From NCBI GenBank assembly GCA_021325635.1, contig JAJPGV010000036.1:1-64000 (forward strand): a DNA stretch of 64,000 nt, in the 5' to 3' direction. Numbering within the stretch: the first letter of the stretch is position 1; every line of letters starts with the position of its first letter. This DNA is from Chloroflexota bacterium (lineage in GTDB: Bacteria > Chloroflexota > JAJPGV01). The position numbers and the translations under genes are program-made. This document shows positions 1 through 64,000 of this stretch, piece after piece. Below the pieces are notes generated by a model. That model did not search any database. It worked only from the letters and a program-made list of their open reading frames with translations, and had not been told where the DNA came from.

Positions 1-24
1 ATCAGGCCGGTTTTGGCGGTTTAG

Positions 25-98
25 AGCGGAAGACGAGATTCGAACTCGCGACCTTCTCCTTGGCAAGGAGACGCTCTACCAGGCTGAGCCACTTCCGC
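25..98 (-). tRNA. tRNA-Gly (anticodon GCC)
   Basis: The minus strand folds as a full cloverleaf. A 7-bp acceptor stem (GCGGAAG with CTTCCGC) closes it, the anticodon loop TTGCCAA lies at 60-66 between five-pair arms, and the T loop reads TTCGAAT. The anticodon is GCC, reading GGC/GGT glycine codons. The discriminator base is U. CCA is not encoded. No tRNA neighbour is visible, so it is probably transcribed alone. Confidence 0.95.
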
Positions 99-246
99 GT
101 CGCAGGGGTATTGTAGCTACCTGCTCTGGTCGCCGCAACCGCGGGAATTGCCCCTGGGGCACGCTTGCTCCAGGCTCTTGGTAATTCTCGCGGCACTGGG
201 CTAAACTTGAGCCACTTTTAACGTGACTGGGGGCTAAGCGAAGCAA

Positions 247-405
247 GTGCCTGAAGGACAGGGCAAGAAAGGCACCTGTGAACGCTGCGGAGACGAAAAC
301 TTCGTTTCTCCGTGGTGGGAGACTGAAGAGAAGATGATCTGGCTCTGCCAGCGATGCCAGAACTACGTGCTCTTGCAGCAACAGGCTCAGAAGGCGACCA
401 CCTAG
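247..405 (+). CDS. small zinc-ribbon protein, 52 aa
   Basis: This is a 52-residue reading frame starting at GTG 247 and ending at TAG 405. It carries two CxxC pairs (CERC near residue 12 and CQRC near residue 34), the usual ligand set of a single zinc ribbon, with acidic and Trp-rich residues (SPWWETEE) between them and a Gln-rich tail. Such small ribbons are often nucleic-acid or protein adaptors, but no specific function can be given. A strong hairpin overlaps its stop codon, which supports an independently terminated short transcript. No convincing Shine-Dalgarno precedes the GTG. I accept it as real because of the paired cysteines and the terminator. Confidence 0.65.
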   Translation: MPEGQGKKGTCERCGDENFVSPWWETEEKMIWLCQRCQNYVLLQQQAQKATT

Positions 406-413
406 GTCGCCTT
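391..413 (+). terminator. intrinsic terminator of the zinc-ribbon gene
   Basis: A perfect 9-bp stem (AAGGCGACC at 391-399 with GGTCGCCTT at 405-413) with a 5-nt loop is followed by the pyrimidine run CTTCTTTC. It overlaps the stop codon of the zinc-ribbon gene and lies before the convergent 3' end of the helicase gene. Confidence 0.8.
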
Positions 414-483
414 CTTCTTTCTGGCGATCGCCGCCTGAGCCGCTAGTCCGCTCCGGCGAAACGTCACACCCCAGCTCCCTCAC

Positions 484-2307
484 TCACGCCTCCAACAGCC
501 CAATCAACCCCAGCAGGATCGACCCCGGGCGCAGCCACTGCGCCAGGTGCCGCACGTTGGCCACCACCACCAGCCGCGACCGCGCCCGCGTGATGGCCAC
601 GTTGATCAGCCGCATGGCCTCAGAGTCGCGGCCGCCGCTCACGAACGGCGCCGGACGCTCCGGGTCGGACTCCACGGTGTCGAAGATCACGGCCTCGCGC
701 TCCAGCCCCTGGAAGCGATGCACCGTGCCCACGTCCACGCGCTTGTCCAGCCGGGCATCGCGCAGCAGCCGCCACACCACCCGCGCCTGCGCCCGATAGG
801 GCGTGATGATGGCCACCGGGCGCTCGTCGTCGCTGGGGCCGAAGCCGCCCAGCAGCTCGGCGGCCAGCTCTACCACCCTCTCGGCGTGCAGCTCGTTCTG
901 CCGCGACCCATCCACCCGTATGCAGCGGCCGCCCTCGTCCGACGTATCCACCAGCCGCACTCCCCCCGCCGGAAGGCGGCCCACGCCATCCACCAGCCGG
1001 CCCTGGTACACCAGCTCGTTGGCTAGCCGGGACACGTCGGGGTGCATGCGGTACTGCTCGCGCAGCAGCACGGCGCGCTCGTCCTCGTCCTCCAGCTCGG
1101 CCTGAGCGAACAGGTCGCGCTGCAGCCAGCGGCGGGCCAGCGGCGTATCGGCCACCGACACGGGCGGCAGCTGCTTGGGATCGCCCAGCGCCACCACCTT
1201 GCGGCGCGCCAGGCTGGCCGCCAGGAAGGCGCCCGGCAGCGGAGCGGTGCTGGCCTCGTCGATCAGCACGGCGTCGAAGCCCGGCCGCAGCAGCTCGGGC
1301 GATAGGCTGAGACGCGACAGCGTAGCCCCCACCACCGCCGCCTGCCGCAGCTCCCGCTGGCGGCGAGATTCCTCCTCGGGCAGCGGCTGGCGCCGCGCGG
1401 AGATCACCTGCACCAGCTCGTGCGGCCGCGGCCCGGACGGCGTCGCGGCCTCCGCCGGCGAGGGCTCGCCGGAAGCGCCAGCTCCCGGCCCGGCAGCGTC
1501 CTCCCAGAAGGGCAGGGGCATGGTGTGCAGCAGCTGGCCGCGGGCCTTGCCGCCGACCAGCCCGCCGCCCACCGCTTCGCGCAGCACGGCCAGCTGGGGC
1601 GTGCCGAAGCGCACCACCTGCGCGCCGTCCGGCAGCCACTCCGCCAGCTTGATCACGGCGTTGTCCACGGCGACGTTGGTGGATCCCACGGCCAGCACCC
1701 GCAGCCCGCTGCGCACCAGCGCCGCGCCGATCATGGCCAGCGTGGTGGTCTTGCCGGTGCCGGGCGGGCCCCACACGTAGGTCACGTCGCGATCCAGCGC
1801 AGCGCCCACGGCATCGACCTGGAAGGCGTTGGCGCGGTCGATCGATCCCAGGATCTCGGTATCCGGCGCCTGGCGGCGCAAACGACGCCTCGGCCGGCTG
1901 AGACCAAAGAGCTCCAGCGCCAGCTCGCAGTCCTCTTCTTCCAAGCCGGCCAGCGCCTCACCGAGCTGCTCCAGCAGGAACGAGCTGTCCACGCTGATGC
2001 TGGCCGAGAGCAGCGAGCCGGGCAGCCTCACGCCGCAGCTGACGGTCACCTCGAAGGCGGTCGAGCCCACGAGCTGGCCCATGTACGGCCCGTCGCCGCT
2101 GCCGGGCAGCTCGATGCGCAGCGGCACCTCGTCCGGCAGCGCCACCGGGTAGCGCAGGCCGAAGACGTACAGCCAATCCGACCCGCTCTTGCCCACCTGC
2201 CGGCCGCCATGCACCGGAATGCGCCGGGCCGACTCCGAGGCACGGACGGCCGCCAGCTCCTCTTCCAAGGCGCCGCACATGCCGCCGATCAGCTCTTGAA
2301 AGCTCAG
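484..2307 (-). CDS. SF1B DNA/RNA helicase (UPF1/DNA2/NAM7-like)
   Basis: An AAA_11/AAA_12-type superfamily 1B helicase of about 607 residues. Visible motifs in order are Walker A GPPGTGKTTT (about residues 180-189), Walker B DEAS (about 350), GDPKQLPP (about 375), EQYRMHP, the TVHRFQG motif and INVAITRARSRL near the C-terminus. The first 150 residues are an uncharacterised beta-rich region as in other family members. The frame shares the CTGA tetranucleotide with the stop of the upstream crp gene: CTG at 2307-2305 overlaps TGA at 2306-2304, the geometry of translational coupling. The alternative is ATG at 2280, nine codons later. Family members unwind DNA or RNA 5'-3'; its substrate here is unknown. 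It forms an operon with the Crp/Fnr regulator. Confidence 0.88.
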   Translation of the reverse strand: MSFQELIGGMCGALEEELAAVRASESARRIPVHGGRQVGKSGSDWLYVFGLRYPVALPDEVPLRIELPGSGDGPYMGQLVGSTAFEVTVSCGVRLPGSLLSASISVDSSFLLEQLGEALAGLEEEDCELALELFGLSRPRRRLRRQAPDTEILGSIDRANAFQVDAVGAALDRDVTYVWGPPGTGKTTTLAMIGAALVRSGLRVLAVGSTNVAVDNAVIKLAEWLPDGAQVVRFGTPQLAVLREAVGGGLVGGKARGQLLHTMPLPFWEDAAGPGAGASGEPSPAEAATPSGPRPHELVQVISARRQPLPEEESRRQRELRQAAVVGATLSRLSLSPELLRPGFDAVLIDEASTAPLPGAFLAASLARRKVVALGDPKQLPPVSVADTPLARRWLQRDLFAQAELEDEDERAVLLREQYRMHPDVSRLANELVYQGRLVDGVGRLPAGGVRLVDTSDEGGRCIRVDGSRQNELHAERVVELAAELLGGFGPSDDERPVAIITPYRAQARVVWRLLRDARLDKRVDVGTVHRFQGLEREAVIFDTVESDPERPAPFVSGGRDSEAMRLINVAITRARSRLVVVANVRHLAQWLRPGSILLGLIGLLEA

Positions 2308-2966
2308 GCCATCCTCCGCAGCGCCTCGCGATCGGTCACCACGATGCGCGCTCGGTCGATGCGCACGGCGCCCTCGCGCTCCAGGGCCGCCAGCGAGCGG
2401 CCAACCACCTCGCGCACGGAGCCGACCATCGAGGCCAGGTCCTGCTGGGTCAGGCGAGGGCGCGATGCGCCCGGCGGCGCATCGGCATACTGCAGCAGCA
2501 GTTTGGCCACGCGGCTGGTGACGTGGCGGAAGGAGAGATCCTCCACCAGGTTGGCCAGCGTCCGCAGCTGGCTGGCAAACGTGCGCGCCAGCGCCAGGGC
2601 CGACTCGCTGTGGGCGCCCACGGCCGCCAGCACGTGCTCCTTGGGCAGGAGGTAGAGCGAGCTGCGCTCCATGGCCGCGGCAGCCGCGGCGTTCGGGCCG
2701 CCGTCGAACACCGGCACGTCGTTGAACGAGCCGCCCGGCGGGATCAGCATGAGCACCTGCTCGCGACCCTCGCCGGAGGTGCGGAACAGCTTGACCCGCC
2801 CGCTTTCCACCAGGTACATGCCGGGGCACGGCTCGTTCTCGAGGAGGATGATGCGGCCGCGCGGGAACGTTTGATGGATCGCCCGGCCGCGCAGCAGGGC
2901 CAGGTCGTCGGCCGGGAGCGGCCGCAGGTACGGCACAGCCTGCAGCAGCTCGAGCGGCGCAGCCAC
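2304..2966 (-). CDS. Crp/Fnr-family transcriptional regulator
   Basis: A 220-residue protein with an N-terminal cyclic-nucleotide-binding-type beta barrel (PRGRIILLENEPCPGMYLVE, then the PGGSFNDVPVFDGGPN turn) and a C-terminal winged helix. The recognition helix reads GSVREVVGRSL and keeps the Arg-Glu-x-x-x-Arg set that reads TGTGA in E. coli CRP. The phosphate-binding Arg-Ser of cAMP-binding CRP is replaced by NAAA, so cAMP sensing is unlikely. There is no N-terminal cysteine cluster as in FNR. I chose GTG 2966 because it gives the family's usual length; the open frame runs upstream to 3161. A perfect TGTGA-N6-TCACA site lies at 6864 in the same window. Confidence 0.9.
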   Translation of the reverse strand: MAAPLELLQAVPYLRPLPADDLALLRGRAIHQTFPRGRIILLENEPCPGMYLVESGRVKLFRTSGEGREQVLMLIPPGGSFNDVPVFDGGPNAAAAAAMERSSLYLLPKEHVLAAVGAHSESALALARTFASQLRTLANLVEDLSFRHVTSRVAKLLLQYADAPPGASRPRLTQQDLASMVGSVREVVGRSLAALEREGAVRIDRARIVVTDREALRRMA

Positions 2967-3331
2967 TAGCGGCCTGTCCGAATGACTGGCGCGCCCGCCA
3001 ATCGCGGCCGGGTGCGCACGCCGGGCGCTCGCCCCACCGACATTGGCGGCGCAGCTATGTGACGAGCAGCCGCGGCGAAGGCCAACCGACGGGCGCGAAG
3101 GGGGCCCGGCGCTCGATGCTCGGCCCGACACCCTGGTGGGACGCGCGCTTGGCGGGCCCACGGTGCGAAGGCCGTTTGGCAGGCGCGAACGGGCTCGTTC
3201 ACTTGACGCTCAGGCCGACGTGGCCAGGGCCAATATGTGAGGGACACCACGTCCATCGTACGCAACCGATCCGATGGCGCAAATGTTCTATACTGGAAGC
3301 CATCGGAAGCAAACTCAACGCTCCCACGGAA
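2967..3331. other. intergenic region between divergent crp and J-protein genes
   Basis: This GC-rich stretch of 365 bases holds no coding region I can support, although frames stay open because of base composition. A TATACT hexamer at 3289 is the best -10 element. The sequence TGTGAGGGACACCACG near 3235 keeps only a half-match to a CRP site. Confidence 0.5.
3289..3294 (+). promoter_or_regulatory. candidate -10 element (TATACT) of the J-protein gene
   Basis: TATACT lies 38 nt before the proposed CTG start at 3332. No good -35 hexamer is seen at 17 nt upstream. Similar isolated TATACT hexamers precede the MgtE-like, clpP and first UbiD genes, which is the only support beyond the match itself. 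Confidence 0.35.
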
Positions 3332-3886
3332 CTGGACCTCTACGCGGTCCTCGGCCTCACTCCGGGCGCCTCGCAGGACGACATTCGCCGCGAATACAAG
3401 CGGCTGGCGAAGCAGTTCCATCCTGATCTCAACGCGGATCCCTCCGCCAGCGTACGCATGAAGGCGCTCAACCAGGCCTACCACGTGCTCGGCGACCCGT
3501 CCCGCCGCGCGATCTACGACAGCCTCAGCGGCGTCGCGCGGTGGGGAGGCTCCCAATCCAACGGCGCAGCCGGAGGCGGGCAGTCCCTGCGAAGGTTCGA
3601 GGGCGACCTGGACAACGAGCTGTCGATTGCCGAGCAGCTCGGCCGCAAGCGCGCAGCCGCCGACCTGCTCGTGCGCAAGACGGATTACCGGCAGTACTAC
3701 GTATCGTCGCTGGACCGCGAGAGCTGGTTCCGGGTGAGCGTGGACAGCGGCTGCCACTGCCCCGATGCGCTGGGCATGGCCGGCCCCTTTGGCTGCAAGC
3801 ACTGGTACGCCATGGAGGCCTTCCGCAACAACGGCGACAAGCCGGTTCAGCATCGCGCCCGGGCGGGGACGCTGGCCGGCAGATAG
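3332..3886 (+). CDS. J-domain protein with C-terminal SWIM-type zinc motif
   Basis: The N-terminus is a complete J domain: DLYAVLGLTPGASQDDI, then YKRLAKQFHPDLN with the HPD tripeptide that stimulates DnaK ATPase, then NQAYHVLGDPSRRAIYD. A Gly/Ser-rich linker follows. The C-terminal half ends in CHC-x11-CKH (CxCx(n)CxH), the pattern of a SWIM zinc finger. Class I/II DnaJ substrate-binding domains are absent. No ATG, GTG or TTG occurs near the J domain in this frame; CTG 3332 places the start exactly at the family N-terminus, and CTG 3293 is the alternative. The expected role is recruiting DnaK to a SWIM-bound partner. The partner is unknown. Confidence 0.75.
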   Translation: MDLYAVLGLTPGASQDDIRREYKRLAKQFHPDLNADPSASVRMKALNQAYHVLGDPSRRAIYDSLSGVARWGGSQSNGAAGGGQSLRRFEGDLDNELSIAEQLGRKRAAADLLVRKTDYRQYYVSSLDRESWFRVSVDSGCHCPDALGMAGPFGCKHWYAMEAFRNNGDKPVQHRARAGTLAGR

Positions 3887-3933
3887 CGCCGGCCGGCCTG
3901 GCCGCCGGCAGGCTCTGGCGTATCCTTGCCACC

Positions 3934-4722
3934 ATGCCATTGACCGAACAGCAGCGCCAGGAGGCAGCCGACCGGCTGCTCCAGGCCGAGCGTACGTGCA
4001 CCGCCATCGATCCACTGACCCAGCTCTATCCCGGCATCCAGGTGGCCGACTCCTACGACGTCCAGCTGCGGGTGATCAAGGCCAAGACCGCCGCCGGAGC
4101 CCGCATCGTGGGCAAGAAAATCGGCCTTACCAGCACAGCCATGCAGCAGCAGCTGGGCATCACCTCGCCGGACTACGGCCACCTGCTCACCACCCTGGCC
4201 GTGGATGACAATGGCGAGTTCGAGCGCGCGAGGCTCATCTGGCCGCGCATCGAGCCCGAGATCGCCTTCGTGCTGGAGCGGCCGCTGCGCGGGCCCGGCA
4301 TCAACATCGCCCAGGTGCTGGCGGCCACCGCCTACGTCACCCCCGCCTTCGAGATCATCGACAGCCGCATCAAGGATTGGAAGATCAAGTTCGAGGACAC
4401 CGTGGCCGACAACGGATCCTCCGCCGGCCACGTGCTGGGCACGCAGCGGCGGCGGCCGGACGAGCTGGACCTGCGGCTGACCGGCGTGGTGTTCATGCAG
4501 AACGGCGAGGACATCGGCTACTCGTCGGGCGCGGCGGCCCTGGGCAACCCGGCCGCGGCGGTCGCCTGGCTGGCCAACGCGCTGGCCGACTACGGCATTG
4601 GCCTGGATGCGGGCGAAGTGATCCTGCCGGGCGCGCTGACCAAGTCGTTCGACGCCAACCCCGGCGACGTGTTCCGCGCCGAGTACGATGGGCTGGGCAG
4701 CGTGAGTGTCCGCGTCGTTTGA
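3934..4722 (+). CDS. MhpD-type 2-keto-4-pentenoate hydratase / 2-oxo-hexenedioate decarboxylase
   Basis: A 262-residue member of the fumarylacetoacetase-like MhpD family. Members add water to 2-hydroxypenta-2,4-dienoate or decarboxylate 4-oxalocrotonate in meta-cleavage of aromatics, using a divalent metal. Seen features are GKKIGLTS near residue 60, the metal-ligand region RIEPEIAFVLERPL, TPAFEIIDSRI and DNGSSAGHVLG. The length is typical. The next gene is a paralogue that starts inside its 3' end, so the two are made in a coupled way, as for the XylI/XylJ decarboxylase-hydratase complex. Which of the two is hydratase and which decarboxylase cannot be told by eye. Confidence 0.85.
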   Translation: MPLTEQQRQEAADRLLQAERTCTAIDPLTQLYPGIQVADSYDVQLRVIKAKTAAGARIVGKKIGLTSTAMQQQLGITSPDYGHLLTTLAVDDNGEFERARLIWPRIEPEIAFVLERPLRGPGINIAQVLAATAYVTPAFEIIDSRIKDWKIKFEDTVADNGSSAGHVLGTQRRRPDELDLRLTGVVFMQNGEDIGYSSGAAALGNPAAAVAWLANALADYGIGLDAGEVILPGALTKSFDANPGDVFRAEYDGLGSVSVRVV

Positions 4723-5491
4723 CGCGAAGGCGCTGGCCCAGCGGCTGTTCGAGGCCCAGCGCGAGCGCCGCGCCATCGAGCCGCTGACCGCTGAGCGCGC
4801 AATCAGCGAGCGCGAAGCGTACGACGTCCAGTGGGCCCTGCTGGCCGAGCACCTGGCCCAGGGCGGCAAGCTGGCCGGCAAGAAGACGGGCCTCACCAGC
4901 CTGGCCAAGCAGCGGCAGATGAACACCAACGAGCCGCTGTACGGCTACGTGATCGATCGCACCATCCTGGCCGACGGCGCGCAGGTATCCCGTGCCGACT
5001 TCATCCATCCGCGGGTGGAGTGCGAGATTGCCTTCCTCATGGCCGGCCGCCTGCACGGCCCCAACGTCAGCGGCAGCCAGGTGCTGGCGGCGACGCGCTA
5101 CGTCATGCCGGCGCTGGAGATCATCGACAGCCGCTTTGCCGCGTTCAAGTTCACGCTGCCGGACGTGATTGCCGACAACGCCTCGGCCGCAAGGGTGGTG
5201 CTGGGCGGCTCGGCGCGGTCGCCCGAGGGGCTGGACCTGCGCCTGGTGGGCATGCTCATGGAGATCAACGGCGAGCTGGTGGCCACGGGATCCGGCGGCG
5301 CCGTCCTGGGACACCCGGCCGATTCGGTGGCCTGGCTGGTGAACAAGATGGCCGAGATGGACGCCGGCGGGCTGGAAGCGGGCGACGTGGTAATGGCGGG
5401 CGGGCTGGGCGAGGCCTTCCCTCTGGAGGCTGGCGACTACGTGCGCGCCGAGTTCGCGCACCTGGGCTCCGTCGGCGTTCGCTGCGTCTAG
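4706..5491 (+). CDS. second MhpD-type hydratase/decarboxylase
   Basis: A 261-residue paralogue of the preceding gene, starting at GTG 4706 and overlapping it by 17 nt. It shows the same landmarks: GKKTGLTSLAKQ, the acidic metal-binding stretch HPRVECEIAFLM, MPALEIIDSRFA and the DNASAARVVLGG loop. Known 4-oxalocrotonate decarboxylases form a physical complex with their hydratase partner, so the overlap is consistent with a hetero-oligomer that channels its unstable intermediate. No ring-cleavage dioxygenase is adjacent; upstream steps must be encoded elsewhere. Confidence 0.85.
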   Translation: MSASFDAKALAQRLFEAQRERRAIEPLTAERAISEREAYDVQWALLAEHLAQGGKLAGKKTGLTSLAKQRQMNTNEPLYGYVIDRTILADGAQVSRADFIHPRVECEIAFLMAGRLHGPNVSGSQVLAATRYVMPALEIIDSRFAAFKFTLPDVIADNASAARVVLGGSARSPEGLDLRLVGMLMEINGELVATGSGGAVLGHPADSVAWLVNKMAEMDAGGLEAGDVVMAGGLGEAFPLEAGDYVRAEFAHLGSVGVRCV

Positions 5492-5587
5492 CGGAGCACA
5501 GCCGGAGCGATTGCGAGGCCGCCCGCGGCAGGCACGACGATGAGCGACCCTCCGCGGCCTGCCGCCGAGGACCTGCCGGCGACGCTC

Positions 5588-6730
5588 CTACATACCATCG
5601 CCCACGACGCGCAGCGCCGGACGAGTCCGCGTGTCGCCGCCGGACGCGGCCAGCGGCAGGGGTAGGGTAGTCAGCATGGTCAGCTGGGGGCGATCGGGCT
5701 TGGCTGAGCTGCCGGGCACCTCGAGGTCCACCGGCAGCAGGCATTCGTCCGGCGCAACGTCCAGGCGCACGCGCTCCACGAACGGAGAGCGCGGCTCGGG
5801 GCGGCCGGGACGCTGGCTGAAGCTGACCGTCAGCACCACCTCCGGCCGCACCCAGCAGGCGATGAACGGTGGCGTCTCCGCGAACTGCGGCTGCTCCACC
5901 TGCAGCGCGTTCAGCACCGGGAAGAGCTCGTTTCGAACGGTCTCATCGGCCGGCGGAGGCACCGCCTGCACGAACACCAGCCGGCCATCCACGTCGTATG
6001 CGCCGATCAGCAGCTCGACGGATCGCTCGCTGCCGGCGATGCGCATGCTGTAGCCTCCCACGACGAACTCCTCGCGGCCACGGCCGACCGCCAGCCACTG
6101 ACCGTAGGCTCCGGGCGCGTAGAGACTGGAGCGGGGCTTGGCCACAACGCCCTCCAGGTCCGATTCGACCGCTGCCTGGAACAGCGCCTGCCCTTCGGCG
6201 TCGAACGCCTCGGCCAGGTAGATGGTGTCCGAAGGGTGGAGGACGTCGGCCAGCAGCCGCTTCCGCCGCTCCAGCTGATCGGCCAGCAGCCAGCGCTGGC
6301 CGCGAAAGAGGAGGTCGCTGGCCAGGTAGCAGGCCGGCTGGCGCTTCGCCTCGGCCAGGATGAGCGATCGATCGACGAGCCGCAGCCGGCGCTGCAAGGC
6401 ATCGAAATCGGGCCGGCCGCGCTCGTCCACCACCAGGATCTCGCCATCCAGGAGCAGCGGCTGCTCGGAGGCGGCCAGAGCCAGCGTCCCAAGCTCGGGG
6501 AAGCGATCGCTGATGTCGCCCACGCGGCGGTTGCGCAGGGTCACCTCGCCGTGCTGCACCGCCGCCACGGCGCGGATGCCGTTCCAACGCGTTTCGAACA
6601 GGTAGTCGGGCGAATCGAACGGCGCGCTGATGAGCCGCGCCCGCATCGGATCGACCTGGCGCGGCAGCTCCACGTCGCCCGCCTCCGGCAGCTCCAGGGC
6701 CAGCTGCATCTCGCCGCCAGCAGCCGTCAT
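5588..6730 (-). CDS. ATP-dependent DNA ligase-like protein lacking the catalytic lysine
   Basis: A 380-residue protein with the adenylation and OB-fold layout of LigD-type ligase domains. It keeps LLDGEILVVDERGRPDF (motif III), SDLEGVVAKPRSSLY (motif IV), EEFVVGGYS (motif V) and CWVRPEVVLTVSFSQ near the C-terminus. The nucleotidyl-acceptor motif, normally KWDGYRA, reads RWNGIRA at residues 48-54, so the lysine that forms the AMP adduct and the next-but-one Asp are both replaced. It should therefore be unable to self-adenylate unless another lysine serves. The start is ATG 6730 with GGTGAGGG upstream. A full, intact ligase is encoded at 52021-53556. Confidence 0.8.
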   Translation of the reverse strand: MTAAGGEMQLALELPEAGDVELPRQVDPMRARLISAPFDSPDYLFETRWNGIRAVAAVQHGEVTLRNRRVGDISDRFPELGTLALAASEQPLLLDGEILVVDERGRPDFDALQRRLRLVDRSLILAEAKRQPACYLASDLLFRGQRWLLADQLERRKRLLADVLHPSDTIYLAEAFDAEGQALFQAAVESDLEGVVAKPRSSLYAPGAYGQWLAVGRGREEFVVGGYSMRIAGSERSVELLIGAYDVDGRLVFVQAVPPPADETVRNELFPVLNALQVEQPQFAETPPFIACWVRPEVVLTVSFSQRPGRPEPRSPFVERVRLDVAPDECLLPVDLEVPGSSAKPDRPQLTMLTTLPLPLAASGGDTRTRPALRVVGDGM

Positions 6731-6863
6731 GGGCCGGCCCTCACCGTCCCCGGAGATCGCGCCGCGACTTTCGCTGGAACAACCCCGAAAGCGTAACGCC
6801 AGCGAAGGTAGGAGGGGGCGATCACTGTGCTTCTGTATGCACCGACTCGCCGGCCCCACGATT

Positions 6864-6879
6864 TGTGATGTGCGTCACA
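6864..6879. promoter_or_regulatory. perfect CRP-type operator TGTGA-N6-TCACA
   Basis: The palindrome TGTGATGTGCGTCACA matches the E. coli CRP core exactly in both halves. Its centre lies at 6871.5. A TAATCT hexamer at 6901-6906 would put the start of transcription near 6913, which gives a centre at about -41, the class II activator position. The Crp/Fnr regulator at 2304-2966 has a CRP-like recognition helix. Confidence 0.6.
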
Positions 6880-6989
6880 GCGAGCGGCTGCGGCAGCGTG
6901 TAATCTTGGGCAGGCAAGCTGGCGCCTGGAAGGCTCGTGTTGTTCGCTTGTACGGCATTCAGCTAAACGACTTCTAGGGGGTGGGACCA

Positions 6990-8381
6990 ATGCGGCGTAC
7001 ACCATCGACCGGCGGCTTGGGCCGTCTCGCAGCCATCTGTTTACTGGCCGGCACCTGCCTGGGAGCATGCAGCGGGAGCGCCGGATCGAGCGCGCCGAGC
7101 TCGTCAGCAAATCCGAGCGCCGGCGAGAGTGTGGCAGCCACCGCAGCCCCGGCCAATTCCGCAGCGGAAGGAGGCGTGGCCGGCAAGCTGCTGCGAGCTG
7201 ACGATTTCAGCGACCCCACTCACGGCCTCTTCCCGGATCATCAGTCCGGCGTGATCAGGCAGCTGGTCGCGGGCAAGACCGCGGAGATCCCCTGGGAGTG
7301 GCAGTACGACGCCGGATCGCTGCTCGTCAAGGTTCACGGGCCGTACCCGGACAACAACACCCGCATGATCTTCGGCGCCCGCCCAACATCAGCGGACAAG
7401 ATCGCCGAAGACGATTTCGCGATCGAGGTCAAGGCGGAAGCGACGCAGTCCGCGCCGCAGGCAGTCTATGGGATCGAGTTCGCGACTGACGACGACACCA
7501 CTCGCTTCACGGTCGTGCCGGAAACTGGCAGCTACGGCCTGTATTCGTACAACGAGCGGCGCTATCTTTCGCAGGCCCGCAGCAGCTCAGTGCTCCACGG
7601 ACAACCCAACGTGCTGCGCATGGAATTTCACAGCGACCTGGTTCGTCTTTTGGCCAACGGCAAGGAGATCGAATCCGGCAGCTACCCCAGCTTCAAGGCC
7701 AGAAGCGGCGTCGCACGTTTGACCGCGTACATGGATAGCGCGCCGGCAGATCAAGAGGTCGACGTGCGATTCACTGACTTCAAGGTCATGGCCCTCGATG
7801 CCCCGGCAAGCAGTGCCAGCCCCAGGCCTTATCCGACCAGCCGGCCGGTAACGCCCACGCCAGCGCCGCCACCAGCGCTGGTCACGCCGGTGCCAGGCGC
7901 CACGCCCCGGCCAACAGTCGTTGCCGCTCCGCTCCCACTGACCTTCGAGGACGCCCGGTCGGGCGTCAGGCTGAGCTATCCCCAGAACTGGCGCCGCATG
8001 GACAACCCTCCGAACGGGCTGGTTGCCTTCACTTCGCCCGATCAAAACCTGGTGGAGATCTTCACTCTGCCCATGCCCGGCGTCACGCCGGACCAACTGG
8101 ATGAGGTAACGCTGAAGATGCTCCAGACAGTCTTCCCGGGAGTCAAGATCATCAGCGTCGTGCCAACGGTCCTCGGCACCAGTCGGGCTCAGCAGACCGT
8201 CTTTTCCGGCACCTTCGGAGGACGAAACATGGTGGGCTGGGCCGTGAATACCATTAAGTCAGGCAGGGGGTATCTCTTCTTCTATGTGGCTCAACCAAGC
8301 TTGGCGGCCGACGATACGCCAACCGCGGCCGCCATGCTGAAGACGTTCGTCATCGACAGTCCCAAACAGCCTGTGCTCTAG
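6990..8381 (+). CDS. secreted lipoprotein with laminin-G/concanavalin-like and PsbP-like parts
   Basis: The protein of 463 residues begins with MRR, a hydrophobic stretch and a lipobox ending CLGAC, so it should be exported and lipid-anchored. After a Ser/Ala-rich spacer comes a beta-rich domain of about 180 residues (from ADDFSDPTHGLFPD to RFTDFKVMAL) of the concanavalin/laminin-G-like type often seen on extracellular proteins. A Pro/Thr-rich linker follows. The C-terminal 150 residues (FEDARSGVRLSYPQNWRRMD onwards) look like the PsbP/DUF-type domain found in many secreted lipoproteins. ATG 6990 is preceded by AGGGGG at good spacing. No enzymatic motif is seen. The CRP-type site upstream suggests catabolite or redox control. 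Confidence 0.7.
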   Translation: MRRTPSTGGLGRLAAICLLAGTCLGACSGSAGSSAPSSSANPSAGESVAATAAPANSAAEGGVAGKLLRADDFSDPTHGLFPDHQSGVIRQLVAGKTAEIPWEWQYDAGSLLVKVHGPYPDNNTRMIFGARPTSADKIAEDDFAIEVKAEATQSAPQAVYGIEFATDDDTTRFTVVPETGSYGLYSYNERRYLSQARSSSVLHGQPNVLRMEFHSDLVRLLANGKEIESGSYPSFKARSGVARLTAYMDSAPADQEVDVRFTDFKVMALDAPASSASPRPYPTSRPVTPTPAPPPALVTPVPGATPRPTVVAAPLPLTFEDARSGVRLSYPQNWRRMDNPPNGLVAFTSPDQNLVEIFTLPMPGVTPDQLDEVTLKMLQTVFPGVKIISVVPTVLGTSRAQQTVFSGTFGGRNMVGWAVNTIKSGRGYLFFYVAQPSLAADDTPTAAAMLKTFVIDSPKQPVL

Positions 8382-8828
8382 ACGGACAAGGCCGGCGCCC
8401 CTGGCCCGCGATCTGGTATCGCCACTTTCGACGGCCCCTGATACTGGGTAGAGGGGAGCGGATAACCCAAAGCGGCACCGGCTGACTCGCACTCGGCGCT
8501 GCTCCCCGGCGACGATGAGAAGGCCCGGGCCAAGCGGATCCCATGGTTGGCACCGACCGGCATCCCTTTGACATGAGGGCGGGTCACCGGCAGCCCAACC
8601 TTCGTCGCCAAGCTGTATACTTACGGGCGCTGCAGGATGGCGGGCCGAGGGCCGGCCAGCAGACGACGTTCCCAAAGAAGGAGGCGGCCTACACGTGGAC
8701 GACGGTCACAGTACCCAGTCCGGTTTCCTGTTCATAACTGCCTCCGGAGCGCTGCTGTAACACTCGCCTAGCCCATTTGGGCGCTACCTCCGGAGGCTCG
8801 ATTCTCGGAGCATCAAGGAGGTGGTGAA
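8382..8828. other. 447-bp intergenic region with a structured leader
   Basis: I see no supported gene here. A TATACT hexamer at 8616-8621 is a possible -10 element for the downstream gene, which would give a leader of about 200 nt. The leader holds the perfect inverted repeat at 8740-8797. Comparison by eye with the M-box magnesium and yybP-ykoY manganese riboswitch consensus sequences did not give a convincing match. Confidence 0.5.
8740..8797 (+). promoter_or_regulatory. structured 5' leader element before the MgtE-like gene
   Basis: GCCTCCGGAG at 8740-8749 pairs perfectly with CTCCGGAGGC at 8788-8797. The enclosed 38 nt contain a second hairpin, GCCC-ATTT-GGGC. The element ends 31 nt before the start codon and just upstream of the strong ribosome site AAGGAGGTG, so it could control translation. 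No known riboswitch class is assigned. Confidence 0.45.
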
Positions 8829-10064
8829 ATGGCTTTTCTCAGCGAGATCGTCGGCAAGCCGGTTCTGGACAGCCAGAACCACAAGGTCGGCGCCATCGAG
8901 GACGTGTGCGTGCCGGCGCACCAGCTGCCCTATCCCCAGGTAGCCGCCATCAAGGTCGGCGAGCGCTGGGTACCGTGGCGGCAGGTCGAGACCTTGGACG
9001 GGCAGCCGCGCCTGACCGTGCCCGCCGGTGACATCCTGGAATACGTGCTGCGCCCCCACGACGTGCGGCTGCGGGACGAAGTGCTGGACCACCAGGTGGT
9101 GGACGTGGAGGGACGCAAGGTCCGGCGCGTGAATGACCTGGCGCTCACCCGCACCAACGGCCACTACTCGCTGCTGGGCGTCGACATCTCCGCCCGGGCG
9201 CTGTTTCGCCGCCTCGGCATGCGCCCGCTGCTGGAGCGGCTGGGCCTGCAGGACAGCCGCGAGCTCATCGCCTGGCAGGACGTCGATCCCGTCGCCAGCG
9301 ACACGGTGACCGGCCTGCGCCTGCGCCACAGCCAGGAGACCATCTCCCGCCTGCACCCCTCCGACCTGGCCGACATCGTCGAAGACCTGACCGTCAGCGA
9401 GGGCGTGAACCTGCTGGCCAACCTCGACGACGAGAGCGCCGCCAACGTGCTGGAGGAGATCGACGAGGAGCGCCAGGCCGACCTGCTGGAGCAGATGGAG
9501 AGCGGACGCGCCGCGGACATCCTGGAGGAGATGGCCCCAGACGATGCGGCCGACGTGATTGCCGAGATGGACCCGGACAAGGCCAGCGAAGTCCTGAGCC
9601 TGATGGAAACCGAGGAATTCGAGGACGTGGCCCAGCTCCTGGGCTACGACGAAGACACGGCCGGCGGCATCATGACCACCGATTACGTGGCCATTGCCCA
9701 GGACTTCACCGTTGACGAGACCATCGAGCTGCTGCGCCGCGACTACCGCGACATCGACATGATCTACAACGTCTACGTGGTGCGAGATCCCGAGAGCGAG
9801 GAGCTGGTGGGGACGGTCACCCTGCGCGACCTGATCATGGCCGAGCCCAGCGCCAAGCTGTCGGAGATCGCCAAGGCCGACCCGGTGAAAGTGCGCATCG
9901 ACGATCACCAGAACGAGGTGGCCAAGACCATTGCCAAATACAACCTCATGTCGGTGCCGGTGGTAGACGAGGCCAACCGCCTGATGGGCATCGTCACCGT
10001 CGACGACGCGATCGACATCCTGCTGCCGACCGCCTGGAAGAAGCGCCTGCCCAAGATGTTCTGA
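8829..10064 (+). CDS. PRC-barrel / MgtE N-domain / CBS-pair protein without membrane part
   Basis: The 411-residue protein has three parts. Residues 1-150 contain two PRC-barrel-like beta modules (FLSEIVGKPVLDSQNHKVG and EVLDHQVVDVEGRKVRRV). Residues about 160-280 are the helical MgtE N domain with repeats such as LANLDDESAANVLEEIDEE. Residues about 285-400 form two CBS motifs (MTTDYVAIAQDFTVDETI and YNLMSVPVVDEANRLMGIV). The five-helix MgtE channel is absent, so it cannot itself transport magnesium. Similar soluble proteins accompany Nramp-type metal transporters in some Actinobacteria, but none is next to it here. Start ATG 8829 has an excellent AAGGAGGTG site. Confidence 0.85.
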   Translation: MAFLSEIVGKPVLDSQNHKVGAIEDVCVPAHQLPYPQVAAIKVGERWVPWRQVETLDGQPRLTVPAGDILEYVLRPHDVRLRDEVLDHQVVDVEGRKVRRVNDLALTRTNGHYSLLGVDISARALFRRLGMRPLLERLGLQDSRELIAWQDVDPVASDTVTGLRLRHSQETISRLHPSDLADIVEDLTVSEGVNLLANLDDESAANVLEEIDEERQADLLEQMESGRAADILEEMAPDDAADVIAEMDPDKASEVLSLMETEEFEDVAQLLGYDEDTAGGIMTTDYVAIAQDFTVDETIELLRRDYRDIDMIYNVYVVRDPESEELVGTVTLRDLIMAEPSAKLSEIAKADPVKVRIDDHQNEVAKTIAKYNLMSVPVVDEANRLMGIVTVDDAIDILLPTAWKKRLPKMF

Positions 10065-10182
10065 GCCGGCCCCGAGGCTGGGAGGCGCCGGAGGAGAGCG
10101 GCTGAACGGATCGGTCGCTCGACAGTCAGGATGACGCGAACGGGGCGGCGGGCGCGGGCTCGTTCCCGCTACACTTGACGGG

Positions 10183-10188
10183 TATAAT
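10183..10188 (+). promoter_or_regulatory. candidate -10 element (TATAAT) of the rpmF cluster
   Basis: A perfect TATAAT lies 21 nt before the ATG at 10209, following the converging context CTTGACGGG. The -35 region at the usual distance is poor. It is the only promoter-like site directly ahead of the DUF177-rpmF-fab cluster. Confidence 0.5.
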
Positions 10189-10208
10189 CCCAGTTCCGGG
10201 GGTTACCC

Positions 10209-10751
10209 ATGAAGCTGAACGTTGCGCAGCTGCTCAAGGCGGCCGTGGGGACCACGCGAGAGTACGAACTGGAGGAATCGCCTAGCGAGATCGAGGGCCA
10301 GCGGCTCACGCAGCCCGTTCGCGCGCGGCTGCACTTGACCCGCCTCAACGATGGCCTGCTGGCTCGCGGAGACGTGAGCACCGCCATCGAGACCGTCTGC
10401 AGCCGCTGTGCGGAATCGGCGGAGCAGCGGATCGCCTTTCACTTCGAGGAACGGTTTTGTCCGACCATCGACATCCTCACCGGCCAGCCAACCAGGCCCG
10501 AGGAAGCCGACGAGAACGAGCCGGTGTTCAACATCGACGCGAATCACCTGATGGACGTTGACGAGGTGATCAGACAGGGCGTGGTCATGGAGATGCCAAT
10601 GCACCCGCTGTGCCAAACGAACTGCCAAGGGCTGTGTCCCCGCTGCGGCGCCAACCTCAACCTGGGCGCCTGCGGCTGTGAGCCGGACACGCCCAGCGGA
10701 CCGCTGGCAGCCATGTTGAAAGACCTGGTGCCTCTGGTGAAAGAGAAGTGA
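10209..10751 (+). CDS. YceD/DUF177 family protein
   Basis: A 180-residue DUF177 protein. The family regularly precedes rpmF and is linked to 23S rRNA and large-subunit metabolism. Recognisable features are TAIETVCSRCAESAEQRI near residue 60 and the cysteine cluster CQTNCQGLCPRCGANLN at about residues 138-155, which looks able to bind zinc. rpmF follows after 20 nt, the conserved gene pair. Start ATG 10209 is supported by the family N-terminus MKLNVAQLL. Confidence 0.88.
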   Translation: MKLNVAQLLKAAVGTTREYELEESPSEIEGQRLTQPVRARLHLTRLNDGLLARGDVSTAIETVCSRCAESAEQRIAFHFEERFCPTIDILTGQPTRPEEADENEPVFNIDANHLMDVDEVIRQGVVMEMPMHPLCQTNCQGLCPRCGANLNLGACGCEPDTPSGPLAAMLKDLVPLVKEK

Positions 10752-10771
10752 GAAAGGAACAGCCGAGCTAG

Positions 10772-10960
10772 ATGGGCGCAGTACCAAAGGAACGAATCCC
10801 CAAGTCCAAGCAGGGCAAGCGACGCAGCCATTTGCACCTGGCGCCGGTTCACTTGGTGAACTGCCCGCAGTGCAAGACCCTCAAGCTGCCGCATCGCGTC
10901 TGCCCCAACTGCGGAACGTACAAGGGCCGCCAGGTCATCCAGCCAAAGTCCGCACAATAG
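10772..10960 (+). CDS. rpmF: 50S ribosomal protein L32
   Basis: A 62-residue L32 with the typical basic N-terminus (AVPKERIPKSKQGKRRSH) and the four-cysteine zinc ribbon CPQC...CPNC (C+ form). L32 is a late-assembling protein of the large subunit. It sits between DUF177 and fatty-acid genes, the standard bacterial order. AAAGGAAC upstream of the DUF177 stop region could serve as ribosome site. Confidence 0.95.
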   Translation: MGAVPKERIPKSKQGKRRSHLHLAPVHLVNCPQCKTLKLPHRVCPNCGTYKGRQVIQPKSAQ

Positions 10961-10971
10961 GCTAGGCTGCG

Positions 10972-11886
10972 CTGAGCACCGCGCTGCTGTTTCCCGGCCA
11001 GGGCAGCCAGTCCGTCGGGATGGCGCGAGACGTGTACGATGCGCTGCCCGCGGCACGCGAGGTCATTAGGGCAGCTGACGATATCCTGGGCTACCGCCTT
11101 TCGACACTCATGTTCGAGGGCCCCGAGGAGGAGCTCACGGAAACGGCCAATGCCCAGCCGGCCATCTTCACCGCCAGCGTGGCCATGCTGCGCTGCGCCA
11201 CTTTGCCCCAGGACGTGGCCTTCGTGGCCGGCCACAGCGTGGGTGAATACTCGGCCCTGGTGGCCGCCGGCTGCCTGACGTTCGAGGATGGCCTGCGGCT
11301 GGTTCGCGAGCGCGGCCGACTCATGAGCGAGGCTGGCACGGATGCGCCCGGTGGCATGCTGGCCGTCCTGGGCCTCGAAGACGGGGCCATCGAGGAGGCG
11401 TGCGCCTCCGTGTCGCCGCTGACTGCCTGCGCCGCCAACTACAACGCCCCCGGGCAAACCATCGTCTCCGGCGAGGAAGCGGCCCTGGAGGCGGTTACCG
11501 CGGCGCTCAAGGCGCGCGGCGCCAAGCGTGTGCTGCGGCTCAACGTCAGCGCCGCGTTCCACTCGCCCATCATGGCTGCCGCGGCAGCCAAGCTCGACGA
11601 GGCAATCGAGCGCACGCCGCTGGCGGCTCCTCGCTGGCCGGTGATCGGCAACGTGAGCGCTGAGCCGCTGCACACGGAGGACGACGTTCGGCGCGAGCTG
11701 GCCGCCCAGATCGCGGCCCCCGTTCGCTGGGAGGCGTCGGTGAGACGCATGATCACCGGCGGCGCCAAACGGCTGATCGAGATCGGCCCGGGCAGGGTGC
11801 TCACCGGGCTGGCCAAGCGCATCGAGCCATCCGTCGAAGCGCTGCACGTGAGCGACCTGGAAAGTCCGCGTGGCGTCGCCGTCTAG
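10972..11886 (+). CDS. fabD: malonyl-CoA:ACP transacylase (FabD)
   Basis: FabD moves malonyl groups from CoA to acyl carrier protein for fatty-acid synthesis. The frame shows the oxyanion-hole motif FPGQGSQ (residues 7-13), the nucleophile elbow GHSVGE (Ser89) and a histidine in SAAFHSPIM. The first ATG (11020) falls after GQGSQ and would delete it. An in-frame TAG at 10963 bounds the frame, leaving CTG 10972 as the only sensible start; it gives 304 residues, the usual length. No strong Shine-Dalgarno is seen, so translation may be coupled to rpmF, whose stop is 11 nt upstream. fabG overlaps the 3' end. Confidence 0.92.
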   Translation: MSTALLFPGQGSQSVGMARDVYDALPAAREVIRAADDILGYRLSTLMFEGPEEELTETANAQPAIFTASVAMLRCATLPQDVAFVAGHSVGEYSALVAAGCLTFEDGLRLVRERGRLMSEAGTDAPGGMLAVLGLEDGAIEEACASVSPLTACAANYNAPGQTIVSGEEAALEAVTAALKARGAKRVLRLNVSAAFHSPIMAAAAAKLDEAIERTPLAAPRWPVIGNVSAEPLHTEDDVRRELAAQIAAPVRWEASVRRMITGGAKRLIEIGPGRVLTGLAKRIEPSVEALHVSDLESPRGVAV

Positions 11887-12640
11887 CCGGGCACCGGCCT
11901 TCTCACTTGCCGAGCGCGTAGCCGTGGTTACGGGAGCGTCGGGCACGATCGGCTCGGCCGCGGCCCGAACCCTGGCGGAGCTGGGGGCCACGGTCGTACT
12001 CAACTACAACCGCAATCCGGATGGCGCCGAAGCCATCGCCGGCGCCATCCGCCAAGCCGGCGGCCGAGCCGAGCTGTGCGCCGCAGACGTAAGCACGCCC
12101 GAAGGCGCCGAGGAGCTCACCGGCTACGCCGTCAAGCAGCTTGGCAGGCTCGACATCCTGGTGAACAATGCCGGCATCACCCGCGACGGGCTGGCGCTGC
12201 GCATGACCGAGAGCGACTGGGACGCCGTGCTCGATACGAATCTCAAGGGCGCCTTCTTGTGCTCCAAGCAGGCGCTGCGGCCGATGCTGCGCCAGCGCTG
12301 GGGCCGCATCGTGAACGTCAGCTCAGTGGCCGGGCTGGTGGGCAATCCCGGCCAGGCCAACTATTCGGCCGCCAAGGCCGGCCTGATCGGCCTCACCAGG
12401 GCCCTGGCCCGCGAAGTGGCTTCGCGCAACGTGACCGTCAACGCCGTGGCCCCCGGCTACATCCCGAGCGCCATCTGGGATGACGTGGCCGAGGAAGCCA
12501 AGGCGGCGGTGCTGGCGCAAATCCCCATGGGCCGGACCGGCACGCCGCAAGAGGTGGCCAGCGCGATCGCCTTCCTGGCCTCGGAGGAGGCCTCGTATAT
12601 CACCGGCCAGGTCCTGGCCATCGACGGCGGGATGACGTAG
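11870..12640 (+). CDS. fabG: 3-oxoacyl-ACP reductase (FabG)
   Basis: A 256-residue short-chain dehydrogenase reducing 3-ketoacyl-ACP with NADPH in fatty-acid elongation. Seen are the cofactor loop TGASGTIGSAAA, NNAG near residue 98, the catalytic Ser in VNVSSVAG and the YSAAKAG Tyr-Lys pair. It starts at GTG 11870, 17 nt inside fabD, and is followed by accC after 3 nt. The N-terminal 15 residues before AFSLAERVAVVTG are not conserved in the family. Confidence 0.9.
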   Translation: MASPSSRAPAFSLAERVAVVTGASGTIGSAAARTLAELGATVVLNYNRNPDGAEAIAGAIRQAGGRAELCAADVSTPEGAEELTGYAVKQLGRLDILVNNAGITRDGLALRMTESDWDAVLDTNLKGAFLCSKQALRPMLRQRWGRIVNVSSVAGLVGNPGQANYSAAKAGLIGLTRALAREVASRNVTVNAVAPGYIPSAIWDDVAEEAKAAVLAQIPMGRTGTPQEVASAIAFLASEEASYITGQVLAIDGGMT

Positions 12641-12643
12641 AGG

Positions 12644-14011
12644 ATGTTTCGTAAAGTCCTCGTCGCCAACCGTGGGGAGATCGCGGTCAGGATCGTCCGC
12701 ACCTGCCGGGAGCTGGGCATCAAGACGGTGGTGGTCTTCTCCGAAGCGGACCGCGACAGCCTGGCGGTGCGAATGGCCGACGAGGCCATCTGCATCGGCC
12801 CGCCGGCCAGCGTCAAGAGCTATCTCAACATCCCCAACATCATCTCGGCGGCCTCCATCTCCGGCGCCGACGCGATTCATCCGGGCTACGGATTCCTGGC
12901 CGAGAACAGCTACCTGGCCGAGATCTGCGAGCAGATGCACATCACCTTCGTCGGGCCCAGCGCGCCGGTGATGGAGCGCCTGGCCGACAAGGTGCTGGCC
13001 CGCGAGGCCATGGCCCAGGCCGGGCTGCCAATCATTCCCGGCTCGGAGAGGGCCACGCGCAGCCTGGCCGAGGCCGAGCACATCGCCCGTAAGCTGGGCT
13101 ATCCCATCATGCTCAAGGCGGCCGCCGGCGGTGGCGGGCGAGGCCTGCGCGTGGTGCACAGCGCGGAGGACCTGGCCCGGGTGTATCCCACCGCTCAGAG
13201 CGAGGCCGAGAGCGCCTTCGGCAACGGCGAGCTGTACCTGGAGCGCTACCTGGAACAGGCGCGTCACATCGAGATCCAGGTGCTGGTCGACTGCCACGGC
13301 AACAGCATCCACCTGGGCGAGCGCGACTGCTCGGTGCAGCGCCGGCATCAGAAGCTGATCGAGGAATCACCCTCGCCGGCGGTGTCGCCCGCGCTGCGCG
13401 AGCAGATGGGCTCGCTGGCCGCGGAGGCCGCGGCGAAGGTTGGCTACACCAACGCCGGAACGATGGAATTCTTGGTGGACGCCGCCGGCAAGTTCTACTT
13501 CATGGAGATCAATACGCGCATCCAGGTGGAGCACCCGGTGACCGAAGCCATCTACGGCGTGGACCTGGTGAAGCTTCAGCTGCAGGTTGCGGCCGGTGAG
13601 CGCCTGCCCTTCCAGCAGCAGGACCTGCAGGCCAGTGGCCACGCCATCGAATGCCGGGTGAACGCGGAGGATGCGTCGCGAGACTTCACGCCCGACGCTG
13701 GCCAGGTGACGGACTTCATCGCGCCGGGCGGCCCCGGCATCCGCATCGACTCCCACCTCTACCCGGGCTACCGCGTGCCGCCCTTCTACGATTCGCTGCT
13801 GGCCAAGGTGATTGCTCACGGCCCGGACCGTGCGACGGCAATCGCCCGTATGCGGCGCGCCCTGCAAGAGCTCGCTATCAACGGCGTGAAAACCACCATC
13901 CCGTTTCACCTGCACGTCCTGCGCGAGAGCGAGTTCGTGCAGGGCAAGATCGACACCACGTACGTAGACCGCCTCCCGCTGGAAGACCTCCGGGCGACCG
14001 GCGCAGCCTAG
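12644..14011 (+). CDS. accC: acetyl-CoA carboxylase, biotin carboxylase subunit
   Basis: A 455-residue biotin carboxylase that makes carboxybiotin from ATP and bicarbonate, first step of malonyl-CoA synthesis. Motifs are FRKVLVANRGEIAVRI at the N-terminus, HPGYGFLAEN, the ATP-grasp loop GGGGRGLRVV, ERDCSVQRRHQK and MEINTRIQVEHPVTE. Full length and no breaks. No accB lies adjacent; the carboxyl carrier must be elsewhere. It is part of the fab operon, with nusB 19 nt downstream. Confidence 0.94.
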   Translation: MFRKVLVANRGEIAVRIVRTCRELGIKTVVVFSEADRDSLAVRMADEAICIGPPASVKSYLNIPNIISAASISGADAIHPGYGFLAENSYLAEICEQMHITFVGPSAPVMERLADKVLAREAMAQAGLPIIPGSERATRSLAEAEHIARKLGYPIMLKAAAGGGGRGLRVVHSAEDLARVYPTAQSEAESAFGNGELYLERYLEQARHIEIQVLVDCHGNSIHLGERDCSVQRRHQKLIEESPSPAVSPALREQMGSLAAEAAAKVGYTNAGTMEFLVDAAGKFYFMEINTRIQVEHPVTEAIYGVDLVKLQLQVAAGERLPFQQQDLQASGHAIECRVNAEDASRDFTPDAGQVTDFIAPGGPGIRIDSHLYPGYRVPPFYDSLLAKVIAHGPDRATAIARMRRALQELAINGVKTTIPFHLHVLRESEFVQGKIDTTYVDRLPLEDLRATGAA

Positions 14012-14017
14012 AAGACT

Positions 14018-14025
14018 GGGAGGAG
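14018..14025 (+). promoter_or_regulatory. Shine-Dalgarno that selects the CTG start of nusB
   Basis: GGGAGGAG lies 5 nt before CTG 14031 and 29 nt before the first ATG at 14055. Its strength and spacing argue that CTG is the true start. Confidence 0.65.
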
Positions 14026-14030
14026 CCACC

Positions 14031-14468
14031 CTGACTCCGCGCCGCCGATCCCGAATGCTGGCCGTGCAGGCCCTGTTCGAGCTGGACTTTCAGCCTCGCA
14101 CGGCCGATGAGGTGATTGAGGAGCGCCTGGCCGGCGAATCCCTCACACCCGAGAACCAGGATTTCGTGCGTCACCTAGTCAGCGGGGTGTTGCATCATAG
14201 AGAGGATATCGATGCGCTCATTACCAAAGCCGCGGCCCAGTGGCCGCTCGATCAGATCGCACGCGTTGACAAGAACGTGCTGCGACTTGCAATCTACGAG
14301 TTGATGTTCGATAATTCCGCGGCCCCGGCCAAAGTGGCGATCAGCGAAGCTGTTGAGCTCGCCCGCCTGTTGGGCAGCGCCACCTCTCCTAAGTTCGTCA
14401 ACGGAGTGCTGGGCGCCATCCTGGGGTCCAGCGAAAAACAGCGAACCAATCCAGAGGAGGTGAATTGA
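14031..14468 (+). CDS. nusB: transcription antitermination factor NusB
   Basis: NusB binds boxA RNA with S10 in rRNA antitermination. From CTG 14031 the product has 145 residues and begins [18 protein letters not shown], which restores the arginine-rich N-terminus used for RNA contact; ATG 14055 would remove it. Other landmarks are [36 protein letters not shown] and [12 protein letters not shown]. Its TGA shares one base with the acpP ATG, so the two are coupled. Confidence 0.9.
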
Positions 14469-14707
14469 TGGCGGCCGATGTGTATGACCGAATGAAGAAG
14501 ATCATCGTCGAGCAATTGGGGGTTGACGAGGCCGACGTAACGCCGCAGGCGTCTTTCGTTGAAGACCTGAATGCCGATTCGCTCGACCTTGTCGAGCTGA
14601 TCATGTCGCTCGAGGAGGAATTCAACCTCGAGATCTCGGATGAGGACGCGGAGAAGATCCACACCGTGAGCGACGCCCTGGAGTACGTCCAGGAGCACCT
14701 CGAGTAA
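14468..14707 (+). CDS. acpP: acyl carrier protein
   Basis: A 79-residue acidic protein with the phosphopantetheine site DSLD (Ser38) in the stretch [21 protein letters not shown]. It carries growing acyl chains for FabD, FabG and the rest of fatty-acid synthesis. It starts at ATG 14468, whose A is the last base of the nusB stop; AGGAGG lies 9 nt upstream. A TTG at 14465 is an alternative start. Confidence 0.95.
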
Positions 14708-14742
14708 CGGACCCGCGGGCCGTTTTACGGGCGGCATGACCC

Positions 14743-14748
14743 TATACT
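14743..14748 (+). promoter_or_regulatory. candidate -10 element (TATACT) of clpP
   Basis: TATACT lies 37 nt ahead of the clpP GTG in the only sizeable gap of this cluster. The -35 region is weak. Confidence 0.35.
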
Positions 14749-14784
14749 TCGTCTACATCCTCGCGTCCCCCTAGGAGAGCAGTT

Positions 14785-15414
14785 GTGGGCTTGATTCCCA
14801 TGGTCATCGAAACGTCCCCACGTGGCGAGCGGGCGTTCGACATCTATTCCCGCCTGTTGAAAGACCGGATCATCTTTCTCGGCACCGGCATCAACGACCA
14901 GATCGCCAACATCATCATCGCCCAGCTGCTGTTCCTCGAGAGCGAGGACCCCGACAAGGACATCAATATGTACATCCATTCGCCGGGCGGGTCCATTCAC
15001 GCCGGCCTGGCGATCTACGACACCATGCAGCTGATCAAGCCCGACGTGGCTACCCATGCGGTTGGCGTCACGGCCAGCATGGGCACGGTGCTCCTGGCCG
15101 GCGGCGCGCGGGGCAAGCGCTTTGCGCTGCCGCACGCCACGGTGCACATGCACCAGGCTCACAGCGGAACGCAGGGAGCCGCCACCGACATCGAGATCAT
15201 GGCCAAAGAGGTCATCCGTCTGCAGACCATGCTGCGTGAGATCCTGGCCAAGCACACCGGCCAGCCATACGAGAAGATCGCCCACGACTCCGATCGCGAC
15301 TTCTGGCTTACGGCCGAAGCGGCGGTGGAGTACGGTCTTGTGGACGAGATCCTGCAGCCTTCGTCGACAAAGGATCTCACGCTCGTCGGCGGAGCTTCCT
15401 CCTCTTCCGATTAG
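14785..15414 (+). CDS. clpP: ATP-dependent Clp protease proteolytic subunit
   Basis: A 209-residue ClpP. The catalytic triad is visible as Ser98 in TASMG, His123 in HMHQAH and Asp172 in SDRDFWL. The substrate-binding strands [17 protein letters not shown] and [14 protein letters not shown] are intact. ClpP forms a double heptamer and works with ClpX or ClpA unfoldases. Start is GTG 14785. It may have its own promoter in the 77-nt gap after acpP. A hairpin lies 37 nt after the stop. Confidence 0.94.
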
Positions 15415-15450
15415 CGATACGAAGGCTTAGGACTTAGGACAAGAAGGCTT

Positions 15451-15477
15451 CGAGCCCCGACCAATGGCCGGGGCTCG
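15451..15477. terminator. hairpin between convergent clpP and KGG-protein genes
   Basis: CGAGCCCCG at 15451-15459 pairs with CGGGGCTCG at 15469-15477 around a 9-nt loop. No clear T-run follows on either strand, so termination is likely but not certain. Confidence 0.55.
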
Positions 15478-15503
15478 ACAGTACGTTCTGGAGGAACGTC
15501 CGC

Positions 15504-15806
15504 TTAAGGACGGGGCCGTCTGCTCCGGCCGGCGCCCGGCTTGGGCTGGCCCTTTCCGTTCTGCCCACCTTTGCGACCGATCTCGGCGTAGTGCTCCGAG
15601 CCGTGGCGCGCTTTCGTCGCCTCGCCGCCCAGGCGACCGATCTCTCGCAAGTAGTCGAGGCCGCGATCCTTAATCGCTTGCCCGCCCTTGCGGCCGATCT
15701 CCCGGAAGAATTCGGGCCCGTACTTCGCCTTCACCGCCTGTCCGCCTTTGGACGTTTCGCCGGCGCCCCGGCCGCGGGTTGTGCCTTTGCCTGGATCTGC
15801 AGCCAT
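15504..15806 (-). CDS. stress-type KGG-repeat protein
   Basis: A 100-residue, Lys/Arg/Gly-rich hydrophilic protein. It contains about four copies of the KGG motif (SKGGQAVKAKYGPEFFREIG, RKGGQAIKDRG, RLGGEATKARHG, RKGGQNGKGQ) known from YciG/con-10-like stress-induced proteins. Their molecular role is poorly understood; expression in stationary phase, heat or desiccation is typical. The chosen start is ATG 15806. A promoter-like pair of hexamers lies about 100 nt upstream. Confidence 0.8.
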   Translation of the reverse strand: MAADPGKGTTRGRGAGETSKGGQAVKAKYGPEFFREIGRKGGQAIKDRGLDYLREIGRLGGEATKARHGSEHYAEIGRKGGQNGKGQPKPGAGRSRRPRP

Positions 15807-15905
15807 GCTGTCTTCTTCCCCCACAAGGCTGACGTTCCAAATCTCCCCAGACGGAGCGCCAGCCCGAAAGATGTTATTTCGCGGGCTCCATTGCCCGCTT
15901 GCAAT

Positions 15906-15934
15906 AGCATACTGTGCTCCGTTTACAAATGCAA
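15906..15934 (-). promoter_or_regulatory. candidate promoter of the KGG-repeat gene
   Basis: On the minus strand TTGCAT (15934-15929) and TATGCT (15911-15906) are separated by exactly 17 nt. The implied leader is about 90 nt. The match is moderate in both hexamers. Confidence 0.45.
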
Positions 15935-15943
15935 TGGCACTCG

Positions 15944-16010
15944 GGTAACCCTGACTTATGAGCCGCCCCGTGGCAGTTCGGTAACCCTGATTGATGAGCC
16001 GCCCCGTGGC
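15944..16010. repeat. two direct repeats of 31 bp, 36 bp apart
   Basis: Copies at 15944-15974 and 15980-16010 both begin GGTAACCCTGA and end ATGAGCCGCCCCGTGGC, with two differing bases between. They lie in the gap between the KGG gene and the next lipoprotein gene (15807-16193), which otherwise holds no recognisable gene. Two copies are too few to call a CRISPR. Confidence 0.8.
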
Positions 16011-16193
16011 GTGAATGGGGCTTGGCGAGTCAGGGTAGCAGCAGCGGCTGCGCTCCTTCTTCAGCGCCGACGTATCGGGCTGCACGGCACCACGGAACGC
16101 TGACGGCTGCGCTATGATAGGTACCAACCAGGCGCAACGACCGCGGGCGCTCCCGGGCCTGCCGCAAATGCCCGCTTGAGGTGAGTTGGTGTG

Positions 16194-17045
16194 ATGGGTT
16201 GGCGGTTGAACGTTACGTTGGTCCTTGGCGCCCTAACTTCGGCCATCGTTAGCTGTCGCACGCCCACGGCAAACCTGGAGCTGGCCTTCCCCCAGGGCGT
16301 CAGAGTGGAATATCGAACCAACGGCTGGAACGAAGCGACTTCCGACCAGATAACTTACACAGATGGTCCCTTCAGGGTCGAAACGTCTGGACGGCTCTTC
16401 CTGGAGGGCGTCGAAGTGGATGATCACGGGGTTGCGACGATCCACGAGACGAGCGGGGAGACAACTCTACGGTACCCAGGCCAGCCTGCCCGAGTCCTGC
16501 CACCCACAACCCGCACAATCGAGGTTGGCCCCGATGCACGCATCCACGCCGTCGAGGTACACGAGGGTTCCGTCAGTGATCTCCTGATCTTCCCGCCGCT
16601 GCCGAGTCACGGCGTAAAACCTCGTGACTCCTGGACGTTCGACTACGAGATCCCCCTCGAGAAGGCAAGGGGCAGCGTGCGGATGCAGGGGCAGAGCACC
16701 CTGGCGCGCTTGGAGGAGAAGGACGGGATGGCGCTGGCCGTGATCGAGAGCGATCTCATGCTCTCAACGGATGCCGGTTTGAACATCCTCCAGGAAATGA
16801 GCGCCGACCAGAGTGCCGCCATGCTCGCCCAAGGCTGGGACCCGGCCGCGAACGTGCACATTACTGTTGCAATGAACGGAACCTCGACAGCCACTATCGA
16901 CATCGCCAGCCGCCGAATTGCCAGCCTGTCGGCCATGCTGGCAGGCAAGTCTTCGGCCCATTACACCGACTTCCCACCTGGCTACCCGACAGACACCGAG
17001 GTTGCTACGAAGACATACGATGACATCCAGCTCGTTTCTTCATGA
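16194..17045 (+). CDS. predicted lipoprotein of unknown function
   Basis: The 283-residue product starts MGWRLNVTLVLGALTSAIVSC, a signal peptide ending in a lipobox with Cys21. The rest is a beta-rich domain without transmembrane helices or catalytic motifs I recognise; the central part (LPSHGVKPRDSWTFDYEIPL) resembles DUF6263-like secreted domains only loosely. GTG 16191 directly upstream is an alternative start; TTGAGGTGAG supplies a ribosome site. Function unknown. Confidence 0.7.
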   Translation: MGWRLNVTLVLGALTSAIVSCRTPTANLELAFPQGVRVEYRTNGWNEATSDQITYTDGPFRVETSGRLFLEGVEVDDHGVATIHETSGETTLRYPGQPARVLPPTTRTIEVGPDARIHAVEVHEGSVSDLLIFPPLPSHGVKPRDSWTFDYEIPLEKARGSVRMQGQSTLARLEEKDGMALAVIESDLMLSTDAGLNILQEMSADQSAAMLAQGWDPAANVHITVAMNGTSTATIDIASRRIASLSAMLAGKSSAHYTDFPPGYPTDTEVATKTYDDIQLVSS

Positions 17046-17091
17046 GGTTGCCACTCCATGTGAAGGCCGCACCAGCCGATGGGCGATGGCG

Positions 17092-17856
17092 CTATGCCAA
17101 GTACACGCCTGCTCGGTCATGCCAGTGCTCGGGGGCTTCGGCGGCTAACTGGGGCACTCGCTTGGAAATCGAGGTCTTGGCGCAGTAGGAAACGTCCCGT
17201 TCCAGGCGCACGGGATAGAGCGCTTTGGCGCTGTCGGAGTCGTTGAAGGCCGCCAGCAGGTTGGGATAGGAGTGGTAGAGACGGTAGGCGGCGATGGCTG
17301 AGTTCGATTCGGCCACCGGCAGGCTTCGGACCTTGGCTTCGTTGAGGAAGATGTGGCACAGATAGCCAGCGGCCGCGGCATCGTCCAGCACGAAGCGGCC
17401 GTCTCGGCCGGCGCAGACGATCAGCAGGCGGTCGAACTGGCGCAGGAACTGGAGCGCCTCGCGGATGACTGCGTTGGCGTTGATAGCCGCGCCAACCAGC
17501 ACCATCGCGGCGCCTGCGCAGGCGCGAATCGCCGCCGTCCCGTTGGTGGTGGCCATGACCATGTGCCGGCCCGTCAGGTCCAACTGGGCGAATTCGCTGG
17601 GCGAGTTGCCGTGATCGAAGCCATAGGGCGGTAAACCGCCCACTTCGCCGCACAGCAGCACTCCGCTACCCGTTCGCGCCACCACTCGCGCCGACTCCAC
17701 GCTTTCGGCCAGGCCAATCGACTGGCAGCCGCGGTCCAGCAGCGTGACGATGGTGGTGCTCGCGCGGATCACGTCCAGCACCACGGCAACCGTGCCCTCC
17801 AATGGAGGCATCTCACCGGGCACGAAGGCAACGTCCAGTGATACCGGGTTCGGCAT
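17092..17856 (-). CDS. 2-phosphosulfolactate phosphatase family protein (ComB-like)
   Basis: A 254-residue ComB-family protein. The family hydrolyses 2-phosphosulfolactate, a step of coenzyme M or sulfolactate synthesis, with Mg2+. Landmarks are VVLDVIRASTTIV near the N-terminus, GEVGGLPPYGFDHGNSP, MATTNGTAAI and CAGRDGRFVLDD. ComB homologues are widespread in bacteria that make no coenzyme M, so the physiological substrate here is open. The start is ATG 17856, directly beside the heptamer array; frames reading further upstream are artefacts of that array. Confidence 0.85.
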   Translation of the reverse strand: MPNPVSLDVAFVPGEMPPLEGTVAVVLDVIRASTTIVTLLDRGCQSIGLAESVESARVVARTGSGVLLCGEVGGLPPYGFDHGNSPSEFAQLDLTGRHMVMATTNGTAAIRACAGAAMVLVGAAINANAVIREALQFLRQFDRLLIVCAGRDGRFVLDDAAAAGYLCHIFLNEAKVRSLPVAESNSAIAAYRLYHSYPNLLAAFNDSDSAKALYPVRLERDVSYCAKTSISKRVPQLAAEAPEHWHDRAGVYLA

Positions 17857-17871
17857 GGGAGAATCAATGAT

Positions 17872-18322
17872 AGGCGCAAGGCGCAAGGCGCAAGGCGCAA
17901 GGCGCAAGGCGCAAGGCGCAAGGCGCGAGGCGCGAGGCGCGAGGCGCTAGGCGCGAGGCGCGAGGCGCAAGGCGCAAGGCGCAAGGCGCAAGGCGCGAGG
18001 CGCGAGGCGCGAGGCGCGAGGCGCGAGGCGCGAGGCGTAAGGCGCGAGGCGCAAGGCGCGAGGCGCGAGGCGCGAGGCGCGAGGCGCGAGGCGCGAGGCG
18101 CGAGGCGCGAGGCGCGAGGCGCGAGGCGCTAGGCGCGAGGCGCGAGGCGCAAGGCGCAAGGGCAAGGCGCGAGGCGCAAGGCGCAAGGCGCAAGGCGCAA
18201 GGCGCTGGTCGCAAGGCGTAAGGCGCTGATCGCAAGGCGCAAGGCGTAAGGCGCTGGTCGCAAGGCGTAAGGCGCTGATCGCAAGGCGTAAGGCGCGAAG
18301 CGCGAGGCGCGAGGCGTCGGTC
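17872..18322. repeat. heptanucleotide tandem array (GGCGCAA/GGCGCGA)
   Basis: About 64 units of 7 bp fill 450 bp between comB and aspS. Units vary at the last two positions (GGCGCAA, GGCGCGA, GGCGCTA, GGCGTAA). From 18200 on, longer mosaic units containing GCTGGTCGCAAGGC and GCTGATCGCAAGGC appear. Because 7 is not a multiple of 3, all frames stay open and give Arg-Leu-Ala-Pro-rich pseudo-proteins; none is a gene. The array resembles cyanobacterial STRR arrays in unit length only. Confidence 0.97.
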
Positions 18323-18346
18323 GTTAGTCGCTAGACTAAGTAGACT

Positions 18347-18364
18347 CCTGGCGACCACGCCAGG
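18347..18364. repeat. central hairpin between the inverted heptamer arrays
   Basis: CCTGGC at 18347-18352 pairs with GCCAGG at 18359-18364. It lies in the 70-bp non-repetitive centre that separates the two array arms. It may be a terminator remnant or the tip of the larger fold. Confidence 0.5.
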
Positions 18365-18392
18365 CCTTTCAACTTCAACTACGGCGGTAACG

Positions 18393-18509
18393 ATCACGCC
18401 TTGCGACCATCGACCAACGCCTTACGCCTTGCGACCAGCGCCTTGCGCCTTGCGACCAGCGCCTTGCGCCTTGCGCCTAACGCATCGCGCCTAACGCCTC
18501 ACGCCTGCC
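18393..18509. repeat. inverted copy of the heptamer array, abutting aspS
   Basis: Units CGCCTTG, CGCCTAA and CGACCAG are reverse complements of the first array. Positions 18418-18452 are the exact reverse complement of 18191-18225 over 35 bp. The array ends 2 nt before the aspS start codon, so the aspS leader consists of repeat sequence. Confidence 0.95.
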
Positions 18510-18510
18510 A

Positions 18511-20280
18511 ATGAAACGAACTCACCGTTGTGGCGAGCTCCGCGCCGCCAACGTCGACCAGGCCGTCAACATCATGGGCTGGGTCCATCGCCGTCGCGAT
18601 CACGGTGGGCTCATCTTCATTGACCTGCGCGACCGCACCGGCCTGGTGCAGGTGGTGGTAGACCCACAGCACGCGCCGGCCGCGCACGCGGTCGCCAACG
18701 AAGCCCGTGCGGAGTTCGTGCTGGCCGTGCGCGGCCGGGTCCTCATGCGCGAGGCCGGCCGCGACAACCCCAACCTGGCCACCGGGCAGGTCGAGGTGCA
18801 TGCCGACGAAATCGAGCTCCTCAACCCCGCCCGCCCACTGCCCTTCGAGGTCAACCGAGACGTGGACGTCGATGAATCCGTCCGCCTCAAGTACCGCTAC
18901 CTGGACCTGCGGCGGGACCGGCTCAAGCGCAACATCCTCGTCCGCCACCGCATTGTGAAGACCATGCGCGACTACCTGGACGCGCACGACTTCACCGAGA
19001 TCGAGACTCCCAATCTGATCAAGAGCACGCCCGAAGGCGCGCGCGATTACCTGGTGCCCAGCCGCATCCATCCCGGCGAGTTCTACGCTCTCCCGCAGTC
19101 ACCGCAGCAGATGAAGCAGCTGCTGATGGTGGCCGGCCTGGACCGCTACTACCAGCTCGCGCGCTGCTTCCGCGACGAAGACCTGCGCGCCGAACGACAG
19201 CCGGAGTTCACTCAGCTCGATATCGAGATGTCTTTCGCCGACGAATCCGACGTAATGGAGCTGGTCGAGGGCCTGTACACACGCATTGCCGAAGAGTGCT
19301 CCGAGCGCACCCTGCTGTTCAAGCCCTTCCAGCGCCTGCCCTACGAGGAAGCGATCCGCCGCTTCGGCTCGGACAAGCCCGACATGCGCTTCGGCGTGGA
19401 GCTGGTCGACTTGTCCGAGGACGTGCTCGGCACGCAGTTCAACGCCTTCGCCTCTGTGCTCGCTTCCGGCGGCCAGGTGAAGGCGATCGTCGCGCCAGGT
19501 TGGGCCGCCCTCAGCCGCAAGGAGACCGATGCGCTCATCGAGCAGGCCAAGCAGTTCGGCGCCAAGGGCTTGGTGACGCTGGGCGTCGGCGACGATGGCG
19601 AGACCGTGCATGGCGGCGCGGCCAAGTTCCTGACACCTGACGAGGTCAAGCGCATCATTGCCCGCTCGCAAGCCAGGCCAAGCGATATGCTGCTCATCGT
19701 GGCTGACCAGCCGGCCACGGTTGCCGACGTCCTTGGCCGGCTGCGGCTCGACGTCGGCCGCCGCTGCGGCCTGATCGACGACAGCAAGCTCGCCTTCGTG
19801 TGGGTCACCGGCTTCCCACTGCTGGAATGGCTGCCGGACGAGGGCCGCTGGCATGCCATGCACAACCCCTTCTCCGCGCCGGTCGTGATGGAGGTCGAAG
19901 CGCTCAAGGCCGAGCCGGGAAGCATCGGCGCCCGCCAGTACGACCTGGCATGCAACGGCTACGAGGTCGGCGGAGGCAGCGTCCGCATCCACAAGGCGGA
20001 GGTCCAGAAGGCGGTCTTCGAACTGCTGGGCCTCAGCGAGGACGAGATCCGGGAGCAGTTCGGCCACATGCTGGAGGCCTTCGAATACGGCGCCCCGCCG
20101 CATGCCGGCATCGCCACCGGCCTGGAGCGCACGGTCATGCTGATGGTCGACGAGCCCAACATCCGCGAGGTCATGGCCTTCCCCAAGAACCAGGCCGCCA
20201 TGGACCTGTTGATGCAGGCGCCCTCACCCGTCAGCCCCAAGCAGCTCGACGAGCTCCACCTCCAGCTCAAGCCGGACTAA
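18511..20280 (+). CDS. aspS: aspartyl-tRNA synthetase, probably non-discriminating
   Basis: A complete 589-residue bacterial-type AspRS: N-terminal OB anticodon domain, class II core with motifs 1-3 (FTEIETPNLI, FRDEDLRAERQPEFTQLD, GIATGLERTVML) and the inserted GAD domain around residues 290-420. His31 (RRRDHGG) and Gly83 (REAGRDN) are the residues described for the non-discriminating enzyme of Pseudomonas aeruginosa, which charges both tRNA-Asp and tRNA-Asn. That predicts that Asn-tRNA is made by GatCAB amidation. ATG 18511 lacks a Shine-Dalgarno and follows the heptamer array directly. Confidence 0.95.
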   Translation: MKRTHRCGELRAANVDQAVNIMGWVHRRRDHGGLIFIDLRDRTGLVQVVVDPQHAPAAHAVANEARAEFVLAVRGRVLMREAGRDNPNLATGQVEVHADEIELLNPARPLPFEVNRDVDVDESVRLKYRYLDLRRDRLKRNILVRHRIVKTMRDYLDAHDFTEIETPNLIKSTPEGARDYLVPSRIHPGEFYALPQSPQQMKQLLMVAGLDRYYQLARCFRDEDLRAERQPEFTQLDIEMSFADESDVMELVEGLYTRIAEECSERTLLFKPFQRLPYEEAIRRFGSDKPDMRFGVELVDLSEDVLGTQFNAFASVLASGGQVKAIVAPGWAALSRKETDALIEQAKQFGAKGLVTLGVGDDGETVHGGAAKFLTPDEVKRIIARSQARPSDMLLIVADQPATVADVLGRLRLDVGRRCGLIDDSKLAFVWVTGFPLLEWLPDEGRWHAMHNPFSAPVVMEVEALKAEPGSIGARQYDLACNGYEVGGGSVRIHKAEVQKAVFELLGLSEDEIREQFGHMLEAFEYGAPPHAGIATGLERTVMLMVDEPNIREVMAFPKNQAAMDLLMQAPSPVSPKQLDELHLQLKPD

Positions 20281-20362
20281 GCGCTCCGAACCAAGCCGCG
20301 GACGGGAGGGCCAAGCCCTACGCGCGGTGCCTGACCGACGCCTGCGAACAGGCTTCCGGACG

Positions 20363-23300
20363 TCAGCAGCTCGTGTAGGGCTGCAGCTGGCCGAGATAGC
20401 GCCGCAGCCAGGTCGCCGCGGTCTTCGAGGTCAACACCTTGGCGTGCGCCTGCATGATCGCCTTCAGCGCCTTCGAGGGATCTGACAGGGCATGCTCCGG
20501 ACTTCCACCCATGTTCGCGCGGCACGTCGACGTGAGGCTGAACAAGCCCTGCCCGCCAGAAGCGATCTCGCCGTTATCCAGCCAGTCGGCGCTGTTCTCG
20601 ATGGCAAACACCGGCACCGGCCATGTTGGAACGACGGAGAGCGTACCTGCGAGGCCGGAGCCCTGCAGGTCGGGCGAGGCGTTCCCCAGGGCGGGGGCCA
20701 CGAGCGATTGGAAGCTCGAAAGTGGAGCGATGCCGCGGACCGGTGCGTCGACGACGACTGCCGAATGGACGTGAGGCAGTACGGTCGCCACAGAGGGTCC
20801 AGCCAGCAGCCAGTCCAGCGCGACGATGCCACCCAGGCTGTAGCCTACGAGGTCGATCTGAGCCGAGGGGTGGGCGGCAAGGATGGCGCCGAGTTGCGTG
20901 TCGAGAATGGCCACGTCGGCGGCCACCGGCTTCTGCGTATCCAGCCAGCCATAGGCCGGCACCGAGCCCGCGGCCCCCGGCGATCCGGATGGGCAGGACG
21001 GCCGTGCCGAGCCACAGGCACGCGCGCTCCAACTCCCCGAGTAGGAGTAGTACAGCACGTTGGATGTAGGGAGCAGGTCATCAAGCGCGCCTGCGAACCT
21101 GGCGAAGTGCCCTCTTACCTCTGAGCCTGTGCTCAGGAACCCATCCAGGAAGACGACGTAGCGATTGGGATCGGGCCCGTACGTGTACACATTGGAATCC
21201 TCGTGGATTCCGCTGCCGCCGCCGTCCGGGGTTTCGACGGTCACGTGGACCATTCCGGAACCTAGCGGCACTGTCACCGTGAGGCTCGTGCCGCTGGCAT
21301 TTGCGGCGAGCCCAGTGGCTGTCCTCGTCGTACCGAAGTCGACCGCGGTGGCCTTCGCCAGGCCCTTGCCCCTGATGGTGACGGCATTACCTCCGGCGAG
21401 GTCGCCCGACCTCGGGGAGACGGAGGCGACACTAGGGATATCGCGCGCCCCGGCCGCGCTTCCGGGGATGAGGAGTATCCGCGCGTTGAAGGTATCGGCC
21501 ACGAAGAGGTTGCCGGCGGCATCCAGCACGACGTTATTCGGCACGCACATCGTCCGCGCGCTTACCTTGACGCTGCAGCTGCCGGACGTGAAATTGGGCT
21601 GTCCGAAGACCTCCGAGGCGTGCGTGGCACCCGAACGAAACTTCAGCACACGGCTGTTGCCGCTGTCGGCTACATAGACGCCGCCCGCCGCATCCACCGC
21701 AACTCCCAGCGGGAAGCAGAAGCCCGCGTCGTTGGTACCTCCCCCCATGTCACAATCGTTCGCTGCCGTCTGGAAATCCGGCTGCCCATACACGGCGCTG
21801 GCCGACGCCGAGCCGCTGGGGAACACCAGCACACGGTTGTTGCCCGTATCGGCCAGGTACAGGTTGTCACTGGCGTCGATGGCCATGCCGGAGGGCACGC
21901 ACATGTTTTGGGCGCTCACACCCCCGCCGTTGCACAGGTTCGTGGTGAAGCTGGGCTGACCGTAGACCCTAGTGGGCGCGGTTGAGCCGCTGGGAAAGAA
22001 CAGCACGCGATGGTTGCCAGAGTCCACCACGTAAAGGTTGTTCGAGCTGTCCAGGCCTACCGCGCTGGGCAAGCACATGGTCGAGGCGCTTGCACCTCCG
22101 CCTCCGAAGATGCAGAAGGGATCTCCCAGGCTGTCGAAGTCCGGCTCGCCGTAGACGACGCTTGGCGTGGTCGAGCCCCGCGGATAGCGCAGCACCCGAT
22201 TATTGAAGCTGTCCGCGACATACAGGTCGCCCTGCCGGTCGGTGGCTGCCCCTTCCGGCCCACACAGTGTGGATTGCGCAACAAAGAGGCAGCCCAGGCT
22301 GTTGAAGCCTGGTTGGCCATAGACGGTGGAGGCGGCGACCGATCCGCCGGTGTAGGCCAGCGCTCTGCTCGCCTGGGAATCGACTACGTAGACGCTATCA
22401 GCTCCGAGAGCGAGGCTCGCTGGTGCCGTCAAGCTCCTGTTGTCTGGCGCCTGATGGTTGGGCATCGAGGAAGTGAAATCCGGCTGGCCGTAGACCCTGA
22501 TGGCGGTGTTCGAGCCCTTTGGAAACGACAGCACGCGGTTGTTGAAGAAGTCGACCGCGTAGAGCAGTCCGGCGGTGCTGGTCGCGACGCTCGCCTGACC
22601 GCAGAGCTCCGACGCGTTCACATTGATGCACCCGTCGGGGGAGCCGCTGTTGAGATCGAACTGCCCTATCACTCCCGTCGCGGTCTGCGATCCGGCCGGA
22701 TAGATCACGATGCGGCTGCCGATATCGGTCACGTATAGGTGGCCGTCGGACTGCGCCGCTACGTCCAGTGGAGCACATAGCCCTGTGGCGCTCACAGTGC
22801 AGTCGACGCTCGAGAAGGTCGATTGACCGTACACCTGGGAAGCCGTCGTAGACCCGGCGGGGAAGCGCAGCACACGATTGTTGGTCTGATCGGCAATCAG
22901 CAAGTCTCCAGCGGCATCGACCGCCAGGCCGCTCGGGCCGCACAGGCTGGCAGCGCTCGGCGGCCCAGTGATGCAGCCCCGGCTCGTAAAGCCCGGTTGG
23001 CCGTACACCCTGGTCGCGGTCGTGGATCCGGCCGGGTAGAACAGGACGCGCGAGTCGGCCGCGTCGGACACGTACAGGTCCCCCACGGCGTCAGTGGCCA
23101 GGCCCACCGGGAAGCACAGCGACGTCGCGTCAGTCCTGCTCTGGCAGCCCACCGACATCATGTCAGGCTGGCCGTAGACACGTGCCGCTTCGTTGGAGCC
23201 TTTGGGGAACATGAGGACGCGGGCGTTGAACAGGTCCGCCACGAACAGGCTGCCATCGGGCGCAATGGCCACCGCTATTGGGCTGCAGAAAGCGCTTGCC

Positions 23301-23857
23301 CCGGCCGCGCAGTAATTGGACGTTTCGGTGGCCGAAGGCTGACCGTACACCCTGGTCGCCGTGGTGGAGTTGCTGGGATAAAACACGACCCGGTTGTTGT
23401 ACGTATCCGCGACATACAGCCCGCCCTTGGCGTCGGCCGCCAGGTCCTCTGGCACGGCCAGGGTCGTGCCATTCAGCTCTCCACCGGACGGCGCCCTGGA
23501 TGTAAATGACTTTTGGCCGTACACGCGCGTCGCCGCCGCACCGATCGATTTCTCGCCGCGGGACGCCGCCTGCTCGACGGCTGGCTGGCTCTCCACCACC
23601 GTTCTGCTGACGCGTCTTGGCTGACCGAGACTCGGCAGCTCCGGAGGCAAGGACAGACAGGCGGCTATGTGCGCTGGAGACCGCTTAAGGGAGGCAGCCG
23701 AGCACGGTTGCAGGGATCGGCTGAGGACTTTCGGCGCCAGAGGCGGCGTGCGGGGTGGGGGGACGCCGGCGGGTGCAGCCGCGCTGGGCTGGGCTGCCGT
23801 GAGAAAGAGCGTGAGGACAACGCCGCAGGAAGCCAGCCTACTCCAATGGTCACCCAT
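20363..23857 (-). CDS. secreted NHL-repeat / IPT / alpha-beta hydrolase fusion
   Basis: This 1164-residue protein has a signal peptide (VVLTLFLTAAQPSAAAP) and about 14 NHL-type blade repeats of 45-55 residues (LYVADTYNNRVVFYPSNST, then VYGQPxFxS). These should form one or more beta-propellers up to about residue 800. An IPT/TIG domain follows (SVSPRSGDLAGGNAVTIRG). The last 270 residues look like a lipase-type hydrolase with nucleophile elbow GYSLGG, an Asp in ENSADWLDN and a His in SPEHALS. Cysteine pairs within blades suggest an extracytoplasmic setting. The hydrolase substrate is unknown. It is convergent with aspS. Confidence 0.85.
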   Translation of the reverse strand: MGDHWSRLASCGVVLTLFLTAAQPSAAAPAGVPPPRTPPLAPKVLSRSLQPCSAASLKRSPAHIAACLSLPPELPSLGQPRRVSRTVVESQPAVEQAASRGEKSIGAAATRVYGQKSFTSRAPSGGELNGTTLAVPEDLAADAKGGLYVADTYNNRVVFYPSNSTTATRVYGQPSATETSNYCAAGASAFCSPIAVAIAPDGSLFVADLFNARVLMFPKGSNEAARVYGQPDMMSVGCQSRTDATSLCFPVGLATDAVGDLYVSDAADSRVLFYPAGSTTATRVYGQPGFTSRGCITGPPSAASLCGPSGLAVDAAGDLLIADQTNNRVLRFPAGSTTASQVYGQSTFSSVDCTVSATGLCAPLDVAAQSDGHLYVTDIGSRIVIYPAGSQTATGVIGQFDLNSGSPDGCINVNASELCGQASVATSTAGLLYAVDFFNNRVLSFPKGSNTAIRVYGQPDFTSSMPNHQAPDNRSLTAPASLALGADSVYVVDSQASRALAYTGGSVAASTVYGQPGFNSLGCLFVAQSTLCGPEGAATDRQGDLYVADSFNNRVLRYPRGSTTPSVVYGEPDFDSLGDPFCIFGGGGASASTMCLPSAVGLDSSNNLYVVDSGNHRVLFFPSGSTAPTRVYGQPSFTTNLCNGGGVSAQNMCVPSGMAIDASDNLYLADTGNNRVLVFPSGSASASAVYGQPDFQTAANDCDMGGGTNDAGFCFPLGVAVDAAGGVYVADSGNSRVLKFRSGATHASEVFGQPNFTSGSCSVKVSARTMCVPNNVVLDAAGNLFVADTFNARILLIPGSAAGARDIPSVASVSPRSGDLAGGNAVTIRGKGLAKATAVDFGTTRTATGLAANASGTSLTVTVPLGSGMVHVTVETPDGGGSGIHEDSNVYTYGPDPNRYVVFLDGFLSTGSEVRGHFARFAGALDDLLPTSNVLYYSYSGSWSARACGSARPSCPSGSPGAAGSVPAYGWLDTQKPVAADVAILDTQLGAILAAHPSAQIDLVGYSLGGIVALDWLLAGPSVATVLPHVHSAVVVDAPVRGIAPLSSFQSLVAPALGNASPDLQGSGLAGTLSVVPTWPVPVFAIENSADWLDNGEIASGGQGLFSLTSTCRANMGGSPEHALSDPSKALKAIMQAHAKVLTSKTAATWLRRYLGQLQPYTSC

Positions 23858-23991
23858 TCCCCGTGCCCCCTGGTGCTTGCCCGGCGTGCCGCAACGCCTG
23901 CTTGCATCATGTTAACCCTTGAAATATCAGCAGGCAAGGGGTACAAGGACTTTTGGCCGTTGGCGCGCTGGCGGCTGCCTCCCGGAGGCGG

Positions 23992-25200
23992 TTACCCCAG
24001 CTTCAGACGGTTGACGCGGTAACCGGCCGATCTCAGCCTCTGCAGCAGTCGCCGGCCATGGCTCTCGTCGCGGGTTTCGACGGTCAGCATGACCTCTACT
24101 TCGGGGAAGGCGGCCGGCCGGCGATGCTCGACGCTCAAGACATTGATGCGCTGGTCGCGCACGATCCGCAGCAGCTCCACCAGCTCGCCCGGGCGATCCG
24201 GGAGCCACGTCTCGAACACAAGGTAGCGTCCTGCCGTGGCCAGGCCGTGCTCAATGATGCGATCGACCAGGTTGATGTCGATATTGCCGCCGCTGAGGAC
24301 GACGGCCACCTTGCGGCCGGCCAGGTCCAAGGCACCCGACAGCAGCGCCGCCAGACCAACGGCGCCCGCTCCTTCCACGACGAGCTTGCAGCGCTCCAGC
24401 AGCAGCACGATGGCGTGAGCGATAGCCTCGTCATCGACGGCCACGACGTCGTCCACGAGATCCCGAATGATCGGCAGCGTCAGCTGGCCGGGGGCTTTCA
24501 CGGCGATGCCGTCGGCAATAGTCGTAGCCGGGCGACCGCCGCTGGGCGCGGGGTGGAAGGCCGCGCGCACCGCGTCCACGGCGGCCGACTGCACTCCGAC
24601 TACCTGTACCCGAGGAGAGATGGCCTTGGCCGCCGTGGCGATGCCGGCGATCAAGCCTCCACCGCCGACCGGCACCACGATGGCGTCGATGTCCGGCTTT
24701 TCGTCCAGCACCTCGCAGGCGATTGTGCCCTGCCCAGCCATGACCGCCGGGTCATCGAAGGCGTGCACCAGCGTGCCCTGGCTGCGCTGTTGGAAGGCCA
24801 GCGCGGCCTGGTACGCCTCGTCGTAGCTCTGCCCCTGGAGGCGAATGGCAGCGCCATAGCCCTGCGTGGCCGCCAGCTTGGCCAACGAGGTGCCTTCCGG
24901 CATGTAGACCGTGGCCGGCAACCCCAGCAGGCTGGCGGCCAGGGCCACGCCCTGCGCATGGTTGCCAGCCGAGGCCGCCACCACTCCGCGGCGTTTCAGT
25001 CCCGGCGCCGCCTGGCTCAGAGCCGCCAGCCTGTTATAGGCGCCGCGGATCTTGAAGGAGCCGGTCCGCTGCAGGTTCTCACACTTGAGGTGCACCTCCG
25101 CGCCGGTCATACGACTGAAGGTGGCTGAGTAATCGAGCGGCGTGCGGTGGACGACGCCCTCTAGGGTGCGCTGAGCCTGACGAACCTCGTCAAGGGTCAC
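23992..25200 (-). CDS. ilvA: threonine dehydratase with ACT domain
   Basis: A 402-residue PLP enzyme that deaminates threonine to 2-oxobutyrate. PLP is held by Lys50 in CENLQRTGSFKIRGAYNRL, and the Gly-rich phosphate loop reads VPVGGGGLIAGIA. The C-terminal 75 residues form one ACT domain (YLVFETWLPDRPGELVELL), giving the length of the short, TdcB-like allosteric form. It starts at GTG 25200, sharing GTGA with the stop of the upstream exchanger gene, so the two are translationally coupled. Other frames extend to 25359 but lie inside that exchanger gene. Confidence 0.9.
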   Translation of the reverse strand: MTLDEVRQAQRTLEGVVHRTPLDYSATFSRMTGAEVHLKCENLQRTGSFKIRGAYNRLAALSQAAPGLKRRGVVAASAGNHAQGVALAASLLGLPATVYMPEGTSLAKLAATQGYGAAIRLQGQSYDEAYQAALAFQQRSQGTLVHAFDDPAVMAGQGTIACEVLDEKPDIDAIVVPVGGGGLIAGIATAAKAISPRVQVVGVQSAAVDAVRAAFHPAPSGGRPATTIADGIAVKAPGQLTLPIIRDLVDDVVAVDDEAIAHAIVLLLERCKLVVEGAGAVGLAALLSGALDLAGRKVAVVLSGGNIDINLVDRIIEHGLATAGRYLVFETWLPDRPGELVELLRIVRDQRINVLSVEHRRPAAFPEVEVMLTVETRDESHGRRLLQRLRSAGYRVNRLKLG

Positions 25201-26189
25201 AGCCCGCGCGCGAACAGCGCCACCAGCGCAGCATATGGGGCGCCGGTCAGCAGCAGCCTGGGAGCGCTCAGCCGGTCGGACCGAAGGTTCAGATACACAA
25301 AGATGGAGCACAGCAGGATGGCCAGGATGCCCAGCAGCGGCTCGATGGACAGCCGCCAAGAGGAGAACACCAGGCCGAGCGAGCAGGGGATGGCCGCTTG
25401 CACAAGCATCGACCCGCTGACGTTACCGATCGCCAGGTCTTCCTTGCCCTGGCGCACCCACAGCACGGCATTCATGATCTCCGGCAGCTCCGTGGCGATC
25501 GGGCTCAGCAGCATGGACAGCACCACCGCGGGCAGCCCGACGCCGCCGGCCAGCGTGCCCAGATGCTCCACGAATAGGTTGGCCCCGTAGATCATGCCCG
25601 CCACGCCCAGCACGACCTGCATCACCACGCGCCAGGTGTCCGGTACCAGCACCGCTCGGTGGAAGTGCAGCGGAGCCAGGGTTCGCTGCTCGCCGATCTC
25701 TTCGCCCAGCTGGCCGAAGGCGTAGGCGAAATAGGCCGCGATCATGCCCAGAGCCACGAGCACCTTCACCGGGTAGGCCGGCACCAGGCTGCACAGCACC
25801 GCCGCGCCGAAGATGCCAAGGAACCACAATACATCCCGCGCTACGCCCAGCTGCTCCAGATCCAGCCGGCTGCCGATGGTCCGCTTGCCCCGCGCCGCCA
25901 GGGCGGTGAAGCCCACGCTGAAGTAGGCCACCGTCGATAGCATCAACGGCCCACCCACGATGGCCCCGATGCCGATCTCTTCGTGCACGGCAGCGCCGCT
26001 GCCAAAGGCCAGCGCGATGAGTGTCACCAGGCTCTCGGGCAGGGCAGTGCCGATGGCCGCCAGCACCGTGCCGACCGCGTTCTCGGAGATGTGCAGCTTG
26101 CGGCCCAGCCATTCGATCGAGTTCACGAACAGCTCGCACGAGATGAAGATCACCACGATCCCGGCCGCGATGGCGAGGATTGATGTCAT
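25197..26189 (-). CDS. CaCA-family sodium/calcium exchanger-like membrane protein
   Basis: A 330-residue integral membrane protein with about 10 helices and the two inverted alpha repeats of the YrbG/CaCA family: GTVLAAIGTALPESLVTLIA and VVLSMLLSPIATELPEIMNA. The family exchanges Na+ or H+ for Ca2+ across the inner membrane. The start ATG 26189 is preceded by GGAGGGGTGGT. Coupling to threonine dehydratase has no obvious metabolic logic. Confidence 0.85.
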   Translation of the reverse strand: MTSILAIAAGIVVIFISCELFVNSIEWLGRKLHISENAVGTVLAAIGTALPESLVTLIALAFGSGAAVHEEIGIGAIVGGPLMLSTVAYFSVGFTALAARGKRTIGSRLDLEQLGVARDVLWFLGIFGAAVLCSLVPAYPVKVLVALGMIAAYFAYAFGQLGEEIGEQRTLAPLHFHRAVLVPDTWRVVMQVVLGVAGMIYGANLFVEHLGTLAGGVGLPAVVLSMLLSPIATELPEIMNAVLWVRQGKEDLAIGNVSGSMLVQAAIPCSLGLVFSSWRLSIEPLLGILAILLCSIFVYLNLRSDRLSAPRLLLTGAPYAALVALFARGL

Positions 26190-26489
26190 ACCACCCCTCC
26201 AGTGCAGACGCCCAACGGCGCACGGTACCTCACCAACGCATACAAGGATAAGCTGACCAATCGGTACTGCTTCCAAACACTGAAGTGCCACCCGCATCCG
26301 ACGGGCAGTCGCCTTCCCGAACATTGGCTTTCACCGGCAGCAATTGACGATTGGCGACCCAGCCATGAGCTGAGGACCAAAAGCAGGACTCCCAGACAGG
26401 CGAAGATGTGGCGCGCGATGATCCGGCGCTAATGCTGGAGGCACCAACCCGGCCCCCAGTCCGACTGGGCCCTCCATATACTTCGGCAA
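26190..26489. other. 300-bp divergent intergenic region
   Basis: It is less GC-rich than its surroundings and should hold promoters for the exchanger (minus) and the membrane protein (plus). I could not pick convincing hexamers, and the short open frames show no coding character. Confidence 0.4.
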
Positions 26490-27089
26490 ATGAGCATTGA
26501 CGCTGGTCGGGGTTTTGTTTCCCGTTGGGCCCTAGCCACGACCACGGCATTTCTGATTGCCTCACTGTTGCAGTTTCTCGTTCGGCAATCACCCGCCTAT
26601 TCATGGGTGGTGGTCGTGATTTCGGCTGCCATCTTAGGCGTTTGTCAATGGCTTGTTCTGAGGGACGTCCCCGCCGCTGGCCACTGGTTCTGGGGCACTG
26701 CGCTGGGAGCATGCCTGGGACCTGTTGTCCAGATACTGATCCTTCGAAACCACGCATCGATCGGCGGGCCGGGTCCGCTTGGGTCACTGCCGGTATTCCT
26801 CCTGCTGGCCGGAACCCAGTGGTTGGCGCTGCGAGCCTGGGTAACAGCCGCAGCCTGGTGGATACCGTGTACCGTGGGGGCTGGTTTGGTGGGAGCCGTC
26901 CTTTCACGGGCCATAGTGCAGATTGCCTTCCCCTGGTTCCGAACTGAACTCGGCAGCTCGATCGTGATGGCGCTGGTCAGCGGACTCGTGCTGGGAGTGA
27001 TCACCGGTCTCGTCATGGCTGCACTCTGGCGCCAACCCGGCCACCCTAGCGGGCGCCAGCTATTGCCACTGCCATCCTGGGCTGCATAA
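26490..27089 (+). CDS. hypothetical membrane protein, about six helices
   Basis: A 199-residue, strongly hydrophobic protein with roughly six membrane segments, for example ATTTAFLIASLLQFLV, WVVVVISAAILGVCQWLVL and SSIVMALVSGLVLGVITGLV. Trp-rich turns and the repeated pattern GVCQWLVLRD / GTQWLALRAW suggest an internal duplication of a three-helix unit. I recognise no family. It stands alone between divergently and convergently oriented neighbours. Confidence 0.65.
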   Translation: MSIDAGRGFVSRWALATTTAFLIASLLQFLVRQSPAYSWVVVVISAAILGVCQWLVLRDVPAAGHWFWGTALGACLGPVVQILILRNHASIGGPGPLGSLPVFLLLAGTQWLALRAWVTAAAWWIPCTVGAGLVGAVLSRAIVQIAFPWFRTELGSSIVMALVSGLVLGVITGLVMAALWRQPGHPSGRQLLPLPSWAA

Positions 27090-27257
27090 ACTCACTTCGG
27101 TTCAGACTTGGCGCGCCAGGCCTGGCCCCTAAGTCCGGTGCGCAATCCTGCCCGGCATTCGGGGCAGCACATGCTGTCGCAACGAGCTAGGGTAGGGTCT
27201 CTTGGTCGCATTTCCGGGGATTCAGAGCTCGAACGCCGCAGACCTGCTTTGCCCGCA

Positions 27258-28010
27258 TCACGCAAAGGCGCGATAGCCGAGCTCCTCGGCGATCGCTCTG
27301 ATATTGAACGAGGCCTCGCTCCAGTCGACCCACGGCCGCTGATTGAGTCGACGTGCCGCCAATTCAGCTACGCCCGCCTGGCTGATTAGGAGCTTCTCAA
27401 GAACGTGATCTTGGGCGATGCACTCAAATGTTTCATCGTGGAACGCCAAAAGGTAGTGCCTGAGCGAATCCCACCACAGAGGATTCCTGTCGCTTGGCCG
27501 CCGGTACAGCGCCTTCGTTTCCGCAAGCCATTTCGAATTGGCCACGGTATGTGCGAAGAAGGGCCGAAGTCCCTTGCCATACAACGGATGATTCCTGAGG
27601 ACCTCCTCCTCCGGCAGACCGAACTTCAGGGCCACACATGAAAGAAATTCGACGACACCGATCGTGTCGAGGTCATTGACAGTGATGTTTCTCGGCGAGG
27701 GGTCTCGTTGCATACCCGAGGCAACCCCAGGAAACCAAACTGCCTTCCCGTCTTCGCCGTACTCGGTCCCGAGACAGAACGACACGATGGTCAATGACCC
27801 GTCGGTGAATAGGTGTGGCAGTGGTGCACCGACATCGATAGGCACGCCCCTGAGCGGCACACAGTACTCGTCACCGTGCGACTTTGCAAGATTTCGCTCT
27901 GCTTCTAACTCTGCGTTGGCGGCAGCACGACTGGCCGTCCAATCCTTTGCGGCCGCTGCACGCCTCGATTCGGCTTGTGACGATGCGAGCTCATTCCAAG
28001 GGTCGTCCAT
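27258..28010 (-). CDS. hypothetical protein with coiled N-terminus
   Basis: The 250-residue product has an Ala/Glu/Arg-rich helical start (residues 1-45), then a mixed globular region without signal peptide or membrane helix. Its codon and base use is less GC-extreme than neighbouring genes, which may reflect horizontal transfer. No family is recognised. ATG 28010 is chosen over ATG 28058 because GGGGAG precedes it, though spacing is long. Confidence 0.55.
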   Translation of the reverse strand: MDDPWNELASSQAESRRAAAAKDWTASRAAANAELEAERNLAKSHGDEYCVPLRGVPIDVGAPLPHLFTDGSLTIVSFCLGTEYGEDGKAVWFPGVASGMQRDPSPRNITVNDLDTIGVVEFLSCVALKFGLPEEEVLRNHPLYGKGLRPFFAHTVANSKWLAETKALYRRPSDRNPLWWDSLRHYLLAFHDETFECIAQDHVLEKLLISQAGVAELAARRLNQRPWVDWSEASFNIRAIAEELGYRAFA

Positions 28011-28097
28011 CAAGGCCAGGTTACTCCCCTGTAGTGCTGTACCTGGCACCCGGGCCACGAGCGACGAATGCCGGCTAGCGACCCCGGTTGGAATGGG

Positions 28098-29354
28098 TCA
28101 GCTGAACAGGACGAATTTGCCGTCCTGCAGCTGCTGCACCACGGGGGGGTGGTTCGCATCCCGTTCAGGCGTGAAGGAGAAGTCGCCCAGCACGGTTGGC
28201 AGATTCTTGGTCTGGTTCAGCGCCACCCGAATCGCTTCGCGATCCGCCGAGGGGTCGCTCGAAAGGTTGGCGCGCTTCATCGCGTCCGCCAGGATGTACA
28301 TCCCTGCATACGCCTGCGCCGCGAACTGGTCCGGATCCCTGTTGTACCTCGACTTGAAGTCCGAGACGAACTTCTGGCTCAGCGGGTTGGGACTGCTGGG
28401 AATCCAGGCCGCGCCAACAACCAATCCGTTGGCCGCGGGTCCGGCCAGCCTGGCAACCTGAGGGCTATTGAAGCCGCTGCCGCCGATGATCCGCACGGCG
28501 TCCGGAATACCGAGCTTGCGCGCCTGAGCCACCACGCCAGCCCCAACGCTGGTCACGGTCGAGACGACGATAGCGTCCGGAGCAGCGCTCTTGATTTTGG
28601 ATAGCTGGGTACTGAAGTCGGCGTCTTTCACCGAAAACGTTTCGGTGTCGGTCACCTCGATTCCATTGTCTGCCAGCGCCTTTTTGAACACGTCGTAGCC
28701 TGACTTGGAGAACGCGTCGTCGCTGGCGTAGGCCAGCGCGGCCTTCTTGAGATTCAGCTTCTGCTTGGCCACCTTGATGGTGTTCGGGGCTACCTGGAAC
28801 TCGGCCAGCGAATCGCGGAAGACATACTCGCCCACGGCAGTGATGCCGTCGGCGGTCGTCGACACGCCCAGCACCGGCACCTTAGCCTTGACTGCTTCGG
28901 CGTCCGAAGCAAAGGCGGAGCTGCTGAGCGTCGGGCCCAGGATCGCTACGGCACCGTCTTTGAAGAACTTCTGGAACACCCCCGCCGCCTGGGTCCTATC
29001 ACCCGCGTCGTCCTGGGCGTCGATCTCGAGCTTCCAGCCGGCGAGCATGCCGGAGCGATTGATCTCGTCCTGCGCCATCAGCACCGCGTCACGCTGCGCC
29101 TGCCCGTGCGGGCCATCGGCGCCGGTCAGGCTGAATGAGGCGCCAACCTTGGCCGTCTTCCCCCCCGCGCCGCCGGTCGTTTGCACCGACGCTGCCGCGG
29201 AAACCGCCGAGGTCCCGGCCGAGGCATCCGCCGCGGCAGCTCCCGGGCGCGACGCGGCGCCGCCTCCGGAACGAGCGGCCGTCCCCGCGCCACAGCCCAC
29301 GAGGAGCAGCGCCATGAGCGCAGCAGCGGGCGACAACAGCCTTCGGAAGACCAT
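28098..29354 (-). CDS. branched-chain-amino-acid-type ABC substrate-binding lipoprotein
   Basis: A 418-residue periplasmic binding protein of the LivJ/Peripla_BP_6 type. It has a lipobox (ALMALLLVGC, Cys21), a Ser/Ala-rich linker, then the fold signature KVGASFSLTGADGPHGQAQR and ILGPTLSSSAFASDAEAVK. Such proteins feed amino acids, amides or aromatic acids to LivHMGF-type transporters. No LivHMGF genes are adjacent; the ATPase downstream on the same strand is of another subfamily. Confidence 0.85.
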   Translation of the reverse strand: MVFRRLLSPAAALMALLLVGCGAGTAARSGGGAASRPGAAAADASAGTSAVSAAASVQTTGGAGGKTAKVGASFSLTGADGPHGQAQRDAVLMAQDEINRSGMLAGWKLEIDAQDDAGDRTQAAGVFQKFFKDGAVAILGPTLSSSAFASDAEAVKAKVPVLGVSTTADGITAVGEYVFRDSLAEFQVAPNTIKVAKQKLNLKKAALAYASDDAFSKSGYDVFKKALADNGIEVTDTETFSVKDADFSTQLSKIKSAAPDAIVVSTVTSVGAGVVAQARKLGIPDAVRIIGGSGFNSPQVARLAGPAANGLVVGAAWIPSSPNPLSQKFVSDFKSRYNRDPDQFAAQAYAGMYILADAMKRANLSSDPSADREAIRVALNQTKNLPTVLGDFSFTPERDANHPPVVQQLQDGKFVLFS

Positions 29355-29439
29355 AGACGTTGATTTACCTCCCTGACCAGGAAACGACCCTGCGGATTAT
29401 AGGCACGCCGAGCACGGCGGGAGCCCCGGCTGCTGGCTT

Positions 29440-30525
29440 CTAGGCCGTCTCGCCTGCCGGGAAGACCATGATTTGCTGCGGCTCAACCATCATGCGGACG
29501 GGGCCATGGTCAGCTCCGGGCCTGGCTCGACACTTGCCCAGCAGTGGCTGGTCGCCGACGCTGGCCCGGAAGGTGAATTGATCGCCCAGGAAGGTACTGC
29601 TCTCCAACACGCCCTCGAGCACGTTGGTCCGGTCCCCATCCTCGCCGCCGATGGGGCACAGCGCCTCTGGACGAAATCCGAGCATCACTGCGCCGGCCCC
29701 ACCCGGAGCAGCCGCGGCGAAACGCAGCGTCCCGATGGCGGTCTCCGCGGCCGATGTCCCGATCATCCTGCCCGGCAGCCAGTTCATGGCGCCGAAGAAG
29801 TCAGCGACCTCAGCGCGGCACGGCTGGTTGTACAGCTCGTCGGGCGTGCCCATCTGCAGCAGCTCGCCGTGCTGCAGCAGCGCGATCTTGTCGGCCACCG
29901 CCATCGCCTCGACCTGGTCGTGGGTCACGTACAGCACGGTTGACCCCAGCTGCTTGGCCAGGTCGCGGATGCGGCCGCGCACGTCCTCGCGCAGCCGCGC
30001 GTCGAGGTTGCTCAAGGGCTCGTCCATCAACAGCAGCTTGGAGTTGACGGCGATGGCCCGCGCCAGCGCCACCCGCTGCTGCTGGCCGCCGCTCAGCAGC
30101 GTCGCCGAGCGGTTGGCGTGCATCTCGAGCTCGACCATCTTCAGCGCCTTCATGACGCGCTCGGGCACCTCGCTGCGCGGGATGCGCTGCACGCCTTCGG
30201 TAAGCGGCAGGGATACGTTCTTGAACACGGTCAGGTGCGGCCACACGGCGTACGACTGAAACACCATGCCCAGGTGGCGCTGCTGCGGCGGCACCCATAC
30301 CGGCGGGTCGTCGCTGGACACCGTCCGCCCCCCAATGCTGATCTCGCCGCCATCGGGCGTCTCCAGGCCGGCTACGCAGCGCAGCAGCGTCGTCTTGCCG
30401 GAGCCGCTGGCGCCCACGATGACGAAGAACTCGCCCTCGTCGACGTCCAGGTCGAGGCCGTTGATCGCGCGCAGCGCGCCCTCCGCCACCGCGAACTCCT
30501 TCAGCAGCCCACGGATGGAGATCAT
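29440..30525 (-). CDS. ABC transporter ATP-binding protein with TOBE domain (MalK/PotA/FbpC type)
   Basis: A 361-residue ATPase with Walker A GASGSGKTT, Q-loop FQSYAVWPHL, signature LSGGQQQR, Walker B LLLMDEPLSNLDA and the H-loop YVTHDQVEAM. A C-terminal TOBE-like regulatory region follows (LGFRPEALCP onwards). Members energise uptake of sugars, polyamines or iron. No permease for it lies nearby. ATG 30525 is preferred; GTG 30531 is possible. It is on the same strand as the enoyl-CoA hydratase and ALDH genes upstream. Confidence 0.88.
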   Translation of the reverse strand: MISIRGLLKEFAVAEGALRAINGLDLDVDEGEFFVIVGASGSGKTTLLRCVAGLETPDGGEISIGGRTVSSDDPPVWVPPQQRHLGMVFQSYAVWPHLTVFKNVSLPLTEGVQRIPRSEVPERVMKALKMVELEMHANRSATLLSGGQQQRVALARAIAVNSKLLLMDEPLSNLDARLREDVRGRIRDLAKQLGSTVLYVTHDQVEAMAVADKIALLQHGELLQMGTPDELYNQPCRAEVADFFGAMNWLPGRMIGTSAAETAIGTLRFAAAAPGGAGAVMLGFRPEALCPIGGEDGDRTNVLEGVLESSTFLGDQFTFRASVGDQPLLGKCRARPGADHGPVRMMVEPQQIMVFPAGETA

Positions 30526-30662
30526 CGACACGGGCCGCCCCCCAAGGAGGGACACGCCGCCCTCCAGCAATCGATCGTCGTCATGTCGAGTACCCGGTAT
30601 GGTACACACCGAATACCGTCCTGTCAGCTGGCCTGCCCGAAGCGGCCGCCTGTTTCGGTCGG

Positions 30663-31442
30663 CTAGCCCTTTGCTTTATCGAGAAAGGCCTGCAGCGCCT
30701 GGTGGAAGGCAGGGCGCTGTGCGGCCGATCGCATCGCCTGCTCCTCAGCATCGAGCTGGGCCTCGATCGGCTGCGAGGCGGCCGATGCCAGCAGCTTGCG
30801 CGTCGCCAGCAGCGTCTCGATCGGCACGTCGGCCATGCTCGCGGCGACGGCGCAGGCCGCGTCGAGAAGATCCTCCAGCAGCGTTACCTGCCCCACCAGC
30901 CCCAGGCTCAGCGCCTCCTGGGCCGCCAGCGTTCGGTTCGTGACCAGCAGCTCCATGGCCCGGCTCGGGCCCAGCATCCGGGTGAGAAAGACCGAGTTGC
31001 CCCCGTCGGGCGGCAGCGCCAGCCGGAAATAGGCGGCGGTGAACGAAGCGGAGGCGCTGGCCAGCCGGTAGTCCGCGGCCAGCGCCAGACTCATGCCACC
31101 GCCGGCGGCCGGCCCGTTGACGGCCGCCACGATCGGCACCTGCGCCTGCAGCATGGCTCGAACCGCTTCGTGGTGCTGCGCCGCTTGCGCGGCGATGGCC
31201 TGCGCCGCATCCGGCGCCGCTCCCACCCACTTCAGGTCCGCGCCCACGCAGAAGGCCGGCGGAGCGCCAGTGAGCACCACCGCCTTCGCCGCCACCGACG
31301 AGGATGCCTGGCGCAGCTGGTTGGCCAGCTCCGCCATCATCTCCGGCACCATGGCGTTGCGCCGATCCGGCCGGTTCAGAGTCAGGACGGCCACGTTGCC
31401 CCGCAGCTCGTGCTCCACCAGCCGGCCCGGCTCAGCGCTCAC
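30663..31442 (-). CDS. enoyl-CoA hydratase/isomerase family protein
   Basis: A 259-residue crotonase-fold enzyme. The oxyanion-hole motifs are VLTGAPPAFCVGADLKWV and VNGPAAGGGMSLALAADYRLA. The two glutamates typical of true hydratases are not evident (position of the second reads LPPDGGN), so isomerase, hydrolase or decarboxylase activity is as likely. GTG 31442 fits the family N-terminus (LVEHELRGNVAVLTLNRPDRRNAM). It follows the ALDH gene at 103 nt. Confidence 0.82.
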   Translation of the reverse strand: MSAEPGRLVEHELRGNVAVLTLNRPDRRNAMVPEMMAELANQLRQASSSVAAKAVVLTGAPPAFCVGADLKWVGAAPDAAQAIAAQAAQHHEAVRAMLQAQVPIVAAVNGPAAGGGMSLALAADYRLASASASFTAAYFRLALPPDGGNSVFLTRMLGPSRAMELLVTNRTLAAQEALSLGLVGQVTLLEDLLDAACAVAASMADVPIETLLATRKLLASAASQPIEAQLDAEEQAMRSAAQRPAFHQALQAFLDKAKG

Positions 31443-31544
31443 GGACGCGCCAGCCGGTCGCCGCGCGGCGCGGCCACGGCCCTTTCGCGCGGCGACCTCA
31501 CGCTCCGCGTGCCTCGGCACTCATGCGAGCGCGGCCGGCGCCCG

Positions 31545-32987
31545 CTAGACGCCCGCCAGGATGACGGACTTCTCCTCCAGGTAGTAGTCCATCACCTCCG
31601 AGCCGTGCTCCTTGCCGTAGCCGCTGTGCTTGGCGCCGCCGAACGGCAGCTCGTCATACGCCACCTGGATGGAGTTCACCCAGGTGTAGCCTGCGTCCAG
31701 CTCGTCGATCGCCCGCTGCGCCTTGGCGAAGTCGCGAGTGAAGATGGACGAGCCCAGTCCGTACTCGGAGCTGTTCGCCTTCTGGAGGGCTTCGTTGAGG
31801 TCCTTCACCACCATGATCGGCAGCAGCGGGCCGAAGGTCTCCTCCTTCCACACCCGTGCCTCGTCCGGCACGTTTACGACCACCGTCGGCTCGAAGTAGA
31901 AGCCTTTGTCGAAGCCGTCGCCCTCCGGGCGCTTGCCGCCCGCCAGCACCTTGCCGCCGCGGTCCACGGCGTCCTTGAGCTGCGCTTCGATACCCTCGCG
32001 TCCGCCGGCTGTGTGCATCGGGCCCATCTGGGAGGCGGTGTCCGATCCGTTGCCCACCTTGAGCCGCTGCGCGCGGCCGGTGATCTTCTCGATGAACTCG
32101 TCGGCCACCGACTCCATCACGTACACGCGCTTGACCGCCAGGCAGGCCTGACCAGCGTTGAAGAAGCGGCCGATGGCGATGGACTTGGCTGCCAGCTCCA
32201 CGTCGGCGTCATCGCAGATGATGGCCGGGTCGCTGCCGCCCAACTCCAGCGTCACGCGCTTGATCTCGTCGGCCGCGGCGGCCATGACGTGCTTACCCGT
32301 GACCGTCTCGCCGGTGAAGCCGATCTTGCGCACCACGGGGTTGCGGATGAGCTCCTCGCCCACCACGTTGCCAGGACCGGTGACCACGTTCAGCACGCCG
32401 GCCGGCAGGCCCGCCTCGGTCATCAGCTCGGCCAGCCGCAGCGTGGCCAGCGGCGTGGTGCTGGCCGGCTTGGCCACCACCGTGTTGCCGACGGCCAGGG
32501 CCGGGGCCATCTTGCTGGAGAACAGCGTCAACGGGAAGTTCCAGGGGATGATCGCGCCCACGACGCCCATCGGGCGGCGGACCACCAGGCCCATGGCCTT
32601 GTACTGCGGCAGCGACATCTGCTCGCCGTGCAGCGCTCCCCCTGCCACCAGGCCGGCATACTGCTCGATGGCCGCTGCGAAGCGGTCCACCTCGATGTGC
32701 GAGTCGCGAATGGGCTTGCCCTGCTCGGCCGTCAGCAGCTTGGCCACCTCTTCCAGGTGGTCGCGCACGTGCGCCGCGCACTTGTTCAGGATGCTGGCGC
32801 GCTTGTGGGCCGGCATGCCCGACCAGGCGGGGAATGCCGCGGCAGCCGCGGCGATGGCCTTGCGGGTGTCCTCGGCGTCGGCCTTGGGAACGCTGTCGAC
32901 CACCTCGCCAGTCGCGGGGTTGCGGACCTCCATGGTGGCTCCGCTGGCCGCCGCCACCGGCTGGCCATTGATGTTCATGAGTGCCAT
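31545..32987 (-). CDS. NAD(P)-dependent aldehyde dehydrogenase
   Basis: A 480-residue ALDH oxidising an aldehyde to the acid. The catalytic Cys sits in NAGQACLAVKRVYV and the general-base Glu in VTLELGGSDP; the cofactor loop reads GFTGETVTGKHVM. The substrate class (succinate semialdehyde, betaine or aromatic aldehyde) cannot be set by eye. CTCCTGG on the plus strand, read as CCAGGAG, gives a ribosome site ahead of ATG 32987. It is divergent from the enoyl-CoA hydratase at 33184. Confidence 0.9.
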   Translation of the reverse strand: MALMNINGQPVAAASGATMEVRNPATGEVVDSVPKADAEDTRKAIAAAAAAFPAWSGMPAHKRASILNKCAAHVRDHLEEVAKLLTAEQGKPIRDSHIEVDRFAAAIEQYAGLVAGGALHGEQMSLPQYKAMGLVVRRPMGVVGAIIPWNFPLTLFSSKMAPALAVGNTVVAKPASTTPLATLRLAELMTEAGLPAGVLNVVTGPGNVVGEELIRNPVVRKIGFTGETVTGKHVMAAAADEIKRVTLELGGSDPAIICDDADVELAAKSIAIGRFFNAGQACLAVKRVYVMESVADEFIEKITGRAQRLKVGNGSDTASQMGPMHTAGGREGIEAQLKDAVDRGGKVLAGGKRPEGDGFDKGFYFEPTVVVNVPDEARVWKEETFGPLLPIMVVKDLNEALQKANSSEYGLGSSIFTRDFAKAQRAIDELDAGYTWVNSIQVAYDELPFGGAKHSGYGKEHGSEVMDYYLEEKSVILAGV

Positions 32988-33183
32988 AGCTCTCTCCTGG
33001 TGGGTTCGCGATAATGATTAGGCGCAGGCATCCGCGCCGCGACTTCGCCGAGCTTCGGCCAGGCCATCAAGGGCTGGGGCGCGTCGCTCGCCGGATCTCG
33101 AGAAAGCGAGTATCGCGGGGCGGACCTACGACTAAATCTACCATCGAGGCAGCTTGTTCACGCTGCTTCAAAGAGAGGATTCA

Positions 33184-33987
33184 GTGGCACAAGCACCGAC
33201 GGACCTCCATCCTCTGACCCTCACGCGCGAGGCGGATGGCGTGGCCTTCATTCATATCAACCGGCCACCGGCCAACAGCTACAACAAGGCTTTCATGGAT
33301 GACCTCAACGCCATCGTCGACGAGATCCGCTTCGACGACGCCATCCACAGCGCGGTGCTGATGAGCGACCTGGCGCCCAAGTTCTTCTGCGCCGGCGCCG
33401 ACATCAACATGTTCCGCGACACCAGTCCCATCCAGCGCTCGATGATCATCCTGCACATGCACGAGATCCTGCAGAAGATCGAGCGCACGCCCAAGGTGTT
33501 CGTGGCCGCCATCAGCGGGCATGCGCTGGGCGGCGGGCTGGAGATCGCCCTGGCCTGCGACGTGCGCATTGCCGCCGAGGGCGAGTACCGCGTCGGGCTG
33601 CCGGAGGTCACGCTGGGCCTGCTGCCGGGCAACGGCGGCACGCAGCGCCTGCCCCGCCTGGTGGGCCGCGCCAAGTCACTCGACATGATGCTCACCGGCG
33701 ACCCGGTGAATCCCAAGACCGCGCTCGAGATCGGCCTGGTCGATAAGCTGGTCCCGGCCGACGACGTGCTGGCGGAGGCCAGCAAGTACGCCAAGCGCCT
33801 GGCCGGCGGCGCCACCTTCGCCATCGGCAGCATCAAACTGTCGGCCAAGCAGGGCATCGAGCTCCCGCTCGACGGCGCCCTGGCCCTCGAGCGCCATGCT
33901 CTGTGGGGCGTCTTTGCCAGCGACGACGCCGCCGAAGGACTGGCCGCCTTCAAGGAGAAGCGCTCGCCCAACTGGACGGGACGCTAG
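33184..33987 (+). CDS. enoyl-CoA hydratase
   Basis: A 267-residue crotonase-family protein. It shows APKFFCAGADINMF and ISGHALGGGLEIALACDVRIA for the oxyanion hole and LPEVTLGLLPGNGGTQRLPRLVG with the second catalytic glutamate, so it is a better candidate for a true hydratase than the paralogue at 30663. The start is GTG 33184 with AGAGAGGA upstream. A strong terminator lies 144 nt after the stop. Confidence 0.88.
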   Translation: MAQAPTDLHPLTLTREADGVAFIHINRPPANSYNKAFMDDLNAIVDEIRFDDAIHSAVLMSDLAPKFFCAGADINMFRDTSPIQRSMIILHMHEILQKIERTPKVFVAAISGHALGGGLEIALACDVRIAAEGEYRVGLPEVTLGLLPGNGGTQRLPRLVGRAKSLDMMLTGDPVNPKTALEIGLVDKLVPADDVLAEASKYAKRLAGGATFAIGSIKLSAKQGIELPLDGALALERHALWGVFASDDAAEGLAAFKEKRSPNWTGR

Positions 33988-34130
33988 GCGCGCCAAGAGC
34001 GCGGGGCGCCGGACGAGCGCCAGCTGGGAGGCGCGTGCCGAGCGATGAGCGCCGAGGGCCGAAGCGCGTCTCGGGCGCAGGGGGAAAAGTCGGCGCCCCT
34101 GATGACGGGCGCAGGGCGCGTGAAGCACGA

Positions 34131-34164
34131 AAAAGCCCCCGGAGCGAACGCTCCGGGGGCTTTT
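34131..34164. terminator. bidirectional intrinsic terminator
   Basis: A perfect 16-bp stem runs from AAAAGCCCCCGGAGCG (34131-34146) to its complement at 34149-34164 around a 2-nt core. It gives an A-run before and a T-run after on both strands. It separates the convergent enoyl-CoA hydratase and PaaA-like genes. Confidence 0.93.
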
Positions 34165-34175
34165 GGTGTTCCGTC

Positions 34176-34895
34176 TTAGAAGTATTTCCGGCCGACCGTC
34201 GGATCCGGAACCTGCAGGCCCATGCCCTCGATAAGGGGGTTGACCTCTTTGAGGTACATCTGGCGAGCCTCGGCGTTGTGTCGCTTCTTCAGGCCCCAGT
34301 GGATGAACCGCTCGGCGCGCTTGGACTCGGAGGACCCGAACATGTCGAGCGCCTTCGGGTACCAGTAGTTCACGCTGTCCTGGATGCGGCGGCGCTGGCC
34401 CTCATCTTCGCTCTGGGCCATGCGGCGCGTCTCCTCCTCGCCGTGGCCGATGTGCCCGGCCTCCTCCTGGATCATCTGCGGCATGAAGCGGTCGAGGGGA
34501 GCGAAGCTGCCGCCAACGTACTCTTCCAGCTGGTAGCGGCCAATGCGGTCGACCAAGAAGCCGAACACGGCGTAATCCTCCCAGGTGGTGATCTCGCCGC
34601 GGAAGGCCTCCACGTAGCGCTCGATGTTGGAGCGCTTCAGCAGGTAGCTGGTGTCCACACCCAGCTGGTTGGCCAGCCAGCACACCTTGCGAAAGTGGTC
34701 CACCTCTTCGCCGGCCGTGCGAGCGACGATGAGCTTATCCGTCTCGGTTGGCGCATTGTCCATCGACACCCGCATGTACAGGTGCGGGCCGCCGATCTCG
34801 CAGTCGGCCTGGATCTGGAGCACGCGCCGCAGGAGGTCCCCGTACTCGGGATCCATCTTGTCAACGTCTTTGATTTCAACTTTGTCGGTGAACAT
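34176..34895 (-). CDS. ferritin-like di-iron protein related to phenylacetyl-CoA epoxidase subunit PaaA/PaaC
   Basis: The 239-residue, helical protein carries two ExxH motifs, AGEEVDHFRK near residue 63 and QEEAGHIGHGEEE near residue 142. It also has additional Glu residues in the first and third helices, the ligand pattern of a di-iron carboxylate centre. PaaA-type subunits epoxidise CoA-linked aromatic rings with O2 together with PaaB, C and E, none of which is visible here. It may be a stand-alone oxygenase or a structural homologue. It has the best sigma-70-type promoter in the window and lies divergent from the UbiD-like gene. Confidence 0.75.
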   Translation of the reverse strand: MFTDKVEIKDVDKMDPEYGDLLRRVLQIQADCEIGGPHLYMRVSMDNAPTETDKLIVARTAGEEVDHFRKVCWLANQLGVDTSYLLKRSNIERYVEAFRGEITTWEDYAVFGFLVDRIGRYQLEEYVGGSFAPLDRFMPQMIQEEAGHIGHGEEETRRMAQSEDEGQRRRIQDSVNYWYPKALDMFGSSESKRAERFIHWGLKKRHNAEARQMYLKEVNPLIEGMGLQVPDPTVGRKYF

Positions 34896-34937
34896 CCTCG
34901 CCTCGCTTCACTTGATTAACGGTCGTAGATAATTTGA

Positions 34938-34967
34938 ATCATAGTCACATCAACGTGTTTTTGTCAA
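34938..34967 (-). promoter_or_regulatory. promoter of the PaaA-like gene
   Basis: On the minus strand, a perfect TTGACA (34967-34962) and TATGAT (34943-34938) are 18 nt apart in an AT-rich stretch unlike the rest of the window. The leader would be about 35 nt. Confidence 0.75.
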
Positions 34968-35096
34968 CCCTTTGATGCGCCGTTAACACCTGCACGGGGT
35001 CCGCTGCCGGCCACTATGCGGGAGTCATCCACGGGCGAGAAGACGACGCACACCTCCTGCACAAACCCCCTCTCGAATCACCCGTCACCTGCCGCT

Positions 35097-35102
35097 TATA
35101 CT
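35097..35102 (+). promoter_or_regulatory. candidate -10 element (TATACT) of the UbiD-like gene
   Basis: TATACT lies 93 nt ahead of the GTG start at 35195. No good -35 hexamer is seen. Confidence 0.3.
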
Positions 35103-35194
35103 TGATTTCGCAATTGGGCCGTCGCGCCCGCCCGGCCGGCACTGGCTGGTGGCAACAATATTGATTCCTCGACAATGCTGGGAGGTCGATTACT

Positions 35195-36787
35195 GTGGCA
35201 CTTGAGCTGAGAGAGCCGGGTTCCGATTCCGTCGCGTCTGCCGCGACGCGCGACATCACGAGTCTGCCCGCGGCCATTAACTGGCTGCGCTCGCAGGGAC
35301 TCCTGCTGGAGACCGACACCGAGGTCAGCGGCGACCTGGAGTTGACTGGCGTCCAGAAGTCGCTCGACGGCAGCTACCCCATCCTCTTCAACAACGTCAA
35401 GGGGTATCCGCACGCCCGCGCCGTCACCAACCTGTTCGCCAACTACGAGGTGCTCAACAAGATGTTCGGCTGGGACGGCCCGACCGACCGTACCAGGAAG
35501 CTGGCCCATGCCCTCACCCATCCCCTCCCGCCGGTCGAGGTATCCGGCGCCGACGCGCCCTGCCAGCAGGAGGTCATCACCGACGACCTCGACGTGAACA
35601 AGTACATCATGACCATCCGCCACACCCACCTCGAGTCCGAAATGACCATCGGCAGCGGCAACAGCGTGGTCGTGGGCAAGTACTTCCACGGTGGTTCGCA
35701 CATCGGCTACAACCGCATGTGCTTCCGCTGGGGCAACGTCGGCACCTTCCAGTCCGCCCCCGGGGCCCACATGTGGCAGATCATCTCGGAGCACTACCAC
35801 GACGACGAGCCCATTCCGCTGACGATGTGCTTTGGCCTTCCGCCGGCCTGCACCCTTATCGCCGGCGGCGGCTTCGACTACGTCGTCCTGCCGCGCGGCG
35901 CTGATGAGCTCGGCGCTGCCGGCGCCGTCCAGGGCGCCCCGGTGCGCATCGTCAAGGCCCGCACGGTCGACGCCTACGCCGTGGCCGACTGCGAGTACGT
36001 CCTCGAGGGCTACCTGCACCCGCGCGACAAGCGCTACGAGACCGCTGAGTCCGAGGCGGCCGGCAAGCAGGGTAAGTTCTTCTTCCATCCGGAGTGGGCC
36101 GGCTACATGGGCAAGGCCTACAAGGCCCCGACCTTCCACGTAACCGCCATCACCATGCGCAAGCGCTCCGAGAAGCCGATCATCTTCCCGCTGGGCGTGC
36201 ACACCGCCGACGACAGCGCCATCGACACCACCGTGCGTGAGGCCGCCATCTACGAGCTGTGCGAGCGCCTGCAGCCCGGCATCGTCCAGGACGTCAACAT
36301 CCCCTACGCTATGACCGACTGGGGTGGCTGCATCATCCAGGTCAAGAAGCGGAACAAGATCGAGGATGGCTGGCAGCGCAACTTCCTGGCCGCGGCCCTC
36401 GCCTGCAGCCAGGGCATGCGCCTGGCGATCGCCGTCGACACCGACATCGACATGTACAGCATGGACGACATCATCTGGGCGCTGACCACTCGGGTAAACC
36501 CGCACACCGACATCCTGAACCCGATTCCCGGCGGCATCGGCCAGACCTTCCAGCCGGCCGAGCGCATGACCGCCGGCGACGCCGAGTGGACCGCGGCCAA
36601 CACCCGCTTCGAGGGCGGTATGGGCATCGACGCCACCATGCCCTTCGGCTACGAGCAGGACTTCCACCGGCCGGTATACCCTGTCGATCGGGTCGACCTC
36701 AAGAAGTGGTTCAGCGACGCCGACATCGTGAAGGGCAAGTCGATCATGCAGGGCTGGGTGCAGTCGCTGGCCCGCACCGGACGCTAA
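35195..36787 (+). CDS. divergent UbiD-family protein lacking one catalytic Glu
   Basis: A 530-residue UbiD-like protein. The family uses prenylated FMN to (de)carboxylate aromatic or alpha,beta-unsaturated acids. The three other UbiD proteins here carry GTYR and EGPFGEWTGYY. In this protein the Arg is kept (GYNRM, Arg174), but the second motif reads KFFFHPEWAGY: the Glu equivalent to Fdc1 E282 is present (Glu300), and the one equivalent to E277 is Phe295. It is also longer than usual. GTG 35195 has GGGAGGT upstream. It heads a plus-strand series with the CoA-transferase, cupin and EutA-like genes. Confidence 0.85.
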   Translation: MALELREPGSDSVASAATRDITSLPAAINWLRSQGLLLETDTEVSGDLELTGVQKSLDGSYPILFNNVKGYPHARAVTNLFANYEVLNKMFGWDGPTDRTRKLAHALTHPLPPVEVSGADAPCQQEVITDDLDVNKYIMTIRHTHLESEMTIGSGNSVVVGKYFHGGSHIGYNRMCFRWGNVGTFQSAPGAHMWQIISEHYHDDEPIPLTMCFGLPPACTLIAGGGFDYVVLPRGADELGAAGAVQGAPVRIVKARTVDAYAVADCEYVLEGYLHPRDKRYETAESEAAGKQGKFFFHPEWAGYMGKAYKAPTFHVTAITMRKRSEKPIIFPLGVHTADDSAIDTTVREAAIYELCERLQPGIVQDVNIPYAMTDWGGCIIQVKKRNKIEDGWQRNFLAAALACSQGMRLAIAVDTDIDMYSMDDIIWALTTRVNPHTDILNPIPGGIGQTFQPAERMTAGDAEWTAANTRFEGGMGIDATMPFGYEQDFHRPVYPVDRVDLKKWFSDADIVKGKSIMQGWVQSLARTGR

Positions 36788-36864
36788 ACCGGCGGTACCA
36801 CTCGCACGTGTCATGCAGCGCCGGAGCTCGTCCTCCGTTCGGTATCGTCTCGCGGTCGTGTAGC

Positions 36865-36883
36865 GCGGGGGCTTGGCCCCCGC
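36865..36883 (+). terminator. hairpin after the UbiD-like gene
   Basis: GCGGGGGC and GCCCCCGC pair around TTG. No T-run follows, so it may attenuate rather than stop transcription into the CoA-transferase gene. Confidence 0.4.
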
Positions 36884-36930
36884 CCACCGTCCGTGCCCGG
36901 TAACCTCCCGGCACTTCGGCGTCTATCCGC

Positions 36931-39435
36931 ATGACCGATGCAATCGATCTGCCCCTGGCTGGCGTGCGCGTCCTCGACCTGGCCGACGACTCCGGCTTCA
37001 TGTGCGGGCGCACGCTGGCGGACCTGGGCGCCGACGTCATCAAAGTCGAGCCACCAAGCGGGGATCCGGGCCGCCGCGTGCCGCCCTTTGCCGGCGACGA
37101 TCCGCATGTCGAGCGCAGCCTGGCCTGGCTGGCCGGCAACGTCAACAAGCGCGGCGTCACCTGCGACCTCGAGACCGAGGCCGGCCGCGAGCTGTTCGGC
37201 CGCCTGGTCCAGCAGGCCGACGTGGTCGTCGAGAGCTTCACGCCCGGCTACCTGGACGGCCTGGGCCTAGGCTACGAGGAGCTGGCAGCCATCAACCCGG
37301 CCATCATCATGACCAGCATCACCCCCTTCGGGGTGGATGGTCCCGTGGCCACGAGCCCGGCCTCCGACCTCGAAGTGACGGCGGCCAGTGGCAGCCTGTG
37401 GCTGGCCGGCGATCCGCAGGGCCCACCAGTGCGCACCACGCTGCCGCAGGCGCCCTCCTGGGCCGGCATGTCGGCCGCCGCGGGCACCCTCATGGCGGTA
37501 CTGGCTCGCAACCTCAATGGCCGCGGCCAGCACGTGGACGTTTCCTCGCAGGCAGCCATGATCGCCGCCATCTCCCACGCGCCCATGTTCTGGGACCTCC
37601 TCAAGGAGGAGCAGAACCGATCCGGCCCGTACCTCACCGGCCGCAGCGTGACGGGCGCCAAATTCCGCATGATCTGGCCCTGCCGGGATGGTTACGTGGC
37701 GTTTGCCCTCTACGGCGGGCCGGCCGGACGGGCCACCAGCAAGGCGCTCATGGCCTGGATGGAGGAGAAGGGCGGCGCCCCCGACGCGGTCCGGGAGGTC
37801 AACTGGGACGAGTTCGACGTAGCCACCTGCACGCCCGCGACCGTCGAGCGCATCGAGGCGGCCATCGGCCCGTTCCTGCTCACCCTGTCGCGGGCCGAGT
37901 TCTTCCAGGGCGTGATTGCCCGCAACATGCTGGGCTATCCCGTGGCCACCGTCGAGGACATCTGGAAAGACGAGCAGCTCATATCGCGGGGCATGCACCA
38001 GCAGGTGGACCCTCCGTGGGGCGGCCCTAGCCTGCCCTTTCCCGGCACCTTCGTCCTGTTCGACGGCCAGCGCCCACCGCTGCGCCGCACCGCTCCCAAG
38101 CTGGGCGAGCACAACGCCGAGGTCTTCGGCGAGCTCGCCACCTCGACTGCCAAGTCGTCCAACCACACCCGCGCCTCCGAACAGCTCGGCACCCGGCACT
38201 CGGGACTCGGCGGTCCATCGGCACTCGGCACTTCCCCGCGGCTGCGCGTGGTGGAATTCGGCGGCTTTGCCGCGGGGCCGGTCGTGGGGAAGCACCTGGC
38301 CAGCTATGGCGCTGAAGTCATCCGCGTGGAATCCAAGCGTGCGCTGGACGGCTTCCGCACTCACTACCCACCCTTCAAAGAGAACGTACCCGGCATCGAG
38401 CGCGCGGGCATCTTCAGCTTCTTCAACGACGGCAAGCACAGCGTCACCCTCAACCTCAAGACCGACCGCGGCAAGGAGCTGGCGCGGGCCCTGGTGAGCC
38501 AAGCCGACGTGGTGGTGGAGAACTTCACACCCGGCACCATCAGCCGGTTGGGTCTCGGCTACGACGTGCTTTCCGCGGCCAACCCAGGACTGGTCATGCT
38601 CAGCACCTGCAACCAGGGGCAGACTGGTCCGCACGCGGGACATCCCGGCTTTGGCAGCCACCTCACCTCGCTGGCAGGGTTCACCAACCTGCTGGGCTAC
38701 GCCGGCGAGACGCCGGTGCTGCTGTACGGTCCGTATATTGACTACATCGCCGTCGGCTACGGCTTGGTGGCTGTGCTAGCAGCGCTCGTCCGCCGCGGAC
38801 GCACCGGCCAAGGCAGCTACATCGACCTCTCGCAATACGAGACCGGGGTGCAGTTCATGACCCCGGCGCTGCTCGACTACTTCGTGAACGGCCGCATCCC
38901 CGCGCGCCAGGGTAATCGCCATCCCACCTGGGCTCCGCACGGCGTGTTTCCCTGCGCCGGCGAGGACCGCTGGTGCGCCCTCAGCGTGGCCGGCGACGGT
39001 GAGTGGCTGCGCTTCGTAGAGGCGCTCGATCATCCTGAATGGGGCGTCGATCCCGCCTTTGCCACCCAGGCGGGCCGCAAAGCCGAAGAAGATCGCCTGG
39101 AGACGCTCATCGCCGGGTGGACTCGGCAGCACAGCCGCGAGGACGTGGTCGAGCGGCTGCGCAAGCGCCGGCTGCGTGTCTACCCGGTGAACTCCATGGC
39201 CGACCTCTACTCCGATACCCAGCTCACCCACCGCGGGCACTGGGTGCCGGTGGAGCATCCAGTCCAGGGGCCCATCCACGCCCAGGCCCCACCCTTCCGC
39301 CTGCTCGGCACGCCCCCCAAGCTGGGGCGGCCGGCGCCTTGCCTCGGCGCGGACAACGGCTACGTGCTGGGAGAGATACTTGGCTTGAGCAGCGGCGACA
39401 TCGAAGATCTGGCCCACCAGGGGGTCCTGGATTGA
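36931..39435 (+). CDS. didomain family III CoA-transferase (CaiB/BaiF, two fused copies)
   Basis: At 834 residues this is twice the normal family III length. Residues 1-405 (LAGVRVLDLADDSGFMCGRT, GADVIKVEPPSGDPGR) and residues 430-834 (LRVVEFGGFAAGPVVGKHLA, GAEVIRVESKRA) are each a complete CaiB-like domain. By-eye alignment with formyl-CoA transferase puts Ala in the N half (VDVSSQAAM) and Glu in the C half (IDLSQYETG) at the catalytic Asp169 position, so the halves may differ in activity. The joining residues (SEQLGTRHSGLGG...ALGT) are encoded by CTCGGCA-type heptamer repeats. The cupin gene follows after 27 nt. Confidence 0.9.
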   Translation: MTDAIDLPLAGVRVLDLADDSGFMCGRTLADLGADVIKVEPPSGDPGRRVPPFAGDDPHVERSLAWLAGNVNKRGVTCDLETEAGRELFGRLVQQADVVVESFTPGYLDGLGLGYEELAAINPAIIMTSITPFGVDGPVATSPASDLEVTAASGSLWLAGDPQGPPVRTTLPQAPSWAGMSAAAGTLMAVLARNLNGRGQHVDVSSQAAMIAAISHAPMFWDLLKEEQNRSGPYLTGRSVTGAKFRMIWPCRDGYVAFALYGGPAGRATSKALMAWMEEKGGAPDAVREVNWDEFDVATCTPATVERIEAAIGPFLLTLSRAEFFQGVIARNMLGYPVATVEDIWKDEQLISRGMHQQVDPPWGGPSLPFPGTFVLFDGQRPPLRRTAPKLGEHNAEVFGELATSTAKSSNHTRASEQLGTRHSGLGGPSALGTSPRLRVVEFGGFAAGPVVGKHLASYGAEVIRVESKRALDGFRTHYPPFKENVPGIERAGIFSFFNDGKHSVTLNLKTDRGKELARALVSQADVVVENFTPGTISRLGLGYDVLSAANPGLVMLSTCNQGQTGPHAGHPGFGSHLTSLAGFTNLLGYAGETPVLLYGPYIDYIAVGYGLVAVLAALVRRGRTGQGSYIDLSQYETGVQFMTPALLDYFVNGRIPARQGNRHPTWAPHGVFPCAGEDRWCALSVAGDGEWLRFVEALDHPEWGVDPAFATQAGRKAEEDRLETLIAGWTRQHSREDVVERLRKRRLRVYPVNSMADLYSDTQLTHRGHWVPVEHPVQGPIHAQAPPFRLLGTPPKLGRPAPCLGADNGYVLGEILGLSSGDIEDLAHQGVLD
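38184..38234. repeat. CTCGGCA heptamer array inside the CoA-transferase gene
   Basis: About seven degenerate units (CTCGGCA, CCCGGCA, CTCGGGA, CTCGGCG) encode the interdomain linker in frame. The same unit, starting with the same AGCTCGGCAC context, occurs at 48469 in a non-coding gap. Confidence 0.85.
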
Positions 39436-39462
39436 GGGCAACTCAAGCAGCAGGAGAAAGCA

Positions 39463-40551
39463 ATGGCTGAGACGCGATTCCTGGTCGACACGTATCTGGA
39501 GTGGATCAAGAAGCAGGGCATCCCGATCTACGAGGACTTCGGCTTCGATCTGCTGACCATGGACCTGCAGCCCTGGGGTCGTATCGACGCCAAGGCTGCC
39601 TTCGCCCTGGCCCATGGCCGCGGCGACTTTCTGGACATGCAGGTCGTGGAGATCGCGCCCGGCGCCAAGACCGCGCCGCAGAAGCACCTCTACGAGGAAG
39701 TGGTGTACGTGCTGGACGGCCGCGGCAGCACCACCATCGAGGATTCCAGCGGCGCCAAGCACAGCTTCGAATGGGGAACCAAAAGCCTATTCGTGCTGCC
39801 GCTCAATGCGCGTTATCAGCTGTTCAACACCAGCGGCCAAAAACCGGCGCGCTTTGTCACCACCACCAACCTGCCCATGATGCTCAACGCCTTCCACAAC
39901 GAGGACTTCGTGTTCAACAACCCCTTCGCCTTCCCCGAGCGGCTGGGCGAAGAGAAGTACTTCAAGGGCGACGGCGAATTCCTCCCCCTCCGCCCTGGCC
40001 GCCACATGTGGGAGACCAACTTCGTGCCCGATCTGAGCACCTTCAAGCTGCAGGAGTGGAAAGCGCGCGGCGCCGGCGGCTCCAACATCATGTTCGTCCT
40101 GGGCGACGGCACGATGCACGCCCACGTCTCCGAGATGCCGGTCGGCACCTATAAGAAGGGCCATCGCCACGGCCCCGACTTCAACGTCTTCACGGTCTGC
40201 GGCGAGGGCTACAGCCTGTACTGGTATGAGGGCGAGACCGAGATGCGCCGCTTCGACTGGAAGCACGGCTGCGTGTTCACACCCACCAACATGCTGTTCC
40301 ACCAGCACTTCAACATCAGCGCCGAGCCGGCCCGCTACCTGGCCGTCGCCTTCGGCGGGCTGCGCTATCCCTTCGCGGAAGACAAGAAGAAGACCTTCCT
40401 GGGCATGGACGTCGACGTCAAGGCCGGCGGCCGCCAGATCGAGTACGAGGACCAGGATCCGCGCATCCACAAGATCTACGAGGAGGCGCTGGCCGCCAAG
40501 GGCATTCAGCACCGCATGGAGCAGTTCCTCACGGCAGCCGGCATCAAGTAA
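39463..40551 (+). CDS. double-cupin protein
   Basis: A 362-residue bicupin. The first cupin (residues about 50-130) has QKHLYEEVVYVLDGRGS; the second (about 215-320) has KKGHRHGPDFNVFTVCGEGYSLYWY and a late HQHFN, giving His/Glu sets for a metal. The layout recalls gentisate or hydroxynaphthoate dioxygenases but the length and motifs do not prove it. From memory, related cupins are sometimes named ethanolamine ammonia-lyase-activating protein in databases, probably from their position beside eutA-like genes as here. It ends 13 nt before the EutA-like gene. Confidence 0.8.
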   Translation: MAETRFLVDTYLEWIKKQGIPIYEDFGFDLLTMDLQPWGRIDAKAAFALAHGRGDFLDMQVVEIAPGAKTAPQKHLYEEVVYVLDGRGSTTIEDSSGAKHSFEWGTKSLFVLPLNARYQLFNTSGQKPARFVTTTNLPMMLNAFHNEDFVFNNPFAFPERLGEEKYFKGDGEFLPLRPGRHMWETNFVPDLSTFKLQEWKARGAGGSNIMFVLGDGTMHAHVSEMPVGTYKKGHRHGPDFNVFTVCGEGYSLYWYEGETEMRRFDWKHGCVFTPTNMLFHQHFNISAEPARYLAVAFGGLRYPFAEDKKKTFLGMDVDVKAGGRQIEYEDQDPRIHKIYEEALAAKGIQHRMEQFLTAAGIK

Positions 40552-40564
40552 CCGGACCGGCCTG

Positions 40565-42229
40565 TTGCACGACTTCGACGGGATCTCCTGGGCGCTCGGT
40601 CCGCACGGCCACACCGGCGAGAACCGGCATGTGGAGGGCGACCAGAAGCTGCCCAGCGCCATCCATTTCCCCGACCATCACGTCGACGTCGATGAGCTGG
40701 ACGACGAGGAGGAGGACCGCGAGGCGCCCCTGGCGTGGAACGTCGACAACGTTCAGCTGGTCACGGTGGGCGTGGACATCGGCTCGTCCACTTCGCACCT
40801 GCTGTTCGCCAGGCTGCATCTCCAGCGGCTGAGCCAGCAGCTGTCCAGCCGCTTCGCGGTGATGAAGCGCGAAGTGCTCTACCGCTCGAGCGTGCTGCTC
40901 ACCCCTTATCGCGCCGACGGGCTGATCGACGTCGACGCCCTGGAGCGCTTCGTCGACCAGGCCTACGACCTGGCCGGCCTCGACGCGGCAGCGATCGATA
41001 CCGGGGCAGTCATCCTCACGGGCGCCGCCCTGGAGCGCGCCAACGCGCGGGCCGTGGCCGACCTGTTCGCACGCGAGGGCGGCAAATTCGTGTGCGCGTC
41101 GGCCGGCCACAACCTGGAGGCCATCCTCTCGGCTCACGGGTCCGGGGCCACCGCGCTGTCTCATCGCCGCGGCGACACGCTGCTGCACATCGACATCGGC
41201 GGCGGCACGAGCAAGCTCAGCCTGCTTCGAGACGGCGACGTGCTCGAAACCGCGGCGGTGCAGGTGGGCGGCCGGCTGGTGGCGGAGGATGCGGACGGAC
41301 TGGTCGTTCGCATCGAGCCGGCGGCGGAGGTCGTTGCCCGCCAGGCGGGCGTCGACCTGGCGTTCGGACGCCCGCTCACAGCCGAGGATCGCGCCCGGCT
41401 GTGCTCCATGCTCGCCGCCGTGCTGGTGGACGCCGCCGGTGGGCCACCACGCACGCCCCTGGCGCGGGAGCTCATGCTCACACCACCGCTCCATTTCGAG
41501 GACGCCCCACGGCCGAGCGCGGTCAGCTTTTCGGGTGGCGTGGCCGAGTACATTTACGGCCGCGAGGGCACCCGCTACGGCGACCTGGGCGGCGATCTGG
41601 CGGCAGCCGTCGTGGAGCAGCACCGCTCCGGCACCCTGCCGCGCGAGCTCGTGTCGACCGGCGAAGGCATCCGCGCCACCGTGATCGGCGCATCGCAGTT
41701 CACCGTGCAGCTCAGCGGCAACACGCTGCACATCACCAACCCCGGCGTGCTCCCCGTGCGCAATTTGCCCGTGGTGCAGCCCCGTCTCCCGGCCAGCGAC
41801 TTCGACACTGAGACGGTGCGCAAGGCCATCGCCGAAGCCTTCCGCCGCCTCGACTTGACCGAAGGCGATCAGACCGTGGCGCTGGCCATCCCCTGGCGCG
41901 GCGATCCGGAGTATGCAACCCTTCGCGCCCTGGCCGGCGGTATCGTCAGCGCTATGCCGCGCTCGATCGAGGCGGGCCTGCCGCTGGTCGTCGCCCTGCA
42001 CGAAGACGTCGGTCGGGCGCTCGGCTCGATCCTCGAAGAGGACTTCGGCGTTGCCGCCGACATGGTGTCCATCGACGGGCTGCAGCTGATGGAGCTGGAC
42101 TACATCGACGTCGGTGAGATTATCCACCCGGCCGAAGTCGTCCCTGTCGTCGTCAAATCGCTGGCGTTCCCCGTCCCGCACGGACCGGCGAGCACAGGCG
42201 TGCATTCGACAGCAGCGCTGCTGAGGTGA
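40565..42229 (+). CDS. EutA-like ammonia-lyase reactivase ATPase
   Basis: A 554-residue EutA-family protein with an actin/Hsp70-like fold: phosphate-1 motif GVDIGSSTSHLLFARL near residue 75 and phosphate-2 motif HIDIGGGTSKLSLL near residue 210. EutA removes damaged cobalamin from ethanolamine ammonia-lyase EutBC. No EutBC, EutH or EutT gene is present. The first 60 residues (acidic DELDDEEEDREAP) extend beyond typical EutA. The start is TTG 40565 or the preceding CTG 40562. Its TGA overlaps the GTG of the aminotransferase gene. It may act on an amine-lyase encoded elsewhere or a different cobalamin enzyme. Confidence 0.82.
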   Translation: MHDFDGISWALGPHGHTGENRHVEGDQKLPSAIHFPDHHVDVDELDDEEEDREAPLAWNVDNVQLVTVGVDIGSSTSHLLFARLHLQRLSQQLSSRFAVMKREVLYRSSVLLTPYRADGLIDVDALERFVDQAYDLAGLDAAAIDTGAVILTGAALERANARAVADLFAREGGKFVCASAGHNLEAILSAHGSGATALSHRRGDTLLHIDIGGGTSKLSLLRDGDVLETAAVQVGGRLVAEDADGLVVRIEPAAEVVARQAGVDLAFGRPLTAEDRARLCSMLAAVLVDAAGGPPRTPLARELMLTPPLHFEDAPRPSAVSFSGGVAEYIYGREGTRYGDLGGDLAAAVVEQHRSGTLPRELVSTGEGIRATVIGASQFTVQLSGNTLHITNPGVLPVRNLPVVQPRLPASDFDTETVRKAIAEAFRRLDLTEGDQTVALAIPWRGDPEYATLRALAGGIVSAMPRSIEAGLPLVVALHEDVGRALGSILEEDFGVAADMVSIDGLQLMELDYIDVGEIIHPAEVVPVVVKSLAFPVPHGPASTGVHSTAALLR

Positions 42230-43392
42230 GCTTGGGTCTGCGGGACCTGTTCCTGCTCCGACCCGATGTGATCTTCCTCAACCACGGCTCGTTCGGCGCC
42301 TGCCCGCGGCCCGTCTTCGACGAGTACCAGCGCTGGCAGATCGAGCTGGAGCGCCAGCCGGTGGAGTTCCTCGGCCGCCGCTTCCGCGAGCTGATGCGAA
42401 CGGCCCGCAGCAGCCTGGCCCGCTATGTAGGCGCCGATCCCACCGACCTCATCTACGTCGCCAACGCCACCACCGGCGTCAACGTCATCGCCAGGTCGCT
42501 CGATCTCGGCCCGGACGACGAGGTGCTTACCACCAATCACGAGTACGGGGCGGTCGATCGCACCTGGCGCTTCGTATGCGGCCATCGCGGGGCCAGCTAT
42601 GTCGTGCAGCCGATCGCGGTGCCGGTGGCCAGCGCGAACGACTTCATGGAGCGGCTGTGGTCGTCGGTCACCCCGCGAACCCGCGTGATCAGCCTGAGCC
42701 ACATCACCTCGCCTACCGCTATCACCTTTCCCATCGAGCCGGTCATTCGCCGCGCACGCGAGGCGGGCATCCTCACGGTCATCGACGGTGCCCACGGCCC
42801 CGGCCAGCTCGATCTGGATCTCCGACGCCTGGCGCCCGACTTCTACGTCGGCAACTGTCACAAGTGGCTCTGCGCGCCCAAAGGCGCCGCCTTCCTTTAC
42901 GCCCGCAAAGACGTTCAGGCTCTCCTCCAGCCGCTGGTCGTGAGCTGGGGCTGGCAGGCCGACCCCGACTGGGAGGCCGAGTCACCGTTCATCACCGCCC
43001 TGGAGTGGCAGGGCGCCGAAGACATCGCTCCCTACCTGGCGGTGCCGGCCGCCATTCGGTTTCTCGAAGATCACGATTGGGCGGCCGTGCGGCAAGACTG
43101 CCATCAGCTCGTGCGCCAGGCCAGATCGGCGCTGCTCGACCTCACCGGCCAGGCGGCGCTGACGCCCGATTCATCCGACTGGTTCTGCCAGATGGCGGCG
43201 GTGCCGCTGCCGCCATGTGACGGCGCGGAGCTGAAACGCAAGCTGTACGATGAGCACCGCGTGGAAGTGCCGATCATCGAATGGCAAGGAATGCAGCTCC
43301 TTCGCGTATCGGTTCAGGGCTACAACACGGCCGCGGACGTTGAACAGCTGCGGAATGCCGTGCGCCAGCTGCTCCCTACCGTGCTCCGATGA
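42226..43392 (+). CDS. class V aminotransferase (isopenicillin-N-epimerase / cysteine-desulfurase-like)
   Basis: A 388-residue PLP enzyme with FLNHGSFGACPRPV at the N-terminus, the cofactor-aspartate region TVIDGAHGPGQLDL and the Schiff-base lysine in NCHKWLCAPKG. The best-matching group contains isopenicillin N epimerase-like racemases and lyases rather than IscS. It starts at GTG 42226 with a GTGA overlap and ends in an ATGA overlap, so it is made with the EutA-like protein and the MFS exporter. Amine chemistry next to EutA fits an amino-compound pathway. Confidence 0.87.
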   Translation: MSLGLRDLFLLRPDVIFLNHGSFGACPRPVFDEYQRWQIELERQPVEFLGRRFRELMRTARSSLARYVGADPTDLIYVANATTGVNVIARSLDLGPDDEVLTTNHEYGAVDRTWRFVCGHRGASYVVQPIAVPVASANDFMERLWSSVTPRTRVISLSHITSPTAITFPIEPVIRRAREAGILTVIDGAHGPGQLDLDLRRLAPDFYVGNCHKWLCAPKGAAFLYARKDVQALLQPLVVSWGWQADPDWEAESPFITALEWQGAEDIAPYLAVPAAIRFLEDHDWAAVRQDCHQLVRQARSALLDLTGQAALTPDSSDWFCQMAAVPLPPCDGAELKRKLYDEHRVEVPIIEWQGMQLLRVSVQGYNTAADVEQLRNAVRQLLPTVLR

Positions 43393-44648
43393 GCTCCGTC
43401 CGGCTGGCCGCCTTCCGCCACCGCCCCTACCGCCTGTTCTGGCTGAGCCAGGTCGCCACCAACGTCGGCAGCTGGATGATGGCTGTGGCCACGGGCTGGC
43501 TCGTGCTGCAGATTACGAATTCGCCGGCCTTCCTGGGCTACAACGCCGCTATCCAGGCTGCGCCGATCCTGTTCTTCTCCCTCATCGGCGGCGTGGTGGC
43601 CGACCGCTTCGACCGCCTGAAGCTATCGCGCTGGGCGCAGGTGGTGCAGATCGTACCTGACGCGATCCTGGCCTGGCTGGTGACGAGCGGGAACATCCGG
43701 GTCGAGCACGTGTTCGCCTACTCCTTCCTGACAGCCACCATCAACGGCCTCAGCACGCCCGCCCGCCAGGCGCTCACTCCCAGCCTGGTGCCACGCGACT
43801 CGCTCCTTTCGGCCGTGGCCCTGAACTCCATCCTATGGCAGGGATCGGCCGTCCTGGGCCCGGCGCTGGCCGGCCTGATCCTCGGCTCATGGGGCCTATC
43901 CGGCAGCTTCAACCTCAACGTCGTCAGCGACCTCGTCAGCCTGGCTCTGCTGGCCTTCGTGCGCGCCGCGCCACATCGCATCGAGATCCGCTCCGGAGCC
44001 GGCTGGCGCGGCATCCGAGACGGCGCCGTCTATGCCTGGCATCATCCCTACGTTCGCCCCATGCTGGTCGGCGTCGGCCTCGTCACCCTGCTCGGCCGGC
44101 CCTACGCCCAGATCATGCCGGTCTTCGCTCGCGACGTCTTCCACGTGGGAGCCGAAGGTCTGGGCGTGATGATGACTGTCCCCGCCGCCGGCACGATCGT
44201 CGTCGGCGTGCTGATGGCCCTGCTGCCCAAGATCCCGCTGGTGCGCTTCTTCTTCGCCACATGGGCCAGCTATGGGTTGGCGTTGCTCGTCTTTTCGTTC
44301 ACCCGCAACTTTCCGCTCGCGCTGGTCATGCTGTTCATCGTCGGCGCCTCGACGACGGCCACGGCCGCCGCGACGAATACGCTGCTGCAGCAGATCGCCG
44401 AAGAGCGAATGCGCGGCCGGGTGATGAGCCTGTACATGGCCAGCACGTGGGGCACCTGGCGCGTCGGATCGCTGCCGCTCGGCCTGTTGGCCACGGCCTG
44501 GGGCGCGCCGCTATCGATGGCCCTCTTTGCCGCCATCCTGCTGGCGGCGCTGCTGCCCAACGTCCGCAACCGCGCCCTGCTGGCCCTCGACGGCCCGCAG
44601 CCGGCGCCGCCGGCCCTCGTCGCTACCGAACGCCGCGTCACCGTGTAA
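43389..44648 (+). CDS. MFS transporter (EntS-like)
   Basis: A 419-residue, 12-helix major facilitator. The N-terminus RLAAFRHRPYRLFWLSQVATNVGSWM and the loop VVADRFDRLKL are typical of the EntS/DUF894 exporter group. Substrates of this group range from siderophores to drugs. The start codon overlaps the aminotransferase stop (ATGA), marking it as the last tightly coupled member of the operon. Confidence 0.88.
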   Translation: MSSVRLAAFRHRPYRLFWLSQVATNVGSWMMAVATGWLVLQITNSPAFLGYNAAIQAAPILFFSLIGGVVADRFDRLKLSRWAQVVQIVPDAILAWLVTSGNIRVEHVFAYSFLTATINGLSTPARQALTPSLVPRDSLLSAVALNSILWQGSAVLGPALAGLILGSWGLSGSFNLNVVSDLVSLALLAFVRAAPHRIEIRSGAGWRGIRDGAVYAWHHPYVRPMLVGVGLVTLLGRPYAQIMPVFARDVFHVGAEGLGVMMTVPAAGTIVVGVLMALLPKIPLVRFFFATWASYGLALLVFSFTRNFPLALVMLFIVGASTTATAAATNTLLQQIAEERMRGRVMSLYMASTWGTWRVGSLPLGLLATAWGAPLSMALFAAILLAALLPNVRNRALLALDGPQPAPPALVATERRVTV

Positions 44649-44679
44649 TAGCGGCCCTTCCGGGGGCCTGGAAGGCTGC

Positions 44680-45369
44680 ATGCCACGTTGGCGGTACCAT
44701 CGAAGCAAGCTGGAATTGTCCCATCTCAAGGTTGGCCTCGTCTCGGTGAACGTGGGCCAGCCGTCGATCGTCGGCGCCTACCGCGGGCGTCCTCTGAGGA
44801 GCGGCATTCACAAGCGCCCGGTGGCGGTGGAATCGCTGCAGCTCTCGACCACGAACCTGGAGGGCGACCGGCAGGCCGACCTGAACGTACATGGCGGTCC
44901 CGACAAGGCGGTCTACGCCTACCCTTCCGAGCACATCGCTTCCTGGGCAGCCGAGCTCGGCCAGGAGCTGGGGCCGGCCGCCTTCGGCGAGAACCTCACC
45001 GTGTCGGGCTGGTTGGAGGACCAGGTGCGCATCGGCGACGTGTGGTCCTGGGGCGAGGCGCTGCTCCAGGTCACGCAGCCCCGCGAGCCGTGTTACAAGC
45101 TGGCGACGTTCCGGTCCCGCCCGGACCTGCCCAAGAAGCTCGTCGCCAACGGCCGGACCGGCTGGTATCTGCGCGTGCTTCGCCCCGGCGCCGTGCCGGT
45201 TTCCGGTCCGATCGAAGTCGTCGAACGGCACGATGCCGCCCTCACCGTGCTGCGCCTGCACCGCGCCCACATCCTGGGAGAGGCGACCTCCGAGGAGCTG
45301 GCAGCCATGGCCGGCCTGCCCGAGCTGTCGGCCGCCTGGCGGGCCGCTATCGCCGAGAAGCTAGGCTGA
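44680..45369 (+). CDS. MOSC-domain protein (YiiM-like)
   Basis: A 229-residue MOSC protein. It shows SVNVGQPSIVGAYRG, LEGDRQADLNVHGGPDKAVYAYP and the conserved cysteine in TQPREPCYKLATF, the presumed molybdenum-cofactor sulfur ligand. YiiM homologues reduce hydroxylated N-compounds with partner redox proteins. GGAAGG precedes ATG 44680; a start nearer SHLKVGLVS is possible. It follows the MFS gene by 31 nt. Confidence 0.85.
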   Translation: MPRWRYHRSKLELSHLKVGLVSVNVGQPSIVGAYRGRPLRSGIHKRPVAVESLQLSTTNLEGDRQADLNVHGGPDKAVYAYPSEHIASWAAELGQELGPAAFGENLTVSGWLEDQVRIGDVWSWGEALLQVTQPREPCYKLATFRSRPDLPKKLVANGRTGWYLRVLRPGAVPVSGPIEVVERHDAALTVLRLHRAHILGEATSEELAAMAGLPELSAAWRAAIAEKLG

Positions 45370-45394
45370 GCGGCGCCGGACGATGGCGGGCGTT

Positions 45395-46309
45395 CTAGCC
45401 CTGACGGGCGCGAACGCGAGACCAGGCTTGGGCCAGCGGGCCTGGCTCCAGGATCTTGTGGAAGTCGTAGTCGGGCGGCAGCAGGCCGAACTCCTGCTCG
45501 AAGTGGACGGCGTTGGCGAAGGCTTCATCCTCGAACTCCTGGGTTGGGCTGAAGGTCTCGACCTCCGCCTCCAGCTCGTGGATCCAATCCTCGCGTGAGC
45601 CGCCCGGGATCTGCGAGCTGAAGAAGGGAGCGATCTCGTCGACCCGTGAAGGGTCCATCAGCACCTGCTGGCCGCGAACGCAGCCCTCGAGGGCCGCGAC
45701 GATCAGCTCGGGCTGAGTGTCCAGGATGTCCTGCGTGGTGCTGAGCGTATGGAAGGCATAGGTTGGGTAGCGGGTGCTGAGCGTGTCGTAAACCTTGAAG
45801 CCGGCGGCTTCCGAAGCGACAAGGTTGACGTTCATCATGATGGCCGCCTGGCACTCGCCTTTGCGGATGAGCTCCATGCGCAGCGAGCCTGTGCCACCGT
45901 CGATGTAGTGCACCTCGTTGGGATCCACTCCCAACAGCTGCAGAGACATGCGCGCAAGACGCTCCACCATGGCGCCGAAGATACCGACCGCCACGGTCTT
46001 ACCCTTGAGCTCCTTGGGATCCCTGATGGCCGGATCGACCGCCAGGCCGGCGTGCAGCTTCCGCACCGGCATAGCTAGGATGCGCACCGGATGCCCCTCT
46101 GCATGGGCGATCATGGCTTTGCGGGCCATGCCCGACAGGATGTCGACCTCGCCGCGCAGCAGCGCTTCCATAGCCGTCCGCTCACCGGGGATGGCTCGGA
46201 TGTCCGCCTCGTCTATGCCAGCCTCGCGCAGGAAGCCGAGGTTATAGGCCACCGTCGCTTCGGCGCGGCCGCTCCAGGGCGGCGCGTCGGACACCCAGCG
46301 CAGCTTCAT
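45395..46309 (-). CDS. NMT1/TauA-type ABC substrate-binding protein without signal peptide
   Basis: A 304-residue binding-protein fold of the NMT1/THI5/TauA group (GIDEADIRAIPGERTAMEALLRGEVDI, then LKGKTVAVGIFGAMVERLA). Family members bind sulfonates, nitrate, pyrimidines or aromatic acids. Unlike the paralogue at 49449, it has no hydrophobic leader or lipobox after ATG 46309, whose ribosome site GGAGGG is well placed. It might act in the cytoplasm as a sensor or enzyme, or depend on another export route. It follows the VOC gene by 25 nt. Confidence 0.8.
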   Translation of the reverse strand: MKLRWVSDAPPWSGRAEATVAYNLGFLREAGIDEADIRAIPGERTAMEALLRGEVDILSGMARKAMIAHAEGHPVRILAMPVRKLHAGLAVDPAIRDPKELKGKTVAVGIFGAMVERLARMSLQLLGVDPNEVHYIDGGTGSLRMELIRKGECQAAIMMNVNLVASEAAGFKVYDTLSTRYPTYAFHTLSTTQDILDTQPELIVAALEGCVRGQQVLMDPSRVDEIAPFFSSQIPGGSREDWIHELEAEVETFSPTQEFEDEAFANAVHFEQEFGLLPPDYDFHKILEPGPLAQAWSRVRARQG

Positions 46310-46334
46310 GCGCGTCCCTCCCGGCCGGCCAGCG

Positions 46335-46880
46335 TCACATCTGCACCCGGGTGGCCTGCAGCGTCTTGGGGTCGAAGTCGTACTGCAGCTGGCGCCAATC
46401 GGGGTCGCCCAGCTTGATGCCGTCCTTGGGATAGCCGCGGGAGATGATGTACTCCAGATGGTTGCCGTCGGGGTCGCTGAAGTAGACACCGACCCCAGGG
46501 CCGGCGAAGGTGGACCAGCCGTACGGGATGTTGTGCTTGTCCAGCTTGGAACAGGCCTCTTCGAGGGATTTGACCTCGAAGGCATAGTGCGGGTGCTGGA
46601 AGAGCGAGCGGCGGTCGGGCCACCAGCCCGTGGGCTCTTCAAAGCAGTCGAACACCACGGTCCCGATCTGAAACTGCGAGAAGCGGCGGCCCATGCCATC
46701 GCGCGCCGCGATCTGCTTGGTGCGCTCCTCGGGCGTGCCGGACGGGTCGGGCTCGTCGGGATTCCAGGCGCGCCGAATCACGTCGGCGCCGATGACGTGC
46801 TCGTAGAAAGCCTCGGCTACGCGGATGTCACGTACCGTGACCGTGTAGTGCGCCAGGTAGAGAACATTAGGATCTGCCAC
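46335..46880 (-). CDS. VOC-family (glyoxalase/extradiol-type) protein
   Basis: A 181-residue vicinal-oxygen-chelate protein. The first module has LAHYTVTVRDIRVAEAFYEHVIG and the second HPHYAFEVKSLEEACSKLDKHN and YFSDPDGNHLEYI, with His and Glu ligands for one metal. The family includes isomerases, lyases and small extradiol dioxygenases; the sequence does not decide. GTG 46880 is preceded by GGGAGG. It is first in a two-gene operon with the binding protein. Confidence 0.8.
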   Translation of the reverse strand: MADPNVLYLAHYTVTVRDIRVAEAFYEHVIGADVIRRAWNPDEPDPSGTPEERTKQIAARDGMGRRFSQFQIGTVVFDCFEEPTGWWPDRRSLFQHPHYAFEVKSLEEACSKLDKHNIPYGWSTFAGPGVGVYFSDPDGNHLEYIISRGYPKDGIKLGDPDWRQLQYDFDPKTLQATRVQM

Positions 46881-47175
46881 GTTGACCTCCCTGAAAGCGT
46901 CTTTGGTTGAATGCGATCACATTGTCCATTGCATGGTGTCGTTCTGGCCACCCGGCTGTCATGTCGCGGCAGGTTCGACGATCAGCATGACAGCGATGCG
47001 CCATGCCGGGGCCGGCTCGAGGGTCGGCACGACAGCCCGGCCCCTCAAGTTGTCCGACATAGTTGTTGGGCAAGTCTATCTGATATTCTAGGTCGCGCTC
47101 GCGGGACCAAGGAGGCAACCCGCGACCGGACGGCTGGGTGCGAACGGCCGAATTTCGGCGCTGAGTTGGAGAGAG

Positions 47176-47583
47176 ATGCCGCTTACCTATGACATGGCCC
47201 GCAATATGATCGACGCGGCCGTCGCCGAGGCTCGAAGTCGAGGCCTCGGCATGACAATTTCAGTCGTGGACAGCTCGGGCACGCTCGTAGCAATGGCCCG
47301 GCTCGACGGCGCCAACGTGGTCGGCCCCGAAGTGTCACGGGGCAAGGCCTTCGGATCGGCGGCGTTCCGCGTCCCCAGCGGCGAGCTGGCCGAGCGCGCG
47401 GAGAAGATCCCGGCCTTCTACACCAGCCTGACCACCCTGCTGGGCGGACGCTTCGTGGCGGCGCAGGGAGCGCTGCCGGTATTCGTGGACGGCCAGTGTG
47501 TGGGAGCGATCGGCGCCAGCGGCAGCAAGCCGGACGTCGATGAGGAGATTGCCCGAGCGGGCCTGGCCGGGCTGGGCGCGTAA
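47176..47583 (+). CDS. GlcG/HbpS-family protein
   Basis: A 135-residue heme-binding-like GlcG protein: ARNMIDAAVAEARSRGLGMTISVVDSSGTLVAMARLDGA and the C-terminal VGAIGASGSKPDVDEEIARAGL. Members bind heme or are fused and adjacent to catabolic enzymes, often of glycolate or aromatic routes. The promoter should lie in the 295-bp gap upstream, which holds an AT-richer stretch near 47075. It precedes the class II aldolase gene by 63 nt. Confidence 0.85.
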   Translation: MPLTYDMARNMIDAAVAEARSRGLGMTISVVDSSGTLVAMARLDGANVVGPEVSRGKAFGSAAFRVPSGELAERAEKIPAFYTSLTTLLGGRFVAAQGALPVFVDGQCVGAIGASGSKPDVDEEIARAGLAGLGA

Positions 47584-47646
47584 CCGGTCCGACATTCGAG
47601 ATCATTTGCCGCGATCGGCGGCACACACCACTGAGGAGGAACACCG

Positions 47647-48369
47647 ATGCCCAACTATGAGGAGCTCTGCGAGCAGGTCCGTTTCGGCACGAAGCTGCTG
47701 TTCCAGGAGCTGAACGATCCCTGGGGTCACATCGCGGTGCGGCTGCCGGAAGATGACCCCCGCAAGGGCTTCATCCTGAAGCACGTGCGGGTGGGGCCCC
47801 CACCCAATGACCCCGAGGCGGTGATGCTGTTCGACGAGGACGGCAACATCATGGAAGGCGGCCAGCGCGCCATCCCCTGGGAGCTGCCGCTGTACGTCCA
47901 GATTTTCAAGGCGCGCAAGGACGTCCAGAGCTGCATCCACACTCATCCGCAGGTGGCCACGGCGCTGACCATGGCCGGGAAGACGGTGTTTGCCATCACT
48001 CACCAGTCCGCCCCCTTCGAGCACGGACTGCCGGTGTTCGGTGGCGAGATGATCAACACTACCGACATCGGAGCGGAGCTGGCCAAAACGCTGGACAAGT
48101 GGCCCGCCGCGCTCATGAAGGGCCACGGCGCGGTCGCCGTGGGCACCAGCGTGGGCCAGGCCGTGCAGAACACCCTGTACGTGGAGCAGGCGGCCCGCCA
48201 GCAGGTGTGGGCGGCGACAGTGGGCACGCCGCAAGTGCTCGAGGATCCGCTGATCGAGTTCCATCGCAAGCAGCCGCCCGGCGACGGTGGCCTGGCGCTG
48301 TGGTACACGAAGATGCACGTGCACAAGACGGGCGAGGTCCACGGCGGGCATGGTCATGGGGTGTTGTGA
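47647..48369 (+). CDS. class II aldolase/adducin-family protein
   Basis: A 240-residue zinc enzyme of the AraD/FucA type. Zinc ligands are visible in CIHTHPQVATALTMA and the late His in LMKGHGAVAVG. Members act as aldolases, epimerases or decarboxylases; the Asn/Gly residues of the phosphate pocket are not conserved, so a phosphorylated substrate is doubtful. GAGGAG precedes ATG 47647. The C-terminus ends in a His/Gly-rich tail. A heptamer array starts 5 nt after its stop. Confidence 0.85.
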   Translation: MPNYEELCEQVRFGTKLLFQELNDPWGHIAVRLPEDDPRKGFILKHVRVGPPPNDPEAVMLFDEDGNIMEGGQRAIPWELPLYVQIFKARKDVQSCIHTHPQVATALTMAGKTVFAITHQSAPFEHGLPVFGGEMINTTDIGAELAKTLDKWPAALMKGHGAVAVGTSVGQAVQNTLYVEQAARQQVWAATVGTPQVLEDPLIEFHRKQPPGDGGLALWYTKMHVHKTGEVHGGHGHGVL

Positions 48370-48373
48370 ATGG

Positions 48374-48485
48374 GAGGGTTGAGGGTCGAGGGTTCAGGGT
48401 CGAGGGTCGAGGATTTAGGGTCGTCCCAGCCCCCTCGGCACTTGGCACTCGGCACTCGGCACTCTAGCCAGCTCGGCACTCTAGC
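48374..48485. repeat. two adjacent heptamer arrays (GGGTCGA and CTCGGCA)
   Basis: Units GGGTTGA, GGGTCGA and GGGTTCA run from 48374 to about 48423. A second array of CTCGGCA, CTTGGCA and CTCTAG units runs from 48434 to 48485. They fill the gap between the convergent aldolase and permease genes, and the permease stop codon lies inside the second array. Confidence 0.93.
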
Positions 48486-49320
48486 GGGGGCGCCAGACCT
48501 GGAAGCGGTTCTCGACCTTCTCCATGAGGGCCATGAGGACCATGCCGGCGAAGCCGAAGACGAGCAGGGCGAAGAACATCTTGTCGGTGTGGAATTGCGC
48601 GGCGTTCTGGGCCATGTAGAACCCCAGGCCTGCGGTGGCGGCGTAGAGCTCCCCCACCACCACGCCTACCAGGCCATGGCCCACGCCCAGGCGCAGGCCG
48701 GCCACGATCATCGGCACCGATCCTGGTAGAGCCACGGTGCGAAAGATCTGGCGGTCGTTGGCGCCGAACGAGCGCGCGCACTTGACCAGGTTGGCGTCCA
48801 GGCTCTGCATCCCGGCAATCGTGTTGAAGATGATCGGAAAGACGGCGCTGATGAAGACGATGATCTCCTTGGACACGATGCCGATGCCCACCAGCACGAC
48901 GATGACCGGAAGGAAAGCCACGCGCGGCACAGCGGAGAAGAAAGAGATGAACGGCTGGGCGGCGGACTTGGCGCGACGGTACCAGCCGAACAGCACGCCT
49001 AGCGGAATGCCTACCACCGCGGCGGCCACGTAGCCGAACACGAGCTCGATGCCGCTCACTCCCAGGTGATGCCAGATGGTATCGCTGGCCAGCTCGTTGC
49101 GCGCAGCCGCGAAGACCTTGGAGGGCGGGCTCATGAACAGCGCCGAGACGTGCGCAACGTCGATGACGACTTCCCAGATGACCACGAATGCGGCCACCGC
49201 CAGCAGGCCGAGAACAGCGTCTTCGTGTTCCGCCAGGAATCGTTTGAGCGGCTGGAGTCGCTGTGCCTTTCCTTCGAGCGCGAACGCCTCTGCGCTGATG
49301 TACCTATCGATGTTGGCCAC
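48481..49320 (-). CDS. ABC transporter permease, NitT/TauT (SsuC) type
   Basis: A 279-residue permease with six to seven helices and the EAA-type coupling loop (CARSFGANDRQIFRTVALPGSVPMIVAG). It has an N-terminal cytoplasmic segment and VVVGELYAATAGLGFYMAQNA, the family signature near the C-terminus. It is divergent from the binding-protein gene at 49449, with which it probably works. No ATPase gene of the SsuB/TauB type is found in the window. Confidence 0.88.
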   Translation of the reverse strand: MANIDRYISAEAFALEGKAQRLQPLKRFLAEHEDAVLGLLAVAAFVVIWEVVIDVAHVSALFMSPPSKVFAAARNELASDTIWHHLGVSGIELVFGYVAAAVVGIPLGVLFGWYRRAKSAAQPFISFFSAVPRVAFLPVIVVLVGIGIVSKEIIVFISAVFPIIFNTIAGMQSLDANLVKCARSFGANDRQIFRTVALPGSVPMIVAGLRLGVGHGLVGVVVGELYAATAGLGFYMAQNAAQFHTDKMFFALLVFGFAGMVLMALMEKVENRFQVWRPR

Positions 49321-49346
49321 GGACTCCCCTGCTGCCCGGCAGAATT

Positions 49347-49352
49347 GTTATA
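49347..49352 (-). promoter_or_regulatory. candidate -10 element (TATAAC) of the permease gene
   Basis: On the minus strand TGTATAACAA gives a TATAAC hexamer preceded by TG, 27 nt before the permease start. The surrounding TTGTTATACAA is nearly palindromic and may also be an operator. The -35 region is poor. Confidence 0.35.
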
Positions 49353-49448
49353 CAATCCAGCCCGAAGTGCCTTAGTATACCAGCGGCACCGGCCCCTGGA
49401 AGCTACTCAGCAGAGTCACCATCGGCATCGCGGGCGGGAGAAAACAAC

Positions 49449-50567
49449 ATGAGTACCAGTAAGACGGCAAGTCTGTTTCGCTTCGTTCCGGCCCTGGCGG
49501 GCCTAGCGTTGATCGCCGCGGGCTGCGGGCAGGCTGCGCCTGCTGCATCTCCCTCCGCCGGCGCAGCCAAGCCCGCCGCGGAAACGAGCGCCGCGCCATC
49601 GGCCGCCGCCTCGGCCAAGCCGGCGACCTCGGCTTCGGCGGCAGCCAAGCCGTCGGGCGGAGCGGCCCAGGTCGTCACGGTGAAAATGGGCCAAACCGGC
49701 AACTCGCCGGCCAGCTGGCCGCTGTTCGTTGGCCAGGCCAAAGGCTTCCTGGAGAAGCAGGGCCTGAAGGTCGAGAACGTGGTCATTGGCTCGTCGGTCA
49801 CGCAGACGCAGGCGCTGATCAACGGCGACGTGAGCTTCAACACCTACTCGGTCGACTCGATGGCCAAGCCGATCCTGCAGGGAGCGACGATCAAGCTCAT
49901 CGGCTCGGCGCAGGAGGTGCCGAACTTCCAGATGATCGTCAGCCCGAGCATCAACAGCTGGGCAGACCTCAAGGGCAAGACGGTCGCCGCGGGCTCGGCT
50001 GGCGGCTACTTCGACATCGTCATGCGGGGCATGATGGAAGCCAACGGCCTGAAGGCCAACGACTACCAGGTGATCAGCATCGGGGACTCGTCACAGCGCT
50101 TGCCGGCCATTCAAACCAACAAGGTCGCCGGAGCCATCATGGGCGGGCCGGACGATTCGCGGGCGTTGGCGGCCGGCTTGAAGTCGCTTGGTTATGTCAA
50201 CCAGTACCTGAAGGACATCCAGTACAACGGCTACGGCGTGGAGGACAAGTGGGCCAAGTCGCACGAAGCGCTCGTAGTGGGCTTCCTCAAGGCCATGAAG
50301 CAGTCGACCGACTGGCTGTACGACCCGGCCAACAAGGCTGAGGCGGAGTCGGTCTACAACGCGGTCAGCCCTCTCGAACCTAAGTACCTGGATGCGATCT
50401 ACGACCAGCTCATCACGCAGAAGATGCTGTCACGCGACCTGAAGCCGAACAACAAGGGCATAGAGAACCTGCTGAACCTGGCGGTGAACCAGAAGAACCT
50501 GGACAAGGTGCCCCCACTGGACAGCTGGATCGACCTGAGCTACCTGAACAAGGCCCTGGCCGGCTAG
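49449..50567 (+). CDS. NMT1/TauA-type ABC substrate-binding lipoprotein
   Basis: A 372-residue lipoprotein. The leader ends LIAAGC (Cys26) and is followed by an Ala/Ser/Pro/Lys-rich linker of about 50 residues. The binding domain has VKMGQTGNSPASWPLFVGQA, GLKVENVVIGSSVTQTQAL and DLKGKTVAAGSAGGYFDIV. This group binds sulfonates, nitrate or aromatic carboxylates. It is divergent from an SsuC-type permease gene across 128 bp and likely forms one transporter with it. Confidence 0.88.
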   Translation: MSTSKTASLFRFVPALAGLALIAAGCGQAAPAASPSAGAAKPAAETSAAPSAAASAKPATSASAAAKPSGGAAQVVTVKMGQTGNSPASWPLFVGQAKGFLEKQGLKVENVVIGSSVTQTQALINGDVSFNTYSVDSMAKPILQGATIKLIGSAQEVPNFQMIVSPSINSWADLKGKTVAAGSAGGYFDIVMRGMMEANGLKANDYQVISIGDSSQRLPAIQTNKVAGAIMGGPDDSRALAAGLKSLGYVNQYLKDIQYNGYGVEDKWAKSHEALVVGFLKAMKQSTDWLYDPANKAEAESVYNAVSPLEPKYLDAIYDQLITQKMLSRDLKPNNKGIENLLNLAVNQKNLDKVPPLDSWIDLSYLNKALAG

Positions 50568-50580
50568 CTCCAGTCTCGCC

Positions 50581-50694
50581 TCAGTTGCGGGAAGACCGCC
50601 CACCGCGACCGCGCCGAGTCCAGCCGTTGACCACCCAGTGAAACGATATTCGCCGCCACAGCTCTTGATGAGCACGAGCCATCAGCTCAGCCAT
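50581..50694 (-). CDS. possible 37-residue ORF
   Basis: A short frame starts at ATG 50694 with AAGG 6 nt upstream and encodes a basic, Trp-containing peptide (HQELWRRISFHWVVNGW, then RRGRGGR). It lies just downstream of the toxin-like gene on the same strand. I recognise no family, and it could be chance. Confidence 0.2.
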   Translation of the reverse strand: MAELMARAHQELWRRISFHWVVNGWTRRGRGGRSSRN

Positions 50695-50753
50695 ACGCCC
50701 TTGCAAAGTCACACACCGTCAGGTCGGGCGCGGACGCCTGAACTTCCGGGATC

Positions 50754-51134
50754 TCAGCAGCAGGGCCGCTGCAGCGCACCACCACGGACTGCTCGGACCA
50801 TCTCCCGAATCTGAGTCTCGTCAAGGCCGAGCAGCCGCACAAGGGAAACGTACACATCGTCGAACCCGAGTTCAGCTCCAAGGCGCTGCGGCACACGTCT
50901 GGCCGGCGGACGAAAGCTTTTGACCTCCACTGGCAGGTAGTGTTCGCCGAAGGTCAGCAGATACGGCGTTTTCTCCGCGCCGCGGACCTGGTAAAGGATG
51001 CGCCAGCTCCTGCGCCGTCTCGTGAGCCGATACTCGCAATAGCCTCGGGTGCCGCTCCCACGTAAGGCCTTGCCAGAGCACGGCTCATCCTCGATTGCCG
51101 CAATCGCGTCGGCCAGCGCAGTGACCACGTCCAA
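50754..51134 (-). CDS. RelE/ParE/HigB-like toxin, start unclear
   Basis: The frame encodes a small basic protein with LTRRRRSWRILYQVRGAEKTPYLLTFGEHYLP, the strand pattern of RelE/ParE-type toxins. A C-terminal extension of about 50 residues ends GALQRPCC. Conserved-looking residues continue upstream in frame (RWSPRFREDWNALKDRA) to the CTAG that ends the antitoxin gene at 51218. In that stretch there is no ATG, GTG, TTG or CTG. TTG 51134 is the first usual start but would delete the first strand and helix. The gene may use a rare start, need frameshifting, or be decaying. Confidence 0.5.
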   Translation of the reverse strand: MDVVTALADAIAAIEDEPCSGKALRGSGTRGYCEYRLTRRRRSWRILYQVRGAEKTPYLLTFGEHYLPVEVKSFRPPARRVPQRLGAELGFDDVYVSLVRLLGLDETQIREMVRAVRGGALQRPCC

Positions 51135-51217
51135 CGCCCGTCGTGACGTCCTGGCCCGGTCTTTGAGTGCGTTCCAATCCTCGCGAAAACGAGGGCTCCA
51201 GCGAGCTTGAGGCGTTG

Positions 51218-51700
51218 CTAGCCGACCGCTCGAGATCGGCGGGTGGCCCGCCGTAGGCGCGCCGCCTGAATCAGCTCGTCCTCGACTGCCTCCAGCTCCC
51301 CCCGGTCGGACGCGTCGAGCGCCTGCTCCAGCGCGGCGGCATCCCGCGGATGCGTCGCGGCGTACAGCTCTTCCACCACATCCTGAAGCTGGCTGGCGCG
51401 CTCGGCGGGCGTGCCGGCCAGCCGTCTCGACGACAGCAGCCGGCGGGCTTCATACACGCTGGCGGTATCGAGCAAGCGCTTGGTTCGGCTGCTGCCTTCG
51501 TCTTCCGCCAGCAGATGGGCCCGCAGCCACTGGTGCACCGTGGGTCGGGTGACACCAAGGACACGCGCGGCTTCATCTGTCGTCAGCGGCTGATGCAGCC
51601 GGTCTTCAATCAGCAGGCGGAGCTCCTGGCGCTCATCCGGGGAATGGGTTTCCGGATGTTCAAATACGTCCAGCAGACGTCGGGAAAGCTCCGTTGCCAT
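51218..51700 (-). CDS. HTH antitoxin-like protein
   Basis: The 160-residue protein has an excisionase/MerR-like helix-turn-helix at about residues 35-65 (LTTDEAARVLGVTRPTVHQWL) and an acidic helical C-terminal half. Such two-part proteins are typical antitoxins that bind DNA with one half and the toxin with the other. ATG 51700 follows GGAGGC; a frame start at ATG 51727 would read through the operator palindrome. The toxin-like frame begins at its stop codon. Confidence 0.65.
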   Translation of the reverse strand: MATELSRRLLDVFEHPETHSPDERQELRLLIEDRLHQPLTTDEAARVLGVTRPTVHQWLRAHLLAEDEGSSRTKRLLDTASVYEARRLLSSRRLAGTPAERASQLQDVVEELYAATHPRDAAALEQALDASDRGELEAVEDELIQAARLRRATRRSRAVG

Positions 51701-51717
51701 GCCTCCAACGTAGCACC

Positions 51718-51737
51718 ACTTTACCATTTCGTAAAGT
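51718..51737. promoter_or_regulatory. operator palindrome before the antitoxin gene
   Basis: ACTTTAC at 51718-51724 and GTAAAGT at 51731-51737 form perfect 7-bp arms around a 6-nt spacer. The site lies 18 nt upstream of the antitoxin ATG and is AT-rich in a GC-rich region. Autorepression by the HTH protein is the natural reading. Confidence 0.6.
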
Positions 51738-52020
51738 CGTGTCCGGCGCGGGAGCGATCGGCATGGCGGCGCCGAGCGGCTGCTCCCACTCGCATCGTCG
51801 TTCGACGCTCCAAGACCCAACAGGACTTGCCAAGGGGCGATCAGCGGCTCCAAGTGCCAGTGGCTGAGTTTGAGTTGCTGCAAAAGGAGCCGGATACAGT
51901 GTCTCGCGAGAGACGACCCCGTCCATTCTGATCCACGCCACGACGCAGCACTGACCATCACGGGCAGCGAGACCCCGCGTGGTCCGAGCAGGCGGCGTCC
52001 GGCCCTTCTTTTAGCCCCGC
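51738..52020. other. intergenic region with no recognised gene
   Basis: I see no coding region, RNA gene or clear terminator between the antitoxin operator and the 3' end of the DNA ligase gene. Confidence 0.4.
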
Positions 52021-53556
52021 TTAGGAGCCGGCTGCATGCAACTGGCGCACGGTGTCGATCGTGTCGGCCTGCTCCGGGCGCTTGTCGGGGCGGTAGCGGA
52101 GCACGCGGGCGAACCTGAGGGCCATCTTTCCCGGGTAACGCGGACTGGCCTGGATGCCGTCGAAGGCGATCTCGACCACAATCTCGGGCCGCAGGTAAAC
52201 CGTCCACGCATCGCGGGAGATTTCGAGCTCGAGGAACCGAGCGGTCTGCCAGGACAGCATCGCGTCGGTCAGGCCTTTGAAGGTCTTGCCCAGCATGACG
52301 AAGCCCCCGCTGACGGCATCACGGGCGCCGAGGTGCAGGTTGGACAGCCAGCCCTGCCGCCGTCCATGCCCCCACTCCGCCGCAAGCACGACCAGGTCCA
52401 GGGTATGGCGCGGCTTGACCTTGATCCAGCCCGCGCCGCGACGGCCGGCGTCGTAAGGCGCAGCGAGCGCCTTCACCAGCACGCCCTCGTGGCCCCGCTG
52501 CACAGCGTCGCTGAAGAAGGCGGTCGCCTTATCGACATCGGCCGTCACTAGGCGCGGCACCCACAGCTCCGGCGGCACAACCTTGGCTATCGCCTCGTAG
52601 CGGTCAGATCCCGGCAGGTCGATGAGATCCTGGCCGTCGAGGTGCAGCACGTCGAAGAAGAACGGCGTGAGCGGCACGGACCGGCGCAAGCGCTCCACGT
52701 CCCCCCTGCTGGCCGCGCGGCTGGCGGTCTCCTGGAAGGGACGCGGCCGGCCATGGGCGCCAAGGGCGATGGCTTCGCCGTCCAGCACGATGGACCGCGC
52801 CGGCAGGGCCAGAGCCGCCTCTGCCACTTCCGGCAGGCGATCGGTGATCTCGTCCAGCGTGCGGGTAAAGATGGCAACGTCGTCGCCCTCGCGATGCACC
52901 TGGATGCGCACACCGTCGAGCTTCCATTCCAGCACCGCGGCACCGCTGCGCAGCAGAGCTTCTTCGACCGAAGGTGCCGACTGAGCCAGCATAGGCTGCA
53001 GCGGGCTGCCCACCCGCAGATGGAAGCGATGCAGCCCTTCGGCGCCGGATCGGAGCGCCTCTTCGGCCACCGCCGGCAGCTGGCCGGCCAGCATCACCGA
53101 CCGGCGCAGGTCGCCGAGCTCCACGCCGGCGGCTTTGGCCACAGCCTCAGCGACGATTGCCGCCAGCGCCCCCTGACGCAGCTCCCCACCTGCCAGCCGG
53201 GCCAGGAACCGCTGCTCCACTTCGGTTGCCCGTCCGAACAGCGCGGCGATCTCGTTGCGCCGCAGCGCTGCCGATCCCGAGCCTGAGGCTTGCTCGATCC
53301 GGGCGAAGGAGGCGTCGACGTCACGCAGGGTCAAAGAGGACTCCCGGGCTGGGGCAGGCAGGCTGCGCAGCGCAGCCCAGCCGACGCCGGGCCGGCGTTG
53401 ACGCAGCTCACCCGAAAGGTAGGCGACCGCGATGGCGGCTTCGTCGGAATCGACCTGGCGAAGGCACGACGCCATGGCATCGATCTTGGCCAAGCGCGAG
53501 GGCGTGGCCGCGACCGTGGCTGACGTTTGCGCGAGCGCTGCCAGGAGCACGGCCAT
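52021..53556 (-). CDS. ATP-dependent DNA ligase (LigB type)
   Basis: A 511-residue ligase with an N-terminal DNA-binding helical domain (to about residue 180). An intact adenylation motif EWKLDGVR follows, with Lys212 as AMP acceptor, then LDGEAIAL, the FFFDVLHLDG region, HEGVLVKALAAPYDAG (motif IV) and WIKVKPRHTLDLVVLAAEWG (motif V). The OB domain ends with LRPEIVVEIAFDGIQASPRYPG. Length and layout match the LigB group of Actinobacteria and archaea. ATG 53556 is chosen at the family N-terminus. It probably seals nicks in repair beside the NAD-dependent LigA. Confidence 0.92.
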   Translation of the reverse strand: MAVLLAALAQTSATVAATPSRLAKIDAMASCLRQVDSDEAAIAVAYLSGELRQRRPGVGWAALRSLPAPARESSLTLRDVDASFARIEQASGSGSAALRRNEIAALFGRATEVEQRFLARLAGGELRQGALAAIVAEAVAKAAGVELGDLRRSVMLAGQLPAVAEEALRSGAEGLHRFHLRVGSPLQPMLAQSAPSVEEALLRSGAAVLEWKLDGVRIQVHREGDDVAIFTRTLDEITDRLPEVAEAALALPARSIVLDGEAIALGAHGRPRPFQETASRAASRGDVERLRRSVPLTPFFFDVLHLDGQDLIDLPGSDRYEAIAKVVPPELWVPRLVTADVDKATAFFSDAVQRGHEGVLVKALAAPYDAGRRGAGWIKVKPRHTLDLVVLAAEWGHGRRQGWLSNLHLGARDAVSGGFVMLGKTFKGLTDAMLSWQTARFLELEISRDAWTVYLRPEIVVEIAFDGIQASPRYPGKMALRFARVLRYRPDKRPEQADTIDTVRQLHAAGS

Positions 53557-53586
53557 AGTGTCGCAGGGGAACCGCGGCGCGCGGAG

Positions 53587-53662
53587 CGGGCCGGGGGCCG
53601 GGGGCCGGAGGCCGGAGGCCAGGGCCAGACCGGGGGACGGGGGACGGGGGACGGGGACCAGA
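53587..53662. repeat. G-rich heptamer arrays (CCGGGGG and GGGGGAC)
   Basis: About five CCGGGGG/CCGGAGG units are followed by three GGGGGAC units and degenerate copies. They lie between the divergent ligase and RidA genes. On the plus strand the runs of five G could form quadruplexes. Confidence 0.9.
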
Positions 53663-53758
53663 CCAGCATGGCGAGCATCGCGGGCTTCCGGTTGCATTGC
53701 GGGCGGCGGCGGGCTCTGGTTTACTTGTGCGGCGACATTGGATCGAGAGAGCGAGGTC

Positions 53759-54157
53759 ATGGCGAACAAGAAGATTTCGTTTTACGTGGGAGAAGATGAG
53801 GGCCAGCGGCATCACGCGCCGGTAGCCGACGGGGTGAAAGCCAACGGGCTGATCTTCCTCGGGGCGCTGCGCGGCGTGGACCCGGCGACACGGAAGGTGC
53901 CCGAGGATACAGAGGTCGAGGCGCGGCGGCTGTTCGAGAACATGCGCGTGGCGCTGGAAGCGGGCGGCGCGACCTTCGCCGACGTGGTCAAGGTGGCCGT
54001 CTACATGACCAATCTGCAGCGTGATCGTCCTATCTTCAACCAGGTGTGGAAGGACTACTTCGGCGACGAGCCTCCGGCGCGCTTTGCCGTGCAGGTCATG
54101 GACATGGGCGGCGAGCCCAGCAAGTTCCTGGCCGACGTGACGGCGGTTCAGCCCTAA
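53759..54157 (+). CDS. RidA/YjgF-family protein
   Basis: A 132-residue trimeric RidA-type protein. It has GLIFLGALRGVDPATRKVPED, ARRLFENMRVALEAGGATFADVVKVAVYM and PPARFAVQV with the arginine that in RidA binds the carboxylate of 2-aminoacrylate. Members deaminate enamine or imine intermediates released by PLP enzymes; the threonine dehydratase and class V aminotransferase in this window could be sources. Its stop codon overlaps that of the convergent exporter gene. Confidence 0.87.
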   Translation: MANKKISFYVGEDEGQRHHAPVADGVKANGLIFLGALRGVDPATRKVPEDTEVEARRLFENMRVALEAGGATFADVVKVAVYMTNLQRDRPIFNQVWKDYFGDEPPARFAVQVMDMGGEPSKFLADVTAVQP

Positions 54158-54966
54158 AGCACACCGCTCAGGAACAGACGCCCGCCAACGAAGGCTAGAG
54201 CGGCGGCGAGCAGGCGGACGATGAGCCGGCTGCTGAGCCGCTGCGAGATACGCGCGCCCAGCTGCGCGCCGGCGATCGTGCCTGCAGCGACCGCCAATGT
54301 GGCCACCTCCACGCCCCGGAAGTCCCCCTGCACGAGGTGCGTCGCCGTGGCGCTCAGCGAGGTGAACAGCAGGACGAAGGTCGACGTCGCCGTAGCCACC
54401 GCGGGCGGGAACGACAGGAACGTCACCATCACCGGCACGAGCATGACGCCGCCCCCCACGCCCAGCAGAGCGGCCAGAAAGCCGATGATGAAGCTTGCCC
54501 CCAGTGCCAGGATGAGGTTGTAACTCCACTCATAGGTATTGCCGCGGGCATCAGTCAGGCGGCGGTGGAACCTCGCGCCGCTGCGCACAGTCCGGCGCTG
54601 GATTCCGGGGCGAATCCAGACGAAGATCGCGACCAGGACCAGAAAGGCGCCGAACATGAGCTGGAATGGCCGGCGAGGCACGAAACCAACCAAAATGGCT
54701 CCCAGCGCAGACGTGGGAACGGTGGCCGCGGCCAGCAGCAGCCCGGTCTTGAAGTCCACCCGGTGCTGGCGCGCGTACGCGGCCGAGCCGGACATGCTGT
54801 TGAAGAACACGGAGCCGAGGGAGATGGTCGTGATGCCGGCGGCTGACAGGTCGGGCCGCGTGAGCAGCAGCAGAGGGACGAGGATGAAGCCGCCGCCAGC
54901 GCCGACGATTGTCCCGTACATACCGGCCACCAGGCCCGCCAGAGCGAGCCCGAGAGTGGTTAGCAT
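54154..54966 (-). CDS. TauE/SafE-family sulfite/organic-acid exporter
   Basis: A 270-residue membrane protein with eight helices and the two related halves of the family (AGLVAGMYGTIVGAGGGFILVP and IGFLAALLGVGGGVMLVPVMV). TauE/SafE proteins export sulfite, sulfoacetate or similar anions. With TauA/SsuC-like transport genes nearby, use of sulfonates is possible but not shown. It is the distal gene of the minus-strand UbiD series, separated by a hairpin. Confidence 0.85.
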   Translation of the reverse strand: MLTTLGLALAGLVAGMYGTIVGAGGGFILVPLLLLTRPDLSAAGITTISLGSVFFNSMSGSAAYARQHRVDFKTGLLLAAATVPTSALGAILVGFVPRRPFQLMFGAFLVLVAIFVWIRPGIQRRTVRSGARFHRRLTDARGNTYEWSYNLILALGASFIIGFLAALLGVGGGVMLVPVMVTFLSFPPAVATATSTFVLLFTSLSATATHLVQGDFRGVEVATLAVAAGTIAGAQLGARISQRLSSRLIVRLLAAALAFVGGRLFLSGVL

Positions 54967-55140
54967 GATGCTTCCTCAGCTGGCGACTCCTTCACCGCCT
55001 GCGGTACGAAACCGGCTCTCCGCCAGCCCTGCCAAACGGGGCGCAAGGGGGCCCTGCAGCCTGCAGTGCGGGGCCTTGTGTTCCGTTCGGCGGGTGGCGA
55101 GCGGTGGAGCTCACCGGACGGGATTGCCCGAGAGAACAGG

Positions 55141-55164
55141 AAGCGGGGCCTCACGGCCCCGCTT
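55141..55164. terminator. hairpin after the UbiD operon
   Basis: AAGCGGGGCC at 55141-55150 pairs perfectly with GGCCCCGCTT at 55155-55164 around TCAC. It lies in the 299-bp gap between the UbiD gene at 55266 and the exporter gene. The minus-strand tail CCTGTTCTCTC is pyrimidine-rich rather than a T-run. Confidence 0.5.
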
Positions 55165-55265
55165 GACGATGACGACCTACCGTGCGCCGCGCAGACGCCT
55201 GCGCCGGCAGCACGCGGGCGTCGGGGCTTGCCGGGTGGGTGGCAGGCCCCGATGCCAGTCAGGCT

Positions 55266-56747
55266 CTAGTGCCCTTCCAGCAGATAGCCCCAGCGCTTAT
55301 GGGCCGCTTCGCGCACTTCGCGCGGCGGCAGGTTCACCATGGGGAACTGGTCCTTCCACTCCCACGGCCGGCAGGCATCGATCAACCCGCGCGAGCTGGT
55401 GAAATCGCCGTTCTTGCGCTGCTCCGGCGTGATGCGCGGGTCGAGCGGCGTGCTCCAGGCGCGGTGCACGACGTCGATTGAGGTTGCGGGATCGGCCCGC
55501 GTGCACAGCACCCACATCACCTCTTCCAGGTTGGTGGGATCCACGTCGTCGTCGACGACCACCACCCAGCGGCCGGCATAGGCGCCGGCATGGCACTGCG
55601 AAGCAATGTGCAGGACCTGGCGGGCATGGCCCGGATAGCGCTGCTTGATGGCCACCACGGTGAACAGCCGCGCGCCGCCGACCTCGTGCTGCCAGGCGCC
55701 GACGACGTCGGGCACGCCGGCCTTCTCCAGGTCATCCTGGAGGATGGCGGAGCGCATGACCGCGCGATAGCGCGAGATCTCGTCCGGCGGCTGGCCCGGA
55801 GGCGAGCCGACCAGGATGGCGTCGTTGCGGTAATAGAGCGCCTCGACCTTGAGGACCGGCTCGTCGCGGTGAGAAGAAGCGTAGTAGCCGGTCCATTCGC
55901 CGAATGGCCCCTCGTTCAGCATGGTGTCGCGAGTGGCGAAGCCCTCGATGACGATCTCGGCGTCGGCCGGGATGGGCAGGCCGGTCACCGGCCCGCGGAT
56001 CACCTTGACCGCCTCACCGCGGACGCCACCGACCCAGTCGTACTCGCACATGCCGTAGGGGATCTCGGTGCACGAGGCCAGGAACTGCAGCGGGTCGCTG
56101 CCGAAGACCATGGCCACCGGGCAGGGCTCGTTGCGGTCGAAGTACTTCTGCCGCTGGATGCGGCCGTGCTTGCCTGGCGAGATGTAGTAGCCCACGTGGT
56201 TGCGGTCGTGCAGCATGACACGATAGGTGCCCAGGTTAATCCAGCCCTCATCGGGATCGCGCGTCACGTCGAATGAGCCGGTGCCGATGTAGCGCCCGCC
56301 ATCGTTCGGGTGCCACTTGGGCGTGGGGAAGATGGTCAGGTCCACGTCGTCGCCGCGGCGGACGTTCTCGAACACCGGACCGTCGTTGACCTCGATCGCC
56401 GGGATGGGCTTGAAGCTCTTGAGCTTGGCGCGCCAGGCATTGGACAGGGCCACCTTCGACAGCCCGAGCGGCAGCCCCAGTGACAGGGCGATGCGGTCGG
56501 TCGCGCCCAGACTGTTCACCAGCACGCGGAAGTTGGGATCGTAGCCCGGCACCTGGTCGAACAGCGCAGTGGGAGCGTCCGCCGTGTGCTGCAGCAGGTC
56601 GGTGGCGGCGCCGATCTCCTCCTCAGCGTTTGCGCCGTGCACGCGGCGCAGGTGGCCCAGCCGCTCGACCTCTTCGAGCCAGCTTCTCAGGCCGTCGAAA
56701 CGGGACGACGTCCCCGTCTGTCCGGGTCGTTCAATGGCGATCGCCAT
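55266..56747 (-). CDS. UbiD-family prFMN-dependent decarboxylase
   Basis: A 493-residue UbiD protein. The catalytic set is complete: Arg176 in NLGTYRVML and both glutamates in EGPFGEWTGYY (residues 279-284). The metal/prFMN-phosphate region GSFDVTRDPDEG and the ISPGKHGRI loop are intact. The family (de)carboxylates aromatic, heteroaromatic or enoic acids. It needs prFMN made by UbiX, which is not in the window. It shares a minus-strand operon with another UbiD (40-nt gap) and an SsuC-type permease. Confidence 0.92.
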   Translation of the reverse strand: MAIAIERPGQTGTSSRFDGLRSWLEEVERLGHLRRVHGANAEEEIGAATDLLQHTADAPTALFDQVPGYDPNFRVLVNSLGATDRIALSLGLPLGLSKVALSNAWRAKLKSFKPIPAIEVNDGPVFENVRRGDDVDLTIFPTPKWHPNDGGRYIGTGSFDVTRDPDEGWINLGTYRVMLHDRNHVGYYISPGKHGRIQRQKYFDRNEPCPVAMVFGSDPLQFLASCTEIPYGMCEYDWVGGVRGEAVKVIRGPVTGLPIPADAEIVIEGFATRDTMLNEGPFGEWTGYYASSHRDEPVLKVEALYYRNDAILVGSPPGQPPDEISRYRAVMRSAILQDDLEKAGVPDVVGAWQHEVGGARLFTVVAIKQRYPGHARQVLHIASQCHAGAYAGRWVVVVDDDVDPTNLEEVMWVLCTRADPATSIDVVHRAWSTPLDPRITPEQRKNGDFTSSRGLIDACRPWEWKDQFPMVNLPPREVREAAHKRWGYLLEGH

Positions 56748-56787
56748 ACGGCATGGTCTCCTCTGGACTTTAGATGTTCGATTTACC

Positions 56788-58239
56788 TTACGAGATCAGG
56801 AAGCCCCACTTATCGTAGGCCTTCTTGAGCCACTCGGGCGAGGGCTTGCCGGAACGCGGGAATTCGTCCTTCCATTCCCACGGCTTGCACGCGTCAATAA
56901 TCGCACGGGAATTGTGTCCCCGTTTCGATGGATGGATCACCGGGTCGAGCGCCCCGCTCCAGGCGCGTTTGATGATGTCGATGTCCTGCTCCGGGTCCGA
57001 GCGCGTGCACAGCGCCCACATCACCTGGTCGAGGTCAGTCACGTCGATGTCGTCGTCGACCACGATCACGTAGCGGCCGAGATAGGCGCCGGCGTGGCAC
57101 ATGGCGGCAATATGGCCGGCCTGGCGGGCATGGCCCGGATAGCGCTGCTTGATGCTCACGGCCAGCAGCAGACGCGAACCGCCGACGACGTGGCACCAGG
57201 CGCCGGTAACGTCCGGCACGCCGGCCTTCTCGATGTCCTCGCGCAGCAAGCCGGAGCGCATGAACGCCCGGAAATAAGACTGCTCGTCAGGCGGGACGTT
57301 GGGCGGCGAGCCGAAGATGATGGGATCGTTGCGATGGTAGATGGCTTCGATGTCGAACACGGGCTCGTCGCGCATCTCGCTGGCGTAGTAGCCGGTCCAC
57401 TCCCCAAACGGTCCCTCCGGCAGCTTACCTTTGTCAGTAGCGAAGCCGGCTAGGACGATCTCCGCGTTGGCCGGGATCGGCAGGCCCGTGATCGGCTCCC
57501 GGATGACCTCGTACGGGACCCCGCGGAAGCCGGCCGCCCAGGCGTACTCGGACTGCTCGATCGGCACCTCGGTGCAGCTGGCCAGGAACAGCAGCGGATC
57601 CTCGCCGACCACCACGCACAGGGGGCATTTTTCGCCGCGCGAGAAGTACTTCTCACGCGCGATGCGGCCGTGCTTTCCGGGCGAGATGTAGAAGCCGGCC
57701 TGCCTCTCGTTGTGCACCATCACCCGATACGTGCCGAGGTTGATGTGCCCGCTATCCGGATCGCGGGTGATGTCCATCGAGCCGGTGCCGATGTAGCGGC
57801 CGCCGTCGTTCTCGTGCCACTTGGGCGTGGGAAACTTCAGCAGGTTCACCTGATCGCCGGTCTGCACGTTCTCCATGACCGGCCCGGTGCCAACCTCGAC
57901 CGGCTCAATAGGCTGGTGGGTGCGCAGCTTGTGGCGCCACTCCTCGACCATCTCCAGCTTGGTGGCGTTGACGTCGAGGCCCAGCGTGTAGGCGATGCGC
58001 TTCATGCTGCTGAAGGCGCTCACGTTGACCCGATAGCCCTTGGGAAAGCCAGGGATCTCGTCGAACAGCACGCTGGGCCCGCGCTCGAGGTTGTGCTGCA
58101 GGATCTCGGTCACCATGCCGATGTCCTCCTGCCAGCTCGCCCCTCGAACGGCGCGAAGCTCGCCCAGAGCCTCGATCCCGTCCAGCCAGTCTCGCAGGTC
58201 GGTATAAGCCAGGTTGCCCCGGACGCGCTCCATTACCAC
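56788..58239 (-). CDS. UbiD-family prFMN-dependent decarboxylase
   Basis: About 483 residues, closely similar in layout to the neighbouring UbiD: NLGTYRVMVHNERQAGFYIS, PEGPFGEWTGYYAS and the C-terminal WCHVVGGSRLLLAVSIKQRY. All three ERE-triad residues are present. Possible starts are TTG 58260, GTG 58239 and ATG 58233; GGAG lies 8 nt before GTG 58239. It sits between the permease and the second UbiD gene, so the pair may act on related substrates or form a hetero-complex. Confidence 0.9.
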   Translation of the reverse strand: MVMERVRGNLAYTDLRDWLDGIEALGELRAVRGASWQEDIGMVTEILQHNLERGPSVLFDEIPGFPKGYRVNVSAFSSMKRIAYTLGLDVNATKLEMVEEWRHKLRTHQPIEPVEVGTGPVMENVQTGDQVNLLKFPTPKWHENDGGRYIGTGSMDITRDPDSGHINLGTYRVMVHNERQAGFYISPGKHGRIAREKYFSRGEKCPLCVVVGEDPLLFLASCTEVPIEQSEYAWAAGFRGVPYEVIREPITGLPIPANAEIVLAGFATDKGKLPEGPFGEWTGYYASEMRDEPVFDIEAIYHRNDPIIFGSPPNVPPDEQSYFRAFMRSGLLREDIEKAGVPDVTGAWCHVVGGSRLLLAVSIKQRYPGHARQAGHIAAMCHAGAYLGRYVIVVDDDIDVTDLDQVMWALCTRSDPEQDIDIIKRAWSGALDPVIHPSKRGHNSRAIIDACKPWEWKDEFPRSGKPSPEWLKKAYDKWGFLIS

Positions 58240-58334
58240 GTGCCAATCTCCAGACACCAAGAAGTGCGGCGGCAGAAGGTCCCTGTTACAGGGCCAATCG
58301 CCGGCCGCACCCCTAGCCTAGCTCAGGTCGAATC

Positions 58335-59180
58335 TCAGGATACGCGCTGTGGGCGCCAGGACTGGAAGTGGTCCTCGATCTTCTTGAACAGCGCGGTGAT
58401 GAGCATGCCGGCCACGGCGATAATCGTCACGCCCACGAACACCTTGTCGGTCTGGAAGGTGTTGCCCGCCACGGCGATGAGATAGCCGACACCCGCCGTG
58501 GCTGCGTAGAGCTCGCCCACGACCACGCCGACCAGGGCATGACCCAGGCCAAGGCGGATACCGCTCAGCAGGAACGGCACGGAGCCGGGGAGGGCGATCG
58601 TCTTGAATATCTGCATGTCCGTGGCGCCAAAGGAACGCGCGGCTTTCAACAGCGACTCATCGAGGTTCTTCATACCGGTGATGGTGCTGATCAGGATGGC
58701 GAAGATAGCGCCCAGGTACACGACGGCGATCTTGGAGTTGATGCCGATGCCCAGCCAGATGATCATCAGGGGCAGCAGGGCGACGCGAGGAGTCGCGTAG
58801 AAGAAGTTCACGAACGGGTCGAGCACGGCCTCGATGGGTTTGTACCAGCCCATGAGCATGCCGGCGGGGATGCCGACCAGGATGGCCAGCCCGAAGCCAT
58901 ACAGGAACTCCTGGCCGCTGACCACGATGTCGTGGCCGAGCTCGCCGCCGGCGATCAGCTTCGCGTAAGCATTGATCACACGGCTGGGCGAACTGGTGAA
59001 CAGCGGGTTGATGGCGCCGCTGGTCCCGGCCCACTCCCACAGCGCCAGGAAGATGATCACAGCCGATCCACCCAGGATCCAGTTGTAATACTGCCTGTAG
59101 AATTTCAAGAGGACGTTGGGTTCCTTGAGCTCAAGGTCCTCAGACGCGTAGATATTCTCGTCGAGCGCCCTTACAGCCAT
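58335..59180 (-). CDS. ABC transporter permease, NitT/TauT (SsuC) type
   Basis: A 281-residue permease with six predicted helices, the coupling loop AARSFGATDMQIFKTIALPGSVPFLLSG and the signature VVVGELYAATAGVGYLIAVAG. It is a clear paralogue of the permease at 48481. It is first in the operon with two UbiD genes, arguing that the transported compound is a UbiD substrate or product. It has a good promoter with an operator palindrome upstream and no ATPase or binding protein beside it. Confidence 0.88.
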   Translation of the reverse strand: MAVRALDENIYASEDLELKEPNVLLKFYRQYYNWILGGSAVIIFLALWEWAGTSGAINPLFTSSPSRVINAYAKLIAGGELGHDIVVSGQEFLYGFGLAILVGIPAGMLMGWYKPIEAVLDPFVNFFYATPRVALLPLMIIWLGIGINSKIAVVYLGAIFAILISTITGMKNLDESLLKAARSFGATDMQIFKTIALPGSVPFLLSGIRLGLGHALVGVVVGELYAATAGVGYLIAVAGNTFQTDKVFVGVTIIAVAGMLITALFKKIEDHFQSWRPQRVS

Positions 59181-59233
59181 TTCGTTCTTGCCCTTCTCTC
59201 CCTCAAACTTGACCCCAGCCGCACGGTGCGTGA

Positions 59234-59264
59234 ATTATAAAGATCGTACGTTGCAGCGCAACGT
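59234..59264 (-). promoter_or_regulatory. promoter of the permease-UbiD operon with overlapping operator palindrome
   Basis: On the minus strand a perfect TATAAT (59239-59234) follows TTGCGC (59261-59256) by 16 nt. The -35 lies inside the palindrome ACGTTGC-AGC-GCAACGT at 59248-59264 with perfect 7-bp arms. A regulator bound there would block or recruit polymerase, and could also affect the divergent UbiD gene at 59318. Confidence 0.65.
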
Positions 59265-59317
59265 CTAGTTTCGCAATCTTCAAACCCCTCGAATCCTGGC
59301 TTCTGGAGAGGTAATAC

Positions 59318-60868
59318 ATGGCCCTAACTTCGGATGCGGCGTCTTCCGCCGGACTTGGTGCAGGCGTGAGGCGCGTTCCGCTCAATAACTATGACTCGCC
59401 GCAGCTGCAGCGGGATCAACTGGTAGCGGAGGTGCGTGCCGGCCGTCCGCATGAGGACCTGCGCGACTGGCTGCAGATGATCGACGCCATCGGCGAATTG
59501 CGCGTCCTCGACGGCGTGGACTGGGAAGAAAACATTGGCCGCATCACCGAGATGCTGCACCACACCGACAGCGCACCTGCCGTCCTGTTCGACAACGTTC
59601 CGGGCTATCCGGCCGGCCACCGCCTGCTGGTGAACGCCCAGGGCGAGCGGCCCCGGCTGGCGGCCACCCTCGGCCTGCCCTCGAACATCGGCGTGTGGGA
59701 GTTGATGGACGAGTGGGAGCGGCGCATGGACAACGTCAAGCCCCTGCCACCCAACTTCGTCACCTCCGGGCCGATTACCGAGAACGTGATCGAGGGCGAC
59801 GCCATCGACATGTTTGCCTTCCCGACTCCAAAATGGCATGAGGACGACGGCGGACGGTACATCGGGACCGGCGACAACGTGATCACGCGCGACCCCGAGG
59901 ACGACTCGATCAACGTCGGCACCTACCGCGTGATGATCATGGACAAGAACCACACCGGCCTGTACATCTCGCCCGGCAAGGGCGGTCGCATCCATCGCGA
60001 CAAGTTCTTCGCCAAGGGCGAGGACATGCCGGCGGTGGTCGTGCTGGGCGCCGACCCTTACCTGTTCCTGGCCTCCTGCCTGGAGATCCGCCCCGGCTTG
60101 AGCGAGCTTGACTGGGTGGGCGGCATGCGCGAGAAGCCGCTGGAGTGCATCCGCGGCAAGTACACCAACCTTCCCATTCCCGCCCGGGCGGAGATCGCCA
60201 TCGAGGGCTTCCTGAAGCACGACGAGAAGCGCATGGAGGGCCCGTTTGGGGAATGGACTGGCTACTACGCCTCAGCCAGCCGCGAAGAGCCGGTGTTCGA
60301 GGTGAAGGCCATTTACTACCGCAACAACCCCATCATCCTGGGCGTCCCGCCCGAGAAGCCGCCATACGAGGCGCACCGCTTCCGCCAGTACCTGCGCAGC
60401 GCTAACCTGCGGCGCGAGCTGCGGCTCGCCGGGGTGCCCGACGTGACGGCAGCCTGGTGCCACGGTGTGGGCGGCTGCCGTTTATTCAACGTGGTGGCCA
60501 TCAAGCAGCGCTACCCGGGCCACGCCCGACAGGCCGGCCACGTGGCGGCGATGTGCCGCACCGGCGCTTACCTGGGAAGGATCACGGTCGTGGTGGACGA
60601 GGACATTGACGTGTCTGACCTCAACGAGGTCATCTGGGCCGTCTCCACTCGGTCGGATCCGGAGCGCTCGTTCGACATCATCAAGCGGGCGTGGAGCGGG
60701 CCGCTGGACCCAGCCATCCGCACCGTGGACAAGGGCCACAACTCTCGCGTGATCATCGACGCCTGCCGCCCATGGGAGTGGAAGGAGCAGTTCCCGCCCG
60801 CCATCGGGCCATCCCCGGAAGAGAAGCGCATCACCCGCGACCGCTGGAGCTGGATTCTCAATAGTTGA
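59318..60868 (+). CDS. UbiD-family prFMN-dependent decarboxylase
   Basis: A 516-residue UbiD protein with a 60-residue N-terminal extension (DAASSAGLGAGVRRVPLNNY) before the conserved LRDWLQMIDAIGELRVLDG. The Arg in NVGTYRVMIMD and both glutamates in MEGPFGEWTGYY are present. It lies divergent from the permease-UbiD-UbiD operon, sharing its 137-bp regulatory region. Start ATG 59318 follows GGAGAGG. A heptamer array begins inside its stop codon region. Confidence 0.92.
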   Translation: MALTSDAASSAGLGAGVRRVPLNNYDSPQLQRDQLVAEVRAGRPHEDLRDWLQMIDAIGELRVLDGVDWEENIGRITEMLHHTDSAPAVLFDNVPGYPAGHRLLVNAQGERPRLAATLGLPSNIGVWELMDEWERRMDNVKPLPPNFVTSGPITENVIEGDAIDMFAFPTPKWHEDDGGRYIGTGDNVITRDPEDDSINVGTYRVMIMDKNHTGLYISPGKGGRIHRDKFFAKGEDMPAVVVLGADPYLFLASCLEIRPGLSELDWVGGMREKPLECIRGKYTNLPIPARAEIAIEGFLKHDEKRMEGPFGEWTGYYASASREEPVFEVKAIYYRNNPIILGVPPEKPPYEAHRFRQYLRSANLRRELRLAGVPDVTAAWCHGVGGCRLFNVVAIKQRYPGHARQAGHVAAMCRTGAYLGRITVVVDEDIDVSDLNEVIWAVSTRSDPERSFDIIKRAWSGPLDPAIRTVDKGHNSRVIIDACRPWEWKEQFPPAIGPSPEEKRITRDRWSWILNS

Positions 60869-60976
60869 GGGTTGAGGGGTTAGGGGTTAGGGTTCAGGGT
60901 TGAGGGTTCAGGGTTGAGGGTCGAGGGTTCAGGGTCGAGGGGTCTAGCCCCTGAACCCTAACCCCTCAACCCTAGC
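60865..60976. repeat. heptamer array GGGTTGA/GGGTTCA with inverted second arm
   Basis: About ten plus-oriented units from 60865 to 60943 are followed by an inverted arm CCCCTGAACCC...CTCAACCCTAG at 60944-60976. The whole can fold as a long imperfect hairpin between convergent genes. It encodes the last codons and the stop of the BNR gene. Confidence 0.94.
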
Positions 60977-62646
60977 TCGTATATACGCGTGGGAGTGAGG
61001 CAGAAGAGCCGCGCTTCGCGGTCGTACACGAGCTTGAGGCAGCGCACGTCCTGCAGGCCCTCGGCTTCGTTGGTCCACAGCAGGCCGGCGTTGTGCGATA
61101 GCACAGGGCCGGTGGTCGTGCCAACGGCCACGGTCTTGTCCTCCGCAAACGCGGGTGAAAGCGCCAGCGAGAGGACAATCGCATTCGGGTCGTGGAGCAC
61201 ATCGCGCTGCCAGGTGTCGCCCGGCCAGGACGGTCGGAACAACGATCCGCCCGTGCCGACGAAAAAGCCGGCGGGCCGGCGAGCATCGGCCCGATAATCG
61301 GGCGGGAGCGCGATGCTCAGCCAGCGTGAGCCGGCGTCATAGTCGAACAGCCGGTCCACCTCCTCGGTCCGTGGTCCATAGCGGACCACGGACGTTCGCG
61401 TACCCTGCCGCAGCGTGCACAGCAGTACGCCATCGTCATCCGGATATGACGGCGTGAACGCGACGTCGATGGTGCGCTCGCGCTCCGACCGCGGCAGCTG
61501 CGTCCAGCGCTGCCCCAGCCGCAGGTGCAGGGCATCTTCGGTAAGCACCGCCAGGTCGCCATTGGCGGCGGCGCGGATGAGGTTGACGTCGTGCAGGTCG
61601 CCCAGCTGGCCGTCTTTCCCAAAAAGGCCCGCAGTGGTCGCCACCAGCAGCTCGCCTGCCGCCGTCAGACCCGCTGCGCGGACTTCGCCGGGCAGGCCGA
61701 GATCGAGTGTCTGCCACGAGTCGCCCGCCCAGCGCCTGAGCCCGTCGATGGAAGCCACGACCAGACCCTCCGGAAAGGCGAGGAGGTCGATGGCGTTGGT
61801 CGACTCCAGGCCGTCATTCAGCGGGTGCCAGCTGTTGCCGTGCAGCTCGAACAGACCTGTCCTGTAGCAGCCAGCAAGCAGGCGATCGTCGTCCAGGGCG
61901 ACCGCCATGACGGCCGAAGACAGTGATGGCAGCTCCTTCCAGGTCCCGCCGCCATCTTCGGATAAGAAGACGTGGCCGGAAGATGTGCCGGCCAGGGCTC
62001 GCCGGCCGGAGGTGGCAACGGCATTGATTCCCTCCTGGACGCCGGAGCAGCCAGCCCACGTTCGCCCACCATCGATGGAGCGCAGCAAGCCATCGTCCTC
62101 GGTCCCGGCCAGCAACGCGTCGCCGCAGCGTGCGATGGCCGTGCATACGCCTTCCAGCGCAAGCTTGCGCCAGCCGGTTGCCGGGTCGCGCTGCCAGAGT
62201 CCGGTATCCGTGCCGGCCAGATCGTCCCCACACACCGCCAGCACCATCTGGCCGTCCAATCCGAAGCTGTGCCAGCTGGCGCCGCCGTTGTTGGACAGGA
62301 ACGTGCCGTCGCGGTCGGTCCCGGCCAAAAGCGTTCCGGCCGCCATTCCGAGCGCAGTCACGCGCCCGATGGTGTCCAATTCGGCGCGAGTCCAGCTCGT
62401 CCCACCGTCGCGGCTGACGTCGACGCTGCCGCCGGCGCCAACGGCCACGGTATTCGTGGTGGAGTCCAGCGCGATGGCCTGCACTTCGGTGGCGGACAGA
62501 TCGAGCCGCTTCCACGGCTCCACGCCGTCCCTCCGGAACAACCCGGCGGCGCTGCCGGCCAGCGCCCGCCCGGACCAGGCTCCAAGGGCAGTGATGGAAT
62601 CGGCTTCACGCAGCGGCGGGAGAGGGCGCCACAAGGGGGAGGTCAT
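60958..62646 (-). CDS. BNR/Ycf48-like beta-propeller protein
   Basis: A 562-residue protein of about ten repeats of 40-50 residues with the sialidase/BNR Asp-box pattern (SRDGGTSWTRAEL, SNNGGASWHSFGL, SIDGGRTWAGC, SEDGGGTWKEL), predicting one or two propellers. There is no signal peptide or membrane helix from ATG 62646, so it is probably cytoplasmic. The catalytic residues of sialidases are absent. The last codons (ELGLRG and stop) lie in the heptamer array, so the natural C-terminus may have been replaced. Function unknown; assembly or binding roles are usual. Confidence 0.75.
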   Translation of the reverse strand: MTSPLWRPLPPLREADSITALGAWSGRALAGSAAGLFRRDGVEPWKRLDLSATEVQAIALDSTTNTVAVGAGGSVDVSRDGGTSWTRAELDTIGRVTALGMAAGTLLAGTDRDGTFLSNNGGASWHSFGLDGQMVLAVCGDDLAGTDTGLWQRDPATGWRKLALEGVCTAIARCGDALLAGTEDDGLLRSIDGGRTWAGCSGVQEGINAVATSGRRALAGTSSGHVFLSEDGGGTWKELPSLSSAVMAVALDDDRLLAGCYRTGLFELHGNSWHPLNDGLESTNAIDLLAFPEGLVVASIDGLRRWAGDSWQTLDLGLPGEVRAAGLTAAGELLVATTAGLFGKDGQLGDLHDVNLIRAAANGDLAVLTEDALHLRLGQRWTQLPRSERERTIDVAFTPSYPDDDGVLLCTLRQGTRTSVVRYGPRTEEVDRLFDYDAGSRWLSIALPPDYRADARRPAGFFVGTGGSLFRPSWPGDTWQRDVLHDPNAIVLSLALSPAFAEDKTVAVGTTTGPVLSHNAGLLWTNEAEGLQDVRCLKLVYDREARLFCLTPTRIYELGLRG

Positions 62647-62726
62647 CAGCGCATGGAATTGTACGCGTGGCCCCAAGCTGTCCGGCGTGTCACCATGAAG
62701 CTAGCATTCCGTTCTAAGCCGTGTCC

Positions 62727-64000
62727 ATGACTTCGCTTGCCTCATCCGTTCGCCGCGCACTGCTCGTAGTCACGGCCTCCCTGTCACTGCTCGCGCTCGC
62801 CCCACCAATCAGAGCCGCTGGCGCAGCCGACTACGCCGTTTCGGGAGGCTGGTATTACACGCAGACGGGCGGTGGGACCGGACGCGGCTTCAACGTCCTG
62901 GACGGCGGCTTCGACAACCGCGGCCAGGTCACGCGCTTCTATTCCGAATTCACCCGCCTCGGCGGCGTGCAGGTGTTGGGCTTTCCCGCGTCTAACGTCT
63001 TCCGCCTGCCGGACGGCTTCATCTACCAAGCCACGCAAGCAGCCCTGCTGCAATGGCACCCTGAGGATGCGCCACAGGGCGATGTCCAGCTCGCCAACAC
63101 CTTCGACCTGCTGAGCCAGACCGGGCACGACAAGGACCTGCTGCTGCAGGGCATTCCCCCACCCATCGCCAATGACGGGTCGGGAGGGGACTTCAACAGA
63201 GCTAGCGCGATCCGCCTCTCCTGGCTCACGCAGCCGGACATCAAGGCCAAATACCTGGCCAATCCCAATCCGTCGGCCATCCCTCAGTGGAGCGTGGCCA
63301 ACTCAATCCAGCTGTACGGTCTGCCCACCTCGATGCCACAGCGCTTCGGGCCTTTCGTCGTCCAGCGCTTTCAGCGGGTGGCGCTGCAGCTGTGGCTCGA
63401 CGCCGTTCCCAATCAGCCGCCGCCCGGTTCCGTGGTTCCGATCCTGGGCGGGGATTTGGCCAAGCAGTTCGCCGTCGTGCCTGCGACCGCCCAGCAGCCA
63501 CAGGGGGCCGCGTCCATGCCGCTGGCGCTGCTCACCGTCCAGGCAGCGCCGGCGCTGCAGCCGGCCATCGACCTCTTGACGCAGTACGACAAGGCGCAGG
63601 GAACGCGCTACATGCGGAACCTGGCGGAGCACAACGTGGCCGTCATCGTGGCTCCGCTGCCGGATCCTCGGGCCCTGGGACTGTTCAGCTTGAGCGACAA
63701 CACCATCCGCATCTCCAACACCGCCGCCACCGAAGATGCGCACGCCATCGCGGACCTGGTTGCTCACGAAAGCTCACATGCGCTGGACTTCTGGTCCGGC
63801 GTGGACATCAACAGCTCCCAAGGCTGTTATCAGACCGAGCTCACCGCCTTCAAACACCAGGTCGACGTGTGGCACTGGTTCTATCCGAACCTCAAGTCGC
63901 CCACACAGACCAGGCTCGAAGACTGGCTGAACTACATCAGCCAGCTGGTGATACTGGACCAAAAGGACTTTGTGACGGCGCTGCGGGACAAGTACGTAGA
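62727..64000 (+). CDS. secreted HExxH-type metallopeptidase-like protein, 3' end missing
   Basis: The frame runs open from ATG 62727 to the window edge (424 codons seen). A signal peptide (LLVVTASLSLLALAPPIRAAGA) is followed by a beta-rich module (VTRFYSEFTRLGGVQVLGFPASNVF, then IYQATQAALLQWHPEDAP) that I associate with secreted Chloroflexota proteins. Near residue 345 comes IADLVAHESSHALDF, an HExxH zinc motif (HESSH). The domain between is unrecognised. It could be a gluzincin-type peptidase acting outside the cell. The third zinc ligand and the C-terminus lie beyond the window. GTG 62721 is an alternative start. Confidence 0.75.
   Translation, partial: MTSLASSVRRALLVVTASLSLLALAPPIRAAGAADYAVSGGWYYTQTGGGTGRGFNVLDGGFDNRGQVTRFYSEFTRLGGVQVLGFPASNVFRLPDGFIYQATQAALLQWHPEDAPQGDVQLANTFDLLSQTGHDKDLLLQGIPPPIANDGSGGDFNRASAIRLSWLTQPDIKAKYLANPNPSAIPQWSVANSIQLYGLPTSMPQRFGPFVVQRFQRVALQLWLDAVPNQPPPGSVVPILGGDLAKQFAVVPATAQQPQGAASMPLALLTVQAAPALQPAIDLLTQYDKAQGTRYMRNLAEHNVAVIVAPLPDPRALGLFSLSDNTIRISNTAATEDAHAIADLVAHESSHALDFWSGVDINSSQGCYQTELTAFKHQVDVWHWFYPNLKSPTQTRLEDWLNYISQLVILDQKDFVTALRDKYV

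Follow-up and report, generated by a model that had tools for sequence, protein, structure and literature searches.

A heptamer repeat array in the linker of a fused class III CoA-transferase from a Chloroflexota bacterium

The origin of the linker in a fused protein is usually invisible. Here, the linker is recognisable as a member of its own genome's repeat family: within a 64,000-nt window of a Chloroflexota genome (contig JAJPGV010000036.1, positions 1–64,000), two CoA-transferase domains are encoded in one frame and joined across an array of 7-nt repeats, at a locus known from one MAG-like assembly. How did such a repeat come to join two genes and to be translated? A sequence-only reading of the locus proposed that a spacer between two genes had filled with repeats, lost its stop and become coding. 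We consider it probable that the fusion is lineage-specific and that a heptamer array took over the two-gene junction and now encodes much of the disordered linker.

The fused gene and its relatives

The fused gene occupies positions 36,931–39,435 (+ strand) as a single open frame of 834 codons. The PF02515 profile matches its product in two stretches (E = 1.6e-184; 613.6 bits against a cut-off of 23.3), assigning it to CoA-transferase family III, and its orthologues are mostly separate genes, in agreement with the earlier description of a fusion of two CaiB-like domains. The N-terminal domain (36,931–38,142, + strand; residues 1–404) ends in GEHNAEVFGEL and has 9fn0_A as its best PDB match, while that of the C-terminal domain (38,233–39,432, + strand; residues 435–834) is 9fn0_B. 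When each half was tested on both chains, the N domain gave E values of 5.5e-63 for chain A and 3.2e-24 for chain B, and the C domain gave 2.7e-61 for chain B and 2.6e-35 for chain A. Asp146, the candidate catalytic residue, aligns with the PGSD of 9fn0_A, and an Asp is kept in the N domain throughout the clade described below. The equivalent position in the C domain is His577 here and His, Gln or Met in the clade orthologues; the class III catalytic Asp is present in one half only, the N-terminal one.

Judged by these chain matches and this residue pattern, the fused halves correspond to the two subunits, one catalytic and one not, of a benzylsuccinate-CoA-transferase-like class III heterodimer, and would represent an obligate catalytic/non-catalytic pair, a natural target for fusion. 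The benzylsuccinate CoA-transferase heterodimer (PDB 9fn0) likewise has one subunit with the Asp and one without; however, it consists of two chains, whereas here there is one polypeptide, linked to a UbiD-type gene. This upstream partner, a UbiD-family decarboxylase gene (35,195–36,787, + strand) kept as a neighbour in relatives, points to a carboxylated aromatic or similar acid, other than benzylsuccinate/succinyl-CoA, as the candidate substrate. AlphaFold, run on the fused ORF with an input alignment of 22 proteins (window plus locus), gave a mean pLDDT of 90.8 and a pTM of 0.93, with pLDDT below 50 at residues 408–436 (which include the array), 237–241 and 1–3 only. The predicted architecture is that of two ordered domains joined by a disordered linker.

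In a maximum-likelihood tree of the C domain, the window protein falls within a 15-member clade (support 100/100) comprising 13 separate gene pairs, the window fusion and a fusion in genome G298. With 13 of the 15 members separate, the relatives do not all share the fusion with an unrelated, conserved linker, the pattern that the sequence-only reading had itself named as contrary to its proposal. A gene of the same UbiD family adjoins the CoA-transferase genes in 12 of the 14 other members (57–76% identity), which supports the orthology of these loci. On comparative sequence evidence, two separate genes are the ancestral state and the fusion is a derived, lineage-specific one, since the clade orthologues are mostly separate. 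To this extent the sequence-only reading stood; its intermediate, a repeat-filled gap between the two CoA-transferase genes that subsequently lost its stop, was found in none of the clade orthologues. The nearest separate pair, in genome G232, has 62–64% identity to the window, and in G232 and most other separate pairs the genes are joined by a 4-nt overlap (ATGA or GTGA). In the collections searched, this genome alone represents the class, and thus the fusion event itself was not seen.

Two other junctions deserve mention. The G298 fusion (L048), the second in the clade, is independent; its Ala-rich linker is unrelated, and its nearest kin are separate-gene relatives of its family. In another relative (locus L006, G055:C271), the space separating the two CoA-transferase genes contains a different repeat, an inverted CCTGAGCGAAGCGAAGGATCT ... 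AGATCCTTCGG element.

The junction array and its repeat family

The first part of the linker (STAKSSNHTRASEQ; 38,143–38,184, + strand) replaces the usual C-terminal tail of the upstream gene, for example ELGLGAAELAATRAGGAS in L064, and these residues resemble neither the repeat nor a recognisable gene tail. They are followed by a degenerate CTCGGCA heptamer array (38,185–38,233, + strand), which lies in frame at residues about 419–434 of 834, is translated as LGTRHSGLGGPSALGT(S) and is predicted to be disordered. Read by eye, the 49-nt array runs CTCGGCA CCCGGCA CTCGGGA CTCGGCG gtcc ATCGGCA CTCGGCA CTT, that is, six units with at most one mismatch each, two of them exact, and one 4-nt interruption. 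TRF reports the same tract (38,185–38,232) with period 7, consensus CTCGGCA, 7.3 copies, 70% matches, 13% indels and a score of 47.

Period-7 rows with a TRF score of at least 47 numbered two in 645 kb of coding sequence from the same genome, as called by a small codon-usage caller rather than by standard annotation, and six codon-shuffled counterparts gave 0. Real runs of CTCGGCA-type units (at least 4 in 51 nt) occurred in this coding sequence only in the fused gene and in CobN; a gene on contig C56 (314,387–317,197) that was also flagged by unit count has scattered GCCGAG-like codons without periodicity and was rejected. Used as a BLAST query on the genome, the junction matched about 20 array sites, with a best E of 9e-11 (85% over 54 nt). 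The array is thus confirmed as real and beyond chance expectation, as a degenerate rather than a clean repeat, and the earlier statement that the linker is built from CTCGGCA-type units is borne out by TRF, shuffling and BLAST alike.

The same statement had extended to a unit and flank common to the linker and the gap at 48,469. The unit is indeed common to both: an intergenic CTCGGCA array of the same family lies at 48,434–48,464 (+ strand), on the right side of a convergent gap. AGCTCGGCAC does recur at 48,470–48,479, but as a unit with its flanking bases it carries no independent weight. Separately, nine bases of the array's upstream flank are alike in the array at C22:27497 (CGCCTCCGA). 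SALGT in the array resembles SALAGT, with which the G232 gene (L051) starts; this was set aside as coincidence, since the repeated LGTRHSA contains SALGT.

The genome (4.64 Mb in 63 contigs) contains dozens of heptamer arrays with the units CTCGGCA, AGGCGCA, GAGGGTC/T, AGTGAAG and others. In an 824-kb sample, consisting of two contigs and the window and not picked for arrays, TRF gave 18 rows with a period of 7, 14 or 28, and 17 of them lay in gaps, which make up about 22% of the sequence; the neighbouring periods 6, 8 and 9 gave one row each. The exact triple unit CTCGGCACTCGGCACTCGGCA was present in one of 400 phylum genomes sampled, namely this one, and in 0 of the 399 others. Both units found in genes, CTCGGCA and CTCGGCC, are stop-free in all six frames, whereas one strand of GAGGGTT and of AGTGAAG contains stops. 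The arrays are also polar: those at the left border of a gap show their purine-rich strand and those at the right their pyrimidine-rich strand, whatever the gene direction; 58 of 68 arrays obey this rule (Fisher p = 4e-9).

Arrays of this family also occur in frame within single genes. In the Lhr helicase (L139, 1526 aa), an array at L139 8212–8327 (C23:38712–38827) encodes residues about 936–974 (RVPRAEGRGPRADGRG...), part of an insert of about 44 aa that lies between conserved blocks and is missing from 12 of 12 relatives aligned. CobN (L155, 1271 aa) carries an array at L155 4023–4119 (C50:92323–92419; residues about 185–217), in a variable loop that is shorter in relatives. A third such gene encodes a YfhO-like membrane protein (L145, 760 aa); its array lies at L145 4704–4737 (C28:4704–4737), within residues about 180–240, and the segment between its flanking blocks measures about 60 aa versus 8–13 aa in relatives. 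In L141, the match was to a called gene with an ordinary 21-nt repeat. Because these three genes carry in-frame arrays away from any gene boundary, arrays can, to judge from the sequences, enter coding DNA directly, with no need for a spacer stage.

Origin of the fusion

The reading-frame register of the junction bears on the part that the array may have played in the fusion. In 10 of 10 separate pairs measured, the spacing between the conserved blocks of the two genes is 2 mod 3. The window spacing is 120 nt (0 mod 3), and subtraction of the 49-nt array leaves 71 nt (2 mod 3). To bring the two genes into one frame, the junction had to change in length by a net +1 mod 3, and 1, 4 or 7 heptamers give this class, as does the 49-nt array; such a match has a one-in-three prior by chance. 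However, excision of 38,185–38,233 regains neither a stop for the upstream gene nor a start codon for the downstream gene near the junction. A clean insertion in its simplest form was rejected on this ground, as excision restores the register without a stop or start; either the array did not enter an intact overlap cleanly or the site has degraded since. Because array excision returns neither signal, we conclude that the overlap was overwritten or decayed. The earlier claim that the spacer lost its stop likewise cannot be read from the sequence, as no upstream stop reappears once the array is taken out. We also considered and rejected translation of the C domain on its own: with the array excised, RVVEF has no start codon upstream of it, and the internal GTGs are not preceded by a clear ribosome-binding site.

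Based on these observations, we propose a probable route. The ancestral genes overlapped, the downstream one being read in the −1 register. A member of the genome's 7-nt array family would then have come to occupy the site where they met, and the +1 mod 3 length of the array, whose unit is stop-free in every frame, would have allowed reading from the first gene into the second. We infer that the arrival of the array caused the fusion, that the loss of the stop and start dates from the same moment, and that the fused enzyme is made and working.

Another order of events is a serious possibility, in which the overlapping pair first drifted apart, the resulting spacer filled with heptamers, like many other gaps in this genome, and the first stop was then lost so that the spacer became coding. 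We give this order a considerable minority share; it differs from the main explanation in order only, and the two weights are not additive. The strong preference of heptamer arrays for gaps in the 824-kb sample fits it, as do the Y-rich orientation of the junction array and its position abutting the C domain, which are those of arrays at right-hand gene borders. Moreover, the adjacent UbiD/fusion gap (36,788–36,930, + strand) is expanded in this genome only: the UbiD/CoA-transferase junction measures 167 nt from block to block here versus 5–43 nt in 12 relatives, suggesting that the operon loosened in this lineage and left room for a spacer stage. No relative carries a repeat-filled spacer, however, and single genes in this genome have acquired arrays without any spacer.

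It is unlikely that the fusion is older and began with a commonplace GC-rich linker of low complexity, in or over which the array grew later. Fused two-domain homologues with ordinary Ala/Pro-rich linkers are common outside the clade (L049, L050, L052–L056, L061, L066 and L071) and could be taken to speak for such a history, but they lie outside a 100/100 clade that is itself mostly unfused, and insertion of the array would still be required.

Assembly or sequencing error could in principle fuse two real genes, as miscounting 7-base units by one produces a frameshift, and heptamer arrays stand at the start or end of several contigs (C24, C33, C34, C49, C58 and C59, with arrays of the AGGCGCA/CGCCTTG type, which seem to break the assembly). 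We regard an artefact as very unlikely at this site, since the array is short (49 nt), degenerate and fits within one read, so that it should assemble, and since no stop of the first domain or start of the second is found near the junction even without the array. That a GC-rich linker merely resembles the heptamer by chance, as its degeneracy might suggest, is hardly credible given the 0 hits in the shuffled sequence and the BLAST matches to the genome's other arrays.

Implications and known repeat systems

Under the proposed takeover of the junction by an array, the case shows junk-like repeats becoming part of a protein. As the unit CTCGGCA is stop-free in every frame and each unit steps the frame by one base, we tentatively entertain a wider reading, in which heptamer arrays might be a recurrent source of new protein sequence in this lineage, both as disordered loops in single genes and through one-step welding of overlapping genes in the −1 register. 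With the ancestral pair and its register known and three further genes carrying inserts, the path from intergenic repeat to protein is testable. Intergenic heptamer arrays, heptamers in ORFs and in-frame repeats are already known from the parts of the literature covered here; array-mediated gene fusion appears to be new, as a heptamer array acting as both weld and linker was not found in those parts of the work on heptamer and in-ORF repeats.

Among the closest parallels are the heptamers of Xanthomonas and Nostoc (GGGAATC and GGGGA(C/T)T), which the covered part of PMC4692102 describes as dispersed, mostly intergenic and rare in ORFs, with the G-rich strand just after the neighbouring ORF in either direction. 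The arrays studied here are similarly of period 7, mainly intergenic, dispersed and polar to flanking genes, and thus reproduce both the dispersal and the border polarity. The units differ in that those of Xanthomonas and Nostoc contain quadruplex-forming GGG runs, whereas CTCGGCA/TGCCGAG has GG runs only, short of the GGG expected of G-quadruplexes; the same part of that report makes no mention of a gene-fusion linker.

TAACTGA repeats of Beggiatoaceae, cyanobacteria and Bacteroidetes are, in the sections of PMC4679880 covered, likewise heptamers that lie mostly in gaps, with ten sets inside ORFs in translatable orientation and, in an RNA polymerase beta-prime-like protein, a variable loop that holds three units. 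Unlike CTCGGCA, they contain stops in the forward orientation, form short sets and lie mostly just upstream of start codons, and those sections describe no fusion. Tandem repeats of Borgs are also common to gaps and ORFs and form disordered segments in the latter; however, according to the portion of PMC9879509 covered, in-ORF units are all divisible by three and mostly perfect, a rule with which the degenerate 7-nt unit here contrasts.

Rickettsia palindromic elements, as summarised in part of a review (PMC10969869, citing Ogata 2000, 2002), are genome-wide repeats of about 150 bp that encode a conserved peptide and lie, like the arrays here, in frame in unrelated conserved genes. They are palindromic, whereas the present arrays are not of the palindrome/MITE kind: they run head-to-tail on one strand, and both polarities are paired only across gaps. 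Such inverted array pairs occur in many gaps, for example at 17,872–18,506 and 48,374–48,464 of the window. Within the first of these, AGGCGCA is repeated 64 times (17,872–18,316), which makes this the longest of the arrays seen in the window; an inverted CGCCTTG array lies 80 nt beyond it in the same divergent gap.
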